From positions 1 through 64,000 of the forward strand of contig NZ_BAKF01000012.1 of NCBI RefSeq assembly GCF_000614025.1: a DNA stretch of 64,000 nucleotides, read 5' to 3'. Source of the DNA: Prevotella aurantiaca JCM 15754 (GTDB lineage: Bacteria > Bacteroidota > Bacteroidia > Bacteroidales > Bacteroidaceae). The translations under genes and the position numbers were made by a program. Numbering within the stretch: position 1 is the first letter of the stretch; the number at the start of each line of letters is the position of its first letter. Below, piece after piece: positions 1 through 64,000 of the stretch. The notes under the pieces are model-generated. The model searched no databases, was not told where the DNA came from, and saw only the letters and a program-made list of their open reading frames with translations.

Positions 1-87
1 AATTAAAAAATTTTTGTGTTTGTTATTATAACTTCAAACAGCTTGATTATATCGAACAAACTTTATTAAATATATAGGCATCTTGGA

Positions 88-134
88 CAGAAAATTTGCT
101 TTAAAATTAGTACCTTTGCATTAGTAAACACGAT
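88..134 (+). repeat. Degenerate solo CRISPR-like repeat (R0)
   Basis: The central part matches the array repeat (CTTTAAAATTAGTA then CCTTTGCATTAG), while the first ten and last few bases are diverged. Aligning the TACCTTTG box at 111-118 to repeat position 24 places the unit at 88-134. It is followed by a 29-base gap and a second repeat copy, which is exactly the spacing of the intact array. Confidence 0.6.
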
Positions 135-163
135 GTAATAATAAAACAAATAAATAAAAAGGT

Positions 164-210
164 GTTGTGATTAACTTTAAAAATAGTACCTTTGCATTAG
201 TAAACATAAC
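164..210 (+). repeat. Full-length degenerate CRISPR repeat acting as promoter (R1)
   Basis: This 47-base unit starts GTTGTGATTAACTTT and ends AAACATAAC, differing from the array consensus at only a few positions. It keeps TTG at 165-167 and the -7 element TACCTTTG at 187-194, 19 bases apart, so it is a plausible Bacteroidetes promoter with a start near 201. The next feature is the coiled-coil gene at 250. Confidence 0.75.
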
Positions 211-249
211 ATTAGAGGATTATAATAATAATCAAAATACACATTGAAA

Positions 250-759
250 ATGGAAGAGAAAGAACCTAAATTGCACATATTAAACTCTCAAATGCTTTCC
301 AAAGACCAAAAAAGGCTTTTTTGGGCTGAAAGAACCATCGAAAAGTTTAAGGAGTATGATAAAAAACGAACTGAATATGTGCACAAACTCGAGCAGAATT
401 ATCAGACGTTGAGAAAAAGATATGAAGAGCTTGAAGAAGAACTTTATGGAGATGATAAAGAGGCTTTATCAAAGAGAGAGAAAACAAGAAATAAAAAGAT
501 TGAAGAATACAATAGAATAATGCGTGGGGAGCATGCCTTACAAGTCATGCAAAAGAAATATATGATTGATGGAGAATACACAGATGAATTTCGTGCTTTT
601 CTTAGTGATTTTAAAGCTGCTATGGCAAAAGAGTTCCGCGACCATCTTATAGAGAAGAACAAGAAGCTAACACGTAACAACGAGAGTTTGTTATGTGAAT
701 TAGTAAAATACAGAATGCGTATCAAAGAGTTGGAAGAAAAATGCAATAATAGTAAATAA
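250..759 (+). CDS. Coiled-coil protein of unknown function
   Basis: A 169-residue, highly charged protein starting MEEKEPKLH. I chose ATG 250 over the in-frame TTG at 244. Residues about 25-75 and 130-165 look like heptad-rich coiled coils (runs of Glu, Lys, Leu, e.g. LEQNYQTLRKRYEELEEEL), linked by a less charged segment around YMIDGEYTDEFRAF. There is no signal peptide or membrane segment, so it is probably cytoplasmic. I do not recognise the family. It lies 40 bases downstream of a degenerate CRISPR repeat that retains promoter elements, and 44 bases upstream of a small membrane-protein gene with which it could be co-transcribed. It could be a phage-related or regulatory protein; the sequence alone does not decide. 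Confidence 0.7.
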   Translation: MEEKEPKLHILNSQMLSKDQKRLFWAERTIEKFKEYDKKRTEYVHKLEQNYQTLRKRYEELEEELYGDDKEALSKREKTRNKKIEEYNRIMRGEHALQVMQKKYMIDGEYTDEFRAFLSDFKAAMAKEFRDHLIEKNKKLTRNNESLLCELVKYRMRIKELEEKCNNSK

Positions 760-768
760 ATAATTATT

Positions 769-791
769 GGCTTTACATTAGCAAACACAAC
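769..791 (+). repeat. CRISPR repeat remnant with internal deletion (R2)
   Basis: GGCTTTACATTAGCAAACAC plus AAC joins the left part of the repeat (GCTTT) to its right part (CATTAGCAAACACAAC). About 15 bases holding the -7 promoter element are missing. The repeat has two CTTT tetranucleotides flanking the missing part, so slippage between them explains the deletion. Confidence 0.65.
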
Positions 792-803
792 TGTATATTA
801 ATT

Positions 804-962
804 ATGTCAATTTATGAAATTTTCTTTTTCTTGATATCGCTTGTCCTTATGCCTTTCTTTACACATGGTGAGCCTTGGTATGTAAAGTTGTTCTTTTTAG
901 GACTATCTATGCTCTTTACCCCAATAATAGGTATACCATTATACAGATATTTTGCAAAGTAA
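804..962 (+). CDS. Small two-helix membrane protein, 52 aa (copy 1)
   Basis: ATG 804 opens a 52-residue frame starting MSIYEIFFFL and ending IPLYRYFAK. Two hydrophobic segments (residues about 4-19 and 27-46) flank a short polar loop THGEPWYVK, which predicts a two-pass inner-membrane protein. It aligns without gaps to the protein at 1288 with about 28 of 52 residues identical, including MPF-T-G-P, VK, LGL and FTPIIGI. That conservation makes both frames very likely real. The ATG lies 12 bases after a CRISPR repeat remnant, and the stop codon lies inside the next repeat copy. Size and hydrophobicity resemble type I toxins or phage-defence effectors, but the function is unknown. Confidence 0.75.
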   Translation: MSIYEIFFFLISLVLMPFFTHGEPWYVKLFFLGLSMLFTPIIGIPLYRYFAK

Positions 963-1002
963 TTAGCTTTAAAATTAGTATCTTTGCATTAGCAAACACA
1001 AC
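956..1002 (+). repeat. Solo CRISPR repeat, 5' end altered (R3)
   Basis: From position 963 onward (ATTAGCTTTAAAATTAG and TATCTTTGCATTAGCAAAC) this copy is identical to the array repeat through ACACAAC. Only its first six bases differ, and there it overlaps the TAA stop of the upstream 52-residue protein. The -7 element TATCTTTG at 979-986 is intact, but the TTG at -33 is lost. Confidence 0.85.
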
Positions 1003-1011
1003 TCAATATAA

Positions 1012-1118
1012 GAAAATAAAATAGGGGCAACGAAGCCCCTAAGTAGATTGGCGAAGGAGTTGAACCTTGCAATATGCAGCCTTTCGGGTGCCTCGCTACC
1101 GATGCGACCATCAATCTA
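1012..1118 (-). ncRNA. Structured tRNA-like small RNA with terminator
   Basis: The minus strand from 1118 reads TAGATTGATGGTCGCATCGG. It folds into a closing stem TAGATTG/CAATCTA (1118-1112 with 1050-1044), a TCGC/GCGA stem with an ATCGGTA loop like a tRNA D arm, a GCA-CC-GAAA-GG-TGC hairpin, and an AAGG/CCTT stem with loop TTCAACT like a T arm. A G+C-rich hairpin (AGGGGC/GCCCCT, 1040-1023) followed by a U-rich run forms a terminator. A complete promoter starts transcription almost exactly at 1118. The anticodon arm has only a 6-base loop and several mismatches, so this is not a normal tRNA. It may be a tRNA-derived sRNA or a decayed tRNA. Confidence 0.6.
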
Positions 1119-1123
1119 TAATG

Positions 1124-1155
1124 CAAATATAAAGATAATATTCGATAAACGCAAA
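1124..1155 (-). promoter_or_regulatory. Promoter of the minus-strand small RNA
   Basis: On the minus strand, TTTG (1155-1152) is followed after 20 bases by TATATTTG (1131-1124). This fits the Bacteroidetes consensus and predicts a start near 1117, at the first base of the folded RNA. Confidence 0.7.
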
Positions 1156-1184
1156 TTATAAACGTTAAAAGTTATGGCAAATCC

Positions 1185-1231
1185 GTTATGATTAGCTTTA
1201 AAATTAGTATCTTTGCATTAGCAAACAGAAC
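1185..1231 (+). repeat. Full-length solo CRISPR repeat (R4)
   Basis: A 47-base unit with only two differences from the array consensus (GTTATG at the start instead of GTTGTG, and CAGAAC at the end instead of CACAAC). The -7 element TATCTTTG is at 1208-1215. It precedes the second 52-residue membrane protein gene. A second -7-like TATCTTTG occurs just downstream at 1239-1246. Confidence 0.9.
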
Positions 1232-1287
1232 TATTTATTATCTTTGCTTTCATAATAAAAATAAGACTTTTAAAAACAAGAACAGGT

Positions 1288-1446
1288 ATGTTGATAATCG
1301 AAACTATTTCATTCCTTATAACCCTCCTTGCAATGCCCTTTGTTACTCGTGGCACGCCGTTTCTTGTAAAATGTATCTACTTGGGGCTTTGCTGTTGTTT
1401 TACTCCTATAATAGGAATTTCCCTTTACAAACATCTAATGAAATAA
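1288..1446 (+). CDS. Small two-helix membrane protein, 52 aa (copy 2)
   Basis: ATG 1288 opens a 52-residue frame starting MLIIETISFLITLLAMPF and ending ISLYKHLMK. It has two hydrophobic segments (residues about 2-19 and 27-47) and the conserved core MPFVTRGTP, LVK, LGL and FTPIIGI shared with the protein encoded at 804. The two are the same length and about 54 percent identical, so they are diverged paralogues. A longer overlapping frame exists here, but only this frame shows the conserved relation. The gene is 56 bases downstream of a nearly perfect CRISPR repeat that carries a promoter. I cannot name the family; a membrane effector or toxin is one possibility. Confidence 0.75.
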   Translation: MLIIETISFLITLLAMPFVTRGTPFLVKCIYLGLCCCFTPIIGISLYKHLMK

Positions 1447-1471
1447 TATCCATCATTAGGAAAAACTGTCC

Positions 1472-1502
1472 TTTGCACTAATACTGTCTGTTATTATATT
1501 TG
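1472..1502 (+). promoter_or_regulatory. Promoter of the truncated phage-like gene
   Basis: TTTG (1472-1475), 19 bases, then TATATTTG (1495-1502), with the ATG at 1519. This is a complete consensus promoter not derived from the CRISPR repeat. Confidence 0.7.
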
Positions 1503-1518
1503 CACTTAAAAGGTAAAT

Positions 1519-1803
1519 ATGGTAACAGAAAGTCTTATTCATAAGAAATTTGTTCACGACACTCTCCATCAGGGTATCTCTAAAATATATACTACGCAAG
1601 AAAGCGTTGTACGTAGCAATTATCAGATTCGCTCGGGGCGTCTTCTAACGTCCCTTTCTAAACATTCTTCTAATACAAGTATTTCGGGCGAATCTTATAC
1701 CATTTTCGTACGGATTCTGCCTTATCTTCGCTTCTTAGATATGGCATATCGTCTACGAAATGACCGTATAGCCAAGCACAAACGGTGCAACCTTGCACTT
1801 TAG
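1519..1803 (+). pseudogene. 3'-truncated phage/mobile-element-like protein
   Basis: A 94-residue frame starting MVTESLIHKKFVHDTLHQGI, preceded by a full promoter. The pattern (helical start, an ISKIYTTQES-VVRSNYQIRSG-L segment, then VRILPYLRFLDMAYRLRNDR) reminds me of small proteins found in Bacteroidales prophages and mobile elements, which I recall being about 30 residues longer with an LYNR motif and more after this point. Here the frame runs into the CRISPR array, and its stop TAG is formed by two bases of unique sequence plus the first G of repeat 1. I infer that the 3' end was lost when the array and this gene were joined. The family assignment is from memory and uncertain. Confidence 0.5.
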
Positions 1804-2460
1804 TTGTGATTAGCTTTAAATTAGTATCTTTGCATTAGCAAACACAACACAGATTTGGGGTTACAGAAAGCCGCAGCAGTTGTGATTAGCTTTAAAATTA
1901 GTATCTTTGCATTAGCAAACACAACGAACGAACGTGAAGAGAAAGATCTGCGCATGTTGTGATTAGCTTTAAAATTAGTATCTTTGCATTAGCAAACACA
2001 ACCCACTCTGTATCTGCTATATAGTTACCGCCGTTGTGATTAGCTTTAAAATTAGTATCTTTGCATTAGCAAACACAACCGCATCTTTACTACCATTAGA
2101 AATACCGAGTTGTGATTAGCTTTAAAATTAGTATCTTTGCATTAGCAAACACAACTCAATATCAACGCCATATTTATCAGAATAGTTGTGATTAGCTTTA
2201 AAATTAGTATCTTTGCATTAGCAAACACAACTAAATTAGGGTCTACCGCTGCAGGGCTTAGTTGTGATTAGCTTTAAAATTAGTATCTTTGCATTAGCAA
2301 ACACAACTATCAATACATCTTCGAAGAGGTCGTACAGTTGTGATTAGCTTTAAAATTAGTATCTTTGCATTAGCAAACACAACAACTGCTAACTTTACGG
2401 TTGTTTCATTCTCGTTGTGATTAGCTTTAAAATTAGTATCTTTGCATTAGCAAACACAAC
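1803..2460 (+). CRISPR. Type II-C CRISPR array, 9 repeats and 8 spacers
   Basis: Nine copies of a 47-base repeat (starts GTTGTGATTAGCTTTAAAAT, ends CATTAGCAAACACAAC) begin at 1803, 1879, 1956, 2033, 2109, 2185, 2261, 2337 and 2414. Spacers are 29 or 30 bases. Repeats 2-9 are identical; repeat 1 is 46 bases because one A is missing. The tracrRNA anti-repeat at 8124-8150 pairs with the 5' half of the repeat, so crRNAs are read from the plus strand. Each repeat contains TTG (positions 2-4), 19 bases and TATCTTTG (positions 24-31), a full promoter predicted to start transcription near repeat position 37-40, just ahead of each spacer. Confidence 0.98.
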
Positions 2461-2529
2461 TCAACAGGCATAAAGCAATGATATTCAGCATCATTACGAA
2501 GGTTTAGAGAGAAAGAAAAATGCAAGAAA

Positions 2530-2564
2530 AATAAAGTTCCATTCTCAATGAATGGAACTTTATT
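2530..2564. terminator. Bidirectional terminator between array and cas2
   Basis: A perfect 15-bp stem (AATAAAGTTCCATTC, loop TCAAT, and its complement) flanked by A and T runs lies between the convergent CRISPR array and cas2. It can end transcripts from both sides. Confidence 0.8.
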
Positions 2565-2579
2565 GTTTCTAACAGAGGG

Positions 2580-2918
2580 CTAAAAGAGTTCTAATTGTAC
2601 TCCTGGCGCATTGGGGCGTTGTGGTTTCTTACCATAAAATAACTTTATTTCTTCGAATTGTTTATCTGTTATTCCCATAATTCCAACTTTTCCGTACGTT
2701 GGAATAAAGGTAGAAACTCTTTTTATATGCACTTCCATATTTTCTTTACTACCACAGTGGCGTATATAAATAGAGAACTGAAACATTGTAAACCCATCTT
2801 TTAATAGGTTCTGACGAAAGAGAGTAGCAGCCTTTCGTTCTTTCTTTGTATCTGTGGGTAAATCAAAAAACACCATTAACCACATGCTTCTATATTGACT
2901 AAACCTATATTGTTCCAC
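2580..2918 (-). CDS. cas2: CRISPR-associated endonuclease Cas2
   Basis: A 112-residue Cas2. The ferredoxin-like core opens with the hallmark strand MWLMVFFDLPTDTKKERK, whose Asp (FFDLP) is the conserved metal-site residue. It continues through FTMFQFSIYIRHC and ends with the C-terminal strand GVQLELF. Cas2 forms the dimer that bridges two Cas1 dimers in the spacer-integration complex. The gene follows cas1 with a 9-base gap, is the last gene of the cas9-cas1-cas2 operon, and is followed by the bidirectional terminator. The length is typical of type II Cas2 (about 100-115 residues). Confidence 0.95.
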   Translation of the reverse strand: MEQYRFSQYRSMWLMVFFDLPTDTKKERKAATLFRQNLLKDGFTMFQFSIYIRHCGSKENMEVHIKRVSTFIPTYGKVGIMGITDKQFEEIKLFYGKKPQRPNAPGVQLELF

Positions 2919-2927
2919 TCATTTGCA

Positions 2928-3860
2928 TTATAATTCTGGATAAGCCATTCTTCTTAATTCGCCATTGAAGCACTTGTAAAGCGAAGAGGTTGTTTGTTGT
3001 GTAGCTATCATCAATGGACTTTTCTTGTTTCCAATTGTTGTATCGAGCACTGGAATAGCAAGTAGTTTCATCTTTATTTCTTTAGTTAGTTCGCTATAAT
3101 CGTTCGTTGAAGCCATTACATCTAACACTAATCCATCGACGTAAGGGCGATAAGGTTCCATTACATCATCGGCAAGACAATAAGCATTATACTTATTATG
3201 GTGGTGAATGCCTAAAGTTGGAAGCAATCCGCTGGCAACTAAAGACCGTGCTACTACTGCACGCAATATAGCATAACCATAATTTAAAAGATTATTAGGA
3301 GGTTCTCCTTCACGACCTCTTATGAAATTAGGAATATCAGAAAAAACATTTTTCCAATAATATGCGGCTGCTCTTGCCTCAAGATTATCAGGATCGCCAC
3401 TCCTAACCTTATCAGCCCAAACGTACATACAACCAGTATCAACCTTAGTATATCTTTCTAAGAGTTTAGCTTGATTGCATATTTTCTGCTTAATGGTTTG
3501 TTGCCATAATTGTTTTTTAAGTGGTAACGATGCTTCTATTTGCGTGCGAAAACGTTCGCTTTGTAGTGTATTACTGCATAAAGGAAGCAAAAGTCCAATG
3601 GGCATATTCTTGCTATCGCAGGTAATTACTGCACAGTTATTTTCTATTAAAGCTTCTAATGCTGAAGAAGTAATGGTTATTCTTTTGTTATCGAGCAGTA
3701 CAACTCCAATATCTTCTATTGGAATTGTACGCTCGGTTTGCTTTTTAAAACCATCAGACAAATTACTGCAAGTCTCTACTTCTGGCAAACGAATTACCAG
3801 CTGCGCATTCTGCAAACTCAAATATGCAGGATTACTGAAACATAATGTTTTCTTTATCAT
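2928..3860 (-). CDS. cas1: CRISPR-associated integrase Cas1
   Basis: A 310-residue type II Cas1, the catalytic subunit of the spacer integrase. The N-terminal beta domain (about residues 1-80, starting MIKKTLCFSNPAYLSL) is followed by the helical catalytic domain. Visible signatures are EARAAAYYWKNVF near residue 150 (catalytic Glu), NLLNYGYAILRAVVAR, GIHHHNKYNAYCLADDVMEP (catalytic His and Asp) and FNGELRRMAYPEL at the end. It sits 12 bases downstream of cas9 and 9 bases upstream of cas2, in the order typical of II-C loci without csn2 or cas4. All catalytic motifs look intact, so the locus should be capable of acquiring spacers. Confidence 0.96.
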   Translation of the reverse strand: MIKKTLCFSNPAYLSLQNAQLVIRLPEVETCSNLSDGFKKQTERTIPIEDIGVVLLDNKRITITSSALEALIENNCAVITCDSKNMPIGLLLPLCSNTLQSERFRTQIEASLPLKKQLWQQTIKQKICNQAKLLERYTKVDTGCMYVWADKVRSGDPDNLEARAAAYYWKNVFSDIPNFIRGREGEPPNNLLNYGYAILRAVVARSLVASGLLPTLGIHHHNKYNAYCLADDVMEPYRPYVDGLVLDVMASTNDYSELTKEIKMKLLAIPVLDTTIGNKKSPLMIATQQTTSSLYKCFNGELRRMAYPEL

Positions 3861-3872
3861 AGATTCAGAATA

Positions 3873-6800
3873 TTAATCGTATTCTCCTATTGCCACTATT
3901 TTGCCAATAGCATTGATGCGCACCTTTACAATACCTTTTAAGTGTGGTAAAGATTTTAATTGTTTGTATGTAATACCCTTAAGATTTGGAATTCTTTCTA
4001 CTGTTGTTTCTAAATGATGTCTAAAAAGATAATCACGGATAATAGACTTGTCATAGATAATTTTAGAAATTGTTTGAACTCTGTATAGATTTGGACTTAT
4101 CATGTCATAATTGGCTTCGTCCATTAAATTCACTTCGGTAGGAATAAATCCTGTCGCTTCATTAGGGAACACGAAGTATTCGTTTTGCTTCATTGTAAAT
4201 AAAAAACTCCAACCTTTATCGTGATTATAGTTTTTGTCAACAATAGGAATTCCTTGCGATTTACGTTCTGCAGCTTCGAAGAAAGAAACGGCATTATCTT
4301 GTAGATTGCCATCTTCGTCGTAATAGAAAGCGATATGATGGTTGTTACTTGTTTGTACATAATTACCTAATACAGGTTTTCCATCTTTTCCAATAATAAG
4401 TTTACCTGCTTGATCTTTCAGTGTATGTAATGGAATGGCACTTAAAACTCCTTCTATGCTAACTCGTTTTAATGCTATTTTCTTTGCTTCGTCGATATAA
4501 ATAGGGTTCTCATCTAAATTACTGAATGCTTTCTTTGCATCTCCATTAAATTTTGCTAAGCGGGCTTTCAGAATTTTTCGTATACCTTTATCTATTACTT
4601 TTTCTATTTTAAGATCTGGTGTAATTGGTTTACGAATTGGGTGGTAAGTTTCCCATTCTACAGTTTTAACTAATGCAGGTAGAACTTTTGTCTTTTCTTC
4701 ATTTAGATATATTGGATTCTTTTCCAAACTATTCTTTCCTGCAAAAGCCTTTTTCGCATCACCATTGTATTCAGCGAGGCGTTTTAGAAGAGCTTCGCGA
4801 ATAGTAAGATTGCTTATTTTGTTTATCGTTGCTTCATCTAATGCTGCTCCAACTTTCACCATTGTTATAATAGGACGTTTCTTTGTTCCATAAATTGTTT
4901 CGTTATGAAGTGCTCCACGTGGTGTAAGTTGAATCTTTTTTATTACTCCCTGTTTGGTTTTAATCTTGTTTACATTCTGTGTCATCACCTTATTTTTTGC
5001 CTTAATTGATATTAAGATGGCACTAAGATGGCGTTTTGCTTCTGCACGAAATTCGTGAATAGGGATTGGAGCATTAAACTTTAGCTTATTATCCTCTCTG
5101 TGTAACTCTTTATTTTCTATTGCATAGATGCTATTGCTCTTATTGCTTCGTGCATTAAGATTGTTTAGATACTGAATGAAAGCGGGTTTTGTAAAAGCGA
5201 TTGTCAAGGCATCCATTGCATGATGACGGTGGTCGTTTCGTTTTGTCCAATCTTTTATGCGTTTAATTTTCCTTCCGTCTCTATCTTCTACAATATCTGC
5301 TAAACCAAGTTTTTGGTACTTTTCAAAGTTCAGCTCCTTCATCACGTCTACCAATTGCCAATCTTCACGCAGACGATTGGTTACTTCTCCGGTTGTTGGT
5401 GTAACAGTTTTTACAAGTTCGCCCAATATTTCGCATGCTTTCTTCGCTATGTATTGTGTATTGCGAAGGTCTCGTTCGATGAATTCAGAAGGGATATCGG
5501 CTTCTTTCATCAATAGTTTGTTGTATTTTGCTCTGCTTATAACTTCTTTTGACAAAAGTATATCAAGTTTCTTTTTATAAGCTTCAGCACCTTCGGTACC
5601 ATATTTTTCCTGGACGAAATCGAATGCTGTTTTATTACTCTTTGCAAGGTTTATATCGCGTGCTTCAAGAGTTTTATTTGAGAAAGAGTCGTCGAAAAGA
5701 CGTGCCTTTGGAATGATATGCTCGACATCGAAGTCTTTAGAGAATAGTTTTTCTTTAGAAATATATGTATCAGAGTATAATGTCTTAAAGCCATTTGCTT
5801 CAAGTTCTTGATATAGTTTATACTTTATAATGTCGTTACGGCTGATGTATGAAAGCGCAAAATCTCTTTCCAAAATTTCACGAATACGTTGATTTTCAGC
5901 ATTAGCTTGGCTAATTGCACGTGTTGCTTTCTCTCTTTCTGCAGCACTACTCTTTAATTCGCGTGCCATTTCTATCCTGATTTCGTCAGGCTTTCCGTAT
6001 TCATCAATAATTGTATTGATGACATTTATCATCTGATTGAGGATTTTCTCGACAACAGGATTGCGCAAACTATTCTTTGGTAACAGTTCTAATCTTTCTT
6101 TATAAATCTTCTGGTCTAACTCTTCTTTCGTAAGTGAGCGACGTGAATGTTTATATCCAGCATATGCACAAGCCTGACTATAGTCGTTTCCTACTTCAAG
6201 ATAAGGTAATATTTTGCGCATTGCTTTCACACTGAGATTACTATAATCGTCCTCAAAAACAACATCACAAAGTACAGTTGCATACTCTTTTGGAAAACCA
6301 AAATCAATTTCTAACTTTCTTAGAAGTGCTTCGTTACCTGTTCTTGAGTTATCGCTTTCGTAAGAATATAGTAAATGCCACAACATATACATAGGTTGTT
6401 TTTCCAACTCATGCTTCACTAATGATGGATTAAAGTCAAGAATATCGGTATTAAAACCTAAGTTTTTAAAAATTGTTGTAACGTGATGACGGATCTCGGA
6501 AGCTTGTAACTTCTTGAAATCACACTCTTCACGACCAGTTAAAGAAATAATTTTGTTATAGCAATCAAAAAGAATAGCTTGTGTACGATTGCCTTCTACT
6601 TCCTTATAGTTAAGGTCCCATTGCTTACCTTTTTTATTAAGTATTTTCAACACATCGGTTTTACTTAGCTTTACCTTTACACTTAATTCTTGATATAGCA
6701 AGTTTCTTTCTTTCTCATCGAGTGAATGTTTTTCATTCGTATCGTTATTTATAAGTAAAATATTATTGATATTTTGCCAAATTCTAAATTCTTGGAATAC

Positions 6801-8012
6801 AGGAGAAGACTTTGGTGCTACCTTTGGACCTATGGTTATTTCTTTTTCCTTACCATCAATTGTTACTTTTACTTTGCGTTGCTCCAATTCGCAAACAGAG
6901 ATAAGTCCTTTCTTGCTCTTCAATGGGCGTTGATAAAAGATGATAATATCTCTTATTTCGTGCTTCAGTTCTGGTGTTAGCTGCTTATGGAAAGCGGCTT
7001 GCGTTTCCCAAAGCTTCTCAAATTCATCCAAGTAATCTTGTCGATAAAAAGGTTTACTCTTTATGCTGATATGTGGGTTTTTTAGCGAAGCCCAAAGATA
7101 TTGACCAACTGTCTGTTTGTTAAAAAAGAGTTCTTTACTTCTGTCACTGATAGCACCGAGATAACCACTTGTATTTGCTATATGACCTTTTAAATCGCTG
7201 ATAACAAAGGCTAAAATTTCTTTGCTAACTTGTTGTTTTAATGCCTCAATTCTCCATTTTAAAGGTTGCAATTTTCTGTCTAAACCTTTTAAGTCAGCAG
7301 AATAAATTCCATATTTAGCAAGGAAAATTTTGTTTGTATTAACTTTGGTTTTACCTTCTAATTGTTGTTTAAACTCGTCTGTAAGTATCTCTGGATAATA
7401 CTTTTTCTGCTCGTTCCATATTCTTTCAAGTTCAGCAATTAAGTCGGAACGATAGTAATCTTGAGCAAATTTCTTACCTTTACTAAGCAATTGGAAAGAA
7501 TATTCTGCAGGAGTAAGATGCTCTTCGTAGAGTTTCTTTGCTATAGTCATGCCATCAAAAAGCTGTCCTTCTTCCTTATTGTTTGCTTTACGATTACTTT
7601 TATAGCCACGCTTTTTATTCAACATAAATAATACACGGGCAAATTCGTGAAGCGAAATCTTTTCTTCTGCAGCCTTTGCTCGTAGCTTATAGGTTTCAAA
7701 AGTAGTTCCTTTACCTTCCTCGTACAACGCTTCGTTAGATAACCAACCTTGATCTTGTAGAAGATTGCGAAGGTTTTGTCTACGAAGTTTATAGCGTTGA
7801 AGATTTATTCTTGCACCATGACGTTGCTGTCTATCCGAATTGGTTGTGATAGCCTTACCTTTTTCGAAGTTGCTTTTTTCATCTACGGTTAATGGATTAA
7901 CCCTTACCCCAAGTCGAATAATCGAAGATGATTCATTATCGTTGTCAGCTTCATTCACTAAAGCCCATCCTATACTTGTGGTTCCTAAGTCTAAACCTAA
8001 TATTTTTCTCAT
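3873..8012 (-). CDS. cas9: Type II-C CRISPR RNA-guided nuclease Cas9
   Basis: A 1,379-residue Cas9. RuvC-I is at the start (MRKILGLDLGTTSIGWAL, Asp8). An arginine-rich bridge helix follows near residue 65 (RHGARINLQRYKLRRQNLR). RuvC-II (EIRIEMARE) lies near 676, the HNH domain near 760 (FDVEHIIPKARLFDDS, with the catalytic His), and RuvC-III (HRHHAMDALTIAF) near 929. All nuclease residues appear intact. The C-terminal part contains two related segments around residues 1075-1110 and 1147-1180 (each with NGDAKKAF and ENPIY or KNPIY). The size and the lack of csn2 or cas4 place it with the large Bacteroidetes II-C enzymes. The tracrRNA gene diverges from it about 115 bases upstream. With tracrRNA and crRNA it cuts double-stranded DNA next to a PAM that I cannot infer here. 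Confidence 0.98.
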   Translation of the reverse strand: MRKILGLDLGTTSIGWALVNEADNDNESSSIIRLGVRVNPLTVDEKSNFEKGKAITTNSDRQQRHGARINLQRYKLRRQNLRNLLQDQGWLSNEALYEEGKGTTFETYKLRAKAAEEKISLHEFARVLFMLNKKRGYKSNRKANNKEEGQLFDGMTIAKKLYEEHLTPAEYSFQLLSKGKKFAQDYYRSDLIAELERIWNEQKKYYPEILTDEFKQQLEGKTKVNTNKIFLAKYGIYSADLKGLDRKLQPLKWRIEALKQQVSKEILAFVISDLKGHIANTSGYLGAISDRSKELFFNKQTVGQYLWASLKNPHISIKSKPFYRQDYLDEFEKLWETQAAFHKQLTPELKHEIRDIIIFYQRPLKSKKGLISVCELEQRKVKVTIDGKEKEITIGPKVAPKSSPVFQEFRIWQNINNILLINNDTNEKHSLDEKERNLLYQELSVKVKLSKTDVLKILNKKGKQWDLNYKEVEGNRTQAILFDCYNKIISLTGREECDFKKLQASEIRHHVTTIFKNLGFNTDILDFNPSLVKHELEKQPMYMLWHLLYSYESDNSRTGNEALLRKLEIDFGFPKEYATVLCDVVFEDDYSNLSVKAMRKILPYLEVGNDYSQACAYAGYKHSRRSLTKEELDQKIYKERLELLPKNSLRNPVVEKILNQMINVINTIIDEYGKPDEIRIEMARELKSSAAEREKATRAISQANAENQRIREILERDFALSYISRNDIIKYKLYQELEANGFKTLYSDTYISKEKLFSKDFDVEHIIPKARLFDDSFSNKTLEARDINLAKSNKTAFDFVQEKYGTEGAEAYKKKLDILLSKEVISRAKYNKLLMKEADIPSEFIERDLRNTQYIAKKACEILGELVKTVTPTTGEVTNRLREDWQLVDVMKELNFEKYQKLGLADIVEDRDGRKIKRIKDWTKRNDHRHHAMDALTIAFTKPAFIQYLNNLNARSNKSNSIYAIENKELHREDNKLKFNAPIPIHEFRAEAKRHLSAILISIKAKNKVMTQNVNKIKTKQGVIKKIQLTPRGALHNETIYGTKKRPIITMVKVGAALDEATINKISNLTIREALLKRLAEYNGDAKKAFAGKNSLEKNPIYLNEEKTKVLPALVKTVEWETYHPIRKPITPDLKIEKVIDKGIRKILKARLAKFNGDAKKAFSNLDENPIYIDEAKKIALKRVSIEGVLSAIPLHTLKDQAGKLIIGKDGKPVLGNYVQTSNNHHIAFYYDEDGNLQDNAVSFFEAAERKSQGIPIVDKNYNHDKGWSFLFTMKQNEYFVFPNEATGFIPTEVNLMDEANYDMISPNLYRVQTISKIIYDKSIIRDYLFRHHLETTVERIPNLKGITYKQLKSLPHLKGIVKVRINAIGKIVAIGEYD

Positions 8013-8092
8013 GCTTTTCGACCATTTATGTTAATAATATTGCGTAAAATTACAAAAATATTTTAAATTAAAGAAAACATGTATTGAAAAAC

Positions 8093-8123
8093 TTGCATAT
8101 TGTTTTAGAAAGCTATATCTTTG
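8093..8123 (+). promoter_or_regulatory. tracrRNA promoter
   Basis: TTG (8093-8095), 20 bases and TATCTTTG (8116-8123) form a consensus Bacteroidetes promoter. Its -7 element is identical to the one embedded in every CRISPR repeat. Confidence 0.8.
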
Positions 8124-8125
8124 CA

Positions 8126-8208
8126 ATACTAATTTTAAAGCAAATCACAATAAGGATTTTTCCGTTGTGAAGACATTAGGTTGCCTCGTCCTTAACGGGG
8201 CTTTTTTT
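8126..8208 (+). ncRNA. tracrRNA
   Basis: The anti-repeat at 8124-8150 (GCAATACTAATTTTAAAGC then AAATCACAA) is complementary to the 5' half of the CRISPR repeat with a small bulge. Next comes a stem around CACAA...TTGTG (8146-8169), then a G+C-rich hairpin GCCTCG...CGGGGC (8183-8201) followed by seven T, a rho-independent terminator. The RNA is thus about 80 bases, transcribed away from cas9. It pairs with pre-crRNA and anchors the guide in Cas9; in II-C systems RNase III normally trims the duplex. Confidence 0.88.
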
Positions 8209-8363
8209 ATGTCTGCATCTTTGCTTATAACTACTATACAAAAGGCGTATTATTAGTAAAGAGTGAAGACGAAATGTATGAAGAAAAGGAAAAGAAATTA
8301 AACTTTGATGATTAAAAAAGGTTGCAACAAACATAAGAAGGAACCTTATCACTATTTTTTCAA

Positions 8364-8720
8364 ATGGAGACTCTATATATAAATAAGGAGAATATATTCA
8401 CCAACTTTGATGAATTGAGCAACGTATGGGACAAATCGACAAGCTTGTCGTTATGTCTGAACATTCCTATACCCGACATTGAACCTGTCGTTACCGAACT
8501 TTTGAGAAAGCCATTGAACGATTTAGTTTTCAGTATTCTATCGGAAATAGCAGAAAAGGACGGATTAAATGAAGAGTTGATGCGTTTGATTTACAATCAT
8601 GGAGACAAGGGTTGCAAAGTTGCCATTGCACTTCGGAACGATTTACCAGCGGATTTAAAAATCTTATGTGAACACCATGACGACGCAGATATAAGAGAAC
8701 ATTATATGAATAAGCTATAA
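8364..8720 (+). CDS. Small acidic protein, possible immunity protein
   Basis: A 118-residue soluble protein starting METLYINKENIFTNFDELS. It contains amphipathic helices in the second half (ELMRLIYNHGDKGCKVAIALRNDLPADLKILCEHHDDADIREHYMNKL) that look like a HEAT-type or all-helical fold. I do not recognise a named family. It is directly followed by DUF2750 and SUKH-type genes, both common as immunity proteins against polymorphic toxins, so a similar role is suggested by context only. No toxin gene is present nearby. Confidence 0.65.
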   Translation: METLYINKENIFTNFDELSNVWDKSTSLSLCLNIPIPDIEPVVTELLRKPLNDLVFSILSEIAEKDGLNEELMRLIYNHGDKGCKVAIALRNDLPADLKILCEHHDDADIREHYMNKL

Positions 8721-8742
8721 ATTGAATCTAAGGAGAGAAACG

Positions 8743-9141
8743 ATGGAAGTATCTAAACAGGAACTTGAGGCCGTCATAGTTCTATCGCCAGAAAAACGTT
8801 ATGACTATTTCGTAAAAAAAATATGCGATTGGGAAAAGGTATGGACGCTATATGAAGACGACTATATTGTGCTAAACGAAGCTAAGAACGGAAAGTTATA
8901 TGTGCTATTGTTTCCGTTTAAAGACTTTGCTAAGCACTATGCAACAAACACAAGAGACATGAAAGGTGTCTCATATAAAAGTTTTGAGCTTTGCGAATTC
9001 CTTGAGACGATTGTAAAGAAACTGCAAATGAACAAGGTTAACCATGCTTTGATTTTTCCAGTTGCTGATGGTTATGGACTGAATGTATCAATGGAAGATA
9101 TGGTTAAGGACATTCAAAGCGAAATGGAGAACTACAAATAA
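8743..9141 (+). CDS. DUF2750 family protein
   Basis: A 132-residue protein. ATG 8743 is chosen because AGGAGA lies at 8731-8736, one of the few clear ribosome-binding sites in the window. The family pattern is easy to see: residues 5-30 SPEKRYDYFVKKICDWEKVW, then LYEDDYIVL, LYVLLFPFKDFAKHYA, FELCEFLETIVKKL and a final HALIFPVADGYGLNVSMEDMVKDI. DUF2750 proteins are small soluble proteins of unknown biochemical function that often occur in immunity gene clusters. It lies 22 bases after the 118-residue gene and 5 bases before a broken SUKH gene, probably one operon. Confidence 0.8.
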   Translation: MEVSKQELEAVIVLSPEKRYDYFVKKICDWEKVWTLYEDDYIVLNEAKNGKLYVLLFPFKDFAKHYATNTRDMKGVSYKSFELCEFLETIVKKLQMNKVNHALIFPVADGYGLNVSMEDMVKDIQSEMENYK

Positions 9142-9146
9142 AAGAT

Positions 9147-9580
9147 ATGAAGCAAACTATTATTAAGAAATTGAGTGCCTTCTTTAAAGAGAACACAACG
9201 TTATTAGGCATCGCTGCTACCAACGAGCAAATTGGAAATGTCGAAAAAGTACTTCTTGTGGTAATGGATAACGACTACAAAGAGTTTATTTTGAACTTCG
9301 GAGGTGCTTATGAAGCATAGCCATTCATGCTTTTTAGAACGGAACATTGATAGGGAAAGCTACAATTATCGACCTAACGACGAATGCTCGCCATCTTTTT
9401 AATACGGCAACTCTCTCCCCCGAAATAAATTAATGTCTTGTTTTCTCTGATGACGGGGTTGGAAATCCAATAGCAATAGCACCAAATGAAGAAGTTGTAC
9501 TCTTTGACTACGATATAGAAGAAAAGCAAAAACTTGCCAATAGCTTTGAAAAACTAATTGAAGATAACTTTATCAACTGA
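9147..9580 (+). pseudogene. Broken SUKH (SMI1/KNR4-like) immunity gene
   Basis: ATG 9147 opens a 57-residue frame (MKQTIIKKLSAFFKENT) whose second half reads ATNEQIGNVEKVLLVVMDNDYKEFILNFGG, the typical start of a SUKH domain, then stops at 9320. In another frame the family continues as IGKATIIDLTTN, then after an in-frame stop as VFSDDGVGNPIAIAPNEEVVLFDYD and SFEKLIEDNFIN, ending at 9580. At least one frameshift and one stop separate the parts, so the gene is probably inactive. It closes a small immunity cluster with the two genes upstream. Confidence 0.7.
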
Positions 9581-9657
9581 TTAAAAAAGCCTCAACAAAG
9601 AAGTAAAACAATGAGTAGAAGCTAAAATGGTAAGATGAAAACAGACTAAACAACAAT

Positions 9658-9704
9658 AAAAAAAGTCTTCAAATGTTGTATATTGCACATTTGAAGACTT
9701 TTTT
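9658..9704. terminator. Rho-independent terminator of the immunity cluster
   Basis: AAAAAAGTCTTCAAATGT and its complement ACATTTGAAGACTTTTTT form a long stem around a TGTATATTGC loop. The A and T flanks let it serve both strands, including the minus-strand gene at 9722-9874. Confidence 0.8.
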
Positions 9705-9721
9705 AATATGTTCTCTCAATC

Positions 9722-9874
9722 CTAATGCAGCAGATAATAAACTGCTTCGCCAACTGATTTGCCTGCACTATAGACTAAATAGCAACACAATGCAACAATT
9801 ATTGGTCGTGTCCTCCATCGCATATATCCTTTAAATGCAGGGTGACTTGCAAGAGATTTTAAAAACTTTTCCAT
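9722..9874 (-). CDS. Small membrane protein, 50 aa
   Basis: A 50-residue frame starting MEKFLKSLASHPAFKGYMRW. A hydrophobic stretch near residues 24-36 (RPIIVALCCYLVYSAG) suggests one membrane helix. It starts 18 bases after the stop of the OmpA-like lipoprotein on the same strand and is followed by a terminator, so it is likely the last gene of that transcript. I do not recognise the family; its reality rests on position and composition. Confidence 0.5.
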   Translation of the reverse strand: MEKFLKSLASHPAFKGYMRWRTRPIIVALCCYLVYSAGKSVGEAVYYLLH

Positions 9875-9892
9875 TATTAAATCAATTGAATC

Positions 9893-10750
9893 CTATTTTT
9901 CTGCTGATTCAGGAGCCTTACCAATAAGGTCCATAAACTGATCAAGCTTAGGAGTAATGATAATTTGTGTACGACGATTGCGCTGCTTTCCAAGCTCAGT
10001 ATCATTAGTTGCGATTGGATTATACTCGCCTCTTCCACCAGCAGTAAGACGCTTTGGATCTACACCGAAGTGAGTTTGCAAGTATTGTGCTACTGAAGAA
10101 GCACGCAAACAAGAGAGATCCCAATTGTTACGAATATTCTTCATCTTATCGCTTTGAGCGTTTACAGGCACGTTATCTGTATTACCTTCGATCAATACAT
10201 CGTAATCTCTGTAGTCAGAAATAATCTTTGCAATCTTGCTAAGAGTCTTTTCTGCACGTTCATTTACTTCGTATGATCCGCTCTTATAGAGCATATTATC
10301 TGCCAACGAGATATAAACAACGCCCTTCAACACTTGAACATCAACTTCCTTAAGTTCTTCCTTGCTAAGACTACGTGTAAGGTTGTTGGTGAGAACGAGG
10401 TTGAGTGAGTCGCTCTTACTCTTAACTTGAACAAGATGACGGATATATTGGTTGCTCTCGTTAATTTGGTCTACCAATTTTGAAATATTGATATTGTTTG
10501 AATTTGCATTGTTCAAACTCTTGTCAAGACTGCCCTGCAACGCTGCAGCACTAGCCTTAGCTTGTGCCAATTGGTCTTCCAAGCTCTTGATACGAGCATT
10601 GTTTGCCGCAATAGTTTCCTTTGCATTCTGATATTCACCAGATAATCGTTGGTTCTCAGATTGGCAGTTTTGCAAATCTTTTTTGCTGGCACAACCAGTA
10701 AACAAAAGTGCGCCTGCGCACAAGGTTAATACTAAAAGGTTCTTTTTCAT
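9893..10750 (-). CDS. OmpA-like peptidoglycan-binding lipoprotein
   Basis: A 285-residue outer-membrane lipoprotein. I start it at ATG 10750 (MKKNLLVLTLCAGALLFTGCASK), because this gives a lipoprotein signal with the lipobox Cys at residue 20, and because the longer frame would begin inside the likely promoter region. A coiled coil (about 25-100, SLEDQLAQAKASAAALQGSL) leads into an OmpA C-terminal domain (about 155-265) with VLIEGNTDNVPV, LRASSVAQYL and GRGEYNPIATN-ELGKQRNRRTQI. The key Asp and Arg that bind diaminopimelate in peptidoglycan are present. It probably links the outer membrane to the cell wall. Confidence 0.9.
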   Translation of the reverse strand: MKKNLLVLTLCAGALLFTGCASKKDLQNCQSENQRLSGEYQNAKETIAANNARIKSLEDQLAQAKASAAALQGSLDKSLNNANSNNINISKLVDQINESNQYIRHLVQVKSKSDSLNLVLTNNLTRSLSKEELKEVDVQVLKGVVYISLADNMLYKSGSYEVNERAEKTLSKIAKIISDYRDYDVLIEGNTDNVPVNAQSDKMKNIRNNWDLSCLRASSVAQYLQTHFGVDPKRLTAGGRGEYNPIATNDTELGKQRNRRTQIIITPKLDQFMDLIGKAPESAEK

Positions 10751-10836
10751 ATTACTAATACTTTTAAATTTATACTCAATAATATTTCTTTTACCTGCAT
10801 ATAACAGGTGCAGACGTATTTCGCCTGCTTCTTGTA

Positions 10837-10844
10837 CAAAGTTA
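10837..10844 (-). promoter_or_regulatory. -7 element upstream of the OmpA-like gene
   Basis: TAACTTTG on the minus strand, about 85 bases upstream of ATG 10750. A good -33 element is not visible at the expected distance. Confidence 0.4.
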
Positions 10845-10935
10845 TTCATTTGACGGGAGATACCTATAAAAGTAAAAAAGCTTTATATTATTTTAAGCGA
10901 TTTTAGACATTTACAGCACATAAACATCTATTTTC

Positions 10936-11340
10936 CTACTCAATAGGCTCTATCTTAGGTGCTTTCACATCTGTTATTTGCGTGTTATTGGTTCCTGTTT
11001 CTTCCTTTGTAGAAGGCGGAGGAGTGGCCGAAACATCAATAGGTTCAGGTTCCGGTATATTCTTTAAGTTCAAGTTTGCATCGTTCGATTCAACGTAATC
11101 AACTTTCTTATTTTCCTTAACCTCTACTTCTTTTGCTTCTTCCTTGGTTAATACAGGAATTTTTGAAGTAGTATCAATACCTATTACCGTTCCCGACATA
11201 TCCACTTCGTACTTGCGTGGGGGTGCCATCTCACGTGTTGCCATCAGTATTGACAGCAATATTGAACCGAAGAAGAGTACTCCAGCGCAAATAGCAACGG
11301 GCTTGGTGTATGTAGGTTTCTTATTTCCTTGTGGACTCAT
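10936..11340 (-). CDS. Single-pass membrane protein with acidic, proline-rich tail
   Basis: A 134-residue protein, started at ATG 11340 (MSPQGNKKPTYTKPVAICAG), two codons after another possible ATG. One membrane helix (residues about 14-35, VAICAGVLFFGSILLSILMA) is followed by a hydrophilic segment rich in Glu, Lys and Pro (NIPEPEPIDVSATPPPSTKE), presumably periplasmic. The layout resembles a short TonB-like or envelope-spanning linker, but no TonB C-terminal domain is present. I do not recognise the family. A complete promoter precedes it. Confidence 0.7.
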   Translation of the reverse strand: MSPQGNKKPTYTKPVAICAGVLFFGSILLSILMATREMAPPRKYEVDMSGTVIGIDTTSKIPVLTKEEAKEVEVKENKKVDYVESNDANLNLKNIPEPEPIDVSATPPPSTKEETGTNNTQITDVKAPKIEPIE

Positions 11341-11394
11341 AAGCACATTGTTGTAGAATCGAACTTATGCAAAAGCAAAGTCATATGTATTGTA

Positions 11395-11426
11395 CAAAAG
11401 TACTGAAAATATCCAATACCACCAAA
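11395..11426 (-). promoter_or_regulatory. Promoter of the 134-residue membrane protein
   Basis: On the minus strand TTTG (11426-11423), 20 bases, then TACTTTTG (11402-11395), about 55 bases upstream of the start codon. Confidence 0.65.
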
Positions 11427-11441
11427 AGAATGCACAAAATG

Positions 11442-11885
11442 CTAATATTTCTTCTTGTTTATCTGATGGTCAGATACCGCATCGCTGGCTTTATTGAGGG
11501 TTTTGCCGACTCTTTCACCGAATCTTTTGCCAGAATCACTTATCCTTTTAAAGAAGCGTTTGGTTTTCTTTTGAACCTTACTTGCTGTATTTCCAATTGA
11601 TTCAGACTCGTTTTCTACAAAGTCTCCCACTCCTTCGCCTATGCTACCGAGCCCTTCTTTAATCTTTTCTCCAGATGTTTTCTTCCTGTTACTTGTTGTA
11701 CTTGTATCGTAATCGCCGTACTGTTCTGTAGCATAAGGCTCTGTCTGCGGCTTCTTTTTTGCGGTCGTACTCTGTTTCTTTGCAGGCACTGGATAGTTTA
11801 AAACTGCATTTGTCTGTGCGCTAACGCTTGTGCTTATTCCTATAAAAAGGAAGGTAAGCAGGGTATAAATAATCTTTGTTTTCAT
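11442..11885 (-). CDS. Secreted basic protein of unknown function
   Basis: A 147-residue protein. I start it at ATG 11885 because MKTKIIYTLLTFLFIGISTS followed by VSAQ is a clear signal peptide; the longer frame upstream has no such feature. The mature part is basic and low in complexity (AKKQSTTAKKKPQTEP, then NRKKTSGEKIKEGLGSIGEGVGDFVE, then KKTKRFFKRISDSGKRFGERVGKTL), with a repeated amphipathic pattern that could contact membranes or polyanions. No family recognised. The upstream neighbour on the same strand is the glycosyltransferase gene at 11936-12718, 50 bases away. Confidence 0.6.
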   Translation of the reverse strand: MKTKIIYTLLTFLFIGISTSVSAQTNAVLNYPVPAKKQSTTAKKKPQTEPYATEQYGDYDTSTTSNRKKTSGEKIKEGLGSIGEGVGDFVENESESIGNTASKVQKKTKRFFKRISDSGKRFGERVGKTLNKASDAVSDHQINKKKY

Positions 11886-11935
11886 TTTATTCTGAGGATT
11901 TGATTTATATAAAGAACGTTGACTTTTCGACAATA

Positions 11936-12718
11936 TTACTTTTTTACGAATTTTCTTACTACAAACCAAGCGTGTTTTGTAAGGGTTGAGAACAAACCGT
12001 AGTGCTTGCACATAACTTGAAAACGCTCTCGAAGCGATGCCCGGTGATGCTTTGTGGTCTGCCCTTCTTCCATATAATGAGCAACCACAGCGTGCACATT
12101 TCTTAATAAAAGACCTTTGCGTTCGCCCTCACGCATTATCTTTATACACCAATCTACATCGGCAGAATATCGATAACGTGTATCGAAAGGAGTTTTACGA
12201 GCTATGTCTAACCGAGCATAAAAAGCTTGATGACACACCAACATACCATCTCTAAACGACTGCCAGGTTAGGTTTTCTGGTGGCTGAAGTCTACGTTGAT
12301 ATAAGAAAATTCCTTTTTCATCTACTATATCCGTATCCCCATACACTACAGCAGGCCGTTCCTCGCCATCTCCAACCTCTGCTGCCAATGCCACTTTCTC
12401 AAGAGTATCGGCAGTTGGAAAGCGGTCGCCAGCATTTAAAAACACTACATAATCGCCCTTCGCACGCACCAATCCCTTGTTCATAGCATCGTAAAGACCT
12501 TTGTCTGGCTCGCTATATATTCGAACAACGTGCCCATTTTCGGCACTATCAGACATATCTTTGTAAGCCTCAGCTATTGCAACAGTGTTGTCGGTAGAGG
12601 CTCCATCCACGATAATATGCTCTATTGTGGGGAAGTCTTGCTTCAAAACACTATCTAATGTGGGCTGCAACACATCGGCAGCATTGTATGTAATGGTGAT
12701 TACTGAGAATGTTATCAT
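11936..12718 (-). CDS. Glycosyltransferase family 2
   Basis: A 260-residue GT-A fold glycosyltransferase. The N-terminal nucleotide-binding strand reads MITFSVITITYNAADVLQPT, followed by EHIIVDGASTDNT, the SEPDKGLYDAMNKG motif and the metal-binding region AKGDYVVFLNAGD near residue 100. Proteins of this WcaA-like group transfer sugars from nucleotide donors during capsule or O-polysaccharide assembly on the cytoplasmic face. The start overlaps the stop of the upstream GT4 gene by four bases, so the two are translationally coupled and probably act in the same glycan pathway. The acceptor sugar cannot be told from sequence. Confidence 0.88.
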   Translation of the reverse strand: MITFSVITITYNAADVLQPTLDSVLKQDFPTIEHIIVDGASTDNTVAIAEAYKDMSDSAENGHVVRIYSEPDKGLYDAMNKGLVRAKGDYVVFLNAGDRFPTADTLEKVALAAEVGDGEERPAVVYGDTDIVDEKGIFLYQRRLQPPENLTWQSFRDGMLVCHQAFYARLDIARKTPFDTRYRYSADVDWCIKIMREGERKGLLLRNVHAVVAHYMEEGQTTKHHRASLRERFQVMCKHYGLFSTLTKHAWFVVRKFVKK

Positions 12719-13989
12719 ACTTCTTTCGTCTTTGAATTAGCAAGCGCTTTCTCGTAAACAGCTATGTATTGTGCGGCTACTTGAGCCTGAGAATAGCACT
12801 GCTTCACTTTTTCTACAGCTTCGGCAGACAGCATTTCATAGTCTGCCACATTCAGCACCCAGTGTATTCCTGTTGCCAAATCGGTTGAATCTTTCATCTT
12901 AACCACGTATCCATTGCGTTCATGGTCTATCATTTCAGGTATGCCACCTACCTTAAAGCCCACGCAAGGCACGCCACAAGCCATCGCTTCCATTACTGTG
13001 TTGGGCAGATTATCGGACAAAGATGGTGTTACAAACACATCAATGGCATTATAAACGTCTACTATCTTTTGCGTATCGCTAACATATCCCAGTGGGAACA
13101 TTGGCAAATTGAATTGTTCGCGTAGGTCTTCAGCGTGTCCTCCGAGCACTACAACCGCCGTATTTTCGAGCATTTCGGGGTGTTGTTCCGCCATTTTTCG
13201 ACACGCATCTACCAAGTAGTTCATACCTTTATTATGGTTTGTAACTCGTTGAGATGCGAAAAGTACCAAACGTTTATCGGCAGGTAAGCCCAGTTTTCGG
13301 CGTGCTTCGGCCTTATCAACCTTGCGAAAAACATTTGTATCTATGGGGTTTGGAATACATTCAATCGTATTCTGCCCAATCAATGCACTTTGTTTTGCTT
13401 CGCCTTGCAGCCACTTACTACACGTTATATATATAATGTGTGTTCGTCCTTCTATCGCTTCTTTACGCTTCCACGTTTGTTTTGCAAGGTCTCTTCCTAT
13501 ACCAGAAGGTAGCAAGCGGCACTGTTTGCACTGACTTTCGAACTTCCTACAGTCTAAAGTAATATGACAAACAGCAGTAGCGGGCCATATATCGTGCATC
13601 GTCCACACAAGCGGCTTACCCGATTTCAATATCTTTTCAATACTTTTGAGGGAGAGCATACCTTGGTTTATCCATGCTAAATGAATTACATCAGCATCTT
13701 TAAACACTTGCAACTCGGTAATATCAGTACCCGCATTGGCTATATCGATGGCAAAAAGATTGCGTTTAGAGAAATGCAGATGCCAAAAAACACACCACCG
13801 TTCCCATAGTCTATTCCACCTTGTACACCAATTATTCTTGATTGTAAACACAGTTTCTTCGTCGCTCAACCTATCGCGAACAAGCATATTTGCTTCGATT
13901 CCGTTATTATTAAGTGCGACTTTCAAGCGGTTTGCAGCCACAGCTGCACCTCCCGTTTGCTCACTTGTATTCACAATCAGTACTTTCAT
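12715..13989 (-). CDS. Glycosyltransferase family 4
   Basis: A 424-residue GT-B fold glycosyltransferase. The N-terminus MKVLIVNTSEQTGGAAVAAN is the acceptor-side Rossmann fold. A Cys-rich stretch lies near residues 145-165 (HITLDCRKFESQCKQCRLLP), as in a subset of GT4 enzymes. The C-terminal donor domain carries RLVLFASQRVTNHNKG, FVTPSLSDNLPNTVMEAMAC and the E-x7-E type motif ending GVPCVGF. It likely builds an exported polysaccharide together with the GT2 enzyme encoded next to it. A minus-strand -7 element TATCTTTG (14016-14009) lies 20 bases upstream. Confidence 0.9.
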   Translation of the reverse strand: MKVLIVNTSEQTGGAAVAANRLKVALNNNGIEANMLVRDRLSDEETVFTIKNNWCTRWNRLWERWCVFWHLHFSKRNLFAIDIANAGTDITELQVFKDADVIHLAWINQGMLSLKSIEKILKSGKPLVWTMHDIWPATAVCHITLDCRKFESQCKQCRLLPSGIGRDLAKQTWKRKEAIEGRTHIIYITCSKWLQGEAKQSALIGQNTIECIPNPIDTNVFRKVDKAEARRKLGLPADKRLVLFASQRVTNHNKGMNYLVDACRKMAEQHPEMLENTAVVVLGGHAEDLREQFNLPMFPLGYVSDTQKIVDVYNAIDVFVTPSLSDNLPNTVMEAMACGVPCVGFKVGGIPEMIDHERNGYVVKMKDSTDLATGIHWVLNVADYEMLSAEAVEKVKQCYSQAQVAAQYIAVYEKALANSKTKEV

Positions 13990-14008
13990 CTTACCTTATT
14001 TTACTTGA

Positions 14009-14016
14009 CAAAGATA
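14009..14016 (-). promoter_or_regulatory. -7 element of the glycosyltransferase operon
   Basis: TATCTTTG on the minus strand just upstream of the GT4 start. No good -33 element is visible, so this is a partial match. Confidence 0.45.
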
Positions 14017-14244
14017 CATGTTTTCAATTAAATAACGGAAAGAAGCCTCTAAATAATGCTATAAAACTTCTACAAAAACGAACTGAAAATAAAGGAAACA
14101 CACCTCGTTTACAATGAAAAAACACAAAACCCAAAAGTGTTATACGGTTTTTATCAAAGGATACTAAAACTCCAAAACATTTGATTTTCAATCTTTGACA
14201 TACATCAAGATTTTGCAATAACATTAAAAATAGACCCCGAAATA

Positions 14245-14276
14245 TTTGCAAGAATTACAAATTATAGCTACCTTTG
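14245..14276 (+). promoter_or_regulatory. Promoter of candidate non-coding RNA 1
   Basis: TTTG (14245-14248), 20 bases, TACCTTTG (14269-14276): a full consensus match with no coding frame downstream. Confidence 0.7.
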
Positions 14277-14282
14277 CATTGT

Positions 14283-14476
14283 CAAAAGGTTAATAGATTG
14301 TTTAGGTTAGTAGTAATAGATTTAGGTTTTTAGTTATTTTTAAAAGGTAAAGTTTAACAGATTGTATTACAAAGGAAGCAAGGAGGCCGTGAGGTTTCCT
14401 CTATTCAAAAGAAAAGAACAATTAAGGTTAAACAACATAAATGCTGAAGCTCGTTGAGAGTTTCAGCATTTATTTT
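14283..14476 (+). ncRNA. Candidate non-coding RNA 1 (about 190 nt)
   Basis: A strong promoter is followed by about 150 bases without a usable reading frame, then by a terminator hairpin AAATGCTGAA/TTTCAGCATT (14440-14470) with a T-rich tail. An internal hairpin AGGAGGCC-GTGA-GGTTTCCT (14383-14402) has a GTGA loop. The layout (promoter, AT-rich linker, hairpin, terminator) matches the element at 17907-18105. This could be a free-standing sRNA. I do not recognise an Rfam family. Confidence 0.55.
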
Positions 14477-14627
14477 ATACCTATTCCATCTTTTTGCTGC
14501 AAAGAACATATCCCAGTCGGATACCATTAGCCTTTCAAGAACTCTCATTTCTTACGCAAGAAAAACTTAAAAGAACTACTTTCATTTTGTAAAGAAAATT
14601 ACAATAAAAAACGATAATATCGCTTTC

Positions 14628-14700
14628 GCATTACAAAAGTGCCTGTTTTGCATTGCAATATAGGCCCTTTTGCGATGCAAAACAGGCACTTTTATAATGC
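14628..14700. repeat. Dispersed palindromic repeat, copy A
   Basis: Two 31-base arms (14628-14658 and 14670-14700) are inverted copies with about two mismatches, around an 11-base centre TATAGGCCCTT. Arms contain AAAAGTGCCTGTTTTGCAT. The same 31-11-31 architecture occurs at 51599-51671, and related units at 20891 and 33374. Confidence 0.85.
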
Positions 14701-14710
14701 AAAACAAGCT

Positions 14711-15275
14711 CTATCACAAAACTCTAACTATCAAATAGTTACGCTGAATAACGCTTTATGAAAATTCTAAACAATTCCCTCCCATTCTATTTACCAATAA
14801 AATGCAGAATAACATCATATTTGGAACGTCCAAAAACAAATACCATTACTGTGTTTTTATCAATTTTCGAAAAGATAAAACGAAGGTAACTGAGGGAAGA
14901 AAGTAGAGGTGTTGCACTTAAATAGATGAAAGAAAAAGGTGATATATCCTTATTTGATACATCACCTTTTCTCTTTCTCAAATCATCAACTAACTTAAAT
15001 AATTTACTCTCTTAGAATAACTAATCAACTAATCTTTATTCTTGCAGAGTGCCTATGCTTCACCAGCAGCTGCAACTGCAACTATCATTGATACTATTAA
15101 TACTTTCTTTTTACCTTAAACTGAGCGCCATTTGCACTCATATTGCCTATATCTTACTCCTTTTCTACGTGTGCAAAGTTACAGCTTCTCAGTGTTTTAC
15201 ACAAATAGTTAAGTAAAGATTGCTCAATATTGGCGCTTTTGTTGCCATGCATCAAGCCGATTGACTTTTATCAAT
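14711..15275. other. Intergenic stretch without recognisable gene
   Basis: No supported gene. A hairpin at about 14934-14972 (AAAAGGTGAT and its complement followed by T-rich sequence) looks like a terminator or relic. On the minus strand near 15050-15130 there are only two short peptide-like frames in different phases. Confidence 0.5.
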
Positions 15276-15280
15276 AACTA

Positions 15281-15312
15281 TTTGCGAGCATCGCATTTTT
15301 TACGTAATTTTG
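15281..15312 (+). promoter_or_regulatory. Promoter of the PIF1-like helicase gene
   Basis: TTTG (15281-15284), 20 bases, TAATTTTG (15305-15312). The -7 element covers the in-frame TTG at 15310, which therefore cannot be the start codon. Confidence 0.7.
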
Positions 15313-15336
15313 CTGAACGATAGCGATATTAAAGCA

Positions 15337-17520
15337 ATGGAGAAGAATATAGAACTGCAAAACGCATGGGACTTTGTAGAACATACAGGCATTAGTATCT
15401 TTCTAACAGGAAAGGCTGGAACTGGAAAAACAACTTTCTTGCGTACCATTAAGCAACATAGCACAAAGCGAATGGTAGTGGTTGCACCTACTGGAGTGGC
15501 TGCCATCAATGCTGGAGGTGTTACTATTCACTCGTTCTTTCAACTTCCTCTCTCCCCTTTCGTACCTGAAAGCATGGTAAAACCGCGCTTTGAATACAGC
15601 AAACAAAAGCGAAAGATAATGCGAACGCTTGACTTACTCGTTATCGATGAGATTAGTATGGTGCGCGCAGACATTATGGACGCTATCGATTCGGTGCTCC
15701 GTCGTTTCCGCGAACATAATAAACCATTTGGCGGTGTACAGCTTTTGATGATAGGAGACCTGCAACAACTGACGCCAGTAGTTAAGCCTGAAGAGGAAGA
15801 ACTACTGGGTAGATATTATAATACGCCTTATTTCTTCGACTCAAAAGCACTGCAAAGCATACAATATGTTACGATTGAGCTTACAAAAGTATTCAGACAA
15901 CAAGACGAAACATTCATAAACATCCTGAATCACTTTAGAGATGGCAACGTAACAGACGATGATTTCAAAACTCTGAATAGTCGGTATCAGCTGAATTTCA
16001 AACCTGAAGAAGGCAGCGACTATATTCATCTGACAACTCATAATCGCATTGCCGACAACATAAACAACAATCAACTCAAGCAAATAGAATCGGAAGCGTA
16101 TAGGTTTTGCGCTCAAATTGAAGGACAATTCCCCGAAAACAACTACCCCGCAGACTATGAACTAACACTAAAATGTGGTGCGCAGGTAATGTTTATCCAC
16201 AACGACCGTTTCGAAAGATACTACAATGGAAAGATTGGACGCATCACTTTCATTAACGAAGATAGGATTTTGGTAGCTTGTCCCGGCGACAATGAGACCA
16301 TAGAAGTAGAACCACAAACATGGGAAAATACTCGTTACACGCTCAACGAACGGACAAAGCAGATTGAAGGAGAAGTGTTAGGCACCTTCACACAGTATCC
16401 ATTGAGATTAGCTTGGGCCATTACCATACACAAAAGTCAAGGTCTTACATTCGAACATGCCATCATTGATGCTCAGCAGGCATTTGCTTCGGGACAAGTT
16501 TATGTGGCTTTGAGCCGCTGTCGGTCGTTGGAAGGTTTGGTATTGGGCTCCCCATTGAATCAAAATGCTGTCATAAACGATGCACGAGTAGATAGTTATA
16601 TTGCTCAACAGAATATACGAGCAGCAGAGAGTATTAAGAATTTACCGCTGCTAAAAGAGGAATATTACAGAATGTTGATACTGGAACTATTCAACTTCAA
16701 CGAAATTTCTGAACTTGAAACAGCACTTTTTAGAACTTTAGTCGAGCATTTCCACAAGTACGCAAAGTTAATAGCACTCCATCGAACAATCTTAGACGAC
16801 TTGCAAAAGCGCATTCTCACCGTATCATCAAAGTGGATTCATCTTGTGAAAGGTATGCTAACGGAAGATTTGCACAGCCCAGAATTTCTTGAAAGAATCA
16901 GAAATGGCGCACGATACTTCTACAACGAGCTTACTGAAATATTCTCGGAGCAAATTGAAATAACTAAAACGGTGGAGAGTAAGAATAAGGAAGCGATGAA
17001 GCGCATAGATAATAACATTGCCGAACTCGAACAAACAAAACAGGCAAAGCTATTATTAATAGAGGATATGATGGAGGAAAACTTCACCACTAGCCGCTAT
17101 CTGAAATGCAAACAAGAATCTATTCTGACATCAATGGGCGATGAAGATGGTCTCAAACAACGCGAAAAAAAGCGGAAAACAAAAGCAGAAAAGAAGCCTA
17201 AAGAACCTACGCATGCTATAAGTTACAGACTTTATAAAGACGGAATGGACTTAAAAGCTATTGCAAAAGAACGCGGTCTTACACCGCAAACCATTGTAAG
17301 CCACATTGCAAGGTATGTTACAAGTGGCGAACTGAAGGCTACTGATTTCGTAGATACACAGAAAGCAAAGATAATTCGAGGCATACTAAAGACCATTTCG
17401 CCTGAAGACGGAATTAAAAACATTAAGGATGCTTGTCCATCGGGAATCACATACTCTGACATTACCTTTATATTAGCAGAAGAAAAAAGAGAAAAACAAG
17501 AAGAGAGTAAGAACGAATAA
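15337..17520 (+). CDS. PIF1-like DNA helicase with C-terminal HTH
   Basis: A 727-residue helicase. ATG 15337 is chosen because the promoter -7 element overlaps any earlier start. Walker A is GKAGTGKT at residues 25-32, Walker B LLVIDEISM near 100, with GDLQQLTPV and the C-terminal motifs ITIHKSQGLTFEHAIID and FASGQVYVALSRCRSLEGL (UvrD-like C-terminal fold) near 365-405. A charged coiled region follows. Residues about 625-680 (SYRLYKDGMDLKAIAKERGLTP) look like the helix-turn-helix domain seen at the end of RecQ-type and related Bacteroidetes helicases. PIF1 helicases move 5' to 3' on DNA and resolve replication obstacles. It appears to be a single-gene unit. Confidence 0.9.
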   Translation: MEKNIELQNAWDFVEHTGISIFLTGKAGTGKTTFLRTIKQHSTKRMVVVAPTGVAAINAGGVTIHSFFQLPLSPFVPESMVKPRFEYSKQKRKIMRTLDLLVIDEISMVRADIMDAIDSVLRRFREHNKPFGGVQLLMIGDLQQLTPVVKPEEEELLGRYYNTPYFFDSKALQSIQYVTIELTKVFRQQDETFINILNHFRDGNVTDDDFKTLNSRYQLNFKPEEGSDYIHLTTHNRIADNINNNQLKQIESEAYRFCAQIEGQFPENNYPADYELTLKCGAQVMFIHNDRFERYYNGKIGRITFINEDRILVACPGDNETIEVEPQTWENTRYTLNERTKQIEGEVLGTFTQYPLRLAWAITIHKSQGLTFEHAIIDAQQAFASGQVYVALSRCRSLEGLVLGSPLNQNAVINDARVDSYIAQQNIRAAESIKNLPLLKEEYYRMLILELFNFNEISELETALFRTLVEHFHKYAKLIALHRTILDDLQKRILTVSSKWIHLVKGMLTEDLHSPEFLERIRNGARYFYNELTEIFSEQIEITKTVESKNKEAMKRIDNNIAELEQTKQAKLLLIEDMMEENFTTSRYLKCKQESILTSMGDEDGLKQREKKRKTKAEKKPKEPTHAISYRLYKDGMDLKAIAKERGLTPQTIVSHIARYVTSGELKATDFVDTQKAKIIRGILKTISPEDGIKNIKDACPSGITYSDITFILAEEKREKQEESKNE

Positions 17521-17883
17521 GAAGCAGAAGAAGAGGAGTTCTGTTGGTCAAAAAGAAAGAAGATGGATAAGAGGAAGGGAGAGTAAGAAGAAAAAAGAAT
17601 GAGAACAATATGCAAAAAAAATGAGAACAAGAAGGCAAATCGAAAAAACGAACAATAAAATATCCTCATTCTCACCTCTCAACAGCAAAAACGTAATGTT
17701 ATCGTACTTTTGTAATAAATCCGCTAAACAACCCACTAGAAAAAGCGAACACATTGTTTAGAGATATAAGAAAATAGTATAAAAAAACACCATCACAAGG
17801 CGAAATAAAGAACAAAATTATACACTAGAATACTAGAACGACCATAATTTTCCATAATTACACTAAAAAAGATGACCAAATTG

Positions 17884-17914
17884 TTGGCGATATGCTTTTT
17901 TATCCTTACCTTTG
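17884..17914 (+). promoter_or_regulatory. Promoter of candidate non-coding RNA 2
   Basis: TTG (17884-17886), 20 bases, TACCTTTG (17907-17914). No usable coding frame follows. Confidence 0.65.
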
Positions 17915-17920
17915 CAACAA

Positions 17921-18105
17921 ATTATAGAACAATTTTTGATTACAAACATACAAAATAGTTATTAGTAAGTTAATAGTCAAACAAATGTTAGTTAGTACGT
18001 CTTCGTGATGAAAATGTACTTACGAGAATTGAGTCAAGTAATTTTTTGAGTTATTTAGTTAAGTGGCAAGGCCTATGTCTGCGTGAGCAAACATAGGCTA
18101 TTTTT
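17921..18105 (+). ncRNA. Candidate non-coding RNA 2 (about 185 nt)
   Basis: The promoter is followed by AT-rich sequence with no reading frame, an internal hairpin AGTAC...GTACT around TTCGTGATGA (about 18000-18024), and a terminator with stem GCCTATGT/ACATAGGC (18071-18098) and TATTTTTAT tail. Length and layout resemble the candidate at 14283, and both terminator loops contain a CGTGAG or CGTTGAG core. Its downstream neighbour is glnN, but more than 400 bases and a separate promoter lie between, so it is probably an independent sRNA. Confidence 0.6.
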
Positions 18106-18495
18106 ATGCCATTACTTCAAAAGAGAGATATACGCAATCTACAAAAGTATCTCCAGCAAAGCAAAAAAAATAAACATATAAGGCAAAAAGTAGATGCTTA
18201 AAGAACACAAAAAAAGATATAAACCAATACAAAAGATAATAAGGTCTGCAAAAGAAGTATCACTTTTTGTAAAGAAAAACAATAGTCGTCTACACTCATT
18301 ATTTAGTAGTTTGAGAAAATATCCTAAGGGCTTTACATATCAAAAAGAATATTTGACTGAAGTTCTGTGAGTGTTCTAATTTAACAATTTCACCTTATTA
18401 TATATTATATCCCATTTAAAAAGAAAGATAACACTCGCTTAAAGGAAGATGATATACATTATCTTTTAAGCTGAAACATATATCAAAACGTTATA
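18106..18495. other. AT-rich intergenic stretch
   Basis: No gene or clear structure seen between the candidate RNA terminator and the glnN promoter. Confidence 0.5.
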
Positions 18496-18500
18496 ATTAT

Positions 18501-18531
18501 TTTGAAAATTCCAACTAAATAGTTATTTTTG
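18501..18531 (+). promoter_or_regulatory. glnN promoter
   Basis: TTTG (18501-18504), 19 bases, TATTTTTG (18524-18531), 33 bases ahead of the chosen start codon. Confidence 0.75.
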
Positions 18532-18564
18532 CAAAGAAAGACCGACAAAAAACGAAAGAGAAAT

Positions 18565-20673
18565 ATGGATAACTTAAGATTCGATGTAGTAAAAGAGGCA
18601 TTTAGAAAACGTCCTGTAAAATTAGAAGTAACTAACGAACGCCCTTCAGAACAATTTGGGAAGTATGTCTTTAGTCGCGATAAGATGTACAAATACCTTC
18701 CTGTTGACATTTTCAACAAGATGATGGACGTAATGGAAAATGGTGAACGGCTTGATCGTTCTATTGCAGATGGTGTAGCAAATGGTATGAAAAAGTGGGC
18801 AAAAGACCATGGCGCTACACACTATACACACTGGTTTCAGCCACTAACAGAAGGTACCGCAGAGAAGCATGACTCCTTTATTGAATCAGATGGCAAAGGA
18901 GGAATGATTGAAGAATTCTCTGGAAAGCTGCTTGTACAGCAAGAACCAGATGCAAGCTCGTTCCCATCGGGTGGTATTCGAAATACTTTTGAAGCGCGGG
19001 GCTATTCTGCATGGGACCCTACAAGTCCTGTTTTTATCATAGACGACACTCTTTGTATCCCTACTATCTTTATTTCTTACACAGGAGAAGCGCTCGATTA
19101 CAAAGCGCCTCTACTTCGTTCGTTGCGTGCAGTGAATAATGCTGCGAAAGAGGTTTGCCAGTATTTCTACCCAGACGTCAAGAAAGTACACACCAACCTT
19201 GGTTGGGAGCAAGAGTATTTCCTTGTAGACGAAGACCTATTCTTTGCTCGTCCAGATCTCATGCTTACTGGTAGAACTCTCATGGGGCACGACTCTGCTA
19301 AGAACCAACAAATGGACGACCATTATTTTGGTACTATCCCAGAACGTGTTCAAGCCTTTATGAAGGACTTGGAGATTCATTCTTTAGAACTTGGAATACC
19401 TGTAAAAACTCGTCATAACGAGGTTGCGCCAGGTCAATTTGAGCTGGCTCCTATCTTTGAAGAGTGTAATTTGGCGGTAGACCATAATATGTTGCTAATG
19501 GCACTTATGAAGAAGGTGGCTCACCGACACAGCTTCCGCGTGCTATTACACGAGAAACCTTTTGCAGGAATCAATGGTTCAGGAAAGCATAACAACTGGA
19601 GTTTATCTACAGACACGGGTATATTGTTACACAAAAGTGGTAAAAACACAAACGACAACCTACGATTTGTTGTGTTCATTGTGGAAACTCTGATGGGTGT
19701 CTATAAGCACAACGGTTTGCTAAAAGCATCGGTTATGAGTGCAACGAATGACCATCGCTTAGGTGCAAACGAGGCGCCACCTGCCATTATTTCATCGTTT
19801 CTTGGAAGACAAATTACTGATTTACTTGAGCATATAGAAAAGGCTGACAAACAGAATCTATTTACTGTAAAAGGAAAACAAGGCATTCATCTCGATATTC
19901 CTGAAATACCTGAGCTTCTAATAGACAACACAGATCGAAACCGAACTTCTCCTTTTGCCTTCACTGGTAATCGCTTTGAATTTCGCGCAGTAGGTTCAGA
20001 GGCGAACTGTGCCTCTTCGCTTATCGTCTTAAACACAGCTGTTGCTGAAGCCCTAACAAACTTTAAACAACGTGTAGACGCACTTACTGAACAAGGAGAA
20101 GACCAGATGAGTGCAATTATAGAAATTATTCGCCAAGACATTAAGACCTGCAAACCAATTCACTTTGATGGAAACGGCTATAGCGATGAATCCGTACAAA
20201 TGTTCGAAGCAATGAACGTGATGAAGCGTAATGAACTCAAGGCTCGGAATGAAGTAAAGTGGGAAACTTACACGAAGAAAATACAAATAGAAGCTCGTGT
20301 TATGGGCGATTTGGCTATGAATCATATCATACCTGTCGTCACACACTACCAAAGTCGACTGGCTAAAAACGTTAGTTCTATGATTGATATCTTTGGAAAG
20401 GAAGAGGGAGAACGACTTACGGCACGTAATGTAAAGATACTAAGGGATATTGCAGAACACATACAGGCCATAGAAACGGGTGTAGACGAACTTGTTGAAG
20501 CAAGAAAAATAGCCAACAAAATAGACTGCCAACGAGAGAAAGCCATTGCTTATCACGATATCATTACCCCAAAAATGGAAGAAATACGCCAACACATTGA
20601 CAAGCTTGAGCTAATTGTAAGCGATGAAATGTGGACTTTACCAAAGTATCGCGAACTCTTGTTTATTCGTTAA
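18565..20673 (+). CDS. glnN: Glutamine synthetase type III
   Basis: A 702-residue GSIII enzyme that makes glutamine from glutamate, ammonia and ATP in the cytoplasm. Start ATG 18565 (MDNLRFDVVKEAFRKRPVKL) fits the promoter 34 bases upstream; an earlier in-frame start would lie in the promoter. The length matches GSIII (about 700-730), not GSI (about 450). Signatures include GGIRNTFEARGYSAWDPTSP, LGWEQEYFLVDEDL, TRHNEVAPGQFELAPIFEEC and GINGSGKHNNWS. C-terminal helical extension ends RELLFIR. GSIII is the main glutamine synthetase in many Bacteroidales. A terminator follows immediately, so it is monocistronic. Confidence 0.95.
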   Translation: MDNLRFDVVKEAFRKRPVKLEVTNERPSEQFGKYVFSRDKMYKYLPVDIFNKMMDVMENGERLDRSIADGVANGMKKWAKDHGATHYTHWFQPLTEGTAEKHDSFIESDGKGGMIEEFSGKLLVQQEPDASSFPSGGIRNTFEARGYSAWDPTSPVFIIDDTLCIPTIFISYTGEALDYKAPLLRSLRAVNNAAKEVCQYFYPDVKKVHTNLGWEQEYFLVDEDLFFARPDLMLTGRTLMGHDSAKNQQMDDHYFGTIPERVQAFMKDLEIHSLELGIPVKTRHNEVAPGQFELAPIFEECNLAVDHNMLLMALMKKVAHRHSFRVLLHEKPFAGINGSGKHNNWSLSTDTGILLHKSGKNTNDNLRFVVFIVETLMGVYKHNGLLKASVMSATNDHRLGANEAPPAIISSFLGRQITDLLEHIEKADKQNLFTVKGKQGIHLDIPEIPELLIDNTDRNRTSPFAFTGNRFEFRAVGSEANCASSLIVLNTAVAEALTNFKQRVDALTEQGEDQMSAIIEIIRQDIKTCKPIHFDGNGYSDESVQMFEAMNVMKRNELKARNEVKWETYTKKIQIEARVMGDLAMNHIIPVVTHYQSRLAKNVSSMIDIFGKEEGERLTARNVKILRDIAEHIQAIETGVDELVEARKIANKIDCQREKAIAYHDIITPKMEEIRQHIDKLELIVSDEMWTLPKYRELLFIR

Positions 20674-20707
20674 AATAGCGTAGAATACAGCTTAGAGTAT
20701 ATACTGA

Positions 20708-20738
20708 AGGGGAGGTTATTCTCCTCTTTTTCTTTTTT
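20708..20738 (+). terminator. glnN terminator
   Basis: AGGGGAG, loop, CTCCTCT then a run of T, 35 bases after the glnN stop codon. Confidence 0.7.
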
Positions 20739-20890
20739 ATAAAAGCTCTAATATTTACATACAAGAATGAAAAAAGTAAGGCAATATATCAACAAAAGAG
20801 GCCTACTTTGCGAACGAAAAGAAAGAAACAAAAGTGTAAATATTTAATACTATCATAATTAACACACAACTACTTAAATACCAACAATTT

Positions 20891-20990
20891 ACAATACCCA
20901 TAGTTTTGCATTCAGAAACAGCCTGTATTGCACGGCAAGATAGGCACTATTACAACGTAAAATAGGCACTATTGCGACGCAAAAGAAGTA
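20891..20990. repeat. Dispersed palindromic repeat, copy B (degenerate)
   Basis: Units ATAGGCACTATTACAACGTA and ATAGGCACTATTGCGACGCA follow a degraded TGCATTCAGAAACAGCCTGT. The left border CAATACCCATAGTTTTGCATT nearly matches the left border of copy D at 51583. Confidence 0.65.
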
Positions 20991-21213
20991 TCATCAGTAT
21001 TTACTTGAATTTTATTTTACAAATTAAAATAGCGTTATAAGAAAATTGCAGTCTTTTTACAAGACCTTAATTAGTATTCACTCAGTCTATAAGATTACTA
21101 TTATGCCTATTTTCGAAATAGCATAAGAATGTTCAAACCTATACCTAAGAAAACATTGAAAGTATTTTAATACGAGAGAAGTAATATCTAAAAGACAACA
21201 GAAGCAAAATAAA

Positions 21214-21267
21214 AAAATCGGCATTTATTGCTCATTTCATCGCTGAAAGAACAACAAATGCCGATTA
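21214..21267 (-). terminator. Terminator of the glsB gene
   Basis: AATCGGCATTTATTG and its near-complement CAACAAATGCCGATT form a long stem 30 bases past the glsB stop, followed on the minus strand by TTTTTTATTTT. Confidence 0.7.
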
Positions 21268-21296
21268 TTCTTTATAATACTATTTAGTTATGTTCC

Positions 21297-22295
21297 TTAG
21301 TTTTCTTTCTCTTCGTAAATCAAGTTATTAGCGCCACTGGTAATATTCAGAGCCTCTGGATGGTCGTTTACAAAGCTTTCTATATGACGAATACGCTTTT
21401 CTTCGAATATTTCGTCCACAGCAATGAGGATTCCAGTTTCCTCTACATCGCCAAAACCATTATTAATACCCGTTCCGAAGAGTTTCATTGTTGGAGAAAG
21501 ATTCATATAAGCATTCACTAATGGTGGAATATTGTAGCCTAACTTGCGAATCTCTCTATTTAAAATACGATAGTTTTCTTTAAATGAAGCAGCATTGAAC
21601 AACGACTCAAACTCAGAAGCTGGAGTATCAATTTTAAGCGGTTTAATCGGTATAATCAAGTTTTCCTTATCATCAAAGAACTTCTTAAGGAAATAAAGGA
21701 TCATATCACGGCCACGACGAATATACGAAGGATACATTGTTACCTTACCAAAGAAGTATTTGCAACTTGGATTTAACACTGTGAGAGCACCCAAACCATC
21801 CCAAAGATTATCCAACGCAAATATGCTTTTTGAGTTTTCACGAACATTTTGGTATCCCAAAGATACAAATGAACGTCCTAACTCAACGGTATAGGGTGCA
21901 TATTCCTTCAAGAACTTATCAGAGAAATGGAACATATGACTTGTGGCCAATATAGGTTGTCCATTGCTACCTAACTTCCAATCGTCGCCAAACACATAAC
22001 GATAGCCTCCTATAATCTCTTCACTATCAGGATTCCAAACTATCAACTGCTTGCAACAATTTGGCATAAGGTCGAACTCATCAATATCTTTTGCCTTTCC
22101 CGTGCCACCACCTGCGCTGCGAAAAGCCTCCTCGCGCAGTCGTCCAATCTCATCCATCAAATGCGGAGCCTCATTTGCTGAGAATACATAGATATCATTA
22201 TGACTCTTATTTGTACCTCTCAGCAACCTATCGGGAGTAAGTTCGCTTCTTAAAAGTTCTTTACTGACTGGTTGAATTATCTCTTCTTCCTTCAT
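21297..22295 (-). CDS. glsB: Glycine N-acyltransferase GlsB (OlsB-like)
   Basis: A 332-residue GNAT-fold acyltransferase of the OlsB/hemolysin-like group. Visible pieces: EAPHLMDEIGRLREEAFR near the N-terminus, CCKQLIVWNPDSEEIIGGYRYVFGD, then VELGRSFVSLGYQ, and a CoA/ACP-site region FGKVTMYPSYI. In Bacteroides, GlsB attaches a 3-hydroxy fatty acid to glycine, the first step of glycine-lipid synthesis, and GlsA then adds a second acyl chain. Here the adjacent upstream gene is a GlsA-like PlsC-family protein, which supports the assignment. The name rests on family knowledge and gene order, not on a direct comparison. Confidence 0.8.
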   Translation of the reverse strand: MKEEEIIQPVSKELLRSELTPDRLLRGTNKSHNDIYVFSANEAPHLMDEIGRLREEAFRSAGGGTGKAKDIDEFDLMPNCCKQLIVWNPDSEEIIGGYRYVFGDDWKLGSNGQPILATSHMFHFSDKFLKEYAPYTVELGRSFVSLGYQNVRENSKSIFALDNLWDGLGALTVLNPSCKYFFGKVTMYPSYIRRGRDMILYFLKKFFDDKENLIIPIKPLKIDTPASEFESLFNAASFKENYRILNREIRKLGYNIPPLVNAYMNLSPTMKLFGTGINNGFGDVEETGILIAVDEIFEEKRIRHIESFVNDHPEALNITSGANNLIYEEKEN

Positions 22296-22352
22296 ATTAT
22301 AGCTTTTTGTCGCATCGCATTGTTTCGCATCACCTCATAAATGTAAGACTTT

Positions 22353-23167
22353 CTAAAGTTCATACACCTTATTTTGAACGAATTCAGCCCATTCCATCGG
22401 TGTTTTACTATTATCAAATGTCTGCCATGGAATAGGTTTTCCAAAGCTAACACGAAAGGTTTTACCAACATTCTTGTACATTTCATCAACTAAGAAGAAC
22501 ATCGCAAGATTTACTTTCTTCATATATTTATCGCTGAAATGGGCAATTCTGTAAAACCATTCCGAATTTTGCCCGCTGAAATGAATGGGAACAACATCAC
22601 GTTGATACTCCACACTCTTCGTAATAAAAGTCTTTTTCCAAGCTAAATCGCGAATTATTCCATTTTGCTTTCTGCTATTCAAACCTGCAGGAAACATCAG
22701 CATATGGTTATCACTGCTAAATCCTGCCTCCACCATACGGGGAAAATCTCGACTCTGTTTACCAGTTTTGTTAATTCCAATGCTTACAGGCGCTAAACCT
22801 GGTAAGTTCAACAACAAGTCGTTTACAAGATAACGAAACTTTCCATCATAATGTTTGCCTATGATGGAACCTAACGCAACACCATCTTGACCGCCGAGTG
22901 GGTGATTAGAAACAAATGTGTAAAGTTTACCATCGTTTTTATCTGGCAAGTTTTCCAAGCCTCTATCTCAAGTGTCATACGCAGATACTTGACACATTCA
23001 GAGAGCCATTCCGTTCCTGTTTTATCACGACTTTCCCACAAGAACTTGTTAACCTCATCTTCGTGAATAATACTTCTAATCCAATTAATCACAAAACGAG
23101 GGACAAACTTTGCTTTCAAGCCCATCTTACCGTACAGTATCCTTTGGATATCAATGGTCTTCTCCAT
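22353..23167 (-). CDS. glsA: O-acyltransferase GlsA (PlsC-like), frame broken by 1-base deletion
   Basis: The first part (from ATG 23167, MEKTIDIQRILYGKMGLKAK) and second part (to 22353) are in different frames. They join if one G is restored near 22960, giving LEIEGLENLPDKNDGKLYTF and a 271-residue protein. The second part carries FVSNHPLGGQDGV, the PlsC-type catalytic His-Asp motif, then MLMFPAGLNSRKQNG and VVPIHFSGQ. GlsA completes glycine lipids by O-acylation. It precedes glsB by 57 bases. Three other single-base deletions in this window hit essential genes, so I suspect a sequence error instead of true loss. Confidence 0.75.
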
Positions 23168-23218
23168 GTTGCTTTGTGCTATTTCGTTCTAATTTTTCCA
23201 AGTTCTCAAATTAGAGTG

Positions 23219-23249
23219 CAAATGTAATTAAACCTTTTGAAATATTCAA
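23219..23249 (-). promoter_or_regulatory. glsA-glsB promoter
   Basis: On the minus strand TTG (23249-23247), 20 bases, TACATTTG (23226-23219), about 52 bases upstream of the glsA start. Confidence 0.65.
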
Positions 23250-23384
23250 CTGTTTTATAAAAAAATTGCTCAATTATTGTCGTTTTACATACGGAAGATA
23301 GCAAAAAAAAAATTTTTTGTCACTCCTCCTCACCCTCCCATCTTACGTTAAATATATTAAAAAAGCAAGAAGAATGCAAACTTT

Positions 23385-23414
23385 GTGGAGAAAAGAGGTG
23401 AAATGTGGGGAATT
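23385..23414 (+). promoter_or_regulatory. MraZ autoregulatory operator (three 10-bp boxes)
   Basis: Three direct repeats with exact 10-bp period: GTGGAGAAAA, GAGGTGAAAT, GTGGGGAATT. This matches the known pattern of MraZ sites (TGGGN repeats at 10-bp spacing) just upstream of mraZ. The -7 element TAACTTTG (23420-23427) follows by 5 bases, so bound MraZ would cover the promoter. Confidence 0.7.
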
Positions 23415-23457
23415 TTCCTTAACTTTGATGCGAAATTTCAATTATAAGAAGGTACGC

Positions 23458-23931
23458 ATGCGATTTTTAGGAAGCATAGAAGCCAAGACTGACGTTAAAG
23501 GAAGGGCCTTTTTCCCTGCCACATTCCGCAAGATATTAAATACATCTGGCGAGGAATCACTTATCATGAAAAAGGATGTTTTCCAACCTTGCTTGGTTAT
23601 TTACCCTTTATTTGTGTGGAACAAAATGCTTGATAATCTTCGCAATCATCTCAATCGATGGAATAAACGTGACCAAATGGTCTATCGACAGTTTGTTTCA
23701 GACGTCGAAACCATAGTACTCGATGGAAATGGACGTTTCTTAATACCAAAGCGATACTTAAAGATGGCTAACATTGACCAGCAAATAAAGTTTATTGGTA
23801 TGGACGATTGCATTGAGATTTGGAACAACGAGAACGAGGACGCATATCTTGACCCAGACGACTTCAGTGAAACACTAGAGGCTATAATGGGAAAATCAGG
23901 AGATACGAAAGCACTCACCACAGACATATAA
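23458..23931 (+). CDS. mraZ: Transcriptional regulator MraZ
   Basis: A 157-residue protein starting MRFLGSIEAKTDVKGRAFFP. ATG 23458 is used because it lies 31 bases after the -7 element and begins the first SpoVT/AbrB-like half. The second half (VLDGNGRFLIPKRYLKMANI) carries the matching motif GRFLIP. MraZ forms a ring and binds tandem 10-bp boxes to control its own dcw operon, and such boxes lie 44 bases upstream. The usual DARGR motif reads DVKGRAFFP in the first half and DGNGRFLIP in the second, so each half keeps the core GR. First gene of the dcw cluster. Confidence 0.9.
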   Translation: MRFLGSIEAKTDVKGRAFFPATFRKILNTSGEESLIMKKDVFQPCLVIYPLFVWNKMLDNLRNHLNRWNKRDQMVYRQFVSDVETIVLDGNGRFLIPKRYLKMANIDQQIKFIGMDDCIEIWNNENEDAYLDPDDFSETLEAIMGKSGDTKALTTDI

Positions 23932-23945
23932 CCCAGGTAGAAGTT

Positions 23946-24881
23946 ATGGTTAAAACCGTAGAAACATATCATGTTCCGGTATTACTTCGCGAGAGTGTAG
24001 ATGGCTTGAACATTGACCCCAACGGAATTTATGTAGACGTTACCTTTGGTGGTGGCGGACATAGCAAAGAGATTTTTTCACGTCTCAGTAATAAAGGGCA
24101 CTTATATAGTTTTGACCAAGATGCCGATGCAGAACAAAACATATATGAATTTGGCACCAATGGAAACAAACTGAAGAACTTTACGTTCGTACGTTCTAAC
24201 TTCAGATACTTATTGAATTGGATGCGTTACTATGGTGTAGAGCAAATTGACGGACTATTAGGTGATTTAGGAGTAAGCAGTCATCATTTCGATGATGAAC
24301 AAAGAGGATTCTCTTTTCGCTTCGATGCTCCGCTTGATATGCGTATGAATAAACGAGCAGGTAAAACTGCTGCGGCTATTTTACATGAATATGACGAAGA
24401 GCAACTTGCTAATATCTTCTATCTTTACGGAGAATTAAAGAACTCGCGCAAAATTGCCGCTGCCATTGTTAATAGCAGAGCCAAGGCGCCGATACTTACA
24501 ACGAAAGGCTTTCAAAATGTAGTAGAGTCACTTTTCAAGCGAGAACGCGAGAAAAAAGAAATGGCAAAGCTTTTTCAAGCTCTACGCATAGAAGTAAATC
24601 AAGAGATGGCTGCGCTAAAAGAATTACTAAATAGTGCTTCTAAAATATTGAAGCCAGGTGGTAGGCTATCTATAATTACTTACCATTCTTTAGAAGACCG
24701 AATCGTCAAGAATATAATGAAATCAGGTAATATTGAAGGAAAAGTTGAACAAGACTTCTTTGGACGAATCAATTCCCCTTTTAAGTTGATAAACAACAAG
24801 GTAATTGTACCAAACAGCAACGAACAGGAAAACAATCCAAGAAGTCGCAGCGCAAAACTTAGAATAGCAGAAAAGAAATAA
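23946..24881 (+). CDS. rsmH: 16S rRNA (cytosine-1402-N4) methyltransferase RsmH
   Basis: A 311-residue SAM-dependent methyltransferase. The SAM motif GIYVDVTFGGGGHSKEIFSR lies near residues 27-46. It is followed by DGLLGDLGVSSHHFDDEQRGFSFRFDAPLDMRMN, typical of MraW/RsmH, and at the end RLSIITYHSLEDRIVKN and the C-terminal NPRSRSAKLRIAEKK tail. It methylates N4 of C1402 in the ribosomal P site. It starts 14 bases after mraZ and its stop directly abuts the ftsL start, the standard position in dcw operons. Length matches the family (300-315). Confidence 0.96.
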   Translation: MVKTVETYHVPVLLRESVDGLNIDPNGIYVDVTFGGGGHSKEIFSRLSNKGHLYSFDQDADAEQNIYEFGTNGNKLKNFTFVRSNFRYLLNWMRYYGVEQIDGLLGDLGVSSHHFDDEQRGFSFRFDAPLDMRMNKRAGKTAAAILHEYDEEQLANIFYLYGELKNSRKIAAAIVNSRAKAPILTTKGFQNVVESLFKREREKKEMAKLFQALRIEVNQEMAALKELLNSASKILKPGGRLSIITYHSLEDRIVKNIMKSGNIEGKVEQDFFGRINSPFKLINNKVIVPNSNEQENNPRSRSAKLRIAEKK

Positions 24882-25550
24882 ATGGACGACAAGCTTACAG
24901 AAAACGAAGAAGTACATGAAGTAGTAGCGAAACCCATTTTCAATGTAAGGGAACGTGAAATTAAGGAGACTGGAGAGATAGCTAGCTTATCAGATCAGTC
25001 TACTGATTCTGTAGCTATGGGCGGTACAGAGGTAGAATTAGAAGTAGAAAAGCCTCAGTTTACTAAAAACATACAAGACTCTAAACAAAGAAAGGAAGAA
25101 GGAAAGGAGGAAAAAAATAATAAACGACATGTAGAAGAAGCAAGAACAATTGAACAAACAGAAGAAGAACAGGCACTGAGAAATGCAATTGAAGAACAAG
25201 CGCGAGAAGATGAACAACCATTTTCAAGCAACTTCACATTAAAGAAAATACTCGGAGGAGATATTTTCTCAGCACATTTTTTGAGAAACAACGTTGGGCT
25301 TATTCTACTCATCGTAGGCTTCATTATTATATATATATCGAATCGTTATAGTGTTCAAAAAGACTTGATTGAAATTGATAAACTTGAAACAGAACTATCA
25401 GATGCAAAATACAGAGCTTTATCAAGCAGCAGTCAACTAACTGAACGCTCAAGAGAAAGCCACGTATTAGAAATTCTGAAAACAAATAAAGATAGTGTAT
25501 TAAAGATTTCTTCACGTCCTCCTTTCATCATCAATCTGCCGTCTAAATAA
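24882..25550 (+). CDS. ftsL: FtsL-like cell division protein with long N-terminal extension
   Basis: A 222-residue bitopic protein. A charged cytoplasmic region of about 135 residues (many Glu, Lys, Gln; e.g. DSKQRKEEGKEEKNNKRHVE) precedes one membrane helix (VGLILLIVGFIIIYISNRY, about 137-156). A short periplasmic coiled coil (IEIDKLETELSDAKYRALSS) follows. This is the Bacteroidetes FtsL-like layout; E. coli FtsL has a much shorter N-terminus. FtsL acts in the FtsQLB complex that activates FtsW and FtsI at the septum. Gene order (rsmH-ftsL-ftsI) is the main support. Confidence 0.85.
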   Translation: MDDKLTENEEVHEVVAKPIFNVREREIKETGEIASLSDQSTDSVAMGGTEVELEVEKPQFTKNIQDSKQRKEEGKEEKNNKRHVEEARTIEQTEEEQALRNAIEEQAREDEQPFSSNFTLKKILGGDIFSAHFLRNNVGLILLIVGFIIIYISNRYSVQKDLIEIDKLETELSDAKYRALSSSSQLTERSRESHVLEILKTNKDSVLKISSRPPFIINLPSK

Positions 25551-25555
25551 GAATT

Positions 25556-27708
25556 ATGAGTAAATTCAATAGTAAAAATATCATGCCGCGCTATTCGCTC
25601 ATAGCGCTTATTATGAGCCTTATAGCTATTGCTGTCGTTGCGAAATCGGCTTATATAATGATTGCGCAAAAGGATTATTGGTTGGAGGTTGCTGCAAAAC
25701 AAAAAAAAGATAATGTCCCTATCCTACCTACACGTGGCAATATTCTAAGCTCAGATGGTGAACTAATGGCAAGTTCGTTACCCGAGTTTAAGGTTTATAT
25801 AGATTTCAAAACGCTCAAGGAAACAGGTAAAGATACAGCTTTTATTGATAGTATTGACTACATCTGCAAAGGGTTAAATGAGCTATTCCCCGAAAAAACA
25901 GCAGGTGAATTTAAACGATACTTATTAAATGGATTAAAAGAAGAGAAACGTCATTTCCCAATTTGGAAGAACCGCATAGACTACAATACATATAAAGAGG
26001 TAAAGAAACTGCCGATTTTCAAATATGCCAAATTTAAGAGTGGCTTCCATGAAGAAGAGTTTAACGCGCGCCGCCGTCCGTTCGGTTCTCTAGCACAACG
26101 CACCGTTGGCGATTTATATGGTGCTAAAGACGTTGCTCGATGTGGCTTAGAATTGTCATTTGATAGCATTTTGCGAGGCACAAATGGTATTGAGAATCGC
26201 CGAAAAATCCGCGATAAATATCTCAGCATTACCGAAATACCTCCTATTGATGGTTCCGATATCGTTACAACAATAGATGTTAGTATGCAAGACCTTGCCG
26301 AAAGAGCCTTACTTGAAGAATTGCAAGAGATCAATGGCAACGTTGGCGTGGCCATTGTTATGGAAGTTACAACAGGAGATATTAAAGCTATTGTAAACCT
26401 TGACAAGTGCGAAGACGGTCAATATCGCGAAATAAAGAACCATGCGGTAAGTGATTTACTCGAACCAGGTTCTGTTTTCAAGACAGCATCTATGATGGTT
26501 GCACTCGATGACAATGTTGTTGACACTATGTATACCATTGCCACAGGTGGTGGTGTATGGAATATGTATGGCCGAGATATGAAGGATCATAACTGGCGAC
26601 GTGGAGGTTACGGAAGCCTAACATTACCTTGGTGTCTCAAATATAGTTCGAATATTGGCATTAGTCGCATTGTTGACAACTTCTATCACAAGAATCCAGA
26701 AAAGTTTGTCCAAGGAATCTACAACTTAGGTTTAGCCGATGACCTTCAAATCCCTATCACAGGTTATTCTCCTGCGAAGATTCGTATGCCTAAAAGAAAC
26801 AAGAGAGGTCAATATACAAACTGGAGTAATACTGCTTTAGCATGGATGAGTATTGGTTACGAGACACAAGTACCACCTATTTCAACATTAACATTTTACA
26901 ATGCGATTGCAAATGGTGGAAAAATGATGCGACCACGCTTTGTTAAGAAGATTGTAAAGAATGGAACTGTATTAGCAGAATACCCTCCTATTGTCCAACG
27001 TGAGCAGATTGCAAAAGAGTCTACCATAACTCAGATGCGACGCATTCTTACAGAAGTAGTATCAGAAGGATTAGGGAAAAAAGCTGGTTCTGATAAATTT
27101 TTAGTTGCAGGTAAGACAGGTACAGCTCAGATGTCAAAAGGTGTTGCAGGTTATAAAACAGGCGTTACAGACTATTTATTGAGCTTTGCAGCTTCTTCCC
27201 TGCCGACGCGCCAAGATATAGCTGTATTGTCTGTATACAAAAATCTGGATTACCAGCATCAGGTGGTGGCATGAGTGGCGTTGTTTTCCACCAAATTGCA
27301 GAAGGAATTATGGCACAAAACCTTAAACTTAGTGTTACTGATGCAAAGGATTCTACCAAGCCACTTGTTCCTATGGTGAAGAATGGAAACCTTTTGGCTA
27401 CTGATTACGTGCTCTCTGCTCTCGGTTTCAACGTTAAAAATGGCTGGAACGGGGCTTATCCATTTGGAAATAACGTCTGGGGAACTGTTGAAACGAATAA
27501 GAGAGACATTACATTCTCGGAGAAAAAGAATATTAACAAGCAGCTCGTACCTGACGTACACAATATGGGAGCACGCGACGCAATCTACCTATTAGAGAAT
27601 TGCGGGATTAAAGTTGTCATGTTTGGACGTGGAAAAGTTGTAGAACAATCGCTTGCACCAGGCGAAAGAATTAAGCAAGGAATGGTTTGTAAACTACGAT
27701 TTGCATAA
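25556..27708 (+). CDS. ftsI: Septal penicillin-binding protein FtsI with PASTA domain (1-base frameshift)
   Basis: A class B transpeptidase that cross-links septal peptidoglycan. N-terminal membrane helix (about 10-32, YSLIALIMSLIAIAVVAKSA), PBP dimer domain, then the transpeptidase with EPGSVFKTASM (active Ser), YSSNIGIS and GKTGTAQM. The first frame stops at 27274; the second begins at 27271 with the expected continuation SGLPASGGGMSGVVFHQIAE. Restoring one A in the run at 27239-27243 gives a single 717-residue protein ending in a PASTA domain (VHNMGARDAIYLLENCGIKV). FtsI is essential, so a true null is unlikely; an assembly error is the simplest view. Confidence 0.9.
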
Positions 27709-27761
27709 CTCCCTCTACCGAGAATTCCGACAAGAATAAATAATTAAGGAAGAAGCAAGAT

Positions 27762-29222
27762 ATGAAATTAAACGATTTGCTTAAAAATGTGAAGCCTTTA
27801 AACATAGAAGGCGATGCGGATAAAGATATTAAAGGCATTAACATTGACAGCCGTAAAATTGAATTGGGACATTTGTTTATTGCCATAAAAGGTACACAAA
27901 CAGATGGTCATAAATATATTGAAAAGGCAATAGAATTAGGTGCTACGGCAATTTTATTGGAAGAAATGCCAACAGAACCCATCAATAAATGCATTACTTA
28001 TATACAAGTTAAATCTACAGAAGAGGCTGTTGGTAACGTTGCAACAACTTTCTATGGCAACCCCTCACACCATTTAAAACTTGTTGGAGTAACAGGAACA
28101 AATGGCAAAACGACTGTAGCCACCTTATTATATAATATGTTTCGAAAGTTTGGACATAAAGTTGGCTTGCTTTCTACAGTCTGCAATTATATTGATGATG
28201 AAGTTATTCCAGCTGACCACACAACCCCAGATCCAATAGCATTAAACGAATTACTCGCAAAGATGGTAGCAGAAGGCTGCGAATATGCCTTCATGGAATG
28301 TTCAAGCCACGCCATTCAACAACGTCGTATTGGTGGTTTGAAGTTTGCAGGAGGTTTATTCACAAACCTCACACGCGACCACTTAGACTACCATAAGACC
28401 TTTGATAATTATCGTAATGCGAAGAAAATGTTCTTTGACGATTTGGATAAAGACGCTTTCGCCATTATCAATGCTGACGATAAAAATGGAATGGTAATGG
28501 TTCAAAACTGTAAAGCACAGATAAAAACCTATTCCATCAAACGCATGGCTGACTTCCGTGCACGCATTTTGGAATGTCATTTTGAAGGAATGTACCTTGA
28601 AATAGATGGTAAAGAAGTGGGTGTTCAATTTATTGGTAAGTTCAATGTAAGCAATTTATTAGCAGTTTATGGCACAGCTATTATGCTTGGCAAGAAGTCT
28701 GAAGATATTTTAGTAGCACTCAGCACGCTGAAGAGTGTAAACGGACGTTTGGAGCCAATCACTTCTCCAGAAGGTTATACTGCCATTGTAGATTATGCTC
28801 ACACACCAGATGCACTTGAAAATGTTTTGATGGCAATACATGAAGTACTTGATGGAAAGGGCGGACATGTGTTCACTGTATGTGGAGCAGGTGGTAATCG
28901 TGATAAAGGCAAACGTCCGCTTATGGCTATTGAAGCCGTAAAGCGTAGCGACAAAGTTATACTTACCAGCGATAATCCTCGCAACGAGGAGCCTCAAGCT
29001 ATTATAGACGATATGTTAGCAGGACTAGACACTACTCAAAAGAAAAAAGTTCTTTCTATATCTGATCGAAAAGAAGCAATTCGTACTGCTTGTATGATGG
29101 CACAGAAAGGCGATGTTATTCTGATTGCAGGTAAAGGACACGAAACCTATCAAGAAATAAATGGCATTAAACATCACTTTGACGACCATGAAGTGGTACG
29201 TGAAATCTTTGGATTGAAGTAA
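27762..29222 (+). CDS. murE: UDP-MurNAc-tripeptide ligase MurE
   Basis: A 486-residue Mur ligase. N-terminal UDP-binding domain, ATP-binding P loop [18 protein letters not shown] near 110, central [17 protein letters not shown], and the C-terminal domain with [14 protein letters not shown] and the motif [14 protein letters not shown] marks meso-diaminopimelate-adding enzymes and not lysine-adding ones, so the cell wall is of the DAP type. It acts in the cytoplasm on UDP-MurNAc-L-Ala-D-Glu. It starts 53 bases after ftsI. Length agrees with the family. Confidence 0.95.
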
Positions 29223-29275
29223 AGAAAATCATAAGAAGTAGAGATATTAAAAGCCGGTTATAAAATAAAGACATT

Positions 29276-30547
29276 ATGTTATATTACATCTTCCGTTGGC
29301 TTGATCAGTTTGGCATTAGTGGCTCACACTTATGGGGCTACATTAGTTTCCGAGCCATTATGGCAATGATTCTTGCATTGATAATTTCTGCTTGGTTCGG
29401 CGAAAAGTTTATAAAATACCTTAAGAAGAAGCAAATTACTGAGGTGCAGCGTGATGCAAGCATCGACCCGTTCGGTGTTAAGAAGATTGGTGTACCATCT
29501 ATGGGCGGCATCATTATTATCGTTGCACTGCTTATACCTATATTATTATTAGGCCGTTTGCGCAATATCTATCTCATCTTAATGATCATTACCACTATTT
29601 GGCTCGGATTTCTCGGTGGAATGGACGATTTTATTAAGATATTCAAACATAATAAAGACGGATTAAAAGGTAAATATAAGATTGTTGGACAGTTCACCAT
29701 TGGGCTTATTGTAGGTTTAGTTTTATGGGCATCACCCGATGTTAAGTCAAACATTAACTTGGAAATGCATAACGAAAATGGGAAAGAAATTGTGGTGAAA
29801 CATGGCAAAGAAGCTGAGAAAACTCTCAAAACAACAATCCCATTTATAAAGAATCACAATCTCGACTACTCTGAAATCATGTCCTTCTGTGGTAAATATA
29901 AAACAGCAGCAGGTTGGATCTTGTTTGTCATTATGACTATCATAGTTGTTACAGCAGTCTCAAATGGTGCTAATTTGAACGATGGAATGGATGGAATGTG
30001 TGCTGGAAACTCCGCCATTATAGGTGTAGCACTAGGCATTTTAGCCTATGTTAGTAGTCATATCGAATATGCAGCCTATCTAAACATCATGTATATTCCT
30101 GGTTCTGAAGAACTTGTAGTTTTCTTTATGGCCTTCATTGGTGCGCTGATAGGTTTCCTTTGGTACAACGCTTACCCTGCACAAGTCTTTATGGGCGACA
30201 CAGGCAGTCTCACGATTGGTGGTATTATCGCTGTCGGTGCGATTATCATCCACAAAGAATTGTTGCTTCCTATCTTATGTGGAATATTCTTTGTTGAGAG
30301 CTTAAGTGTAATTTTGCAAGTCTACTACTTCAAGTTGGGCAAGCGCAAAGGCATAAAACAACGTATCTTCAAGCGTGCACCAATCCACGATAGCTTCCGA
30401 ACACAAGATAGCCAGTTAGAGGTTGATTGTAAATATCTCATCAAAACACCCCACACTCCAGTACACGAAAGCAAGATCACAATTCGTTTTTGGATTGTAA
30501 CCATTATTTTGGTGGCACTGACTATCATTACGTTGAAGATTAGATAA
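29276..30547 (+). CDS. mraY: Phospho-MurNAc-pentapeptide transferase MraY
   Basis: A 423-residue polytopic enzyme that moves phospho-MurNAc-pentapeptide to undecaprenyl phosphate, making lipid I at the inner membrane. About ten helices. Conserved catalytic pieces are FLGGMDDFIKIFKHN (the double Asp), NGANLNDGMDGMCAG and PAQVFMGDTGSLTIGG, with the histidine-rich motif region APIHDSF near the end. It is about 60 residues longer than E. coli MraY because of a soluble insert at roughly residues 155-210 (VKSNINLEMHNENGKEIVVK), common in Bacteroidetes. Sits between murE and murD. Confidence 0.95.
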   Translation: MLYYIFRWLDQFGISGSHLWGYISFRAIMAMILALIISAWFGEKFIKYLKKKQITEVQRDASIDPFGVKKIGVPSMGGIIIIVALLIPILLLGRLRNIYLILMIITTIWLGFLGGMDDFIKIFKHNKDGLKGKYKIVGQFTIGLIVGLVLWASPDVKSNINLEMHNENGKEIVVKHGKEAEKTLKTTIPFIKNHNLDYSEIMSFCGKYKTAAGWILFVIMTIIVVTAVSNGANLNDGMDGMCAGNSAIIGVALGILAYVSSHIEYAAYLNIMYIPGSEELVVFFMAFIGALIGFLWYNAYPAQVFMGDTGSLTIGGIIAVGAIIIHKELLLPILCGIFFVESLSVILQVYYFKLGKRKGIKQRIFKRAPIHDSFRTQDSQLEVDCKYLIKTPHTPVHESKITIRFWIVTIILVALTIITLKIR

Positions 30548-30624
30548 AACGAAAAAAGCAATTTCAGAACAAAATAAACGTAGGGAAGTAACCTTGCAAA
30601 AACGACGATAAAAGACAAATAAAG

Positions 30625-31956
30625 ATGAAAAGAATTGTAATATTGGGAGCAGGCGAAAGCGGTGCAGGAGCAGCCGTATTGGCAAAAGCAAAAGGCTTCG
30701 ACGTGTTTGTTTCGGATATGTCTGCTATCAAAGATAAGTACAAAAAGCTACTCAACGACCACAACATAGAGTGGGAAGAGGGTCAACACACAGAGGAAAT
30801 GATTCTGAATGCCGATGAAATCATAAAAAGTCCAGGCATTCCGAAGGAGGCACCGATGGTTAAAAAACTTATCGAACAGGGCACACACATCATCAACGAA
30901 ATAGAGTTTGCTGGCCGATATACCAATTCTAAAATGGTTTGCATTACAGGAAGTAACGGCAAGACCACTACTACAAGCCTCATCTACCATATTTTTAAAG
31001 ATGCTGGATACGATGTTGGTTTGGCTGGAAACATCGGTAAAAGTCTTGCTTTGCAGATTGCTCAAGAGCCACACGAGTACTACGTAATTGAACTAAGTAG
31101 TTTTCAACTTGACGATATGTACGATTTCCGTGCAAATATTGCTATCTTGCTGAACATTACACCTGATCATTTAGACCGTTACGACTATCAGTTTGAGAAG
31201 TATGCTGACTCTAAAATGCGCATTATTCAGAACCAAACGCACGAAGATAGCTTTATATACTGGAACGACGATCCCGTTATTAAGAAAGAATTGGAAAAGT
31301 TTGATGTAAAGGCAGTGCAATATCCATTCTCTGAACTCAAGGAGAAGGGCAGCATCGGTTACATAGAAGAAGGACATTATACCCTTGAACAGCCTACCCC
31401 ATTCAATATGGAGCAAGAAGATTTGTCGCTTACAGGCAAACATAACATATACAATTCTTTAGCAGCAGGGCTTGCATCGAATATCAGCGGTATCAAGAAA
31501 GAAAATATTCGTAAAAGTTTGAGCGATTTTCCAGGAGTGGAACACCGTTTAGAAAAGGTTTGCAAGGTAGCTGGTGTGCAATATATCAACGACTCAAAGG
31601 CAACGAATGTAGACGCTTGTTGGTATGCTTTAGAAAGTATGCGTACGCCAACTATACTTATTATTGGCGGTAAGGATAAAGGTAACGACTACAATGCCAT
31701 TAAAGAACTGGTAAAAGAGAAGTGTGTAGGCTTAGTTTATCTAGGAGCAGACAACAAGAAATTGCACGAAAACTTCGATGAATTGGGCATTCCTGTACGC
31801 GATACTCATTCTATGAAAGAGTGCATTGAAGCATGCTACGCTATGGCAAAGCCAGGAGATACCGTACTTTTAAGTCCATGTTGTGCAAGTTTTGACCTGT
31901 TTAAAAACATGGAAGATCGTGGTGAACAATTCAAGACACTTGTGCGTGCGTTATAA
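30625..31956 (+). CDS. murD: UDP-MurNAc-L-alanine:D-glutamate ligase MurD
   Basis: A 443-residue Mur ligase. The N-terminal Rossmann part starts MKRIVILGAGESGAGAAVLA and recognises the UDP moiety. The ATP P loop is ITGSNGKTTTTSLIYHI near 108, followed by LSSFQLDDMYDF, LNITPDHLDRYDYQF and the C-terminal domain with GVEHRLEKVCKVAGVQYINDSKATN and SPCCASFDLFKNMEDRG. It adds D-glutamate in the cytoplasm. Gap of 77 bases after mraY; ftsW follows. Nothing unusual. Confidence 0.95.
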   Translation: MKRIVILGAGESGAGAAVLAKAKGFDVFVSDMSAIKDKYKKLLNDHNIEWEEGQHTEEMILNADEIIKSPGIPKEAPMVKKLIEQGTHIINEIEFAGRYTNSKMVCITGSNGKTTTTSLIYHIFKDAGYDVGLAGNIGKSLALQIAQEPHEYYVIELSSFQLDDMYDFRANIAILLNITPDHLDRYDYQFEKYADSKMRIIQNQTHEDSFIYWNDDPVIKKELEKFDVKAVQYPFSELKEKGSIGYIEEGHYTLEQPTPFNMEQEDLSLTGKHNIYNSLAAGLASNISGIKKENIRKSLSDFPGVEHRLEKVCKVAGVQYINDSKATNVDACWYALESMRTPTILIIGGKDKGNDYNAIKELVKEKCVGLVYLGADNKKLHENFDELGIPVRDTHSMKECIEACYAMAKPGDTVLLSPCCASFDLFKNMEDRGEQFKTLVRAL

Positions 31957-32016
31957 AATCAAGAGACAAAAGAACAATTTAACATTTACATTCTTTAAAC
32001 TTCTAAACGACAAAAA

Positions 32017-33297
32017 ATGAGCCTAAAGTCCCTTAACAACATATTCAAAGGCGACAAAGTAATTTGGATGGTCTTCTTTATTCTTTGTATGATTAGCATT
32101 GTAGAAGTATATTCGGCATCGAGCACACTTTCGTACAAGGGAGGAAACTATTGGGCACCACTTGTAAAACATAGTGGAATGCTATTTATAGGCTTCATAC
32201 TTATGATTGTCGTTATGAATATAAAATGCCGCTATTTTAAGATTGCGACACTGCCAGCACTGGTAGGTTCGTTTCTATTACTGATTGTAGTACTACTTAC
32301 TGGTGGTGTTACCAATGGTGCGAGTCGTTGGATTGAGGTGATGGGTATTCAATTTCAGCCTTCCGAATTTGGTAAAGGTGCATTAGTTTTGGCAGTTGCA
32401 CAGATTCTAAGCGCTATGCAAACAGAAACAGGCGCAGCCAAAAAAGCATTCAAATACATCCTTATTTTATCAGCATTTATCATTCTTCCGATAAGTTTTG
32501 AAAACCTTTCTACAGCATTATTGGCAAGTTTAACAGTATTGTTAATGATGATTGTCGGACGTGTTTCTTCAAAACAAATAGGTAAGCTTTTGGGTGTGGT
32601 CGCTCTAATGGTGGTCTTCGCCCTTGTGTTGGTTATGGCTGTAGGACACGATAAGGAAGAGAATACAACCAAACAGAGCCTCACGGAGCAAACTGCTTCA
32701 TCTGAAGAAGAAACTGAGTCTAGTTATATTGGAAAAATATTCCACCGTGCCGATACATGGAAAGCGCGTATCAATAAGTTCTTAGATAACAAATACGTAG
32801 CACCAAAAGACTACGACCTTGATAAAGACGGACAGGTGGGGCACGCCAATATCGCCATTGCTTCGTCGAACGTAATAGGCAAAGGACCAGGAAACTCTAA
32901 CGAACGAGACTTCCTTTCTCAAGCTTTCTCGGACTTTATCTATGCCATCATCATTGAGGAAATGGGTATTGGAGGAGCCATTTTCGTAGCTTTCCTCTAC
33001 ATTGTCATACTCATGAGAGCTGGAAAAATAGCAAGTCGGTGCGAAAACTCATTCCCTGCATTCCTCTCTATGGGCATTGCGTTCTTGCTTGTAACGCAAG
33101 CTCTCTTTAATATGGCAGTTGCAGTAGGCTTAGCCCCAGTTACTGGTCAACCGTTACCGCTTATCAGTAAGGGTGGAACTTCTACTATTATCAATTGCGT
33201 TTACATCGGTATGCTACTAAGTATCAGTCGCTTTGCAAAGAAAAAAGACCGCGGAGCATCTATCGAAGTAAAGCCCGTCAAAGCGCAAACAAAGTAA
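32017..33297 (+). CDS. ftsW: Septal glycosyltransferase FtsW (SEDS family)
   Basis: A 426-residue SEDS protein with about ten membrane helices that polymerises lipid II at the septum with FtsI. Signatures: GASRWIEVMGIQFQPSEFGK, the segment NERDFLSQAFSDFIYAIIIE, and GLAPVTGQPLPLISKGGTS near the C-terminus. The large extracytoplasmic loop (about residues 210-290) carries an acidic stretch (SSEEETESS) and a YDLDKDGQVG segment, longer than in E. coli. ftsW is the last gene before a 430-base gap that separates the two halves of the dcw cluster. Confidence 0.93.
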   Translation: MSLKSLNNIFKGDKVIWMVFFILCMISIVEVYSASSTLSYKGGNYWAPLVKHSGMLFIGFILMIVVMNIKCRYFKIATLPALVGSFLLLIVVLLTGGVTNGASRWIEVMGIQFQPSEFGKGALVLAVAQILSAMQTETGAAKKAFKYILILSAFIILPISFENLSTALLASLTVLLMMIVGRVSSKQIGKLLGVVALMVVFALVLVMAVGHDKEENTTKQSLTEQTASSEEETESSYIGKIFHRADTWKARINKFLDNKYVAPKDYDLDKDGQVGHANIAIASSNVIGKGPGNSNERDFLSQAFSDFIYAIIIEEMGIGGAIFVAFLYIVILMRAGKIASRCENSFPAFLSMGIAFLLVTQALFNMAVAVGLAPVTGQPLPLISKGGTSTIINCVYIGMLLSISRFAKKKDRGASIEVKPVKAQTK

Positions 33298-33373
33298 TTC
33301 AAGAATGGAATAAAGATGTAAATATTTTTACACATAGATTTTATCATATAACTAACTAGTCATCAACGTTTTA

Positions 33374-33457
33374 CAAAACAGGCTCTTTTGCATTGCAAAA
33401 GAGCCTGTTTTGCGTCGTAATAGTGCCTGTTTTGCATCGTAAAATAGGCACTATTAC
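33374..33457. repeat. Dispersed palindromic repeat, copy C
   Basis: Two hairpins in tandem. The first (33374-33412) has near-perfect arms CAAAACAGGCTCTTTTGC and the inverse; the second (33417-33457) has GTAATAGTGCCT and AGGCACTATTAC. It lies in the gap between ftsW and murG and may terminate or attenuate transcripts there. Confidence 0.85.
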
Positions 33458-33699
33458 AAAGCCAAAGTGATATTACCACTTTCCCATATCCGTTATTTTT
33501 ACAAAAGAAAGAACTTTTTATACCGTAGTAAACCAACGATAAAACTATCAGTAAGTAGTTCGTAAAAACAACCGGACTATATATCCTGTAAATCGAACGA
33601 TAATGAACTGAAACACAGTATCAATCTTTGAGCAAAATGACATTTGCGATATTTCACATTTTTAATGGGTTAAATTTATGACAAAAGAAAAAAAATGAT

Positions 33700-33707
33700 T
33701 AACTTTG
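33700..33707 (+). promoter_or_regulatory. -7 element upstream of murG
   Basis: TAACTTTG, 20 bases before the murG start. The -33 region is weak, but the long gap with a palindrome upstream argues for a separate transcription start here. Confidence 0.5.
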
Positions 33708-33727
33708 TATGTTGATATTTAGAGACT

Positions 33728-34831
33728 ATGAACGAAGAGTTAAGAATCATCATAAGCGGTGGCGGAACAGGAGGACACATCTTTCCCGCTGTGTCTATAG
33801 CCAATGCTATCAAAGCAAAACACCCCGACGCAAAGATATTGTTCGTTGGAGCGGAAGGAAGAATGGAGATGCAACGTGTTCCCGCTGCAGGTTACGAGAT
33901 TAAAGGCTTGCCGATTAAAGGGTTCAATCGCGCAAATAAGCTGAAAAATTTCAGCGTTCTTTATAAGCTTTGGAAGAGTTTGCGCTTGGCTCGCAAGATT
34001 ATAAAAGACTTTCAACCACAGGTGGCTGTAGGCGTAGGTGGCTATGCAAGCGGCGCAACGCTTTATGAATGTTCGAAAATGGGCATACCCTGCTTAATTC
34101 AAGAACAAAACTCTTACGCAGGAGTAACCAACAAATTGCTGTCTAAAAAGGCTAAGAAGATTTGTGTAGCATACGAAGGTATGGAACGCTTTTTCCCAGC
34201 CGACAGAATCATTATGACAGGAAACCCTGTACGACAGAATGTGCTTGAAACACCGCTTTCGCAAGAAGAGGCAAGAAAAACATTCGGACTTAATCCTACA
34301 AAGAAAACTATTTTGCTCGTAGGAGGTAGTCTTGGCGCACTCACTATCAACCGCGCTGTATTGGAACACTTAGAACTTGTAGAGGCTTCCGATGTGCAGT
34401 TTATATGGCAAACAGGCAAATATTATCACCAAACTATCCTTGATACAATGAAAGGAAAGGAACTTCCAAACCTAAAAATCATGGATTTCATCGGTGATAT
34501 GGGCGTGGCTTACAAAGCAGCAGACTTGGTAATAAGTCGCGCAGGCGCAAGTTCTATTAGCGAGTTCCAACTCATCGGCAAACCTGTTATACTCGTACCA
34601 AGTCCAAATGTAGCAGAAGACCACCAAACAAAGAACGCTATGGCACTTGTAAACAAAGGCGCAGCGCTCTTTGTAAAAGACATGGAAGCTCCCGAAACAC
34701 TCTTACAATTAGCAGTAAAGACTGTTAATGACGAGCAAAAACTTGCAAACTTGAGCGAGAATGTGAAGAAAATGGGACTTCATAAGTCTGCAGAAGTTAT
34801 TGCAGAGGAAGTGATGAAACTTATCAAATAA
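33728..34831 (+). CDS. murG: UDP-GlcNAc:lipid I GlcNAc transferase MurG
   Basis: A 367-residue GT-B glycosyltransferase that adds GlcNAc to lipid I, making lipid II on the inner face of the membrane. The glycine-rich loop ISGGGTGGHIFPAVSIANAI is at residues 8-27; VGVGGYASGATLYECSKMGIPCLIQEQN, ILLVGGSLGALTIN and VISRAGASSISEFQLIGKPVILVPSP follow in order. It opens the second dcw transcription block and is followed by murC after 56 bases. Length matches the family. Confidence 0.96.
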   Translation: MNEELRIIISGGGTGGHIFPAVSIANAIKAKHPDAKILFVGAEGRMEMQRVPAAGYEIKGLPIKGFNRANKLKNFSVLYKLWKSLRLARKIIKDFQPQVAVGVGGYASGATLYECSKMGIPCLIQEQNSYAGVTNKLLSKKAKKICVAYEGMERFFPADRIIMTGNPVRQNVLETPLSQEEARKTFGLNPTKKTILLVGGSLGALTINRAVLEHLELVEASDVQFIWQTGKYYHQTILDTMKGKELPNLKIMDFIGDMGVAYKAADLVISRAGASSISEFQLIGKPVILVPSPNVAEDHQTKNAMALVNKGAALFVKDMEAPETLLQLAVKTVNDEQKLANLSENVKKMGLHKSAEVIAEEVMKLIK

Positions 34832-34887
34832 ACAAAGAATAAACGATTAAAAAGTGGTTTTTGTAATACCACACGACAATAAATAAA

Positions 34888-36272
34888 ATGGAATTTAAGG
34901 ATATTCAGGCTGTATATTTCGTAGGAGCAGGCGGCATCGGAATGAGTGCTGTGGCTCGATATTTCCGTCAAAAAGGACTTGTTGTAGCAGGTTACGACAA
35001 GACTCCGTCTGATTTAACACGCAAGTTAGAGCAAGAAGAAATACAATTACACTACGAAGAGAACGTCGACTTGATTCCATCAGCGTGCAAAAATCCTGCG
35101 ACAACATTGGTGGTTTATACACCTGCCATTCCGGAAACACATAAAGAGTTGGCTTTCTTCCGTAAAAACGGATTCGAAATAGAAAAGCGTGCACAGGTAT
35201 TGGGTAGATTAACGCAAACGCACAAAGGTCTTTGCTTCGCTGGAACACACGGAAAGACGAGTACATCGACCATGTGTGCCCACATCATGCACCAAAGTCA
35301 CTTGGATTGTAATGCCTTTCTTGGAGGAATTTCGAAGAACTATGGCACAAACTACATACTATCCGACAAAAGCGATTATGTAGTTATTGAAGCCGATGAA
35401 TTCGACCGTTCTTTCCATTGGTTACGTCCATATATGAGCGTTATCACATCAACAGACCCCGACCACTTGGATATTTACGGCACAAAAGAAGCTACTTGGA
35501 AAGCTTCAGACATTATACTGAACTTATACAAACTGATGGTGTTCTCGTAATCCATAAGGATTTGGAGATGAAACAAAACGTTCAAGCTGGCGTTAAGGTA
35601 TATGAATATAGCAGAGAAGCTGGCGACTTCCACGCAGAAAATATACGAATAGAAAATGGAACCATAGTTTTCGATATGGTTTCGCCCATCGAAAACGTTA
35701 CGAACATAGAGTTAGGACAACCTGTTCCTATCAATATAGAAAATGGAATTGCTGCAATGGCTTTAGCACAACTAAGTGGTTGCACTGCGGAAGAACTTCG
35801 CAGAGGCATGAAAACCTACGAAGGTGTAGACCGTCGCTTCGACTTTAAGATTAAGAACGACCAACATGTGCTACTCTCCGACTATGCACATCATCCAAAA
35901 GAAATACTGCAAAGCGCAAAAAGTCTGAAGGAAATTTATTCTAATCGTAAGATTACAGTTATTTTCCAACCCCATCTTTATTCACGCACACGCGACTTCT
36001 ATATGGACTTTGCCGAAGCTCTTAGTCATTTCGACGAGGTAATTCTCACAGAAATTTACCCTGCAAGAGAAGAGCCTATACCAGGTGTTACTTCTGAACT
36101 TATCTACAATAATCTTGATAACAAGGTTGAAAGGCAGATGATTAAGAAAGACGATGTATTGGAATTTGCAAATGACAGAGACTTTGATGTACTTGTAGTA
36201 CTTGGTGCTGGAAACCTTGACAACTACATGAGACAGCTCAGTGAAATAATAAAAGAAAAAGAACAGAACTAA
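34888..36272 (+). CDS. murC: UDP-MurNAc:L-alanine ligase MurC (1-base frameshift)
   Basis: The first frame (MEFKDIQAVYFVGAGGIGMS, with P loop GTHGKTSTSTMCAHI) runs to a stop at 35550. The C-terminal half is in another frame and ends at 36272. Restoring one base at about 35493 (GAAGCTACTTGG to a form with one more T) gives KEAYLESFRHYTELIQTDGV and a single 461-residue MurC with EADEFDRSFH, YEGVDRRFDFK and LSDYAHHPKEI. MurC adds L-alanine, the first step of the pentapeptide, and is essential, so an assembly deletion is more likely than a real lesion. Confidence 0.9.
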
Positions 36273-36276
36273 AGGA

Positions 36277-37137
36277 ATGTACACAAACTGGAAAAAGATA
36301 ACTTTTTGTGTGTTAGACATCATACTAGCTGTCTATCTTGTTATGGCTATTACATCTTGGAATACGCCTGACAAGAACCATCGTGTATGCACGAAAGTGA
36401 ACATCAATATTTCTGATTCCAACAACGCTGGATTCCTTAGTGCAAAGGAAATTAAATCTATTCTTGAAAAGAAAAAGCTCTATCCACTTAACAAACAAAT
36501 AAGTTCTGTAGAGCCGAGAAAAATAGAAGAAGCTTTGAAAGTGGGACCATTCGTAGATAGTGCGCAATGTTACATAACGGAAAATGGGCATGTAAATATC
36601 ATGATTTCACAACGTATGCCTATCATTCGTATTAAGAATCTAAAAGGCGAAGACTACTATTTGGACGATAACGGAGGAATTCTTCCGAACTCGAAATATA
36701 CCAGCGATTTAATAATTGCATCGGGAAATATAAGCCGTTGGTTTGCTCATTATGGCATAGCACCATTGGCAAAGGCTATCAACAAATCGGAATTCTGGGT
36801 TAATCAGATAGAACAAATCTACGTTTGTGACGACCGCGGTATAGAACTTGTACCACGAGTAGGCGACCATATAATTTTTATTGGCTACTTACCGATAAAG
36901 AAAAATAAGGTAGCAAACGAGAAAAGCATAGCTGAATTTACGGCTAAGAAACTTGAACGAACCGAGAAATTCTATCGTTATGGGCTATCGCAAGCTGGTT
37001 GGAATAAATACTCATACATTAATGTAGAATTTGACAACCAGATTATTTGTAAGAAAAAAGGTGCACAACAAGAACAAACAATTGCTCCAGAACAACCCAA
37101 ACAAGAAGAGAAAATTCCGACAGAAGTAACAGAATAA
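36277..37137 (+). CDS. ftsQ: Cell division protein FtsQ
   Basis: A 286-residue bitopic protein. Short cytoplasmic N-terminus, one membrane helix (about 8-27, ITFCVLDIILAVYLVMAI), then a POTRA-like domain (KVNINISDSNNAGFLSAKEI, with EPRKIEEALKVGPFVDSAQC) and the FtsQ beta domain (RMPIIRIKNLKGEDYYLDDN). A charged, Gln-rich tail ends the protein. FtsQ recruits FtsL/FtsB and the septal synthase. Sequence conservation is low in this family, and the call also rests on position between murC and ftsA, 4 bases after murC. Confidence 0.87.
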   Translation: MYTNWKKITFCVLDIILAVYLVMAITSWNTPDKNHRVCTKVNINISDSNNAGFLSAKEIKSILEKKKLYPLNKQISSVEPRKIEEALKVGPFVDSAQCYITENGHVNIMISQRMPIIRIKNLKGEDYYLDDNGGILPNSKYTSDLIIASGNISRWFAHYGIAPLAKAINKSEFWVNQIEQIYVCDDRGIELVPRVGDHIIFIGYLPIKKNKVANEKSIAEFTAKKLERTEKFYRYGLSQAGWNKYSYINVEFDNQIICKKKGAQQEQTIAPEQPKQEEKIPTEVTE

Positions 37138-37170
37138 GAATAAAACATAAGTTATAAAGTATTTTAGTGT

Positions 37171-38619
37171 ATGGCAGAATTTATTGTAGCCATTGAACTG
37201 GGCTCATCAAAAATTATGGGTATAGCTGGCAAGAAGAACCTTGACGGCAGTATCTCTGTGAACGCTGTTGTTAAGGAAGACGCTTCACAATGCATCCGCA
37301 AGGGCGTAGTCTATAACATCGACAAAACTGGACAGTGCTTAACCAATATCATAAATAAGTTAAAGAAGCAACTAAAGCATGAAATTACACATGTCTATGT
37401 AGGCGTAGGGGGACAATCTATCCGTAGTGTAAAGAATGTTATTGTTAAGGAGCTTCCTGCCGACACCATTATATCAAGCAATATGATAAATGAGTTGATG
37501 GACGCAAACCGCGACATGACTTATCCAGAACAAGAAATTCTTGATGCTGCCACACAAGAATATAAGGTAGACAACCAAGACCCTATCGATCCTGTTGGAA
37601 TTAAAGCTAGCCATTTGGAAGGTAACTTCCTCAATATACTTTGGCGTAAATCGTTCTATGACAACTTAAATAGTTGTTTCGAAAAAGCAGGCATCGCCAT
37701 TGCAGAAATGTATCTTGCACCATTGGCTTTGGCTGATAGCGTACTTACAGACAACGAAAAACGTGGAGGTTGCGTACTTGTAGACCTTGGCGCAGAAACC
37801 ACAACCGTATCAGTATATTACAAGAGTATACTCCGTCATTTGGCAGTATTACCACTTGGTGGTGCAAATATCACAAAAGATATCGCCAGCTTGCAGATGG
37901 AAGAAAAAGACGCAGAGAAGTTGAAACTAACATACGGCAGTGCGTATACAGATGATAATGACATCGACAATAATCTATCTTACACAGTAACAGACGATTT
38001 CGCAGTAGAAAGTAGAAAACTCGTTGACATTATTGAGGCACGTGTTGAAGAAATCATAGAGAATGTCATATATCAGATTCCAGCAGAATTTGCAGACAAA
38101 CTATTAGGCGGTTTCATTCTTACTGGTGGTGGCTCGAATATGAAAAATATTGAGCGCGCTTTCCGCACCTACTCGCATGTAGATAAAATCAGAGTTGCCA
38201 AGTTTGTTACACCGACTATTAACGCAAGCAATGCTGATATCAACGCAAAGAATGGAACTATGAATACCATTCTCGGCTTATTGGCAAAGGGCGATATAAA
38301 TTGTGCAGGTGCTCCTATCAATCCCGACCAAAAGTTATTTGAGGACACCACAAAACCCACAACAAATACCACAAGCGACCTTCACAAGGAACCAAGAAAA
38401 CCAACTGAAATTGGTCAAGGTGTTGTACTAACAGCTGCAGAAAAAGAAAAAGCTGAAGCAGAACGTCGACGCATTGAAGAAGAAGAACGTAAAAGAAGAG
38501 AAGAGGAAGAAGAATTACAGAGGCAAGAAGAAGAAGAGAAACGCAAAAACAGCTTATGGGGAAAATTCTCACGCAAGTTAAAAGAGATTGGCGGTTCTAT
38601 CTTAGAGGCTGAGGAATAA
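37171..38619 (+). CDS. ftsA: Cell division protein FtsA
   Basis: A 482-residue actin-like ATPase that tethers FtsZ filaments to the membrane. N-terminal phosphate loop AEFIVAIELGSSKIMGIAGK; 1C domain (HVYVGVGGQSIRSVKN); GGCVLVDLGAETTTVSVYY and LLGGFILTGGGSNMKNIERA. The C-terminus is longer than in E. coli. A linker rich in Thr and Pro leads to a highly charged helix (EKAEAERRRIEEEERKRREE) and a final amphipathic segment (SLWGKFSRKLKEIGGSILEA) that would bind the membrane. ftsZ follows after 86 bases. Confidence 0.95.
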   Translation: MAEFIVAIELGSSKIMGIAGKKNLDGSISVNAVVKEDASQCIRKGVVYNIDKTGQCLTNIINKLKKQLKHEITHVYVGVGGQSIRSVKNVIVKELPADTIISSNMINELMDANRDMTYPEQEILDAATQEYKVDNQDPIDPVGIKASHLEGNFLNILWRKSFYDNLNSCFEKAGIAIAEMYLAPLALADSVLTDNEKRGGCVLVDLGAETTTVSVYYKSILRHLAVLPLGGANITKDIASLQMEEKDAEKLKLTYGSAYTDDNDIDNNLSYTVTDDFAVESRKLVDIIEARVEEIIENVIYQIPAEFADKLLGGFILTGGGSNMKNIERAFRTYSHVDKIRVAKFVTPTINASNADINAKNGTMNTILGLLAKGDINCAGAPINPDQKLFEDTTKPTTNTTSDLHKEPRKPTEIGQGVVLTAAEKEKAEAERRRIEEEERKRREEEEELQRQEEEEKRKNSLWGKFSRKLKEIGGSILEAEE

Positions 38620-38705
38620 AGATCTCTGAGTAGGAAGAAGAAACCAAGAAGTAAGAATACCTTTAAAGGCGTTAAACAAAAAATTAAGACAAAGGAAATA
38701 CGGCT

Positions 38706-40015
38706 ATGGCAGATAATAATATGAAAAGAGAAATACTCGACTTCGGCGAAGCTGAACAAAACAGCATTATAAAGGTTATCGGTGTTGGTGGCGGCGGTGG
38801 CAACGCTGTAAATCATATGTACCGCGAAGGTATACATGATGTAACTTTCGTTTTGTGTAATACCGATGCACAAGCACTTAACGATTCACCTGTTCCAATT
38901 CATTTGCAACTTGGTAAAGAAGGTTTAGGAGCTGGAAATAAGCCAACAAAAGCGAAAGAGGCTGCTGAAGAAACTCTTGATGACATAAAGAAAATGCTGA
39001 GCGACGGCACCAAGATGGCATTCATTACTGCTGGTATGGGTGGCGGAACTGGTACTGGTGCAGCCCCCGTTATTGCGAAAGTAAGTAAGGAAATGGATAT
39101 TCTTACCGTAGGTATTGTTACTATTCCATTCCGATTTGAAGGCGATAAGAAGATTAATCAGGCGCTCGACGGCGTAGAAGAGATGTCGAAACACGTAGAT
39201 GCATTATTGGTAATCAACAACGAACGTTTACGCGAAATATACCCAGAAATGAGCGTACTCAACGCTTTTGGTAAAGCCGACGATACTCTTAGCGTTGCAG
39301 CAAAGAGCATTGCAGAGATAATTACTGTACATGGACTTATCAATCTCGACTTCAACGACGTTAAAACTGTACTGAAAGATGGTGGAGTTGCCATTATGAG
39401 TACGGGCTATGGAGAAGGAGAAGGCCGTGTAAAGCAAGCTATTGATGATGCTTTAAACTCTCCTTTACTTAACGACAACGATATTTACAATTCTAAGAAA
39501 ATACTTCTCTCTATCAATTTCAGCAGCGATAATAACGAAAATCAAGGCCTGACTATGGAAGAGATGAGCGATGTAAACGAGTTTATGAGCCATTTCGGTA
39601 ATGGCTTCGAACTGAAATGGGGTTTAGCGCTCGACCCTGAACTTGATAAAAAGGTAAAGGTTACTATCCTTGCAACTGGTTTTGGCATTAAGGATGTAGA
39701 AGGTATGGGCAGCCATATCAAAAAACACTCATTGGAAGAAGCAGCACGTCTTGCTGAAGAAGCAGAGCGCGAAGCGGAACTAAAAGAACGCATAGAACGC
39801 ATATATGGTGGAAGCAAGTCTACAAAATCGAAACGTCGCCCTCATATTTACATCTTCTCTCAAGATGATTTGGACAACGAAGATATCATCCTCGCTATTG
39901 AGAATACACCAACTTATAAGCGTACAAAGCAAATGCTTAAAGACTTGAAGCTGCACCAGAAAAGAAAGAGGATACACAGGCAGAGGAAATTCAAGGAGTT
40001 ATTAGATTTAAATAA
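38706..40015 (+). CDS. ftsZ: Cell division GTPase FtsZ (1-base frameshift near C-terminus)
   Basis: The tubulin-like GTPase that forms the division ring. G-box ITAGMGGGTGTGAAPVIAKV lies near residue 105, with VGGGGGNAVNHM at the nucleotide site. Up to LKDL near residue 414 the frame is normal; beyond it the read-through is basic and unlike FtsZ and ends at 40022. If one G is restored at about 39948, the protein continues EAAPEKKEDTQAEEIQGVIRF and Lys, ending at 40015 (436 residues). That acidic linker with a short conserved end is what FtsZ should have for binding FtsA. I therefore use 40015 as the end. Confidence 0.92.
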
Positions 40016-40045
40016 AAAATAAGACATTTGCAAACAGCAAAAACG

Positions 40046-41413
40046 ATGAAAAAGGAAAGAATCACATTCTTCTTAATGCTCGTAAGCATTATTTTCCTCT
40101 CTTCTTGTTCAAACAAAGAAGATGTAGAAAACTCGTTTAAAATTACTGTTACTCCTACAACCTTAACGATGAAAATGGGAGAAACAGCAATAATAACTGT
40201 CAATAATGCTCCCGAAGATGCTGAGATATTATGGAAATCGTCTGACGAGAAGGTTGCTAAAATAGATAATGGTAAAGTAGAAGCTTTAGAAAAAGGAACT
40301 GCCGTAATAACTGTTATTGCTAAAAAAGGCGATATCTCTTCTGATGCCCAATGCAATATAACGATAGAAGAAAATCCTCAGTATAATTCTATCAACTTTA
40401 CCGATGCATATCTAAAACAACGCTTATTAGATATTCCTGGTTTAGATGCAAACAAAGATGGCAATATTTCAGTTAAGGAAGCACAGACTATTCATAAACT
40501 GAATTTCAGCTATGCAGTAGGGGAAAATACTACCGATGCAAACACAATAAAGAGTTTAGAAGGATTGCAATATTTTGTAAATCTTGATACGCTTACTTTG
40601 AATTATCATAAAGTAAGTGATGCTACGCCTATTAGTAAGTTAGACAAATTATCTCAATTGCATATAGGTGGCAATCTAATCAAGTCTATTGATGTTTCAA
40701 ATCTCAAAGAATTAAGAGATTTACGTGTCTTCAAATGTGAAATAGAAGAACTAAATCTTGCAAACAATTCTAAATTGCAGATATTAGACATTCATAATAC
40801 GAATATAAAGAAGTTAGACTTTACTCCTTTAAAAGAACTCGTTACAATTGTTGCACGTACGACTAAGCTTACAAGTGTGAACTTAACAGACATGCCAAAA
40901 CTTACTGGCATCGATCTTCGTCAAGGTGTTTTAGAGGAATTCATTGCTCACAATCTTCCACAGATAGAAAAGTTGTATATTGAGCAAAACCAAATCAGTA
41001 GACTTGAACTTAGCAATCTACCGGAGCTACAACATCTTGTAGCATACGAAAATAACATAACTAAGATCGATTTCGATTTGCCTAAGCTAATGTTCCTTAC
41101 TGTCTACGATAATAGAATTAGTTATGCCGACTTCAGTAAGATGCCTATGCTCTTCCGTTGCTATATTAGCTACAACCTACTCAATAAAATAGATTTCAGT
41201 AGCAATAAACTTATTGCACAATTAGAAATCCTCCAAATGCCAAATCTGGAAGTTATCAACTTAAAGAACGATAACTTTATGGACGCTCATGAATATGATA
41301 TTATATACAACAACCCAAAATTAAGTAGAATACACGTAGACGCTGGAGAAGAAGAAACATATGTTAGAGAACTAACAACAAATTTCCCTAACATTATTAT
41401 TGATACAAATTAA
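40046..41413 (+). CDS. Surface lipoprotein: Ig-like domain, EF-hand loop, leucine-rich repeats
   Basis: A 455-residue lipoprotein started at ATG 40046 (MKKERITFFLMLVSIIFLSS then CSN, lipobox Cys at residue 21). Residues about 30-110 form a Big_2-like bacterial Ig domain (PTTLTMKMGETAIITV, WKSSDEKVAKIDNGKV). Near residues 132-145 LDANKDGNISVKEA is a textbook EF-hand/dockerin-type calcium loop. The rest is a leucine-rich-repeat array of roughly 21-residue units (LQYFVNLDTLTLN, LSQLHIGGNLIKSIDVSNL). Such proteins sit at the cell surface and mediate binding. It follows ftsZ by only 30 bases but is not part of the division machinery by content. A terminator follows. Confidence 0.85.
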   Translation: MKKERITFFLMLVSIIFLSSCSNKEDVENSFKITVTPTTLTMKMGETAIITVNNAPEDAEILWKSSDEKVAKIDNGKVEALEKGTAVITVIAKKGDISSDAQCNITIEENPQYNSINFTDAYLKQRLLDIPGLDANKDGNISVKEAQTIHKLNFSYAVGENTTDANTIKSLEGLQYFVNLDTLTLNYHKVSDATPISKLDKLSQLHIGGNLIKSIDVSNLKELRDLRVFKCEIEELNLANNSKLQILDIHNTNIKKLDFTPLKELVTIVARTTKLTSVNLTDMPKLTGIDLRQGVLEEFIAHNLPQIEKLYIEQNQISRLELSNLPELQHLVAYENNITKIDFDLPKLMFLTVYDNRISYADFSKMPMLFRCYISYNLLNKIDFSSNKLIAQLEILQMPNLEVINLKNDNFMDAHEYDIIYNNPKLSRIHVDAGEEETYVRELTTNFPNIIIDTN

Positions 41414-41441
41414 ACGAAATAATAAGATTTATCAAAACAAC

Positions 41442-41479
41442 AAAACGATGTACACCTATTCTAAAGTGTACATCGTTTT
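41442..41479 (+). terminator. Terminator after the LRR lipoprotein gene
   Basis: AAAACGATGTACAC and its complement around a CTATTCTAAA loop, followed by TTTTATTTG. Confidence 0.8.
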
Positions 41480-41698
41480 ATTTGTTTAAGAGAGGCTACG
41501 AGAAACTCTTTATTAGGTTTGATTTTTATAATAAGAAATTCTGAAAATATAATTATAAATTTTGAAATTGTAATTATAAATTTTAAAAACATAATTAAAA
41601 AATAAATAAGAAGAAATATCCTTTGATACACAGCAAGATACGAAGAAAAAAAATGAACTTGTAAAAAGAAAACAAATTAAACTTTTAGGTAGAAATAT

Positions 41699-41742
41699 AA
41701 AAAGGAGTTGAGAAATTAGATCTATTCTCAACTCCTTTTTTA
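41699..41742 (-). terminator. Terminator of the araC-family gene
   Basis: AAAAGGAGTTGAGAA and its complement, just past the stop codon at 41760 on the minus strand. The 220 bases between this and 41479 are AT-rich with short reiterated AATTATAAATTTT motifs and no gene. Confidence 0.75.
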
Positions 41743-41759
41743 TAATTCTAATATTTGTT

Positions 41760-42629
41760 TTATAGTCCCCTCCTAAACTGCGATGGGCTCTTTCCGTAGC
41801 GATCTTTGAAATACTTTCCTAAAAAACTTTGATTAGGGAAATGCATTTCTTCTGCTATCTGCTTAATACTCATCTTGCTATTTTTAAGCAACACGCGAAT
41901 TTCCATCATCACATAATAATCAATCCATTCGCTTGGCGTACGCTTGCTAACATGCTTAATTGTTTCTGAAAGATACTTGGGTGAGATATAAAGCTGTTCA
42001 GCATACCAACTAACGCGACGTTCTGAACGATATTCCTTTTCTACCAATCTAATAAAGTCAGCAAAAATGGTTTCTCCTCTCGACTTACCTGTCTTTTCTA
42101 CTTGCTGCACACGATAGATGACATTACACATATCGTATATAAGCACTTTTAACATAGTTGCCACCAATTCGCGACGGAATTCATGGTCAAGGTCAAGAAT
42201 TTTAAGCTTTACAGCTTGTATATAGTTCAGCAATTCTTTTGCCATGTGGCCTTCTGTATGGAATACAGGATGACGACGAGCAAAGAGGAAAAGTGTTGTA
42301 AGTTCTCTGACATTACTTACAACTTCCTGGAAGAAGTCGTATGATAGGAATAGACAAACACCCTTTGCATCTGCCGACATCTTATAATCACCCACAACCT
42401 GTCCTTCACTTACAATGATAATATCGTTAGTAGAAACCTTGTGCACTACTGTATCGACAGTATATTCAACCTCTCCTTCAGTACAAATTGCCAATAACAG
42501 GCACTTCATTTTTGAAGGCTCAGTGAGAGTAGGTAAACTCGTAGTTTGGTCGTACAGCAATAAATCGCTCTCTATGCTGAAACCATAAGGATATTTAGCC
42601 TTAATGAAATCAATATTAAGTTCTCGCAT
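41760..42629 (-). CDS. AraC-family transcriptional regulator
   Basis: A 289-residue regulator. The N-terminal part (about 1-170) is a cupin-like sensor domain (LLLAICTEGEVEYTVDTVVH). The C-terminal 100 residues hold the paired helix-turn-helix of AraC/XylS: WYAEQLYISPKYLSETIKHVSKRTPSEWID, then MSIKQIAEEMHFPNQSFLGKYFKDRYGKSPSQFR. It binds DNA and probably responds to a small ligand or stress not visible here. It is a single gene with its own terminator, located between the LRR lipoprotein and gyrB. No target operator could be identified. Confidence 0.9.
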   Translation of the reverse strand: MRELNIDFIKAKYPYGFSIESDLLLYDQTTSLPTLTEPSKMKCLLLAICTEGEVEYTVDTVVHKVSTNDIIIVSEGQVVGDYKMSADAKGVCLFLSYDFFQEVVSNVRELTTLFLFARRHPVFHTEGHMAKELLNYIQAVKLKILDLDHEFRRELVATMLKVLIYDMCNVIYRVQQVEKTGKSRGETIFADFIRLVEKEYRSERRVSWYAEQLYISPKYLSETIKHVSKRTPSEWIDYYVMMEIRVLLKNSKMSIKQIAEEMHFPNQSFLGKYFKDRYGKSPSQFRRGL

Positions 42630-42725
42630 ATAGCACTATTTAAATTGAGCATTCACTTCTTCTGCAGAAGCAAAAAATAGTGAAAGTTCGTAGATTAAGC
42701 AATTCCTTTCAGCTGAATAACAATA

Positions 42726-44714
<1,989 letters not shown>

Positions 44715-44919
44715 TTATTCTTTTTTGATAGCCTAAAAGCGTATTAACGCTATTTGGGATATTATATAGCCTAAAGGCTATCTACTTGCAAAGATACAAA
44801 AAATACCTTATTTAAAGTAACGTTTTATACGAAAAAAAGTTTAATTAGGGGTATTTGTATAGTATTAGAAACGAAGAAATAAATAATTGTTTCTTAGATA
44901 CCATAAGCTTATAAAACGC

Positions 44920-44954
44920 AAAAGGTTACAATCTTTAACAGATTGTAACCTTTC
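44920..44954 (-). terminator. rpsT terminator
   Basis: AAAGGTTACAATC and its complement GATTGTAACCTTT around TTTAACA, 35 bases past the rpsT stop codon. Confidence 0.75.
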
Positions 44955-44987
44955 ATTATTCTTTATTTGCTATGACTTTACAATGTC

Positions 44988-45242
44988 TTATCCGAGCGCA
45001 GCAATATGCTGGCAAAGACCAGATTTCAAGTTTGCAGCCTTATTCTTATGAATAATATTTGTTTTAGCAAGTTTATCAAGCATCTTCTGTAGGGTTGGAT
45101 ACAACTTAACAGCCTCTTCCTTATCAGAGATGTTACGGAACTTGCGAACAGCGTTACGCATTGTCTTAGCGTAATATCTATTGTGCAAAGTCTTCACCTT
45201 GTCTTGGCGGATTCTTTTAAGTGATGATTTGTGATTTGCCAT
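44988..45242 (-). CDS. rpsT: 30S ribosomal protein S20
   Basis: An 84-residue, very basic, all-helical ribosomal protein starting [20 protein letters not shown]. It contains the conserved [11 protein letters not shown] segment and the C-terminal [20 protein letters not shown], both typical of S20, which binds 16S rRNA in the body of the small subunit. It starts 20 bases after the 3' end of tRNA-Glu and shares its promoter, so mRNA and tRNA are made as one transcript. Confidence 0.96.
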
Positions 45243-45262
45243 CTTTACTTCTTATTTTTATT

Positions 45263-45337
45263 TGGTAGTCTCTAGGGGAATCGAACCCCTCTTACAAGAA
45301 TGAAAATCTTGTGTCCTAACCGATAGACGAAGAGACC
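45263..45337 (-). tRNA. tRNA-Glu (anticodon TTC)
   Basis: The minus strand from 45337 folds into a full cloverleaf: acceptor GGTCTCT/AGAGACT, D loop with GG, anticodon stem CAAGA/TCTTG around TTTTCAT (anticodon TTC), T arm GGGG-TTCGATT-CCCC, and encoded CCA at 45265-45263. TTC reads glutamate codons. It lies directly upstream of rpsT. Confidence 0.97.
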
Positions 45338-45356
45338 ATCTTTTGTTTTGCGGGTG

Positions 45357-45388
45357 CAAAGGTAGCAGTTTTATTTTAATCGTCCAAA
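45357..45388 (-). promoter_or_regulatory. Promoter of tRNA-Glu and rpsT
   Basis: On the minus strand TTTG (45388-45385), 20 bases, TACCTTTG (45364-45357), about 20 bases upstream of the tRNA 5' end. Confidence 0.8.
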
Positions 45389-45451
45389 TTTTCTTGAATA
45401 TATTTTTCTTTCTATTGCGTTTTTTGTATCTTTGTATTAAGAAATAGGTTT

Positions 45452-46177
45452 ATGGTAACGAAAACAAGAGGAATAGTACTGCGTAGCATTCGTTTTGGCG
45501 AATCATCATTAATTGTTGATGTTCTAACAGAACTATCGGGACGTGTTTCTTTTGTTGTACGCATTCCTAAAACATCGAAAGGAAAAATTAAGAAACAATA
45601 TTTCCAACCCATGACCTTGCTTGAGTTTGAATACGATTTCAGGCAAAAAAGTAGCTTGCAGCATATTAAAGATGTGAGAATAGCGCAACCTTATTCGTCT
45701 ATTCCTTTTGAACCTATAAAGTCGAGCGTACTGCTTTTCCTTGCAGAATTCTTATTTTATACGACACGCGATGAGCAAGAGAACTCTACATTATTTAATT
45801 ATATAAGTACAAGCTTGGAATGGTATGACAGCGCTTGTGTTGATTTTGCAAACTTCCATCTTGTTTTTATGATGCGCTTGAGTAGATTTCTTGGCTTTCA
45901 ACCCTTCCTTGAAGAATTCACGGAGGGTTGTTTCTTCGACCTTCGCAATGGTTGTTTTACTATATCAGCACCTCTTCATTCTGACTTTTTAAACGCAAAA
46001 GATGCTGAACATATGTATACACTAATGCGAATGAACTTTGAAACAATGAAACTTTTCAAACTCTCGCACAACGAACGTAATCGAATTACGGAGCTTGCCT
46101 TACATTATTATCGTCTCCACATCCCTAATATGCCTGAGCTACAAAGCTTCGATATCCTACGAGAAGTATTTTCTTAA
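45452..46177 (+). CDS. recO: DNA repair protein RecO
   Basis: A 241-residue RecO. The N-terminal OB fold starts MVTKTRGIVLRSIRFGESSLIVDVLTE, followed by GRVSFVVRIPKTSKGKIKK and a C-terminal helical part (LEWYDSACVDFANFHLVFMMRL). Bacteroidetes RecO often lacks the zinc-binding cysteines of other bacteria, and only isolated Cys are seen here. RecO helps RecR load RecA on gapped DNA coated with SSB. A -7 element TATCTTTG (45427-45434) lies 18 bases before the start; no clear -33. The gene diverges from tRNA-Glu/rpsT. Confidence 0.92.
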   Translation: MVTKTRGIVLRSIRFGESSLIVDVLTELSGRVSFVVRIPKTSKGKIKKQYFQPMTLLEFEYDFRQKSSLQHIKDVRIAQPYSSIPFEPIKSSVLLFLAEFLFYTTRDEQENSTLFNYISTSLEWYDSACVDFANFHLVFMMRLSRFLGFQPFLEEFTEGCFFDLRNGCFTISAPLHSDFLNAKDAEHMYTLMRMNFETMKLFKLSHNERNRITELALHYYRLHIPNMPELQSFDILREVFS

Positions 46178-46410
46178 TAAGCTTCTTCAATTCTAAAGAT
46201 TACATTTTCTGTATTTCCAATGCACCATTGAGAGATTTTCTTACATTCATTTCATGTTGATTTTACTCCGACTAAGTAGATTCTAATACTACTTTTAAAA
46301 TTGACTTTGAGCGTCATTCTATTTTTCTCTACCCTCTACCATCGTCTTAACAAACTGCATTTAAATTATTCCTATTTAACAAGACAAATACAATTGTACG
46401 AAAAAAAGTC
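46178..46410. other. Intergenic stretch, nothing recognised
   Basis: AT-rich, with no supported frame or hairpin. A -7 element TATCTTTG of the following lipoprotein gene lies just to its right at about 46412-46419. Confidence 0.5.
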
Positions 46411-46452
46411 GTATCTTTGCTTTAAAATTAGACTTAGTAAATATCAAGCGAT

Positions 46453-46893
46453 ATGAAGAAAATTATATTTATCGTCATTTCATGCCTTACAATAATGGCA
46501 AGTTCATGCTCAACAGAAAAGGATATCATACAATTCACAGTACTCCAAAATTATTTTTATAAGAATGATGCGCCAGAAGGCGACCAATTACTGAAGCTAA
46601 CAACACAAGAAGAATTTAACCATTACTTTGGTGAAAGTGCCTTTATGGGCAAAGATGGTGAACCTACAAAGATTGATTTTAGCAAAGATTTCGTCGTTGC
46701 AAAAGTCTTATCAGAAAGCAACAAATCACCAGAAATTATCAACATATCACTAAAGAAGAATGGTACCGGTGAGCTTATCTTAGGTTATGAAGTAAAAGAA
46801 AAGAAACCCCAAAGCTTTACAACCCGCCCAACTATCCAACTTGCAGTTAGTCGTGAATACTTAAATGCAGAAATAAAGGAAACTAAGAAATAA
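46453..46893 (+). CDS. Small lipoprotein of unknown function
   Basis: A 146-residue lipoprotein starting MKKIIFIVISCLTIMASSCS, lipobox Cys at residue 19. The mature part (FTVLQNYFYKNDAPEGDQLL, FNHYFGESAFMGKDGEPTKI, DFSKDFVVAKVL) has alternating strands suggestive of a small beta domain; the segment DFSKDFVVAKV resembles protease-inhibitor-like or immunoglobulin-like lipoproteins of Bacteroidetes, but I cannot assign it. It has its own promoter element (TATCTTTG, about 46412) and stands alone. Confidence 0.75.
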   Translation: MKKIIFIVISCLTIMASSCSTEKDIIQFTVLQNYFYKNDAPEGDQLLKLTTQEEFNHYFGESAFMGKDGEPTKIDFSKDFVVAKVLSESNKSPEIINISLKKNGTGELILGYEVKEKKPQSFTTRPTIQLAVSREYLNAEIKETKK

Positions 46894-47102
46894 GAAAAAA
46901 AGTCTTTTCAACTATTTTACTTTTATCCGAGAAAAGGTGTTTTACATAACAACTGCGATAACAGCACATAAAAGAACAACTACCACCTTTGAAAAGAGAT
47001 AGCTATAAAATAAAGACAACACATTTACGTTCTACACAAAAAGTAATTGCGTTTTCTTCTTTAAAAACTACTTTCTTAAAAAGCGAGAAGCAATTTCAAG
47101 CG

Positions 47103-47699
47103 TTAGTCTTTTAACAGTTGTTCGACAACTGCCTCTAATTCAGCATACCATTCTTCGCCAAAACGACGAATAAGCGGACCTTTTAAAAATTTATAAATAG
47201 GCAAATCGAGCTCCCTACCCTTCTTTACGGCATCTTTGCAAATGTCCCAACGATGATAATTCAGACCTACAAGATTATTACCAAACTCTTTTACGCGAAT
47301 TGGATAAAGGGCGCACGAAATAGGTTTTACAAAGTTTGTCTTCCCTTCACGATACGAACGTTCCAGCGCACATAGGCAACATTCTTTATCATAAAAGGTA
47401 AAAACGCAGTCTTTTCCATGCACAATGCTGGTTACTAACTCTCCTTCTCTATCGTTATAAGCAACACCTTGCTTATCGATTACAGCTTGAGCAGAAGCAC
47501 TTAGATCGCACCAAACAGTATCAACAACATCTTCTATGGCTGCAATTTCCTCCATAGAAACTGGCGCACCAGCATCTCCTTCCACACAACAGATACCTTT
47601 ACAAGCGTCCAGATCGCAACAGAACTTCTCCGTTATAATGTCTGGTGAAACCAAAACATCGCCAACCTGCAAGATAGGTATCATCTTCTTATCGCTCAT
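47103..47699 (-). CDS. DUF3109 family cysteine-rich protein
   Basis: A 198-residue protein with many cysteines in metal-site-like spacing: FCCDLDACKGICCVEGDAGA near residues 25-45, GKDCVFTFYDKECCLCALE near 95-112, then ISCALYPIRV and WDICKDAVKKG. This is the DUF3109 pattern, related to CxxxCxxC proteins thought to bind zinc or an iron-sulfur cluster. Biochemical role unknown. It starts 32 bases after ung on the same strand, so the two are likely co-transcribed. No signal peptide. Confidence 0.88.
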   Translation of the reverse strand: MSDKKMIPILQVGDVLVSPDIITEKFCCDLDACKGICCVEGDAGAPVSMEEIAAIEDVVDTVWCDLSASAQAVIDKQGVAYNDREGELVTSIVHGKDCVFTFYDKECCLCALERSYREGKTNFVKPISCALYPIRVKEFGNNLVGLNYHRWDICKDAVKKGRELDLPIYKFLKGPLIRRFGEEWYAELEAVVEQLLKD

Positions 47700-47730
47700 T
47701 TCTTTCCTTTTCTCTTTCCCAAATATGGAT

Positions 47731-48399
47731 TTACCAATCTATTTCGTCCAATCCCAGTTGTTTTAAATAAGCATTGCAACGTGAGAACTGGTGCTGACCG
47801 AACCAGCCACCTCTATTTGCCGACAGCGGAGAGGGGTGCACTGACTCTATAATAAAATGGCGATTGGCATCTATCAAGCGCTTTTTTGAACGGGCAAAAC
47901 CACCCCAAAGCATAAACACAACATGCTCACGATGATTACTTAATGCTGCTATCGCAGCATCGGTAAAGTTCTGCCAACCCAATGCTTGATGACTATTGGC
48001 TGCATGTGCACGCACCGTTAATGTTGCATTGAGTAACAACACTCCTTGTTTTGCCCAACGTGTCAAGTCGCCCGATGTAGGTATAGGTTTTCCAAGGTCG
48101 CTTTGTATCTCTTTATAAATGTTTTGGAGAGATGGCGGAAGCATTATTCCTTCAGGCACAGAAAAGCTCAAACCCATTGCTTGTCCCTGCTCATGATAAG
48201 GATCTTGACCAAGAATAACCACCTTCACCTTATCGAACGGACAAAGATTAAAAGCATTGAAAACCAGTTTAGCTGGTGGAAAGCACAAGCCATTCTTATA
48301 TTCATTGCGTACACTTTCGGTGAGTTGAGCAAAGTAAGGCTTTACAAACTCATCCTCCAAATGCTGTTTCCAAGAAGCTTCAATATCTACCATAAACAT
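47731..48399 (-). CDS. ung: Uracil-DNA glycosylase
   Basis: A 222-residue family 1 UDG that removes uracil from DNA. The water-activating loop VVILGQDPYHEQGQAMGLSF (catalytic Asp in GQDPYH) is near residue 62, and the DNA-intercalation loop ESVHPSPLSANRGGWFG near 185. LLLNATLTVRAHAANSH and VVFMLWGGFA are also typical. Length matches the family (about 220-230). It lies downstream of gpmI but is separated from it by a terminator, and upstream of the DUF3109 gene. Confidence 0.97.
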   Translation of the reverse strand: MFMVDIEASWKQHLEDEFVKPYFAQLTESVRNEYKNGLCFPPAKLVFNAFNLCPFDKVKVVILGQDPYHEQGQAMGLSFSVPEGIMLPPSLQNIYKEIQSDLGKPIPTSGDLTRWAKQGVLLLNATLTVRAHAANSHQALGWQNFTDAAIAALSNHREHVVFMLWGGFARSKKRLIDANRHFIIESVHPSPLSANRGGWFGQHQFSRCNAYLKQLGLDEIDW

Positions 48400-48415
48400 A
48401 TTCTTAGATACAATT

Positions 48416-48447
48416 CAGCCCTATCAAGCATAAGTTTGATAGGGCTA
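48416..48447 (-). terminator. gpmI terminator
   Basis: AGCCCTATCAA and its complement TTTGATAGGGCT, 18 bases past the gpmI stop on the minus strand. Confidence 0.75.
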
Positions 48448-48464
48448 AATCATTGTTTTTATCT

Positions 48465-49985
48465 TTATTTATCTTCTATCAAGCATTCGCCTGTCATCTC
48501 TTCAGGCTGTTCTAAGCCCATAATATGAAGAATAGAAGGCGCAACATCAGCCAAACGTCCAGGCTTTACACGTGCAGAATTATTATCAGTAACGTAGATA
48601 AATGGTACTGGATTCAATGAGTGTGCCGTATTTGGCGATCCATCTTCGTTTAGTGCATTATCTGCATTACCATGATCTGCGATGATGATAGCCTCATAAT
48701 CGTTTGCCTTTGCAGCTTCGATAACATCCTTTACACAATTGTCTACAGCATGAACAGCCTTTGCAATCGCATTCATAACGCCTGTATGACCAACCATATC
48801 GCCGTTAGCAAAGTTCACAACAATGAAGTCGTACTTCCCTGTATTGATGGCTTCAACCAGTTTATCCTTTACAACATAAGCACTCATCTCTGGCTTTAGG
48901 TCGTAAGTAGCCACCTTTGGCGATGCCACCAATATACGATCTTCGCCTTCATAAGGTTCTTCTCTACCACCATTAAAGAAGAATGTAACGTGCGCATACT
49001 TTTCTGTTTCAGCCGTATGTAACTGCTTTTTGCCTTTCACACTTAGGTATTCACCAAGTGTCATGGTAACATTCTCTTTTGGGAATAGTATGTGAACACC
49101 TTCAAAGCTTGCATCGTATGGGGTCATACAATAGTATTGCAAATCCTTTATGGTGTGCATACCCTGCTCAGACAAGTCTTCTTGTGTAAGAACATAGGTA
49201 AGTTCCTTTGCGCGGTCGTTACGATAGTTGAAGAAAATAACAACATCGCCTTCACCAATAGTTCCGTTTACGTTTGCATTTGTAATTGGTTTGATGAACT
49301 CATCGGTTACTCCTTCTGCATAACTTTCTTCTACTGCTTTCACCATATCGGTAGCTTGCTTTCCTTTTGCGTCAACAATTAGGTCGTAAGCTTCTTTTAC
49401 ACGCTCCCAACGCTTATCGCGATCCATTGCATAAAAGCGTCCAACAACAGATGCTATATGCGCTCCGTTGGCATCACATACCTTCTGTATGTCTGCAACA
49501 AAGCCTGCACCGCTCTTCGGATCGGTATCGCGGCCGTCCATAAAGCAATGTACGTAAACGTCCTTCAGACCGTATTCCTTACCAATTTCGATTAGTTTAT
49601 GAAGATGTTCCAATGATGAGTGTACGCCACCGTTAGACGTTAAACCCATCAAATGGAGCTTTTTACCAGTCTTTTGTGCATAACTGTAAGCGTTAATGAT
49701 TTCTTGATTCTTCAAAATATCACCGCTTTGGCACGCTTTATTTATCTTTACTAAGTCTTGATATACTATTCGTCCTGCACCAATATTAAGGTGCCCTACC
49801 TCCGAGTTACCCATTTGTCCATCTGGCAGACCTACGTTTTCACCCGAAGCTTCTAACTGTGAGTGAGAAGAAACTGCATTTAGATAGTCCAAATAAGGTG
49901 TTGGTGTATTGTAAATAACATCTCCTCTACCATGTTTTCCGAGACCCCAACCATCGAGAATCATCAGAAGTGCTTTTTTTGCCAT
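48465..49985 (-). CDS. gpmI: 2,3-bisphosphoglycerate-independent phosphoglycerate mutase
   Basis: A 506-residue, metal-dependent enzyme interconverting 3- and 2-phosphoglycerate in glycolysis. It starts [20 protein letters not shown] (metal Asp), with the active serine in [19 protein letters not shown] near residue 65, the insertion domain near 120-300 ([30 protein letters not shown]), and the second metal cluster [15 protein letters not shown] and [13 protein letters not shown]. The length fits (about 500-515). A full promoter precedes it and a terminator follows. Confidence 0.97.
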
Positions 49986-50024
49986 AATGATTTTTATTCC
50001 TTAAATACCTATTTTTACTTGATG

Positions 50025-50055
50025 CAAAGGTAAGAAAAAACTTAGAAAGCACAAA
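50025..50055 (-). promoter_or_regulatory. gpmI promoter
   Basis: On the minus strand TTTG (50055-50052), 19 bases, TACCTTTG (50032-50025), 40 bases ahead of the start codon. Confidence 0.75.
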
Positions 50056-50103
50056 ACAATCTCAGCATTCTACTCACTTTTTTGGATATTCAGTGCTACT
50101 ATT

Positions 50104-51276
50104 TTAGACAACAACAGTATAGAGCAAATAGCCCCAGTGTGCTACTAATGCTGCAACCAGACCTCCAATTGTATGAGAAAGTATGGCCTTTGAGGTAAGT
50201 TCGCGGTATCCAATTGTATCAAGCATCGCTGTATGGGTGCTTAAGAAACCGCTCCAGCACATACCGATACCTGTAAATACAGCGATTGCATTACCATCTA
50301 TCCAACCTTGAGATAGGAAATTTGGAACAAGACTTAGGGCTGCTCCTACTGCACCCAGCGCTGTAATAGGGAATGCTATCTGGTGTGGGTCAGAGAAACC
50401 GAATAATGGTTCCAACAGCCAACCGAGGTAATTGGCGGCCTTTGGCAATACCGCAATACCTTCATAAGCAGCTCCGGTGAACTCGCCAGTCTTGCTTGGA
50501 CCGAACGTAAGTATCATTACAAGAGTAGAAATGATAAGCACACCAGGAATAATAGCCATACCTACGTCTACCCCCGACTTTCCTCCGTCAAGCAAAGAGT
50601 TAAGTGTACGCAAGAAGACAGACTTCTCTTCTTCGTGCTGCGGGCGTTCAACTTGCTTTTCAAACTTCTCTGCATCGAGTGCATTTTCAATACGATACTG
50701 TGGATAAGACTTCAATACGAAGTGTTGCATGCAACGTGTTGATACAACACAACCTAAGCAAGCGCCTATAAAACCAATCAATGGTTCAGCGAAATAGCCT
50801 TGTCCAAGCATGAACACAATTACGATAAGGCCCATACCGAAGGCTGTTCCGAAGTTGGTAAGTGATATGTATTGGAACTTCTTGAAGTAGCCACTGAAGT
50901 GCTTATCCTGCGCTAACGTAATGATAGCAGGGTTGTCTGAGAGAAAAGTAAGTATGGCTCCCAGCGAAGCAACACCAGGAAGGTTGAACAACGGACGCAT
51001 AAGCGGTCGCAAAACCTTCTCAATTAGGTCTACAACACCAAACTCAACAAGAAGCTTTCCTAATGCTCCTGTTAGTACACAGATAGCCATTAGGTAGAAA
51101 CAAGTGTTTAATAACAAATCGTGTGCCGTATGCATAATGGTGTTAAGCATAGGCGCTACTCCCATTATCCAGCCGATACCGCCGAATAAAGCAAAAATAA
51201 TTAGCAGACATACTATACCTTTTGGCAATATCTGCTTCGACTTTTTAGTCGTGTTGTTCTGTTGGTTTTGTTCCAT
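50104..51276 (-). CDS. Nucleoside-recognition (Gate) domain membrane protein, YjiH-like
   Basis: A 390-residue polytopic membrane protein with about nine helices. Two copies of the Gate domain are recognisable: LNTCFYLMAICVLTGALGKLLVEFGVVDLIE with MRPLFNLPGVASLGAILTFLSDNPAIITLA, and later VGMAIIPGVLIISTLVMILTFGPSKTG with FGFSDPHQIAFPITALGAVGAA. YjiH-type proteins are related to nucleoside transporters and spore maturation proteins; the substrate is unknown. No operon partner is evident on either side. Confidence 0.82.
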   Translation of the reverse strand: MEQNQQNNTTKKSKQILPKGIVCLLIIFALFGGIGWIMGVAPMLNTIMHTAHDLLLNTCFYLMAICVLTGALGKLLVEFGVVDLIEKVLRPLMRPLFNLPGVASLGAILTFLSDNPAIITLAQDKHFSGYFKKFQYISLTNFGTAFGMGLIVIVFMLGQGYFAEPLIGFIGACLGCVVSTRCMQHFVLKSYPQYRIENALDAEKFEKQVERPQHEEEKSVFLRTLNSLLDGGKSGVDVGMAIIPGVLIISTLVMILTFGPSKTGEFTGAAYEGIAVLPKAANYLGWLLEPLFGFSDPHQIAFPITALGAVGAALSLVPNFLSQGWIDGNAIAVFTGIGMCWSGFLSTHTAMLDTIGYRELTSKAILSHTIGGLVAALVAHWGYLLYTVVV

Positions 51277-51299
51277 TTTCGTTTAGGATTATATCAAAG

Positions 51300-51580
51300 G
51301 TTTAAAATTTCGGGCGTAAAATTACTATATTTTTCACAATTATAAAACTAAAAATTGAAAAATATTTAAAGTACGATTAACTTATGCTATAAGCCTCGCA
51401 AGAATACGCTCGTAAGGTTATCCCAATGCCTGCCATTTACAACAATCTTATCTTATGGTTTAAACAAAAATCGCATTATAGGTTTTTAAGTGTTGAAAAT
51501 ATAGAAGTAGAGAGGATAATATAAATGTAAAGATTTCGCCTAATCTACTAAACGGTGCAACAAATTGGTTATCAACGAAT
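51300..51580. other. Intergenic stretch, nothing recognised
   Basis: AT-rich sequence upstream of the Gate-domain gene; no clear -7 element or hairpin found. Confidence 0.4.
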
Positions 51581-51581
51581 T

Positions 51582-51671
51582 GCAATACCCATTGTTTTGC
51601 ATTGCAAAAGAGCCTGTTTTACACGGTAAAAGTGCCTATATTGCAACGCAAAACAGGCTCTTTTGCAACAT
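51582..51671. repeat. Dispersed palindromic repeat, copy D
   Basis: Arms of 31 bases (51599-51629 and 51641-51671) around the 11-base centre AAGTGCCTATA, the same layout as copy A. Arms contain TTGCAAAAGAGCCTGTTTT. The left border CAATACCCATTGTTTTGCATT is nearly shared with copy B. Confidence 0.85.
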
Positions 51672-51707
51672 AAAACCGCAAGTATCGTTTTTTACTTGCG
51701 GTTTTCT
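51672..51707. terminator. Hairpin terminator adjoining repeat copy D
   Basis: AAAACCGCAAGTA and TACTTGCGGTTTT form a strong stem around TCGTTTTT. It could end the minus-strand DUF4250 transcript. Confidence 0.6.
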
Positions 51708-51839
51708 TGACAAATCAAAGCGGTTTTATATACCTATTAGGTCTATTATATGGGGACAAAATATTTATTACCTGTCATACGTATAGAGCTATTTTAACGA
51801 TGTAGGCTATACGAAAAGAAAATTCTCAGCACCTACTTT

Positions 51840-52040
51840 TTATTCATCAAAGCCGATGGGCCTGATTTGCTTTTGCGTTTCGCTATAAACGAAACCAGCT
51901 GCGTGTAGCCGCTTTTTCAGGTCTTCTATATTTTCATTGAAACTATTGCAGAGCGATGATAATGTATCAAATTCTCCATCGCGCAACAGCATATTCACTG
52001 CACTAACGAGGATTGCAGGGTCGTTGGGTAACTTTTCCAT
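51840..52040 (-). CDS. DUF4250 family protein
   Basis: A 66-residue protein starting at ATG 52040, MEKLPNDPAILVSAVNMLLR. The pattern LP-DP--L-S-VN--LRD near the start, followed by LSSLCNSFNENIEDLKKRLHAAGFVYSETQKQI, is that of DUF4250, small helix-turn-helix-like proteins of unknown role. The longer upstream extension in frame has no matching features and was left out. Confidence 0.8.
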   Translation of the reverse strand: MEKLPNDPAILVSAVNMLLRDGEFDTLSSLCNSFNENIEDLKKRLHAAGFVYSETQKQIRPIGFDE

Positions 52041-52134
52041 AAAACAAAATAATAAATTGTGGATTTTAAAAGAAAGGCAACAAAATAGTCTAAAGTCTGA
52101 TTTTGCAGCCTTTGTATAATATAAGGGTATTGAA

Positions 52135-52171
52135 AAATGCCCCAACTGGCAACGCCAGATTTAGGGCATTA
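52135..52171 (-). terminator. cdd terminator
   Basis: AATGCCC and GGGCATT with an inner CTGGC/GCCAG stem just past the cdd stop, followed on the minus strand by TTTTTC. Confidence 0.7.
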
Positions 52172-52176
52172 TGGGG

Positions 52177-52656
52177 TTATTTCATCGATTCGCTAACGAA
52201 CTGCAGGGGCAGTAGGTCTTTAATCGTATTGATTACATAAACTCCTTCTGTACCATAAAGCAAGATACGAACAGGCTTTTTGTATCGGTCTTCTACCTCT
52301 AACACCACCTGTCGGCACGATCCGCAAGGCACAATAGGTAGTTTCATCAGTCCTCCTCCATTGCGTGCAGCAATGGCTAATGCCTTTATGGGTTGGTCGG
52401 GGCGTGTACTTTGCGCTGCAAAAATGGCTGAACGTTCGGCACAAAGTCCTGACGGATAGGCCGCATTTTCTTGATTTGCCCCTATCACAACTTCGCCATT
52501 TTCTAACAATAAGGCTGCTCCTACACAGAAATGGCTGTATGGCGAATAACTATTTTTCGTGGCTTCGATGGCCGATTCTATAAGCGCTTGCTCGTCAGCC
52601 GACAATTCTTCTGGTTGGCAAACACTTATTTGTATGTTGATATCGATTTGCTTCAT
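52177..52656 (-). CDS. cdd: Cytidine deaminase
   Basis: A 159-residue deaminase of the short tetrameric type. Zinc ligands and the catalytic Glu are in PSGLCAERSAIFAAQ (CAE), and the Cys pair in PIVPCGSCRQVVLE. YSHFCVGAALLLENGEVVIGANQENAAY is the substrate-binding stretch. It converts cytidine and deoxycytidine to uridine and deoxyuridine in pyrimidine salvage. It lies 22 bases downstream of the beta-helix lipoprotein gene and may be co-transcribed with it. Confidence 0.95.
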   Translation of the reverse strand: MKQIDINIQISVCQPEELSADEQALIESAIEATKNSYSPYSHFCVGAALLLENGEVVIGANQENAAYPSGLCAERSAIFAAQSTRPDQPIKALAIAARNGGGLMKLPIVPCGSCRQVVLEVEDRYKKPVRILLYGTEGVYVINTIKDLLPLQFVSESMK

Positions 52657-52678
52657 ACGTTATTTTATGTTCTTTCGC

Positions 52679-54136
52679 TTATTCGGGTCTGTACTCATAG
52701 CACCCAACATCGGGTGTTGCATCTCGTGTAAATCCATCATGATCGGTAGTACTAAGCCCATTGGGGAGCGTAATTCCTATATCACGAGCCTTCGATTTTT
52801 CTGAAAGATGGAAATCGTATGCCTGCTTATCACCATCGATCTTGCGGAAATGCTTCTCTCCCGACTGCACAGTGTCGGTGGCTTCTTCCCACACTACGTC
52901 GATGTATTTGGTTGCATCGATTTCCGTTGGCTTTATTGTGCGCAAGATACTATGGTCAAATTTGAAGTTATAAGCGGTTTCATCGGTAAATGCTCCCATG
53001 ATTACGTCAGCGGCATAACCCGTTATCAAGGTGTTGAAAACATGGAATTGATGGAGCGTATACTGCTTTCCATCGCTGCTATTTCCAAACCTTAGGGCTG
53101 CGCCACGATTTCCATCGAATGGATAAAACTGCGCAAGGGTGCAATGACTCAGTGTTATAATACCGCCAAAGAAAGCTGCACAGTCTTTCAATGTATTTGT
53201 TATCTGACTATTGCTGATATCTATTTTGCAGTTGGTAGCCAGCAAACCATATCCTTGACAGTTATGAATCGTGCTTCGACGAAGCGAAAGTGTAGTACGA
53301 TCGACACTTGATGAGTCGCATACAATACCATTATAAGTAGAATGGATATCTGCAAACTCTATTTCATTGTCGTAACTTGATGTGTTGAAATGTATGCCTT
53401 GCCACTGTCCGCTAACGCGATCGTAAGGCAAATAGTCGAACATATAATCGAGACGATCGCCTCTTAGCGTAACTATTTTGTCTTTTGTACCTGCTATTTT
53501 CAGCTGTCCGTGCACGTCAATGCCTGCTTTATTTGCAAAGTAAAGGGTTGTTCCAGCGCCTATTGTAAGCGTTGCGCCTTCATAAACCTTGATACCTCCC
53601 TTCACCACAATGGGCTTTGTGCTTTGTATTATTGTATCATGCTTCACTTCAATATTCTGCAATAGTTCGGCATCCCAGCTATAAGCTCTTAGGTTTACCT
53701 TCTGTTGCACCGAACTTTCGAGTGTAAACACAAGGTCGTCCTCCACCAGTTGCGGATCGTTTTTACCATTCTTAGGCGTCGTAAGTTCTACGAACACACG
53801 AATGCTATCCTTATTTCGCACTTCAAGTCCGTTTACCTGATAACCATTTGTCTGCCCCAAGTAGATACCATCTACATTTACACGGAAACCTGTTTGATTG
53901 CCTTGTGCCAACCGAACATTGGAAAGACGAATGCCATCTCCTGACTTATTGTAGACCCAAAAGGTCTTTGTAGGGGTTGGAATCTTCGAAAATGTAGTAT
54001 CAAGACGTACCGTATCTGCTGAAAATGCCAGCCGATTATTTACCGACGTTGTAAATGTATCGTCGTCGTTGCAAGCTGTTAACATTCCAGCAACAGCCAA
54101 TAGCATCATGTATGCAAATATTTTAAACTTCTCCAT
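52679..54136 (-). CDS. Lipoprotein with right-handed beta-helix
   Basis: A 485-residue lipoprotein starting MEKFKIFAYMMLLAVAGMLT then ACNDDD (lipobox Cys at residue 22). The central part (about 190-420) shows the repeating short strands of a right-handed parallel beta-helix: VVKGGIKVYEGATLTIGAGT, VDHGQLKIAGT-like turns, IEFADIHSTYNGIVCDSS and STIHNCQGYGLLATNCKIDI. The ending PDVGCYEYRPE resembles the DxGAYE/DIGCYE ends of choice-of-anchor type proteins in this group. It is probably surface-exposed and may bind or cut polysaccharide; no catalytic residues can be assigned. Confidence 0.85.
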   Translation of the reverse strand: MEKFKIFAYMMLLAVAGMLTACNDDDTFTTSVNNRLAFSADTVRLDTTFSKIPTPTKTFWVYNKSGDGIRLSNVRLAQGNQTGFRVNVDGIYLGQTNGYQVNGLEVRNKDSIRVFVELTTPKNGKNDPQLVEDDLVFTLESSVQQKVNLRAYSWDAELLQNIEVKHDTIIQSTKPIVVKGGIKVYEGATLTIGAGTTLYFANKAGIDVHGQLKIAGTKDKIVTLRGDRLDYMFDYLPYDRVSGQWQGIHFNTSSYDNEIEFADIHSTYNGIVCDSSSVDRTTLSLRRSTIHNCQGYGLLATNCKIDISNSQITNTLKDCAAFFGGIITLSHCTLAQFYPFDGNRGAALRFGNSSDGKQYTLHQFHVFNTLITGYAADVIMGAFTDETAYNFKFDHSILRTIKPTEIDATKYIDVVWEEATDTVQSGEKHFRKIDGDKQAYDFHLSEKSKARDIGITLPNGLSTTDHDGFTRDATPDVGCYEYRPE

Positions 54137-54325
54137 CGATATTATAACGCTGAAAAATGCTACTTATTACATCTTTATATTAAAAATACAAGCAAACAAA
54201 AGATAGCTTTTAACGAGAGTTCCATACTGCTATCAAAAATACAGAATAGTACTTTTAAAAATCTACATCGACTCAATCGGTTTTCAAACAACAGAGAGAG
54301 AGATGATAAAAAAGGTTAATATTTA

Positions 54326-54370
54326 GGGGGGGGAGTAAGTTCTTAATCTCTCAAAAAAGTATTATATTTG
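54326..54370 (+). promoter_or_regulatory. Promoter region with G8 tract upstream of outer-membrane protein gene
   Basis: Eight consecutive G (54326-54333) lie about 30 bases before the -7 element TATATTTG (54363-54370). The -33 position holds no good TTTG. The tract is unusual in this low-GC sequence and lies in the upstream promoter region. Confidence 0.5.
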
Positions 54371-54420
54371 CAACATATTTCAACTATTAAACCTATTCTA
54401 AACAATAAATTCGTGGATCT

Positions 54421-57207
54421 ATGAAACAAAAGAAATGTTTATTTAGCCTTATACTTACCTTATTGGTGAGCATACCAATGATGGTAAGTGCAGATATTGT
54501 TACGGGTAAAGCTGTAGACGACAAGACGGGCGAACCTTTGGCAATGGCGTCAGTACGGATGGAGTGCAAGATGGGTGGATCCATTCATACCATCACTACC
54601 ACTACCGACTCGTTGGGCAATTTCAGCAATCAGTGCTCCTCCGAAGGGAGACTAACGGTTACGGTGAGTCTCTTAGGCTACCACGATACCAAGAAGAGAG
54701 GTTACTGTGGAAGCGGTTCGACTGCCGATACCATAAAGTTAGGGGAGTTCAGACTGCAACCGTCAGACGTTGTACTCGATGAAGTTATGGTGTCGGCAAA
54801 GGCTAAACGTTTCACCATACAAGGCGACACAATTGTGTTTAACCCTGCTGCATTCAAACTAACCGAAGGTGCTCGACTGAAAGAGCTTATAGAAAAGCTG
54901 CCGGGCGTAACGAAAAAGGACGGCAAACTCTACTGGAACGACAAACCTTTGCGCCTCCAAATGAACGGACACGATATATTCGGAGGAAGCGGAATCGTTG
55001 CCGACCTGCCTGCAGAGGCTGTTCAGAACATTAAAAGCTACAACAAAGCGAGCGACTTTGCCAAACATTCGGGCAAAGACGACGGCAAGGAAGACCAAGT
55101 GTTGGACATTAAAATAAAGGCGGGCTTTATGGATAAATGGTATGGCGATATAAAGGCAAAGCTACAATCGCCCAAGAACTACCAAGCCTCCATAAGTTCT
55201 TCAAAGCTCAGCGATAAAAATCCTATCATGTTCCAATTCGATGCTAACAATGTAAACCGATATCAGAAAGTAGGTACAAGCTGGTGGGAAAGTGGCGACT
55301 TCGACTATTTCGGCAAGGCACAGAATGCAGCCTTAGGCTATCAGCACAATTGGAAAGCAATAGCCAACGAATATCACTTTGTTGCACTTTCTTCTAACTT
55401 CAATCACAAAGATGGTTGGGGAACCGACTACGAAGCCGCACAATACTTCTCGCCAAACAATGTAACAACGTGGAGCCTAAACCGAACGAAACACTATAAC
55501 CACGAAATAGCACCCGAAGTGCGTGCCGAATTACTGTCGTTTGTAGATAGAAATAACATCGCTGCAGCACACTTAATTTTCAATTACACATTGCAACGAA
55601 ACAATACAGAGACAGGTAGCGCACGCTTCGACACCGATACGAAACCTTACGGAGACTTTCCTTTAGACTTAGCACTAAGCGCAGGGCACGGCGATGCTGT
55701 CTATCGGCACATCATAAACCGAGAACGTTCGTACCAGCAACAAATAAACGAAGGTGGAGGAATTAAACTCGAAGGTATCTGGAAACACTTCATTGCCAAG
55801 AAGGCACAGTTGGAAATCAATGCCGAAATGGAATACCAGAACGGCAATAATCGTTTTGATGCTCATCGCGAGCTGGAGTATATAAACAAAGGAACATCTT
55901 CGCCACTCTATCAATACAGCCGCGCACCCTATCATAACATAGAGGCAAGCGGAAAGGCTGCATTGGAATACCACATAAACGATGCTCTTATGCTAACCGC
56001 AGCAGAGCAATTTAAGGCTAGTAACAATAACATTCGGCAGAGCTTTTACAGTTCGCCCATTGCTTCGAAAATAGAAAACGACCCTGAGAGTGTACTCGAT
56101 GTAGCCAACAGCTATAGAAGTAGACACTTAGAAACCAATGCCACAAGTACGCTTGGTATAACTTACAAGGTGGGCAATTGGCAGTTTATTCCTACTGTAG
56201 ACTATAATTTCGATTGGGAACAACTGAACTATCAGCGTGGTAGATTAGACACTGTGGCACATCGCAACAGTAATATCTTTATGCCGGGAATGGCTGTTAA
56301 ATGGAAATTGAACAAGAATAATCGCTTCGATATTGCATTCAACTACACAACAAAGCTGCCCGACCTGCTGGCTACATTGGGCTATCGCGACGACACCGAC
56401 CCATTCTGGATAGTAGAAGGAAACCCTCTATTGCATCGCAGTCATCAGCATACAACCTCGTTAAACTATGCTGCCACAGCGACAAAACAGCAAGCTATGT
56501 TCCTCTTTAAAGTGGGGTACACACACATTATCAATCCTATTGCTACTGTATATAACTTCGACCCACAAACAGGAGTGTACCGTAGCCACAGCGAAAACGT
56601 GCGAAGCGGCAACGATTGGTTCGCTGAAGTAACCTACGACCGAAGTTTTGGCGACTACATACACTTCTCCAACAAGGCAGAAGCGCATTTTAAGAAAGCT
56701 TATGGCTATCTTGCCGATTTCAATGGACACGCTACACAAGAGCAAAACCAACTGAAAATGTTTACTTTCGTATCAAATCCCGAACTGTCGTACGAAAACG
56801 ATTGGCTGAAAGCTGGCATCTTCGGAGAAATTAATTTGCAACGAAACAGATACTCGCTGGCGAGCCAATACAACAACACACCTATTGAATATGTCTACGG
56901 ATTGCGCGCAACACTGAAGTGGAAAGGCTGGGAGATAAACAACGAAATACAAGACAAAGCCACAACAGGCTATTTATCGCAGACTCTGAACCGTCACCGC
57001 ATAATATGGGAGGGCTACATTCGTTATGTTTGGAAGAAGAGTAAGAACTGGATTGGATTAAGTTTCGACGATATTCTGAACCAAAACCGTTATTATGAAC
57101 TTAACGTAAACTCAACAAATCGTACCGAAAAGTGGAACGAATTTCTGCACCACTACGTTTGCTTAACCTTCAATTACCACTTCGACGCAAAAGGCAATAA
57201 AAAGTAA
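54421..57207 (+). CDS. Outer-membrane TonB-dependent-receptor-like beta-barrel protein
   Basis: A 928-residue protein starting MKQKKCLFSLILTLLVSIPM with a signal peptide ending near residue 25. Next comes a carboxypeptidase-regulatory-like domain (IVTGKAVDDKTGEPLAMASV, about 25-115). The following plug-like region (LDEVMVSAKAKRFTIQGDTI, then LKELIEKLPGVTKKDG and YNKASDFAKHSGKDDG) leads into a long stretch of alternating beta strands ending LTFNYHFDAKG. This is the layout of a group of Bacteroidetes outer-membrane beta-barrel proteins related to SusC but smaller and without a SusD partner here. Substrate unknown. The upstream G tract may make it phase variable. Confidence 0.85.
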   Translation: MKQKKCLFSLILTLLVSIPMMVSADIVTGKAVDDKTGEPLAMASVRMECKMGGSIHTITTTTDSLGNFSNQCSSEGRLTVTVSLLGYHDTKKRGYCGSGSTADTIKLGEFRLQPSDVVLDEVMVSAKAKRFTIQGDTIVFNPAAFKLTEGARLKELIEKLPGVTKKDGKLYWNDKPLRLQMNGHDIFGGSGIVADLPAEAVQNIKSYNKASDFAKHSGKDDGKEDQVLDIKIKAGFMDKWYGDIKAKLQSPKNYQASISSSKLSDKNPIMFQFDANNVNRYQKVGTSWWESGDFDYFGKAQNAALGYQHNWKAIANEYHFVALSSNFNHKDGWGTDYEAAQYFSPNNVTTWSLNRTKHYNHEIAPEVRAELLSFVDRNNIAAAHLIFNYTLQRNNTETGSARFDTDTKPYGDFPLDLALSAGHGDAVYRHIINRERSYQQQINEGGGIKLEGIWKHFIAKKAQLEINAEMEYQNGNNRFDAHRELEYINKGTSSPLYQYSRAPYHNIEASGKAALEYHINDALMLTAAEQFKASNNNIRQSFYSSPIASKIENDPESVLDVANSYRSRHLETNATSTLGITYKVGNWQFIPTVDYNFDWEQLNYQRGRLDTVAHRNSNIFMPGMAVKWKLNKNNRFDIAFNYTTKLPDLLATLGYRDDTDPFWIVEGNPLLHRSHQHTTSLNYAATATKQQAMFLFKVGYTHIINPIATVYNFDPQTGVYRSHSENVRSGNDWFAEVTYDRSFGDYIHFSNKAEAHFKKAYGYLADFNGHATQEQNQLKMFTFVSNPELSYENDWLKAGIFGEINLQRNRYSLASQYNNTPIEYVYGLRATLKWKGWEINNEIQDKATTGYLSQTLNRHRIIWEGYIRYVWKKSKNWIGLSFDDILNQNRYYELNVNSTNRTEKWNEFLHHYVCLTFNYHFDAKGNKK

Positions 57208-57342
57208 ATATCCGCTCTCCGCTCTGTACCACTATTGCCTTCTGTTGGTAGCACTATGGTTTGCTGCCAACAACACTATGGCTTACGCTCTATTTATCGT
57301 TAGATAAATGGTTTTACCAGTGTATATACACTATACTGAAAC

Positions 57343-57490
57343 GAATGTGCATCTATGGATCTACGAATGTACATCTATGGATCTACGAATGCGCATCTAT
57401 GGATCTACGAATGTACATCTATGGATCTACGAATGTACATCTATGGATCTACGAATGCGCATCTATGGATCTAAGAATGCGCAATTGTTG
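57343..57490. repeat. 22-bp minisatellite, 6 full copies plus a partial
   Basis: The unit GAATGTGCATCTATGGATCT plus AC starts at 57343, 57365, 57387, 57409, 57431 and 57453; a partial, altered unit starts at 57475. Variation is almost confined to the bases after GAATG (TGC, TAC or CGC), which keep an ATGYRCAT-type near-palindrome. The period is not a multiple of three, so this is unlikely to be coding. Confidence 0.92.
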
Positions 57491-57545
57491 ATGAACAAAC
57501 ACTACGCCATAGAAATAACGGAGCAATACCATTGTGTAGAGCAAA

Positions 57546-57578
57546 AAACAGCAGACATCTAACTAATTAGATGCCTGT
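57546..57578. terminator. Hairpin after the minisatellite
   Basis: AACAG..CATCTAA and TTAGATG..CTGTT form a stem followed by GTTTTGTTGTTT on the plus strand. It may terminate the outer-membrane protein transcript. The stretch 57579-57783 holds nothing else recognised. Confidence 0.6.
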
Positions 57579-57783
57579 TGTTTTGTTGTTTCGTCTTAAT
57601 TGGGCGTTACATCGCACCCATATTGTTTTATCTTTATACCATTAACCTTTGGTAACTTTCGTATTCTTGCTAAAAGGTGGTTTGCTGCATTTTGGTTATG
57701 AAATATATAGGTATGCTTAGCAATAAAACAAAATAAGCCGAGCTTCTAACGGCTACATTTGTTTTTAACAATATAAACTCTCA

Positions 57784-59184
57784 CTATTTAGCATCTGCCC
57801 TTACAAGTTGCATTGCTATATTAACAGCTTGCCTAATACGGTCTGCCATACCAATGCCGTTGCGCAGATTGCCACCTATTATTAAGCCCTTATAGTTCTG
57901 TTCAATGCGTGTAATGGCTGCAAAACGCTCTCCACTCGATAGTTCATACTGTGGAATGGCACGCTCGTGTCGGAATATTCGTATCATCTCAGGGTGTATA
58001 TCGTGTGGAAACCGAAGCATAGTAGGCAATGCTTTGGTTACTATTTCGCACAATTCGTTATCGTTCTTCGTAAGCATTTCAGCGTGTTTCACCCCACCGA
58101 GGAAGAACGAAAAGAGTGCGCCCTGTGTAGGACAACGATGCGAAAAGCAAGCCGATGGGAAAAGAATGCCCAACAATTGTTGCTGCTCGCAAGTAGGAAT
58201 AAGTCCGCCGAAGGCTTTATTTTCAACACCTTGCGCATTGGTTAATCCCACGCTAACTTGCACAATGGGTGCGTAGTGTAGGGCAGAGATAGGCATAATG
58301 TCGGCGTTATCAACAAAGGGCAACATAGTTTTTAGCTCGTAAGCCCCCACAGTTGTAACCACGTGCCTACTATGCAAACATATTTTTTCGCCACTTGTAT
58401 TGGTATAGTTCACCTGCCATATCCCTTCCAGCGGTGTAACAACAACATTGTTGGCTTGCAAAACTATATTCTGAAATGCTACCGATTGTGCCAGAGCGTC
58501 CACCAGATGTTGCAATCCGCCTACCGCCGAGAACACCTTTTTAGTAGCCAATCGGTCGCGTTCAGTCTTCCTTTCCCTTCCTTTGGCTATGCCTCCACGA
58601 ATAAAACTTCCATAGTTCTGTTCCAAGTTGTAGAGCTTTGGCAGTGCATATCGTGTAACGAGCGAGTGCGGATCGCCAGCATATACACCCGAAATAAATG
58701 GGTCTACAGCATAGTTTAAATAGCTTTTACCCAGTCGTCGAACAACCATTGATGCCACATCTTCGTTTGGATTGGTACCCTTTGCACGGAAAGGTTCGAG
58801 CAATATTCCAAACTTATCTGTCCAACTGAATAGCGGTGTGCGTATCGCAGTAATCAAGTTAGATGGTAAGGCATAAAACTTTTTACCTTTCCATATCCAC
58901 CGTTGCTTAGCTTCGTTGTGTGCCTCCTCGAGCGTGCAGCCTTCTTTTTCCAATTCTTTAAATAGTTCAGCCACTTCAGGATAGCTTACAACACCCGTGT
59001 TTGGTCCGCTTTCGAACGTGAAACCATCTTGCCGATGAGTTTGAATTTGTCCGCCAATCCTATTTGTTTTCTCTAACACAACCACCTCTTTGCCGTGCTT
59101 TCGCAACGTGTGTGCAGTAGTTAGTCCTGTAAGTCCGGCACCTATAACAATGGTGTCTATAATATGTTGTGTTTCGTTTTGCAT
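57784..59184 (-). CDS. hemG: Protoporphyrinogen oxidase (HemY-type)
   Basis: A 466-residue FAD-dependent oxidase that converts protoporphyrinogen (or coproporphyrinogen) to the porphyrin. The dinucleotide-binding N-terminus IDTIVIGAGLTGLTTAHTLR and the following GGQIQTHRQDGFTFESGPNT are typical of the HemY-type enzyme. FISGVYAGDPHSLVTRYALP is the conserved middle, and GLIIGGNLRNGIGMADRIRQ the C-terminal FAD contact. Last gene of the hem operon. The symbol follows usual Bacteroidetes naming; hemY is an alternative. Confidence 0.93.
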   Translation of the reverse strand: MQNETQHIIDTIVIGAGLTGLTTAHTLRKHGKEVVVLEKTNRIGGQIQTHRQDGFTFESGPNTGVVSYPEVAELFKELEKEGCTLEEAHNEAKQRWIWKGKKFYALPSNLITAIRTPLFSWTDKFGILLEPFRAKGTNPNEDVASMVVRRLGKSYLNYAVDPFISGVYAGDPHSLVTRYALPKLYNLEQNYGSFIRGGIAKGRERKTERDRLATKKVFSAVGGLQHLVDALAQSVAFQNIVLQANNVVVTPLEGIWQVNYTNTSGEKICLHSRHVVTTVGAYELKTMLPFVDNADIMPISALHYAPIVQVSVGLTNAQGVENKAFGGLIPTCEQQQLLGILFPSACFSHRCPTQGALFSFFLGGVKHAEMLTKNDNELCEIVTKALPTMLRFPHDIHPEMIRIFRHERAIPQYELSSGERFAAITRIEQNYKGLIIGGNLRNGIGMADRIRQAVNIAMQLVRADAK

Positions 59185-59203
59185 TGTGCAAAGAATAAAG
59201 AGT

Positions 59204-60568
59204 TTATACTGGTTTTGAAAATAGTTTATGATTGTTGCGCATCATGGGGTCGAAAGTAGCAGCAACATTACGCACAAAGGTCATACCATCGTTAGTTAGT
59301 TTTACCGAATTGGTATCGAATGTAATCAAACCATCAGTCTGAAGTTCTTTCAGTTGCGTCTCATCGTAGTGTACAGCTTGCTTAATATCATCAACCGAGC
59401 AATGCAACCTTTTAGCCATATCGTTCCAATTCACAGAGTTGTTGCACATAATACATTCTATTACTTCGCGTGTTATGCGCTGCCACGAAGCCAAAGCGTA
59501 ACCTTTTGCAATGGGCAATTGGTTTGCATTTACTTGCGAAATGTAGGCAGAAATATCTTTCGTGTTTTGTGCATACGCCTCGTCTAACTGACTGATGCCC
59601 GACACACCAAAGGCATAAACTTGTGCTGTAATGCGACGTGGACAATAGCCTTGAAAGTTTCTATGCAAAGTGTGGTGTTGTAAAGCCACATTCAAATCAT
59701 CGTCGGGCAACACAAAGTGGTCCATACCAATAGCACAATAGCCTTCCGCCTGAAGAAGTATAGAAGCCTCTTCAAACATTTTTAGTTTTTCGGTTTGTGG
59801 GGGCAAGCCAGCTTTCTCCAATATCATTTGTCGTTTAAAAATACTTGGCAGGTGTGCATAACTAAAGGTAACTAAGCGGTTAGGACGTAGTTTTATGGCA
59901 GCTTCTATAGTAGAAACAAACTCTGCTACAGTTTGTCCGGGCAAGCCATAAATAAAATCGAAGTTCACCTTTGCACCGCCCTTACGCAATATATTCATAA
60001 TATCTTCAACAGGCAAAATAGATGGTCGGCGATTTACGGTGTTTAAAACATTCGCATTAAAATCTTGAATGCCTAAGCTGAAACGATTAAATCCACTGTC
60101 GAGCAAATATTGCCAATCGGTTGTGTCGAGATATCCAGGGTGGCATTCAATAGCAATCTCTGGTTGTTCAATGGTGTCGAAAGCCTCCAATAAGTGTTCG
60201 TTGAGCGAACGAATAAAGTGTAAAGGCATTGACGATGGACTTCCTCCTCCATAATGTATCTGACTTATCTTACGATTTTTGTGCAAATGAGGTAGCAGTA
60301 AATCAATCTCTTTGTGTAGTGTGTTGAAATATTCTTCCACCCGTGAAGGTTTCGCCATCGCAACAGAGTTACAGCCGCAATAGTGGCAAAGATGTCTGCA
60401 GAAAGGCACATGTATATAAAAGGAAATATTGTCGGCAATTGCATTGTTCGATGCTTCTACAGCTTTCAGATAACGTTGTGCATCGAAAGCTTCAAACTCG
60501 TTTGCCGTCGGATAGCTTGTATAACGAGGAACAGGTACATTATATTTCTTAAAAAGAGCTTCGTTCAT
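59204..60568 (-). CDS. hemN: Oxygen-independent coproporphyrinogen III oxidase
   Basis: A 454-residue radical-SAM enzyme. The iron-sulfur motif is in SFYIHVPFCRHLCHYCGCNS (Cys-x3-Cys-x2-Cys, with the extra GCN that marks true HemN instead of HemW). IHYGGGSPSSMP, RFSLGIQDFNANVLNTVNR and VNFDFIYGLPGQT follow in order, and the C-terminal HemN domain (residues about 360-450) ends the protein. It decarboxylates coproporphyrinogen III to protoporphyrinogen IX without oxygen. It lies 19 bases upstream of hemG and 2 bases after the MFS gene. Confidence 0.95.
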   Translation of the reverse strand: MNEALFKKYNVPVPRYTSYPTANEFEAFDAQRYLKAVEASNNAIADNISFYIHVPFCRHLCHYCGCNSVAMAKPSRVEEYFNTLHKEIDLLLPHLHKNRKISQIHYGGGSPSSMPLHFIRSLNEHLLEAFDTIEQPEIAIECHPGYLDTTDWQYLLDSGFNRFSLGIQDFNANVLNTVNRRPSILPVEDIMNILRKGGAKVNFDFIYGLPGQTVAEFVSTIEAAIKLRPNRLVTFSYAHLPSIFKRQMILEKAGLPPQTEKLKMFEEASILLQAEGYCAIGMDHFVLPDDDLNVALQHHTLHRNFQGYCPRRITAQVYAFGVSGISQLDEAYAQNTKDISAYISQVNANQLPIAKGYALASWQRITREVIECIMCNNSVNWNDMAKRLHCSVDDIKQAVHYDETQLKELQTDGLITFDTNSVKLTNDGMTFVRNVAATFDPMMRNNHKLFSKPV

Positions 60569-60570
60569 TA

Positions 60571-61794
60571 TTATTTCACTGTTTTATTCATTTGTAAAGT
60601 GTAGAAGAAAGATACCAATGCAATGGCGCTTTGCGTAGCAAACATTCCAGCATAGCCCACATAATGTGCAATGACACCGCCTATAACTGCTATTATAATT
60701 CCCATCAAGTGAGTTATAACGGTTTGAACTGTAAAATCGGTACCTTCTCTTCCCACTCGTACATGTTTCATAGATGAAGTGTAAACCACAACAGTTCCCA
60801 TACCATAACTGCCCCATAACACAACAATAGCTATGGTTAAGGTTAGAGTTGTTGTGAAATTTTGGTTTATAGATAGGAATACAAAAATGAGTGTTGCCAG
60901 GAACATTATGAATGCAAATACAGACCGCATACGCTGATAGCCATAACGACGCACCAAAATTCCTGCTGGATATGCCATAACGAAGGCTGCACCAATGCCA
61001 ATAATGCCACATAGGAAACCTATTTCTTTCATAGAGTAACCCAAATCTACCATAAAAGGTTTAAGTATAGACATAATACCAATGATACCTGTATAGTAGA
61101 GAACTAAGAAAACTATTTGTCGTGCTATGCCCTTTTGCGTGAAAAATAGTACAAAGTCTTTCCACGTAGCACGCTGTTTTGTTTGTGTTTCTTGTTGGAA
61201 ACTAAGTTTCTTATGTAACAATAGTGGAACAAGCGCTATAAGAACAAAAACACTGAGACATTGTGTTACACTATTCCAACCATACGAATGGAGTACCATA
61301 AGCAATACACCACTTCCTAAAAGACTTCCGCCAAAACTACCCATCGATTGCATACTGTTAAGTAATCCGCGTTGTTTGGTTGTTGATGTGCGTATAGCTA
61401 AAGCATCAGTTGCAATATCTTGTGTGGCTGAAGCTGCCAAAGCCAAAAGTATTATTGCTATTAGAATATGAAAATAAGAGGGCAGAATTGTATGTAAATC
61501 GAAGAGGCTTGTTATAAAAATAAGTAGTGCATAAGTAATTTCAGCACCAATAATAGCTCGTTTATAGTTGCGCACTGTATTACAATAACGGTCTATTGCT
61601 GGCGACCAAAACACTTTTAATATCCATGGCAGTTTTATTATTTGTAGCAATCCAATAACGGATAGCGACACTGCTTGTTCGCGCATAATAACTTGCAGTG
61701 CCGTAGTAAAAAAACTCATAGGCACTGCTTGAGCTATATATAGACTAAAGAAGGTAGACAGATAAGCTACCTTCTGTGTTTGTTTTTTGTTCAT
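60571..61794 (-). CDS. MFS transporter, AmpG-like
   Basis: A 407-residue membrane protein with 12 predicted helices, starting MNKKQTQKVAYLSTFFSLYI. Segments such as PWILKVFWSPAIDRYCNTVRNYKRAI and SATQDIATDALAIRTSTTKQRGLLNSMQSMG match the AmpG/acetyl-CoA-transporter-like branch of the major facilitator family. The STQDIATDALA motif is characteristic. Because it sits between a TonB receptor and hemN with tiny gaps, I infer that it carries porphyrin or a heme precursor across the inner membrane instead of a muropeptide. That substrate is not proven. Confidence 0.85.
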   Translation of the reverse strand: MNKKQTQKVAYLSTFFSLYIAQAVPMSFFTTALQVIMREQAVSLSVIGLLQIIKLPWILKVFWSPAIDRYCNTVRNYKRAIIGAEITYALLIFITSLFDLHTILPSYFHILIAIILLALAASATQDIATDALAIRTSTTKQRGLLNSMQSMGSFGGSLLGSGVLLMVLHSYGWNSVTQCLSVFVLIALVPLLLHKKLSFQQETQTKQRATWKDFVLFFTQKGIARQIVFLVLYYTGIIGIMSILKPFMVDLGYSMKEIGFLCGIIGIGAAFVMAYPAGILVRRYGYQRMRSVFAFIMFLATLIFVFLSINQNFTTTLTLTIAIVVLWGSYGMGTVVVYTSSMKHVRVGREGTDFTVQTVITHLMGIIIAVIGGVIAHYVGYAGMFATQSAIALVSFFYTLQMNKTVK

Positions 61795-61814
61795 AGAGAA
61801 AAGATAATCTGATA

Positions 61815-63887
61815 CTATGGATTAAGTTTAAACACCAAAGATGTGCCTATCATAAAAGGTTTACCTTGTTGAGCAAATGCTGCAGACGAAACAAAAGCAT
61901 AGCTCATATAATGTGTATTGGTTGTATTCTTTGTCCAAACTTCCCATGTGAAACGTCCCTTTGTTGCTGCAATCTTCAGATTGAGAAGCGCATAAAAAGG
62001 TTGTTTTAACTTGTTATCTTCTGTCCAATATATTTTTCCAGTACCTGTAAGTGCAGCATTAAACATAAGTTTATCTAATCCTGCTACATTAGAAAGTGTA
62101 TAATTAGCTACAAACGACATAGTTTGTTTTGGCACCATTGGTAACATATTGCCAGTAAAATCTACGGTTGCACTTTTCTTATAATATAGGAATTGCGCAT
62201 AAGTATAACCATAATTTGCTTGCAATTCTAAGCTTGTGATAGGACGATAAGTTGCCGAAAGCTCGAAACCTTTACTGTTAGAATGTCCTGCATTATTAAT
62301 AATATTTCCTACACCAGGTACGGTAGTTGTTACTTGTTGATGTTTCCAATCTATGTAGAATAAACTCATTTCTGTTTGAAGAGTTCCATTAAGGAAAGCC
62401 AACTTTGCTCCAATTTCGTAATTCCAATTGTATTCTGGATCGTAAGCTGGAAGTTTCTGTGTAGTAGAAGTAACATTATAACCACCAGCTTTATAACCAC
62501 GTGCTATAGAAGCATACACCATTTTGTTGGCAGAAATTTGCTGACTGAGTGTAAATTTTGGTGTTATCTGACTAAAGTGCATGTGGTCTTTATACGTTGC
62601 TGTTTGTACATTACTTGCAAGTCCTGTGCTTAGATTATATTTGTTTGCTGTATAGTTTTCGCCTACTCGTTCATAATCGTATCTCAATCCTATTGATGCA
62701 TATAGTGTTTTTGTTATATCATAAGTAGACTGATGGTAAATAGCTCCTCCCCAAGTAGGATTATTATAGAACTTAGGAGTAGCAAAGTCTTTTGTTATGA
62801 ACTGTGTTTCAACACTATTATTTAATTTTTGGTAGAAGCCGAAAGCACCTATAATCCAATGATAGCGATTATTATTGTTTGCCGAACGTAATGTAAACTC
62901 TTGGCTTACGAGAGTTTGTTTCAGTCCTGTTATAACAAAGTAGAGGTCTTTTGGTGTAAAATCCTGGTCTATATATTGTTTATCTTTACTGTATTGGAAT
63001 GATGTTTGTGAATTGAAGTGGAGTTTATCTCCTTTATAAAGCCAATTTAAGCCAGCCGAAAAAACATTTCGTCTATAGCTACTGTAACGATTGTAGTTTA
63101 CAGCTTCTACCGTGTTATTGGTTACGTTATATTTTCCGTAAGGATAACCACCTTGTGTAGAATGATCGAAAAGAACATTCAAACGCATTGTCCAAAGTGG
63201 AGCTGCTTGCCATGCTAATCCCATTTCTGCATTGGCACTTTTCAAATTATCTGCTTTTTCTCCCGTTGCTATATTGCGAAAAAATCCATCGTTTCTATGA
63301 TAATTTCCTGCTACGTGAAGTCCTAAACCTTGTGTAAGTTTCTGATAATGCGATAAGCCTAAACGTAAATCGTTGCGCGAACCATAACTCAATTTGGCTA
63401 TAGTGTTTTGATATTCTAATGGCGAATAGGTATAAATATTGATAAGTCCGCCTGTAGAATTTCGTCCATATAATGTACCTTGTGGTCCGCGTAGAATTTC
63501 TATTCCGTTGATTCCTGCTATATCTAAATCAACAACTGACCGTTCAAAATAGGGCATTCCATCAACATATAGTCCAACAGAAGGGGCATTTGTTTTAGAA
63601 CCAATACCTCTAATGTAGATAGGTGTATTTTGTCGTGCACCATAATCTGCTATAAAAATATTTGGAAACACACTACTTACATCGCGTAAGCCATTTAATT
63701 CGTTGTGGTTAATAAACTGACTCCCTGCCACAGATACTGACATTGGAGCTTTACTAACGTTGTCTTGTTTAAACCCATTCACTACAACCTCTTTTAATAT
63801 GTGATGTTGTGTGGTTGTTGAATCGGTTACTTCTGCCATTGCACAAAGTGGAAAGAGTGCTGTACATAGTAAGAAAGAAAATTTCAT
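61815..63887 (-). CDS. TonB-dependent outer-membrane receptor, probably for porphyrin/heme
   Basis: A 690-residue receptor. Start ATG 63887 (MKFSFLLCTALFPLCAMAEV) is chosen for its signal peptide and because the promoter -7 element lies just upstream, inside any longer frame. The TonB-box region LKEVVVNGFKQ leads to the plug (about 40-160: VFPNIFIADYGARQNTPIYI, RGIGSKTNAPSVGLYVDGMP, EILRGPQGTLYGRNSTGG). A 22-stranded barrel ends AQQGKPFMIGTSLVFKL. The operon partners suggest import of heme or porphyrin. Confidence 0.9.
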   Translation of the reverse strand: MKFSFLLCTALFPLCAMAEVTDSTTTQHHILKEVVVNGFKQDNVSKAPMSVSVAGSQFINHNELNGLRDVSSVFPNIFIADYGARQNTPIYIRGIGSKTNAPSVGLYVDGMPYFERSVVDLDIAGINGIEILRGPQGTLYGRNSTGGLINIYTYSPLEYQNTIAKLSYGSRNDLRLGLSHYQKLTQGLGLHVAGNYHRNDGFFRNIATGEKADNLKSANAEMGLAWQAAPLWTMRLNVLFDHSTQGGYPYGKYNVTNNTVEAVNYNRYSSYRRNVFSAGLNWLYKGDKLHFNSQTSFQYSKDKQYIDQDFTPKDLYFVITGLKQTLVSQEFTLRSANNNNRYHWIIGAFGFYQKLNNSVETQFITKDFATPKFYNNPTWGGAIYHQSTYDITKTLYASIGLRYDYERVGENYTANKYNLSTGLASNVQTATYKDHMHFSQITPKFTLSQQISANKMVYASIARGYKAGGYNVTSTTQKLPAYDPEYNWNYEIGAKLAFLNGTLQTEMSLFYIDWKHQQVTTTVPGVGNIINNAGHSNSKGFELSATYRPITSLELQANYGYTYAQFLYYKKSATVDFTGNMLPMVPKQTMSFVANYTLSNVAGLDKLMFNAALTGTGKIYWTEDNKLKQPFYALLNLKIAATKGRFTWEVWTKNTTNTHYMSYAFVSSAAFAQQGKPFMIGTSLVFKLNP

Positions 63888-63913
63888 AACTCTTGTTCTT
63901 TTTAATGTGGGTG

Positions 63914-63944
63914 CAAAGTTACGTCTTTCTTTTTTTACATACAA
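63914..63944 (-). promoter_or_regulatory. Promoter of the porphyrin operon
   Basis: On the minus strand TTG (63944-63942), 20 bases, TAACTTTG (63921-63914), 27 bases before the receptor start codon. Confidence 0.7.
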
Positions 63945-64000
63945 TCATCATTTATAAGGAAATTTATAAGGAATATTGCTGAAAATGTGAGATTATAACT

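Follow-up and report, generated by a model that had tools for sequence, protein, structure and literature searches.

The repeats of a type II-C CRISPR array in Prevotella aurantiaca JCM 15754 carry the -7 element of Bacteroidetes promoters, oriented to read into the spacers, and this element is conserved among type II-C repeats of the Bacteroidota far beyond chance. We consider it probable that each repeat serves as a sigma-ABfr-type promoter for a transcript comprising a spacer and the next repeat, which would pair with the tracrRNA and receive its 3' end from RNase III and Cas9, with no need of a leader promoter. The conserved -7 box, its orientation, the anti-repeat and the side of the PAM can be read directly in the DNA, and from them we infer transcription, its start site and processing.

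The type II-C locus

The window, meaning the whole 64-kb stretch of DNA that was analyzed, takes up positions 1-64000 of a contig 64,188 bases long. It contains a type II-C locus in which cas9, cas1 and cas2 follow one another on the minus strand (8012 to 2580), with the array after them:

1803..2460, plus strand: CRISPR array, nine 47-nt repeats and eight 29-30-nt spacers
2461..2579, strand not assigned: leader region between array and cas2, with a terminator-like inverted repeat (2527-2544 / 2550-2567)
2580..2918, minus strand: cas2 (PF09827, E 1.2e-16)
2928..3860, minus strand: cas1 (PF01867, E 5.6e-28)
3873..8012, minus strand: cas9, 1379 aa, with RuvC_III and HNH_4

The array is thus adjoined by cas1, cas2 and a cas9 with both RuvC and HNH domains, and the closest named relatives of this Cas9 are those of P. 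falsenii, Phocaeicola oris, P. histicola, P. vespertina and P. disiens. There is no csn2 or cas4 in the immediate neighbourhood of the locus, and no open reading frame of at least 80 aa between cas2 and the array. The P. histicola and P. disiens records also contain arrays close to this one. By eye, the leader region resembles the same region of L042, which is the sister array of the window array. On the other side of cas9 stand two open reading frames, one encoding a DUF2750 protein and one without a Pfam family; the DUF2750 gene (8722-9141) adjoins the tracrRNA region.

Proposed promoter elements within the repeats

The sequence-only reading had held that every repeat contains a full promoter, with TTG at repeat positions 2-4 and TATCTTTG at positions 24-31, 19 bases apart. 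In an array whose repeats (consensus GTTGTGATTAGCTTTAAAATTAGTATCTTTGCATTAGCAAACACAAC) start 76-77 bases apart, this arrangement is exact in eight of the nine copies, the gap in the first (1803) being 18 because one A is absent:

1804..1833, plus strand: putative internal promoter of the first repeat (gap 18, as one A is absent)
1880..1909, plus strand: putative internal promoter of the second repeat, TTG-N19-TATCTTTG
1957, 2034, 2110, 2186, 2262, 2338 and 2415, plus strand: further copies of TTG-N19-TATCTTTG

The two halves of the proposed promoter fared differently. All nine repeats have TATCTTTG, in agreement with the Bacteroidetes consensus TAnnTTTG, which lies around -7 in B. theta promoters (PMC7366714, as far as the available text goes). 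At the other end, repeat positions 1-4 read GTTG rather than the TTTG found near -33 of sigma-ABfr promoters, and this GTTG recurs in 69/69 repeats; since all 69 collected II-C repeats begin GTTGT, the -33 TTG is weak evidence and not independent, and it was rejected as promoter evidence because it belongs to the conserved repeat 5' end. Treating the nine repeats as nine independent promoter matches was likewise rejected, the repeats being copies. A search of the 64 kb for TTG-N19-TANNTTTG returned 12 matches where 1.78 were expected (sd 1.19; maximum 4 in 100 shuffles), a count that overstates the evidence since eight of the 12 are copies of one repeat.

In the rest of the window, TAnnTTTG occurs upstream of 23 open reading frames 12 times in the sense direction (2.45/kb) and eight times in antisense (1.64/kb, also rather high), compared with 0.50/kb per strand in coding DNA; given the AT-rich background, this upstream enrichment is modest support. 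The gene for tRNA-Glu (45337-45263, minus strand) is preceded by TACCTTTGC at 45364-45356, 18 bases before the gene.

Conservation of the -7 box among Bacteroidota repeats

The comparison of II-C repeat consensus sequences proposed in the sequence-only reading bore out the conservation of TAnnTTTG. The repeats came from arrays next to Cas9 relatives at genus, order and phylum level; 72 consensus sequences gave 69 distinct oriented repeats after one shortened duplicate was removed and near-identical variants were trimmed and merged, with the L060 array (short consensus) and the L086 array outside the set. The exact box lies at positions 20-30 in 52 of these 69 repeats, and in 63 when one mismatch is allowed, against means of 0.72 (maximum 4 in 300) and 9.5, respectively, in shuffles of the repeat from position 15 to its end that kept dinucleotides. 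Among the 52, the box starts at position 24 in 31 repeats, at 23 in 12, at 25 in four and at 26-28 in five together. On the opposite strand TAnnTTTG is found in 1/69. The element is therefore real, in the right orientation and shared well past this one array.

Clustering at 80% identity left 38 representatives, of which 24 have the exact box (shuffle mean 0.55, maximum 3 of 300). An earlier position-by-position calculation of bits had used 24 representatives chosen for having the box, and it was repeated on the unselected 38. In that alignment the box shows T in 31/37, A in 31/37, T in 36/37, T in 33/37, T in 32/37 and G in 28/36, while the three columns after the box drop to 13/36, 15/31 and 7/25 and the columns before it are intermediate. 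As conservation falls directly past the box, inheritance of the whole repeat does not explain it. By origin, the exact box occurs in 2/11 repeats of the phylum-wide set and 50/58 of the rest, and with up to one mismatch in 9/11 and 54/58. In a rumen group (L065-L070), CATCTTTG, CGTCTTTG or a similar sequence stands where others have TATCTTTG, which offers a natural test of the -7 box. As controls, nine distinct repeats of Cas5-adjacent arrays from this order, a small set with several GC-rich members, had the box in 0/9 on either strand.

tracrRNA, guide strand and PAM

A predicted tracrRNA, with promoter-like and terminator-like flanks around an anti-repeat, lies upstream of cas9:

8093..8123, plus strand: putative tracrRNA promoter, TTG at 8093-8095 and TATCTTTG at 8116-8123
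8126..8150, plus strand: tracrRNA anti-repeat, complementary to repeat positions 2-26 (96%)
about 8180-8207: terminator-like hairpin and T run after the anti-repeat (by eye)

Seen by eye, promoter and anti-repeat (8093-8150) look like an inverted copy of the repeat in which a -7 box has arisen in the opposite direction. The anti-repeat pairs with plus-strand RNA, the strand that the repeat promoter reads. For all seven L042 spacers with a target, NNYTTY stands 3' of the protospacer on the promoter-sense strand; these targets lie in other Prevotella-like genomes or phage contigs with 0-3 mismatches, and from them the PAM of the window's Cas9 clade was deduced as 3' NNYTTY. The single other target, of a spacer of the L044 array (Cas9 79% identical), is without a NNYTTY PAM, and L234 and L235, two weak target matches, had none when up to four substitutions were allowed. 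The strand, the side of the PAM and the anti-repeat all agree with transcription through each spacer.

Complements of the repeat were sought in 74 II-C loci, which amount to about 73 genomes since L044 and L081 are apparently one. The first listing was limited to complements starting at or before position 4 and ending at or before 32, and a later one was free of both limits. In 50/74 loci a complement begins at repeat position 2-3 and ends at 14-27, so that TTTG at positions 28-31 is not kept in place by this pairing. The search was for near-exact DNA complements, with G-U or bulged pairing outside its scope, and in these terms 15/74 loci had none. Five shorter complements reaching past 27 (L049, L058, L073, L178, L201) look like chance. 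In the remote II-C locus L205, an 18-nt stretch (6496-6513) is perfectly complementary to repeat positions 18-35; it is possibly an unusual anti-repeat and would cover the box if it belongs to a tracrRNA.

A predicted transcription unit for each spacer

With a host promoter element inside the repeat and reading into the spacer, polymerase carrying the primary sigma factor would start near the repeat 3' end. The rule that the box lies around -7 predicts a start at about position 35-40, thus before the spacer, where the sequence-only reading had put it at 37-40. From there polymerase would copy what is left of the repeat, then the spacer and one further repeat or more. The tracrRNA, whose gene is upstream of cas9, would bind the 5' portion of the following repeat, after which RNase III and Cas9 would generate the crRNA 3' end, steps taken from other type II systems. 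Each spacer would in this way have a local start of its own and no need of a leader promoter. As the transcript would begin with about 8-13 nt of repeat ahead of the spacer, removal of these 5' nucleotides may still be required.

The repeats of Campylobacter jejuni are 36 nt long. Its II-C system, like that of N. meningitidis, has only cas9-cas1-cas2, a tracrRNA, a promoter in each repeat and a separate start for each spacer unit, an organization that is predicted for the window array (PMC3656092, in the portions available); Neisseria is also named for repeat-internal promoters in PMC5006608. In C. jejuni an extended -10 box stands at the repeat 3' end, and starts from each repeat were measured inside the spacer, at position 5 (PMC3656092), whereas the window array has a sigma-ABfr -7 box in the middle of a 47-nt repeat. 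The sequence-only reading had each spacer transcribed separately with little upstream repeat, a claim that the predicted repeat tail of about 8-13 nt does not fully support.

That reading had also presented the arrangement as a Bacteroidetes version of Neisseria-type promoters, which holds for the -7 box, but repeat promoters had already been proposed for Bacteroidota II-C arrays on the TTG alone. For Flavobacterium columnare, a TTG 33 bp upstream of each spacer was reported together with eight array reads (PMC8092290), and for F. psychrophilum the same TTG argument was made, with RNA-seq of the array (PMC10309648). These systems are like the window array in phylum, in the proposal of a repeat-encoded promoter and in transcription towards the leader, which is predicted for the window; in the text available from both papers only TTG is named, and the repeat -7 box and its conservation do not appear. 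A B. fragilis CRISPR study describes 47-nt II-C repeats and makes no promoter claim in its accessible part. Among the open PMC papers searched, we found no claim of TAnnTTTG in II-C repeats. A repeat-internal promoter is accordingly of a known kind, of which the conserved sigma-ABfr -7 box is a variant, and the first reading is confirmed as to what it observed and, in its interpretation, partly supported and for the greater part right.

It is unlikely that one precursor starts outside the array, for example at a phage-gene promoter (TTG-N19-TATATTTG at 1473-1502, on the array strand) reading in, while the repeat box is weak or idle. One Riemerella study does favour a leader promoter, having found none in the II-C repeats with a general promoter predictor (PMC5006608, available portions), but the box is strongly conserved as an island, the leader lies at the downstream end for the array strand, and the F. 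columnare RNA-seq, with only the eight array reads, shows transcription towards the leader (PMC8092290). We find it very improbable that TAnnTTTG is kept for repeat recognition by Cas1-Cas2 or for binding of Cas9 and tracrRNA and only looks like a promoter. Cas1-Cas2 do recognise repeats, the spacing of the box from the repeat 5' end is nearly constant (23-24 in 43/52) and the possible L205 anti-repeat covers the box; yet the bases are the phylum's own promoter consensus, sense outnumbers antisense by 52/69 to 1/69, the anti-repeat from position 2-3 stops by 27 in 50/74 loci, and the II-C repeats of C. jejuni carry instead a sigma-70-type box of their own phylum (PMC3656092, in the text available).

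Degenerate repeats and inserts upstream of the array

Bases 1-2460 contain 13 occurrences of a 24-base core of the repeat (up to 3 mismatches); the only other occurrence in the genome has 3 mismatches. Ahead of the array come five degenerate or partial repeats (aligned at 88, 164, 745, 956 and 1185); apart from the first two, neighbouring ones are separated by inserts:

88..134, plus strand: degenerate repeat, first six bases lost, TACCTTTG kept
164..210, plus strand: degenerate repeat with a complete TTG-N19-TACCTTTG, starting 76 bases after the previous repeat
211..770, plus strand: insert A, one gene (250-759) with a homologue in G010 (39% aa)
771..791, plus strand: partial repeat, last 21 bases, -7 box lost
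792..961, plus strand: insert B, gene 804-961, whose small product looks membrane-like by eye
962..1002, plus strand: repeat minus its first six bases, otherwise perfect
1003..1184, minus strand: insert T, by eye a tRNA-like RNA gene; TATATTTGC precedes it at 1131-1123, and it has a terminator-like hairpin
1185..1231, plus strand: nearly complete orphan repeat (45 of 47)
1232..1802, plus strand: insert C-D, phage tail-region DNA (571 bp) that stops exactly at the repeat on either side

Insert C-D holds a gene for a small membrane-like protein (about 1290-1445) and a truncated phage gene (1519-1802). Of 34 loci compared (phage, prophage and other), 25 match it, several loci overlapping the same genomes; the match ends exactly at 1802 in 18 of the 25, earlier in the others and later in none. 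All 14 displayed loci agree in the last two bases before this junction and continue past it with TAACCG or CAACCG (12) or TAATAG (2), where the window has a repeat. As the phage match stops at 1802, the gene at 1519 represents the first 94 codons of a longer phage gene, which has 130 codons in L091. In G203 (two copies) the match begins exactly at 1232, and this exact left edge was not found in IMG/VR. Insert C-D has no transposase-like open reading frame, and its phage homology reaches both edges.

The DNA of insert B is similar to phage and prophage loci L108, L109 and L122. The small membrane-like proteins of 804-961 and about 1290-1445 are paralogous (52% identical), and in related loci similar DNA adjoins a phage tail-region gene. 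None of genes A to D has a Pfam family. Gene A gave one weak match in PHROGs (E 0.011) and nothing in phages or IMG/VR, gene D gave nothing in plasmids, and insert T nothing in phages; the tRNA-like gene of insert T was unrecognised by ARAGORN and Rfam, with a fold z-score of -1.71. When the window spacers were searched against phages, the matches listed had E 0.7 or worse.

Long inserts in other II-C loci

Across the surveyed loci, 1,512 of 1,539 neighbouring repeat pairs are at most 45 bases apart, four are 46-100 apart and 23 more than 100. Between two good repeats there are nine inserts free of N, of 182-2282 bp, in 7/74 loci: two each in the window and L173, and one each in L049, L075, L155, L172 and L180. 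In L170 a 116-bp gap consists of N alone and was left out of the count. The remaining listed inserts have a partial repeat on at least one side, and one of them, in L042, has a transposase-like gene.

Three genomes have phage genes that break off at the edge of a repeat. Both L173 inserts lie mid-array between perfect repeats; one is open from end to end over 385 codons, and the other opens, two bases from the repeat, with YVQKS, which aligned to the same five residues at position 259 of a microvirus VP4 (27% identity within the alignment). In L172, only the first part of a phage tail-completion protein (210 residues) is present, its alignment (30% identity) reaching the residue that directly precedes the repeat, and in L180 a 497-codon frame runs to the repeat. 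In four of the nine inserts (window 1003-1184, L049, L075, L155) homology revealed no cut gene. Whole genes within inserts encode RhuM (L049), an AAA/DUF4143 protein (L083), HicA (L075), and RelE and BRO-N (L058), and the L189 insert has a ParE-like gene below the cut-off.

Some insert proteins recur. L155 (9165-8857) and L172 (8617-8333), whose arrays belong to different families, have related small insert proteins (51% identical over 95 aa), the one in L155 without a Pfam family. ATPase genes between partial repeats in L179 (8234-9367) and L180 (12591-13724) are 86% identical, with a further relative (62%) at L083 14260-15375. DNA searches for donors of the L173 inserts found none in plasmids; for the first of these inserts, phages and 60 genomes yielded no donor, one of the searches giving only the insert itself and two short matches. 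Two insert proteins had nothing in IMG/VR.

Origin of the long inserts

The phage and gene fragments bounded by repeats are very probably real. Because standard array finders limit how long a spacer may be, spacers of kilobase size could have escaped notice, and the open PMC papers searched described none. Spacer integration would leave phage DNA that ends precisely at repeats, and, tentatively, Bacteroidota II-C arrays may sometimes take up hundreds to thousands of bp of foreign DNA as giant spacers, through Cas1-Cas2 and with exact duplication of the repeat. As nearly every repeat has a forward promoter, a captured segment would get a ready-made one, making the array slightly integron-like and able to express genes as well as guides. 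For the 571-bp insert, the 3' phage flank (TAACCG/CAACCG 12, TAATAG 2, n=14) is unlike NNYTTY, and the reversed 5' flank (AGTTTTG, from G203) fits it, with a chance of about 3% per end. In vitro, S. pyogenes Cas1-Cas2 without Cas9 took spacers consistent with unprocessed substrates (PMC8034620), an integration of untrimmed prespacers for which the available part of that paper reports neither hundreds of bp nor natural arrays.

Rather doubtful is a homologous recombination in which two array spacers with protospacers in one phage had the intervening array replaced by phage DNA. It would give exact repeat boundaries without a length limit, and L042 spacers match loci of the same phage family as 1232-1802 (L109, L112, L122), but the ends of 1232-1802 lack NNYTTY for two forward 30-nt spacers, both in the bases after 1261 and in the phage bases after 1802. 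Ordinary insertion of mobile DNA, or assembly error at the repeats, may possibly explain the long inserts, given the transposase-like gene inside an L042 repeat, the toxin genes between repeats in L058 (RelE), L075 (HicA) and perhaps L189 (ParE, below the cut-off), and the mostly draft state of the genomes concerned. Against either, foreign homology ends at the repeat edge in three genomes; the repeats flanking the window inserts are distinct variants, which argues against mis-joining of identical copies, and L049 lies in a 3.45-Mb contig.

Two other candidates were set aside. Insertion of an IS as the general cause was rejected, as L042 is the only case among the inserts examined. RNA anti-CRISPRs (Racr) are solitary repeat units in phages (PMC10651486, as far as its available text goes) and share with the window solitary CRISPR repeats beside phage genes; this or another phage-borne origin of the repeats was rejected, with no repeat at the right-hand junction in 14/14 displayed loci and 0 IMG/VR stretches.

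Implications

If the inserts are products of Cas1-Cas2, they would bear on how the integrase measures DNA and would then matter more. As for the promoters in the repeats, their operation would mean that crRNA is produced in a large part of the Bacteroidota without a leader promoter, that the expression of a spacer is independent of its age, and that transcription constrains the repeats in a way visible in their sequence. Repeats of 47 nt would then leave a 5' tail, and the 36-nt repeats of L193, L194 and L205, with boxes that deviate by one base, would have their starts close to the spacer; this would make repeat length a testable part of crRNA maturation.
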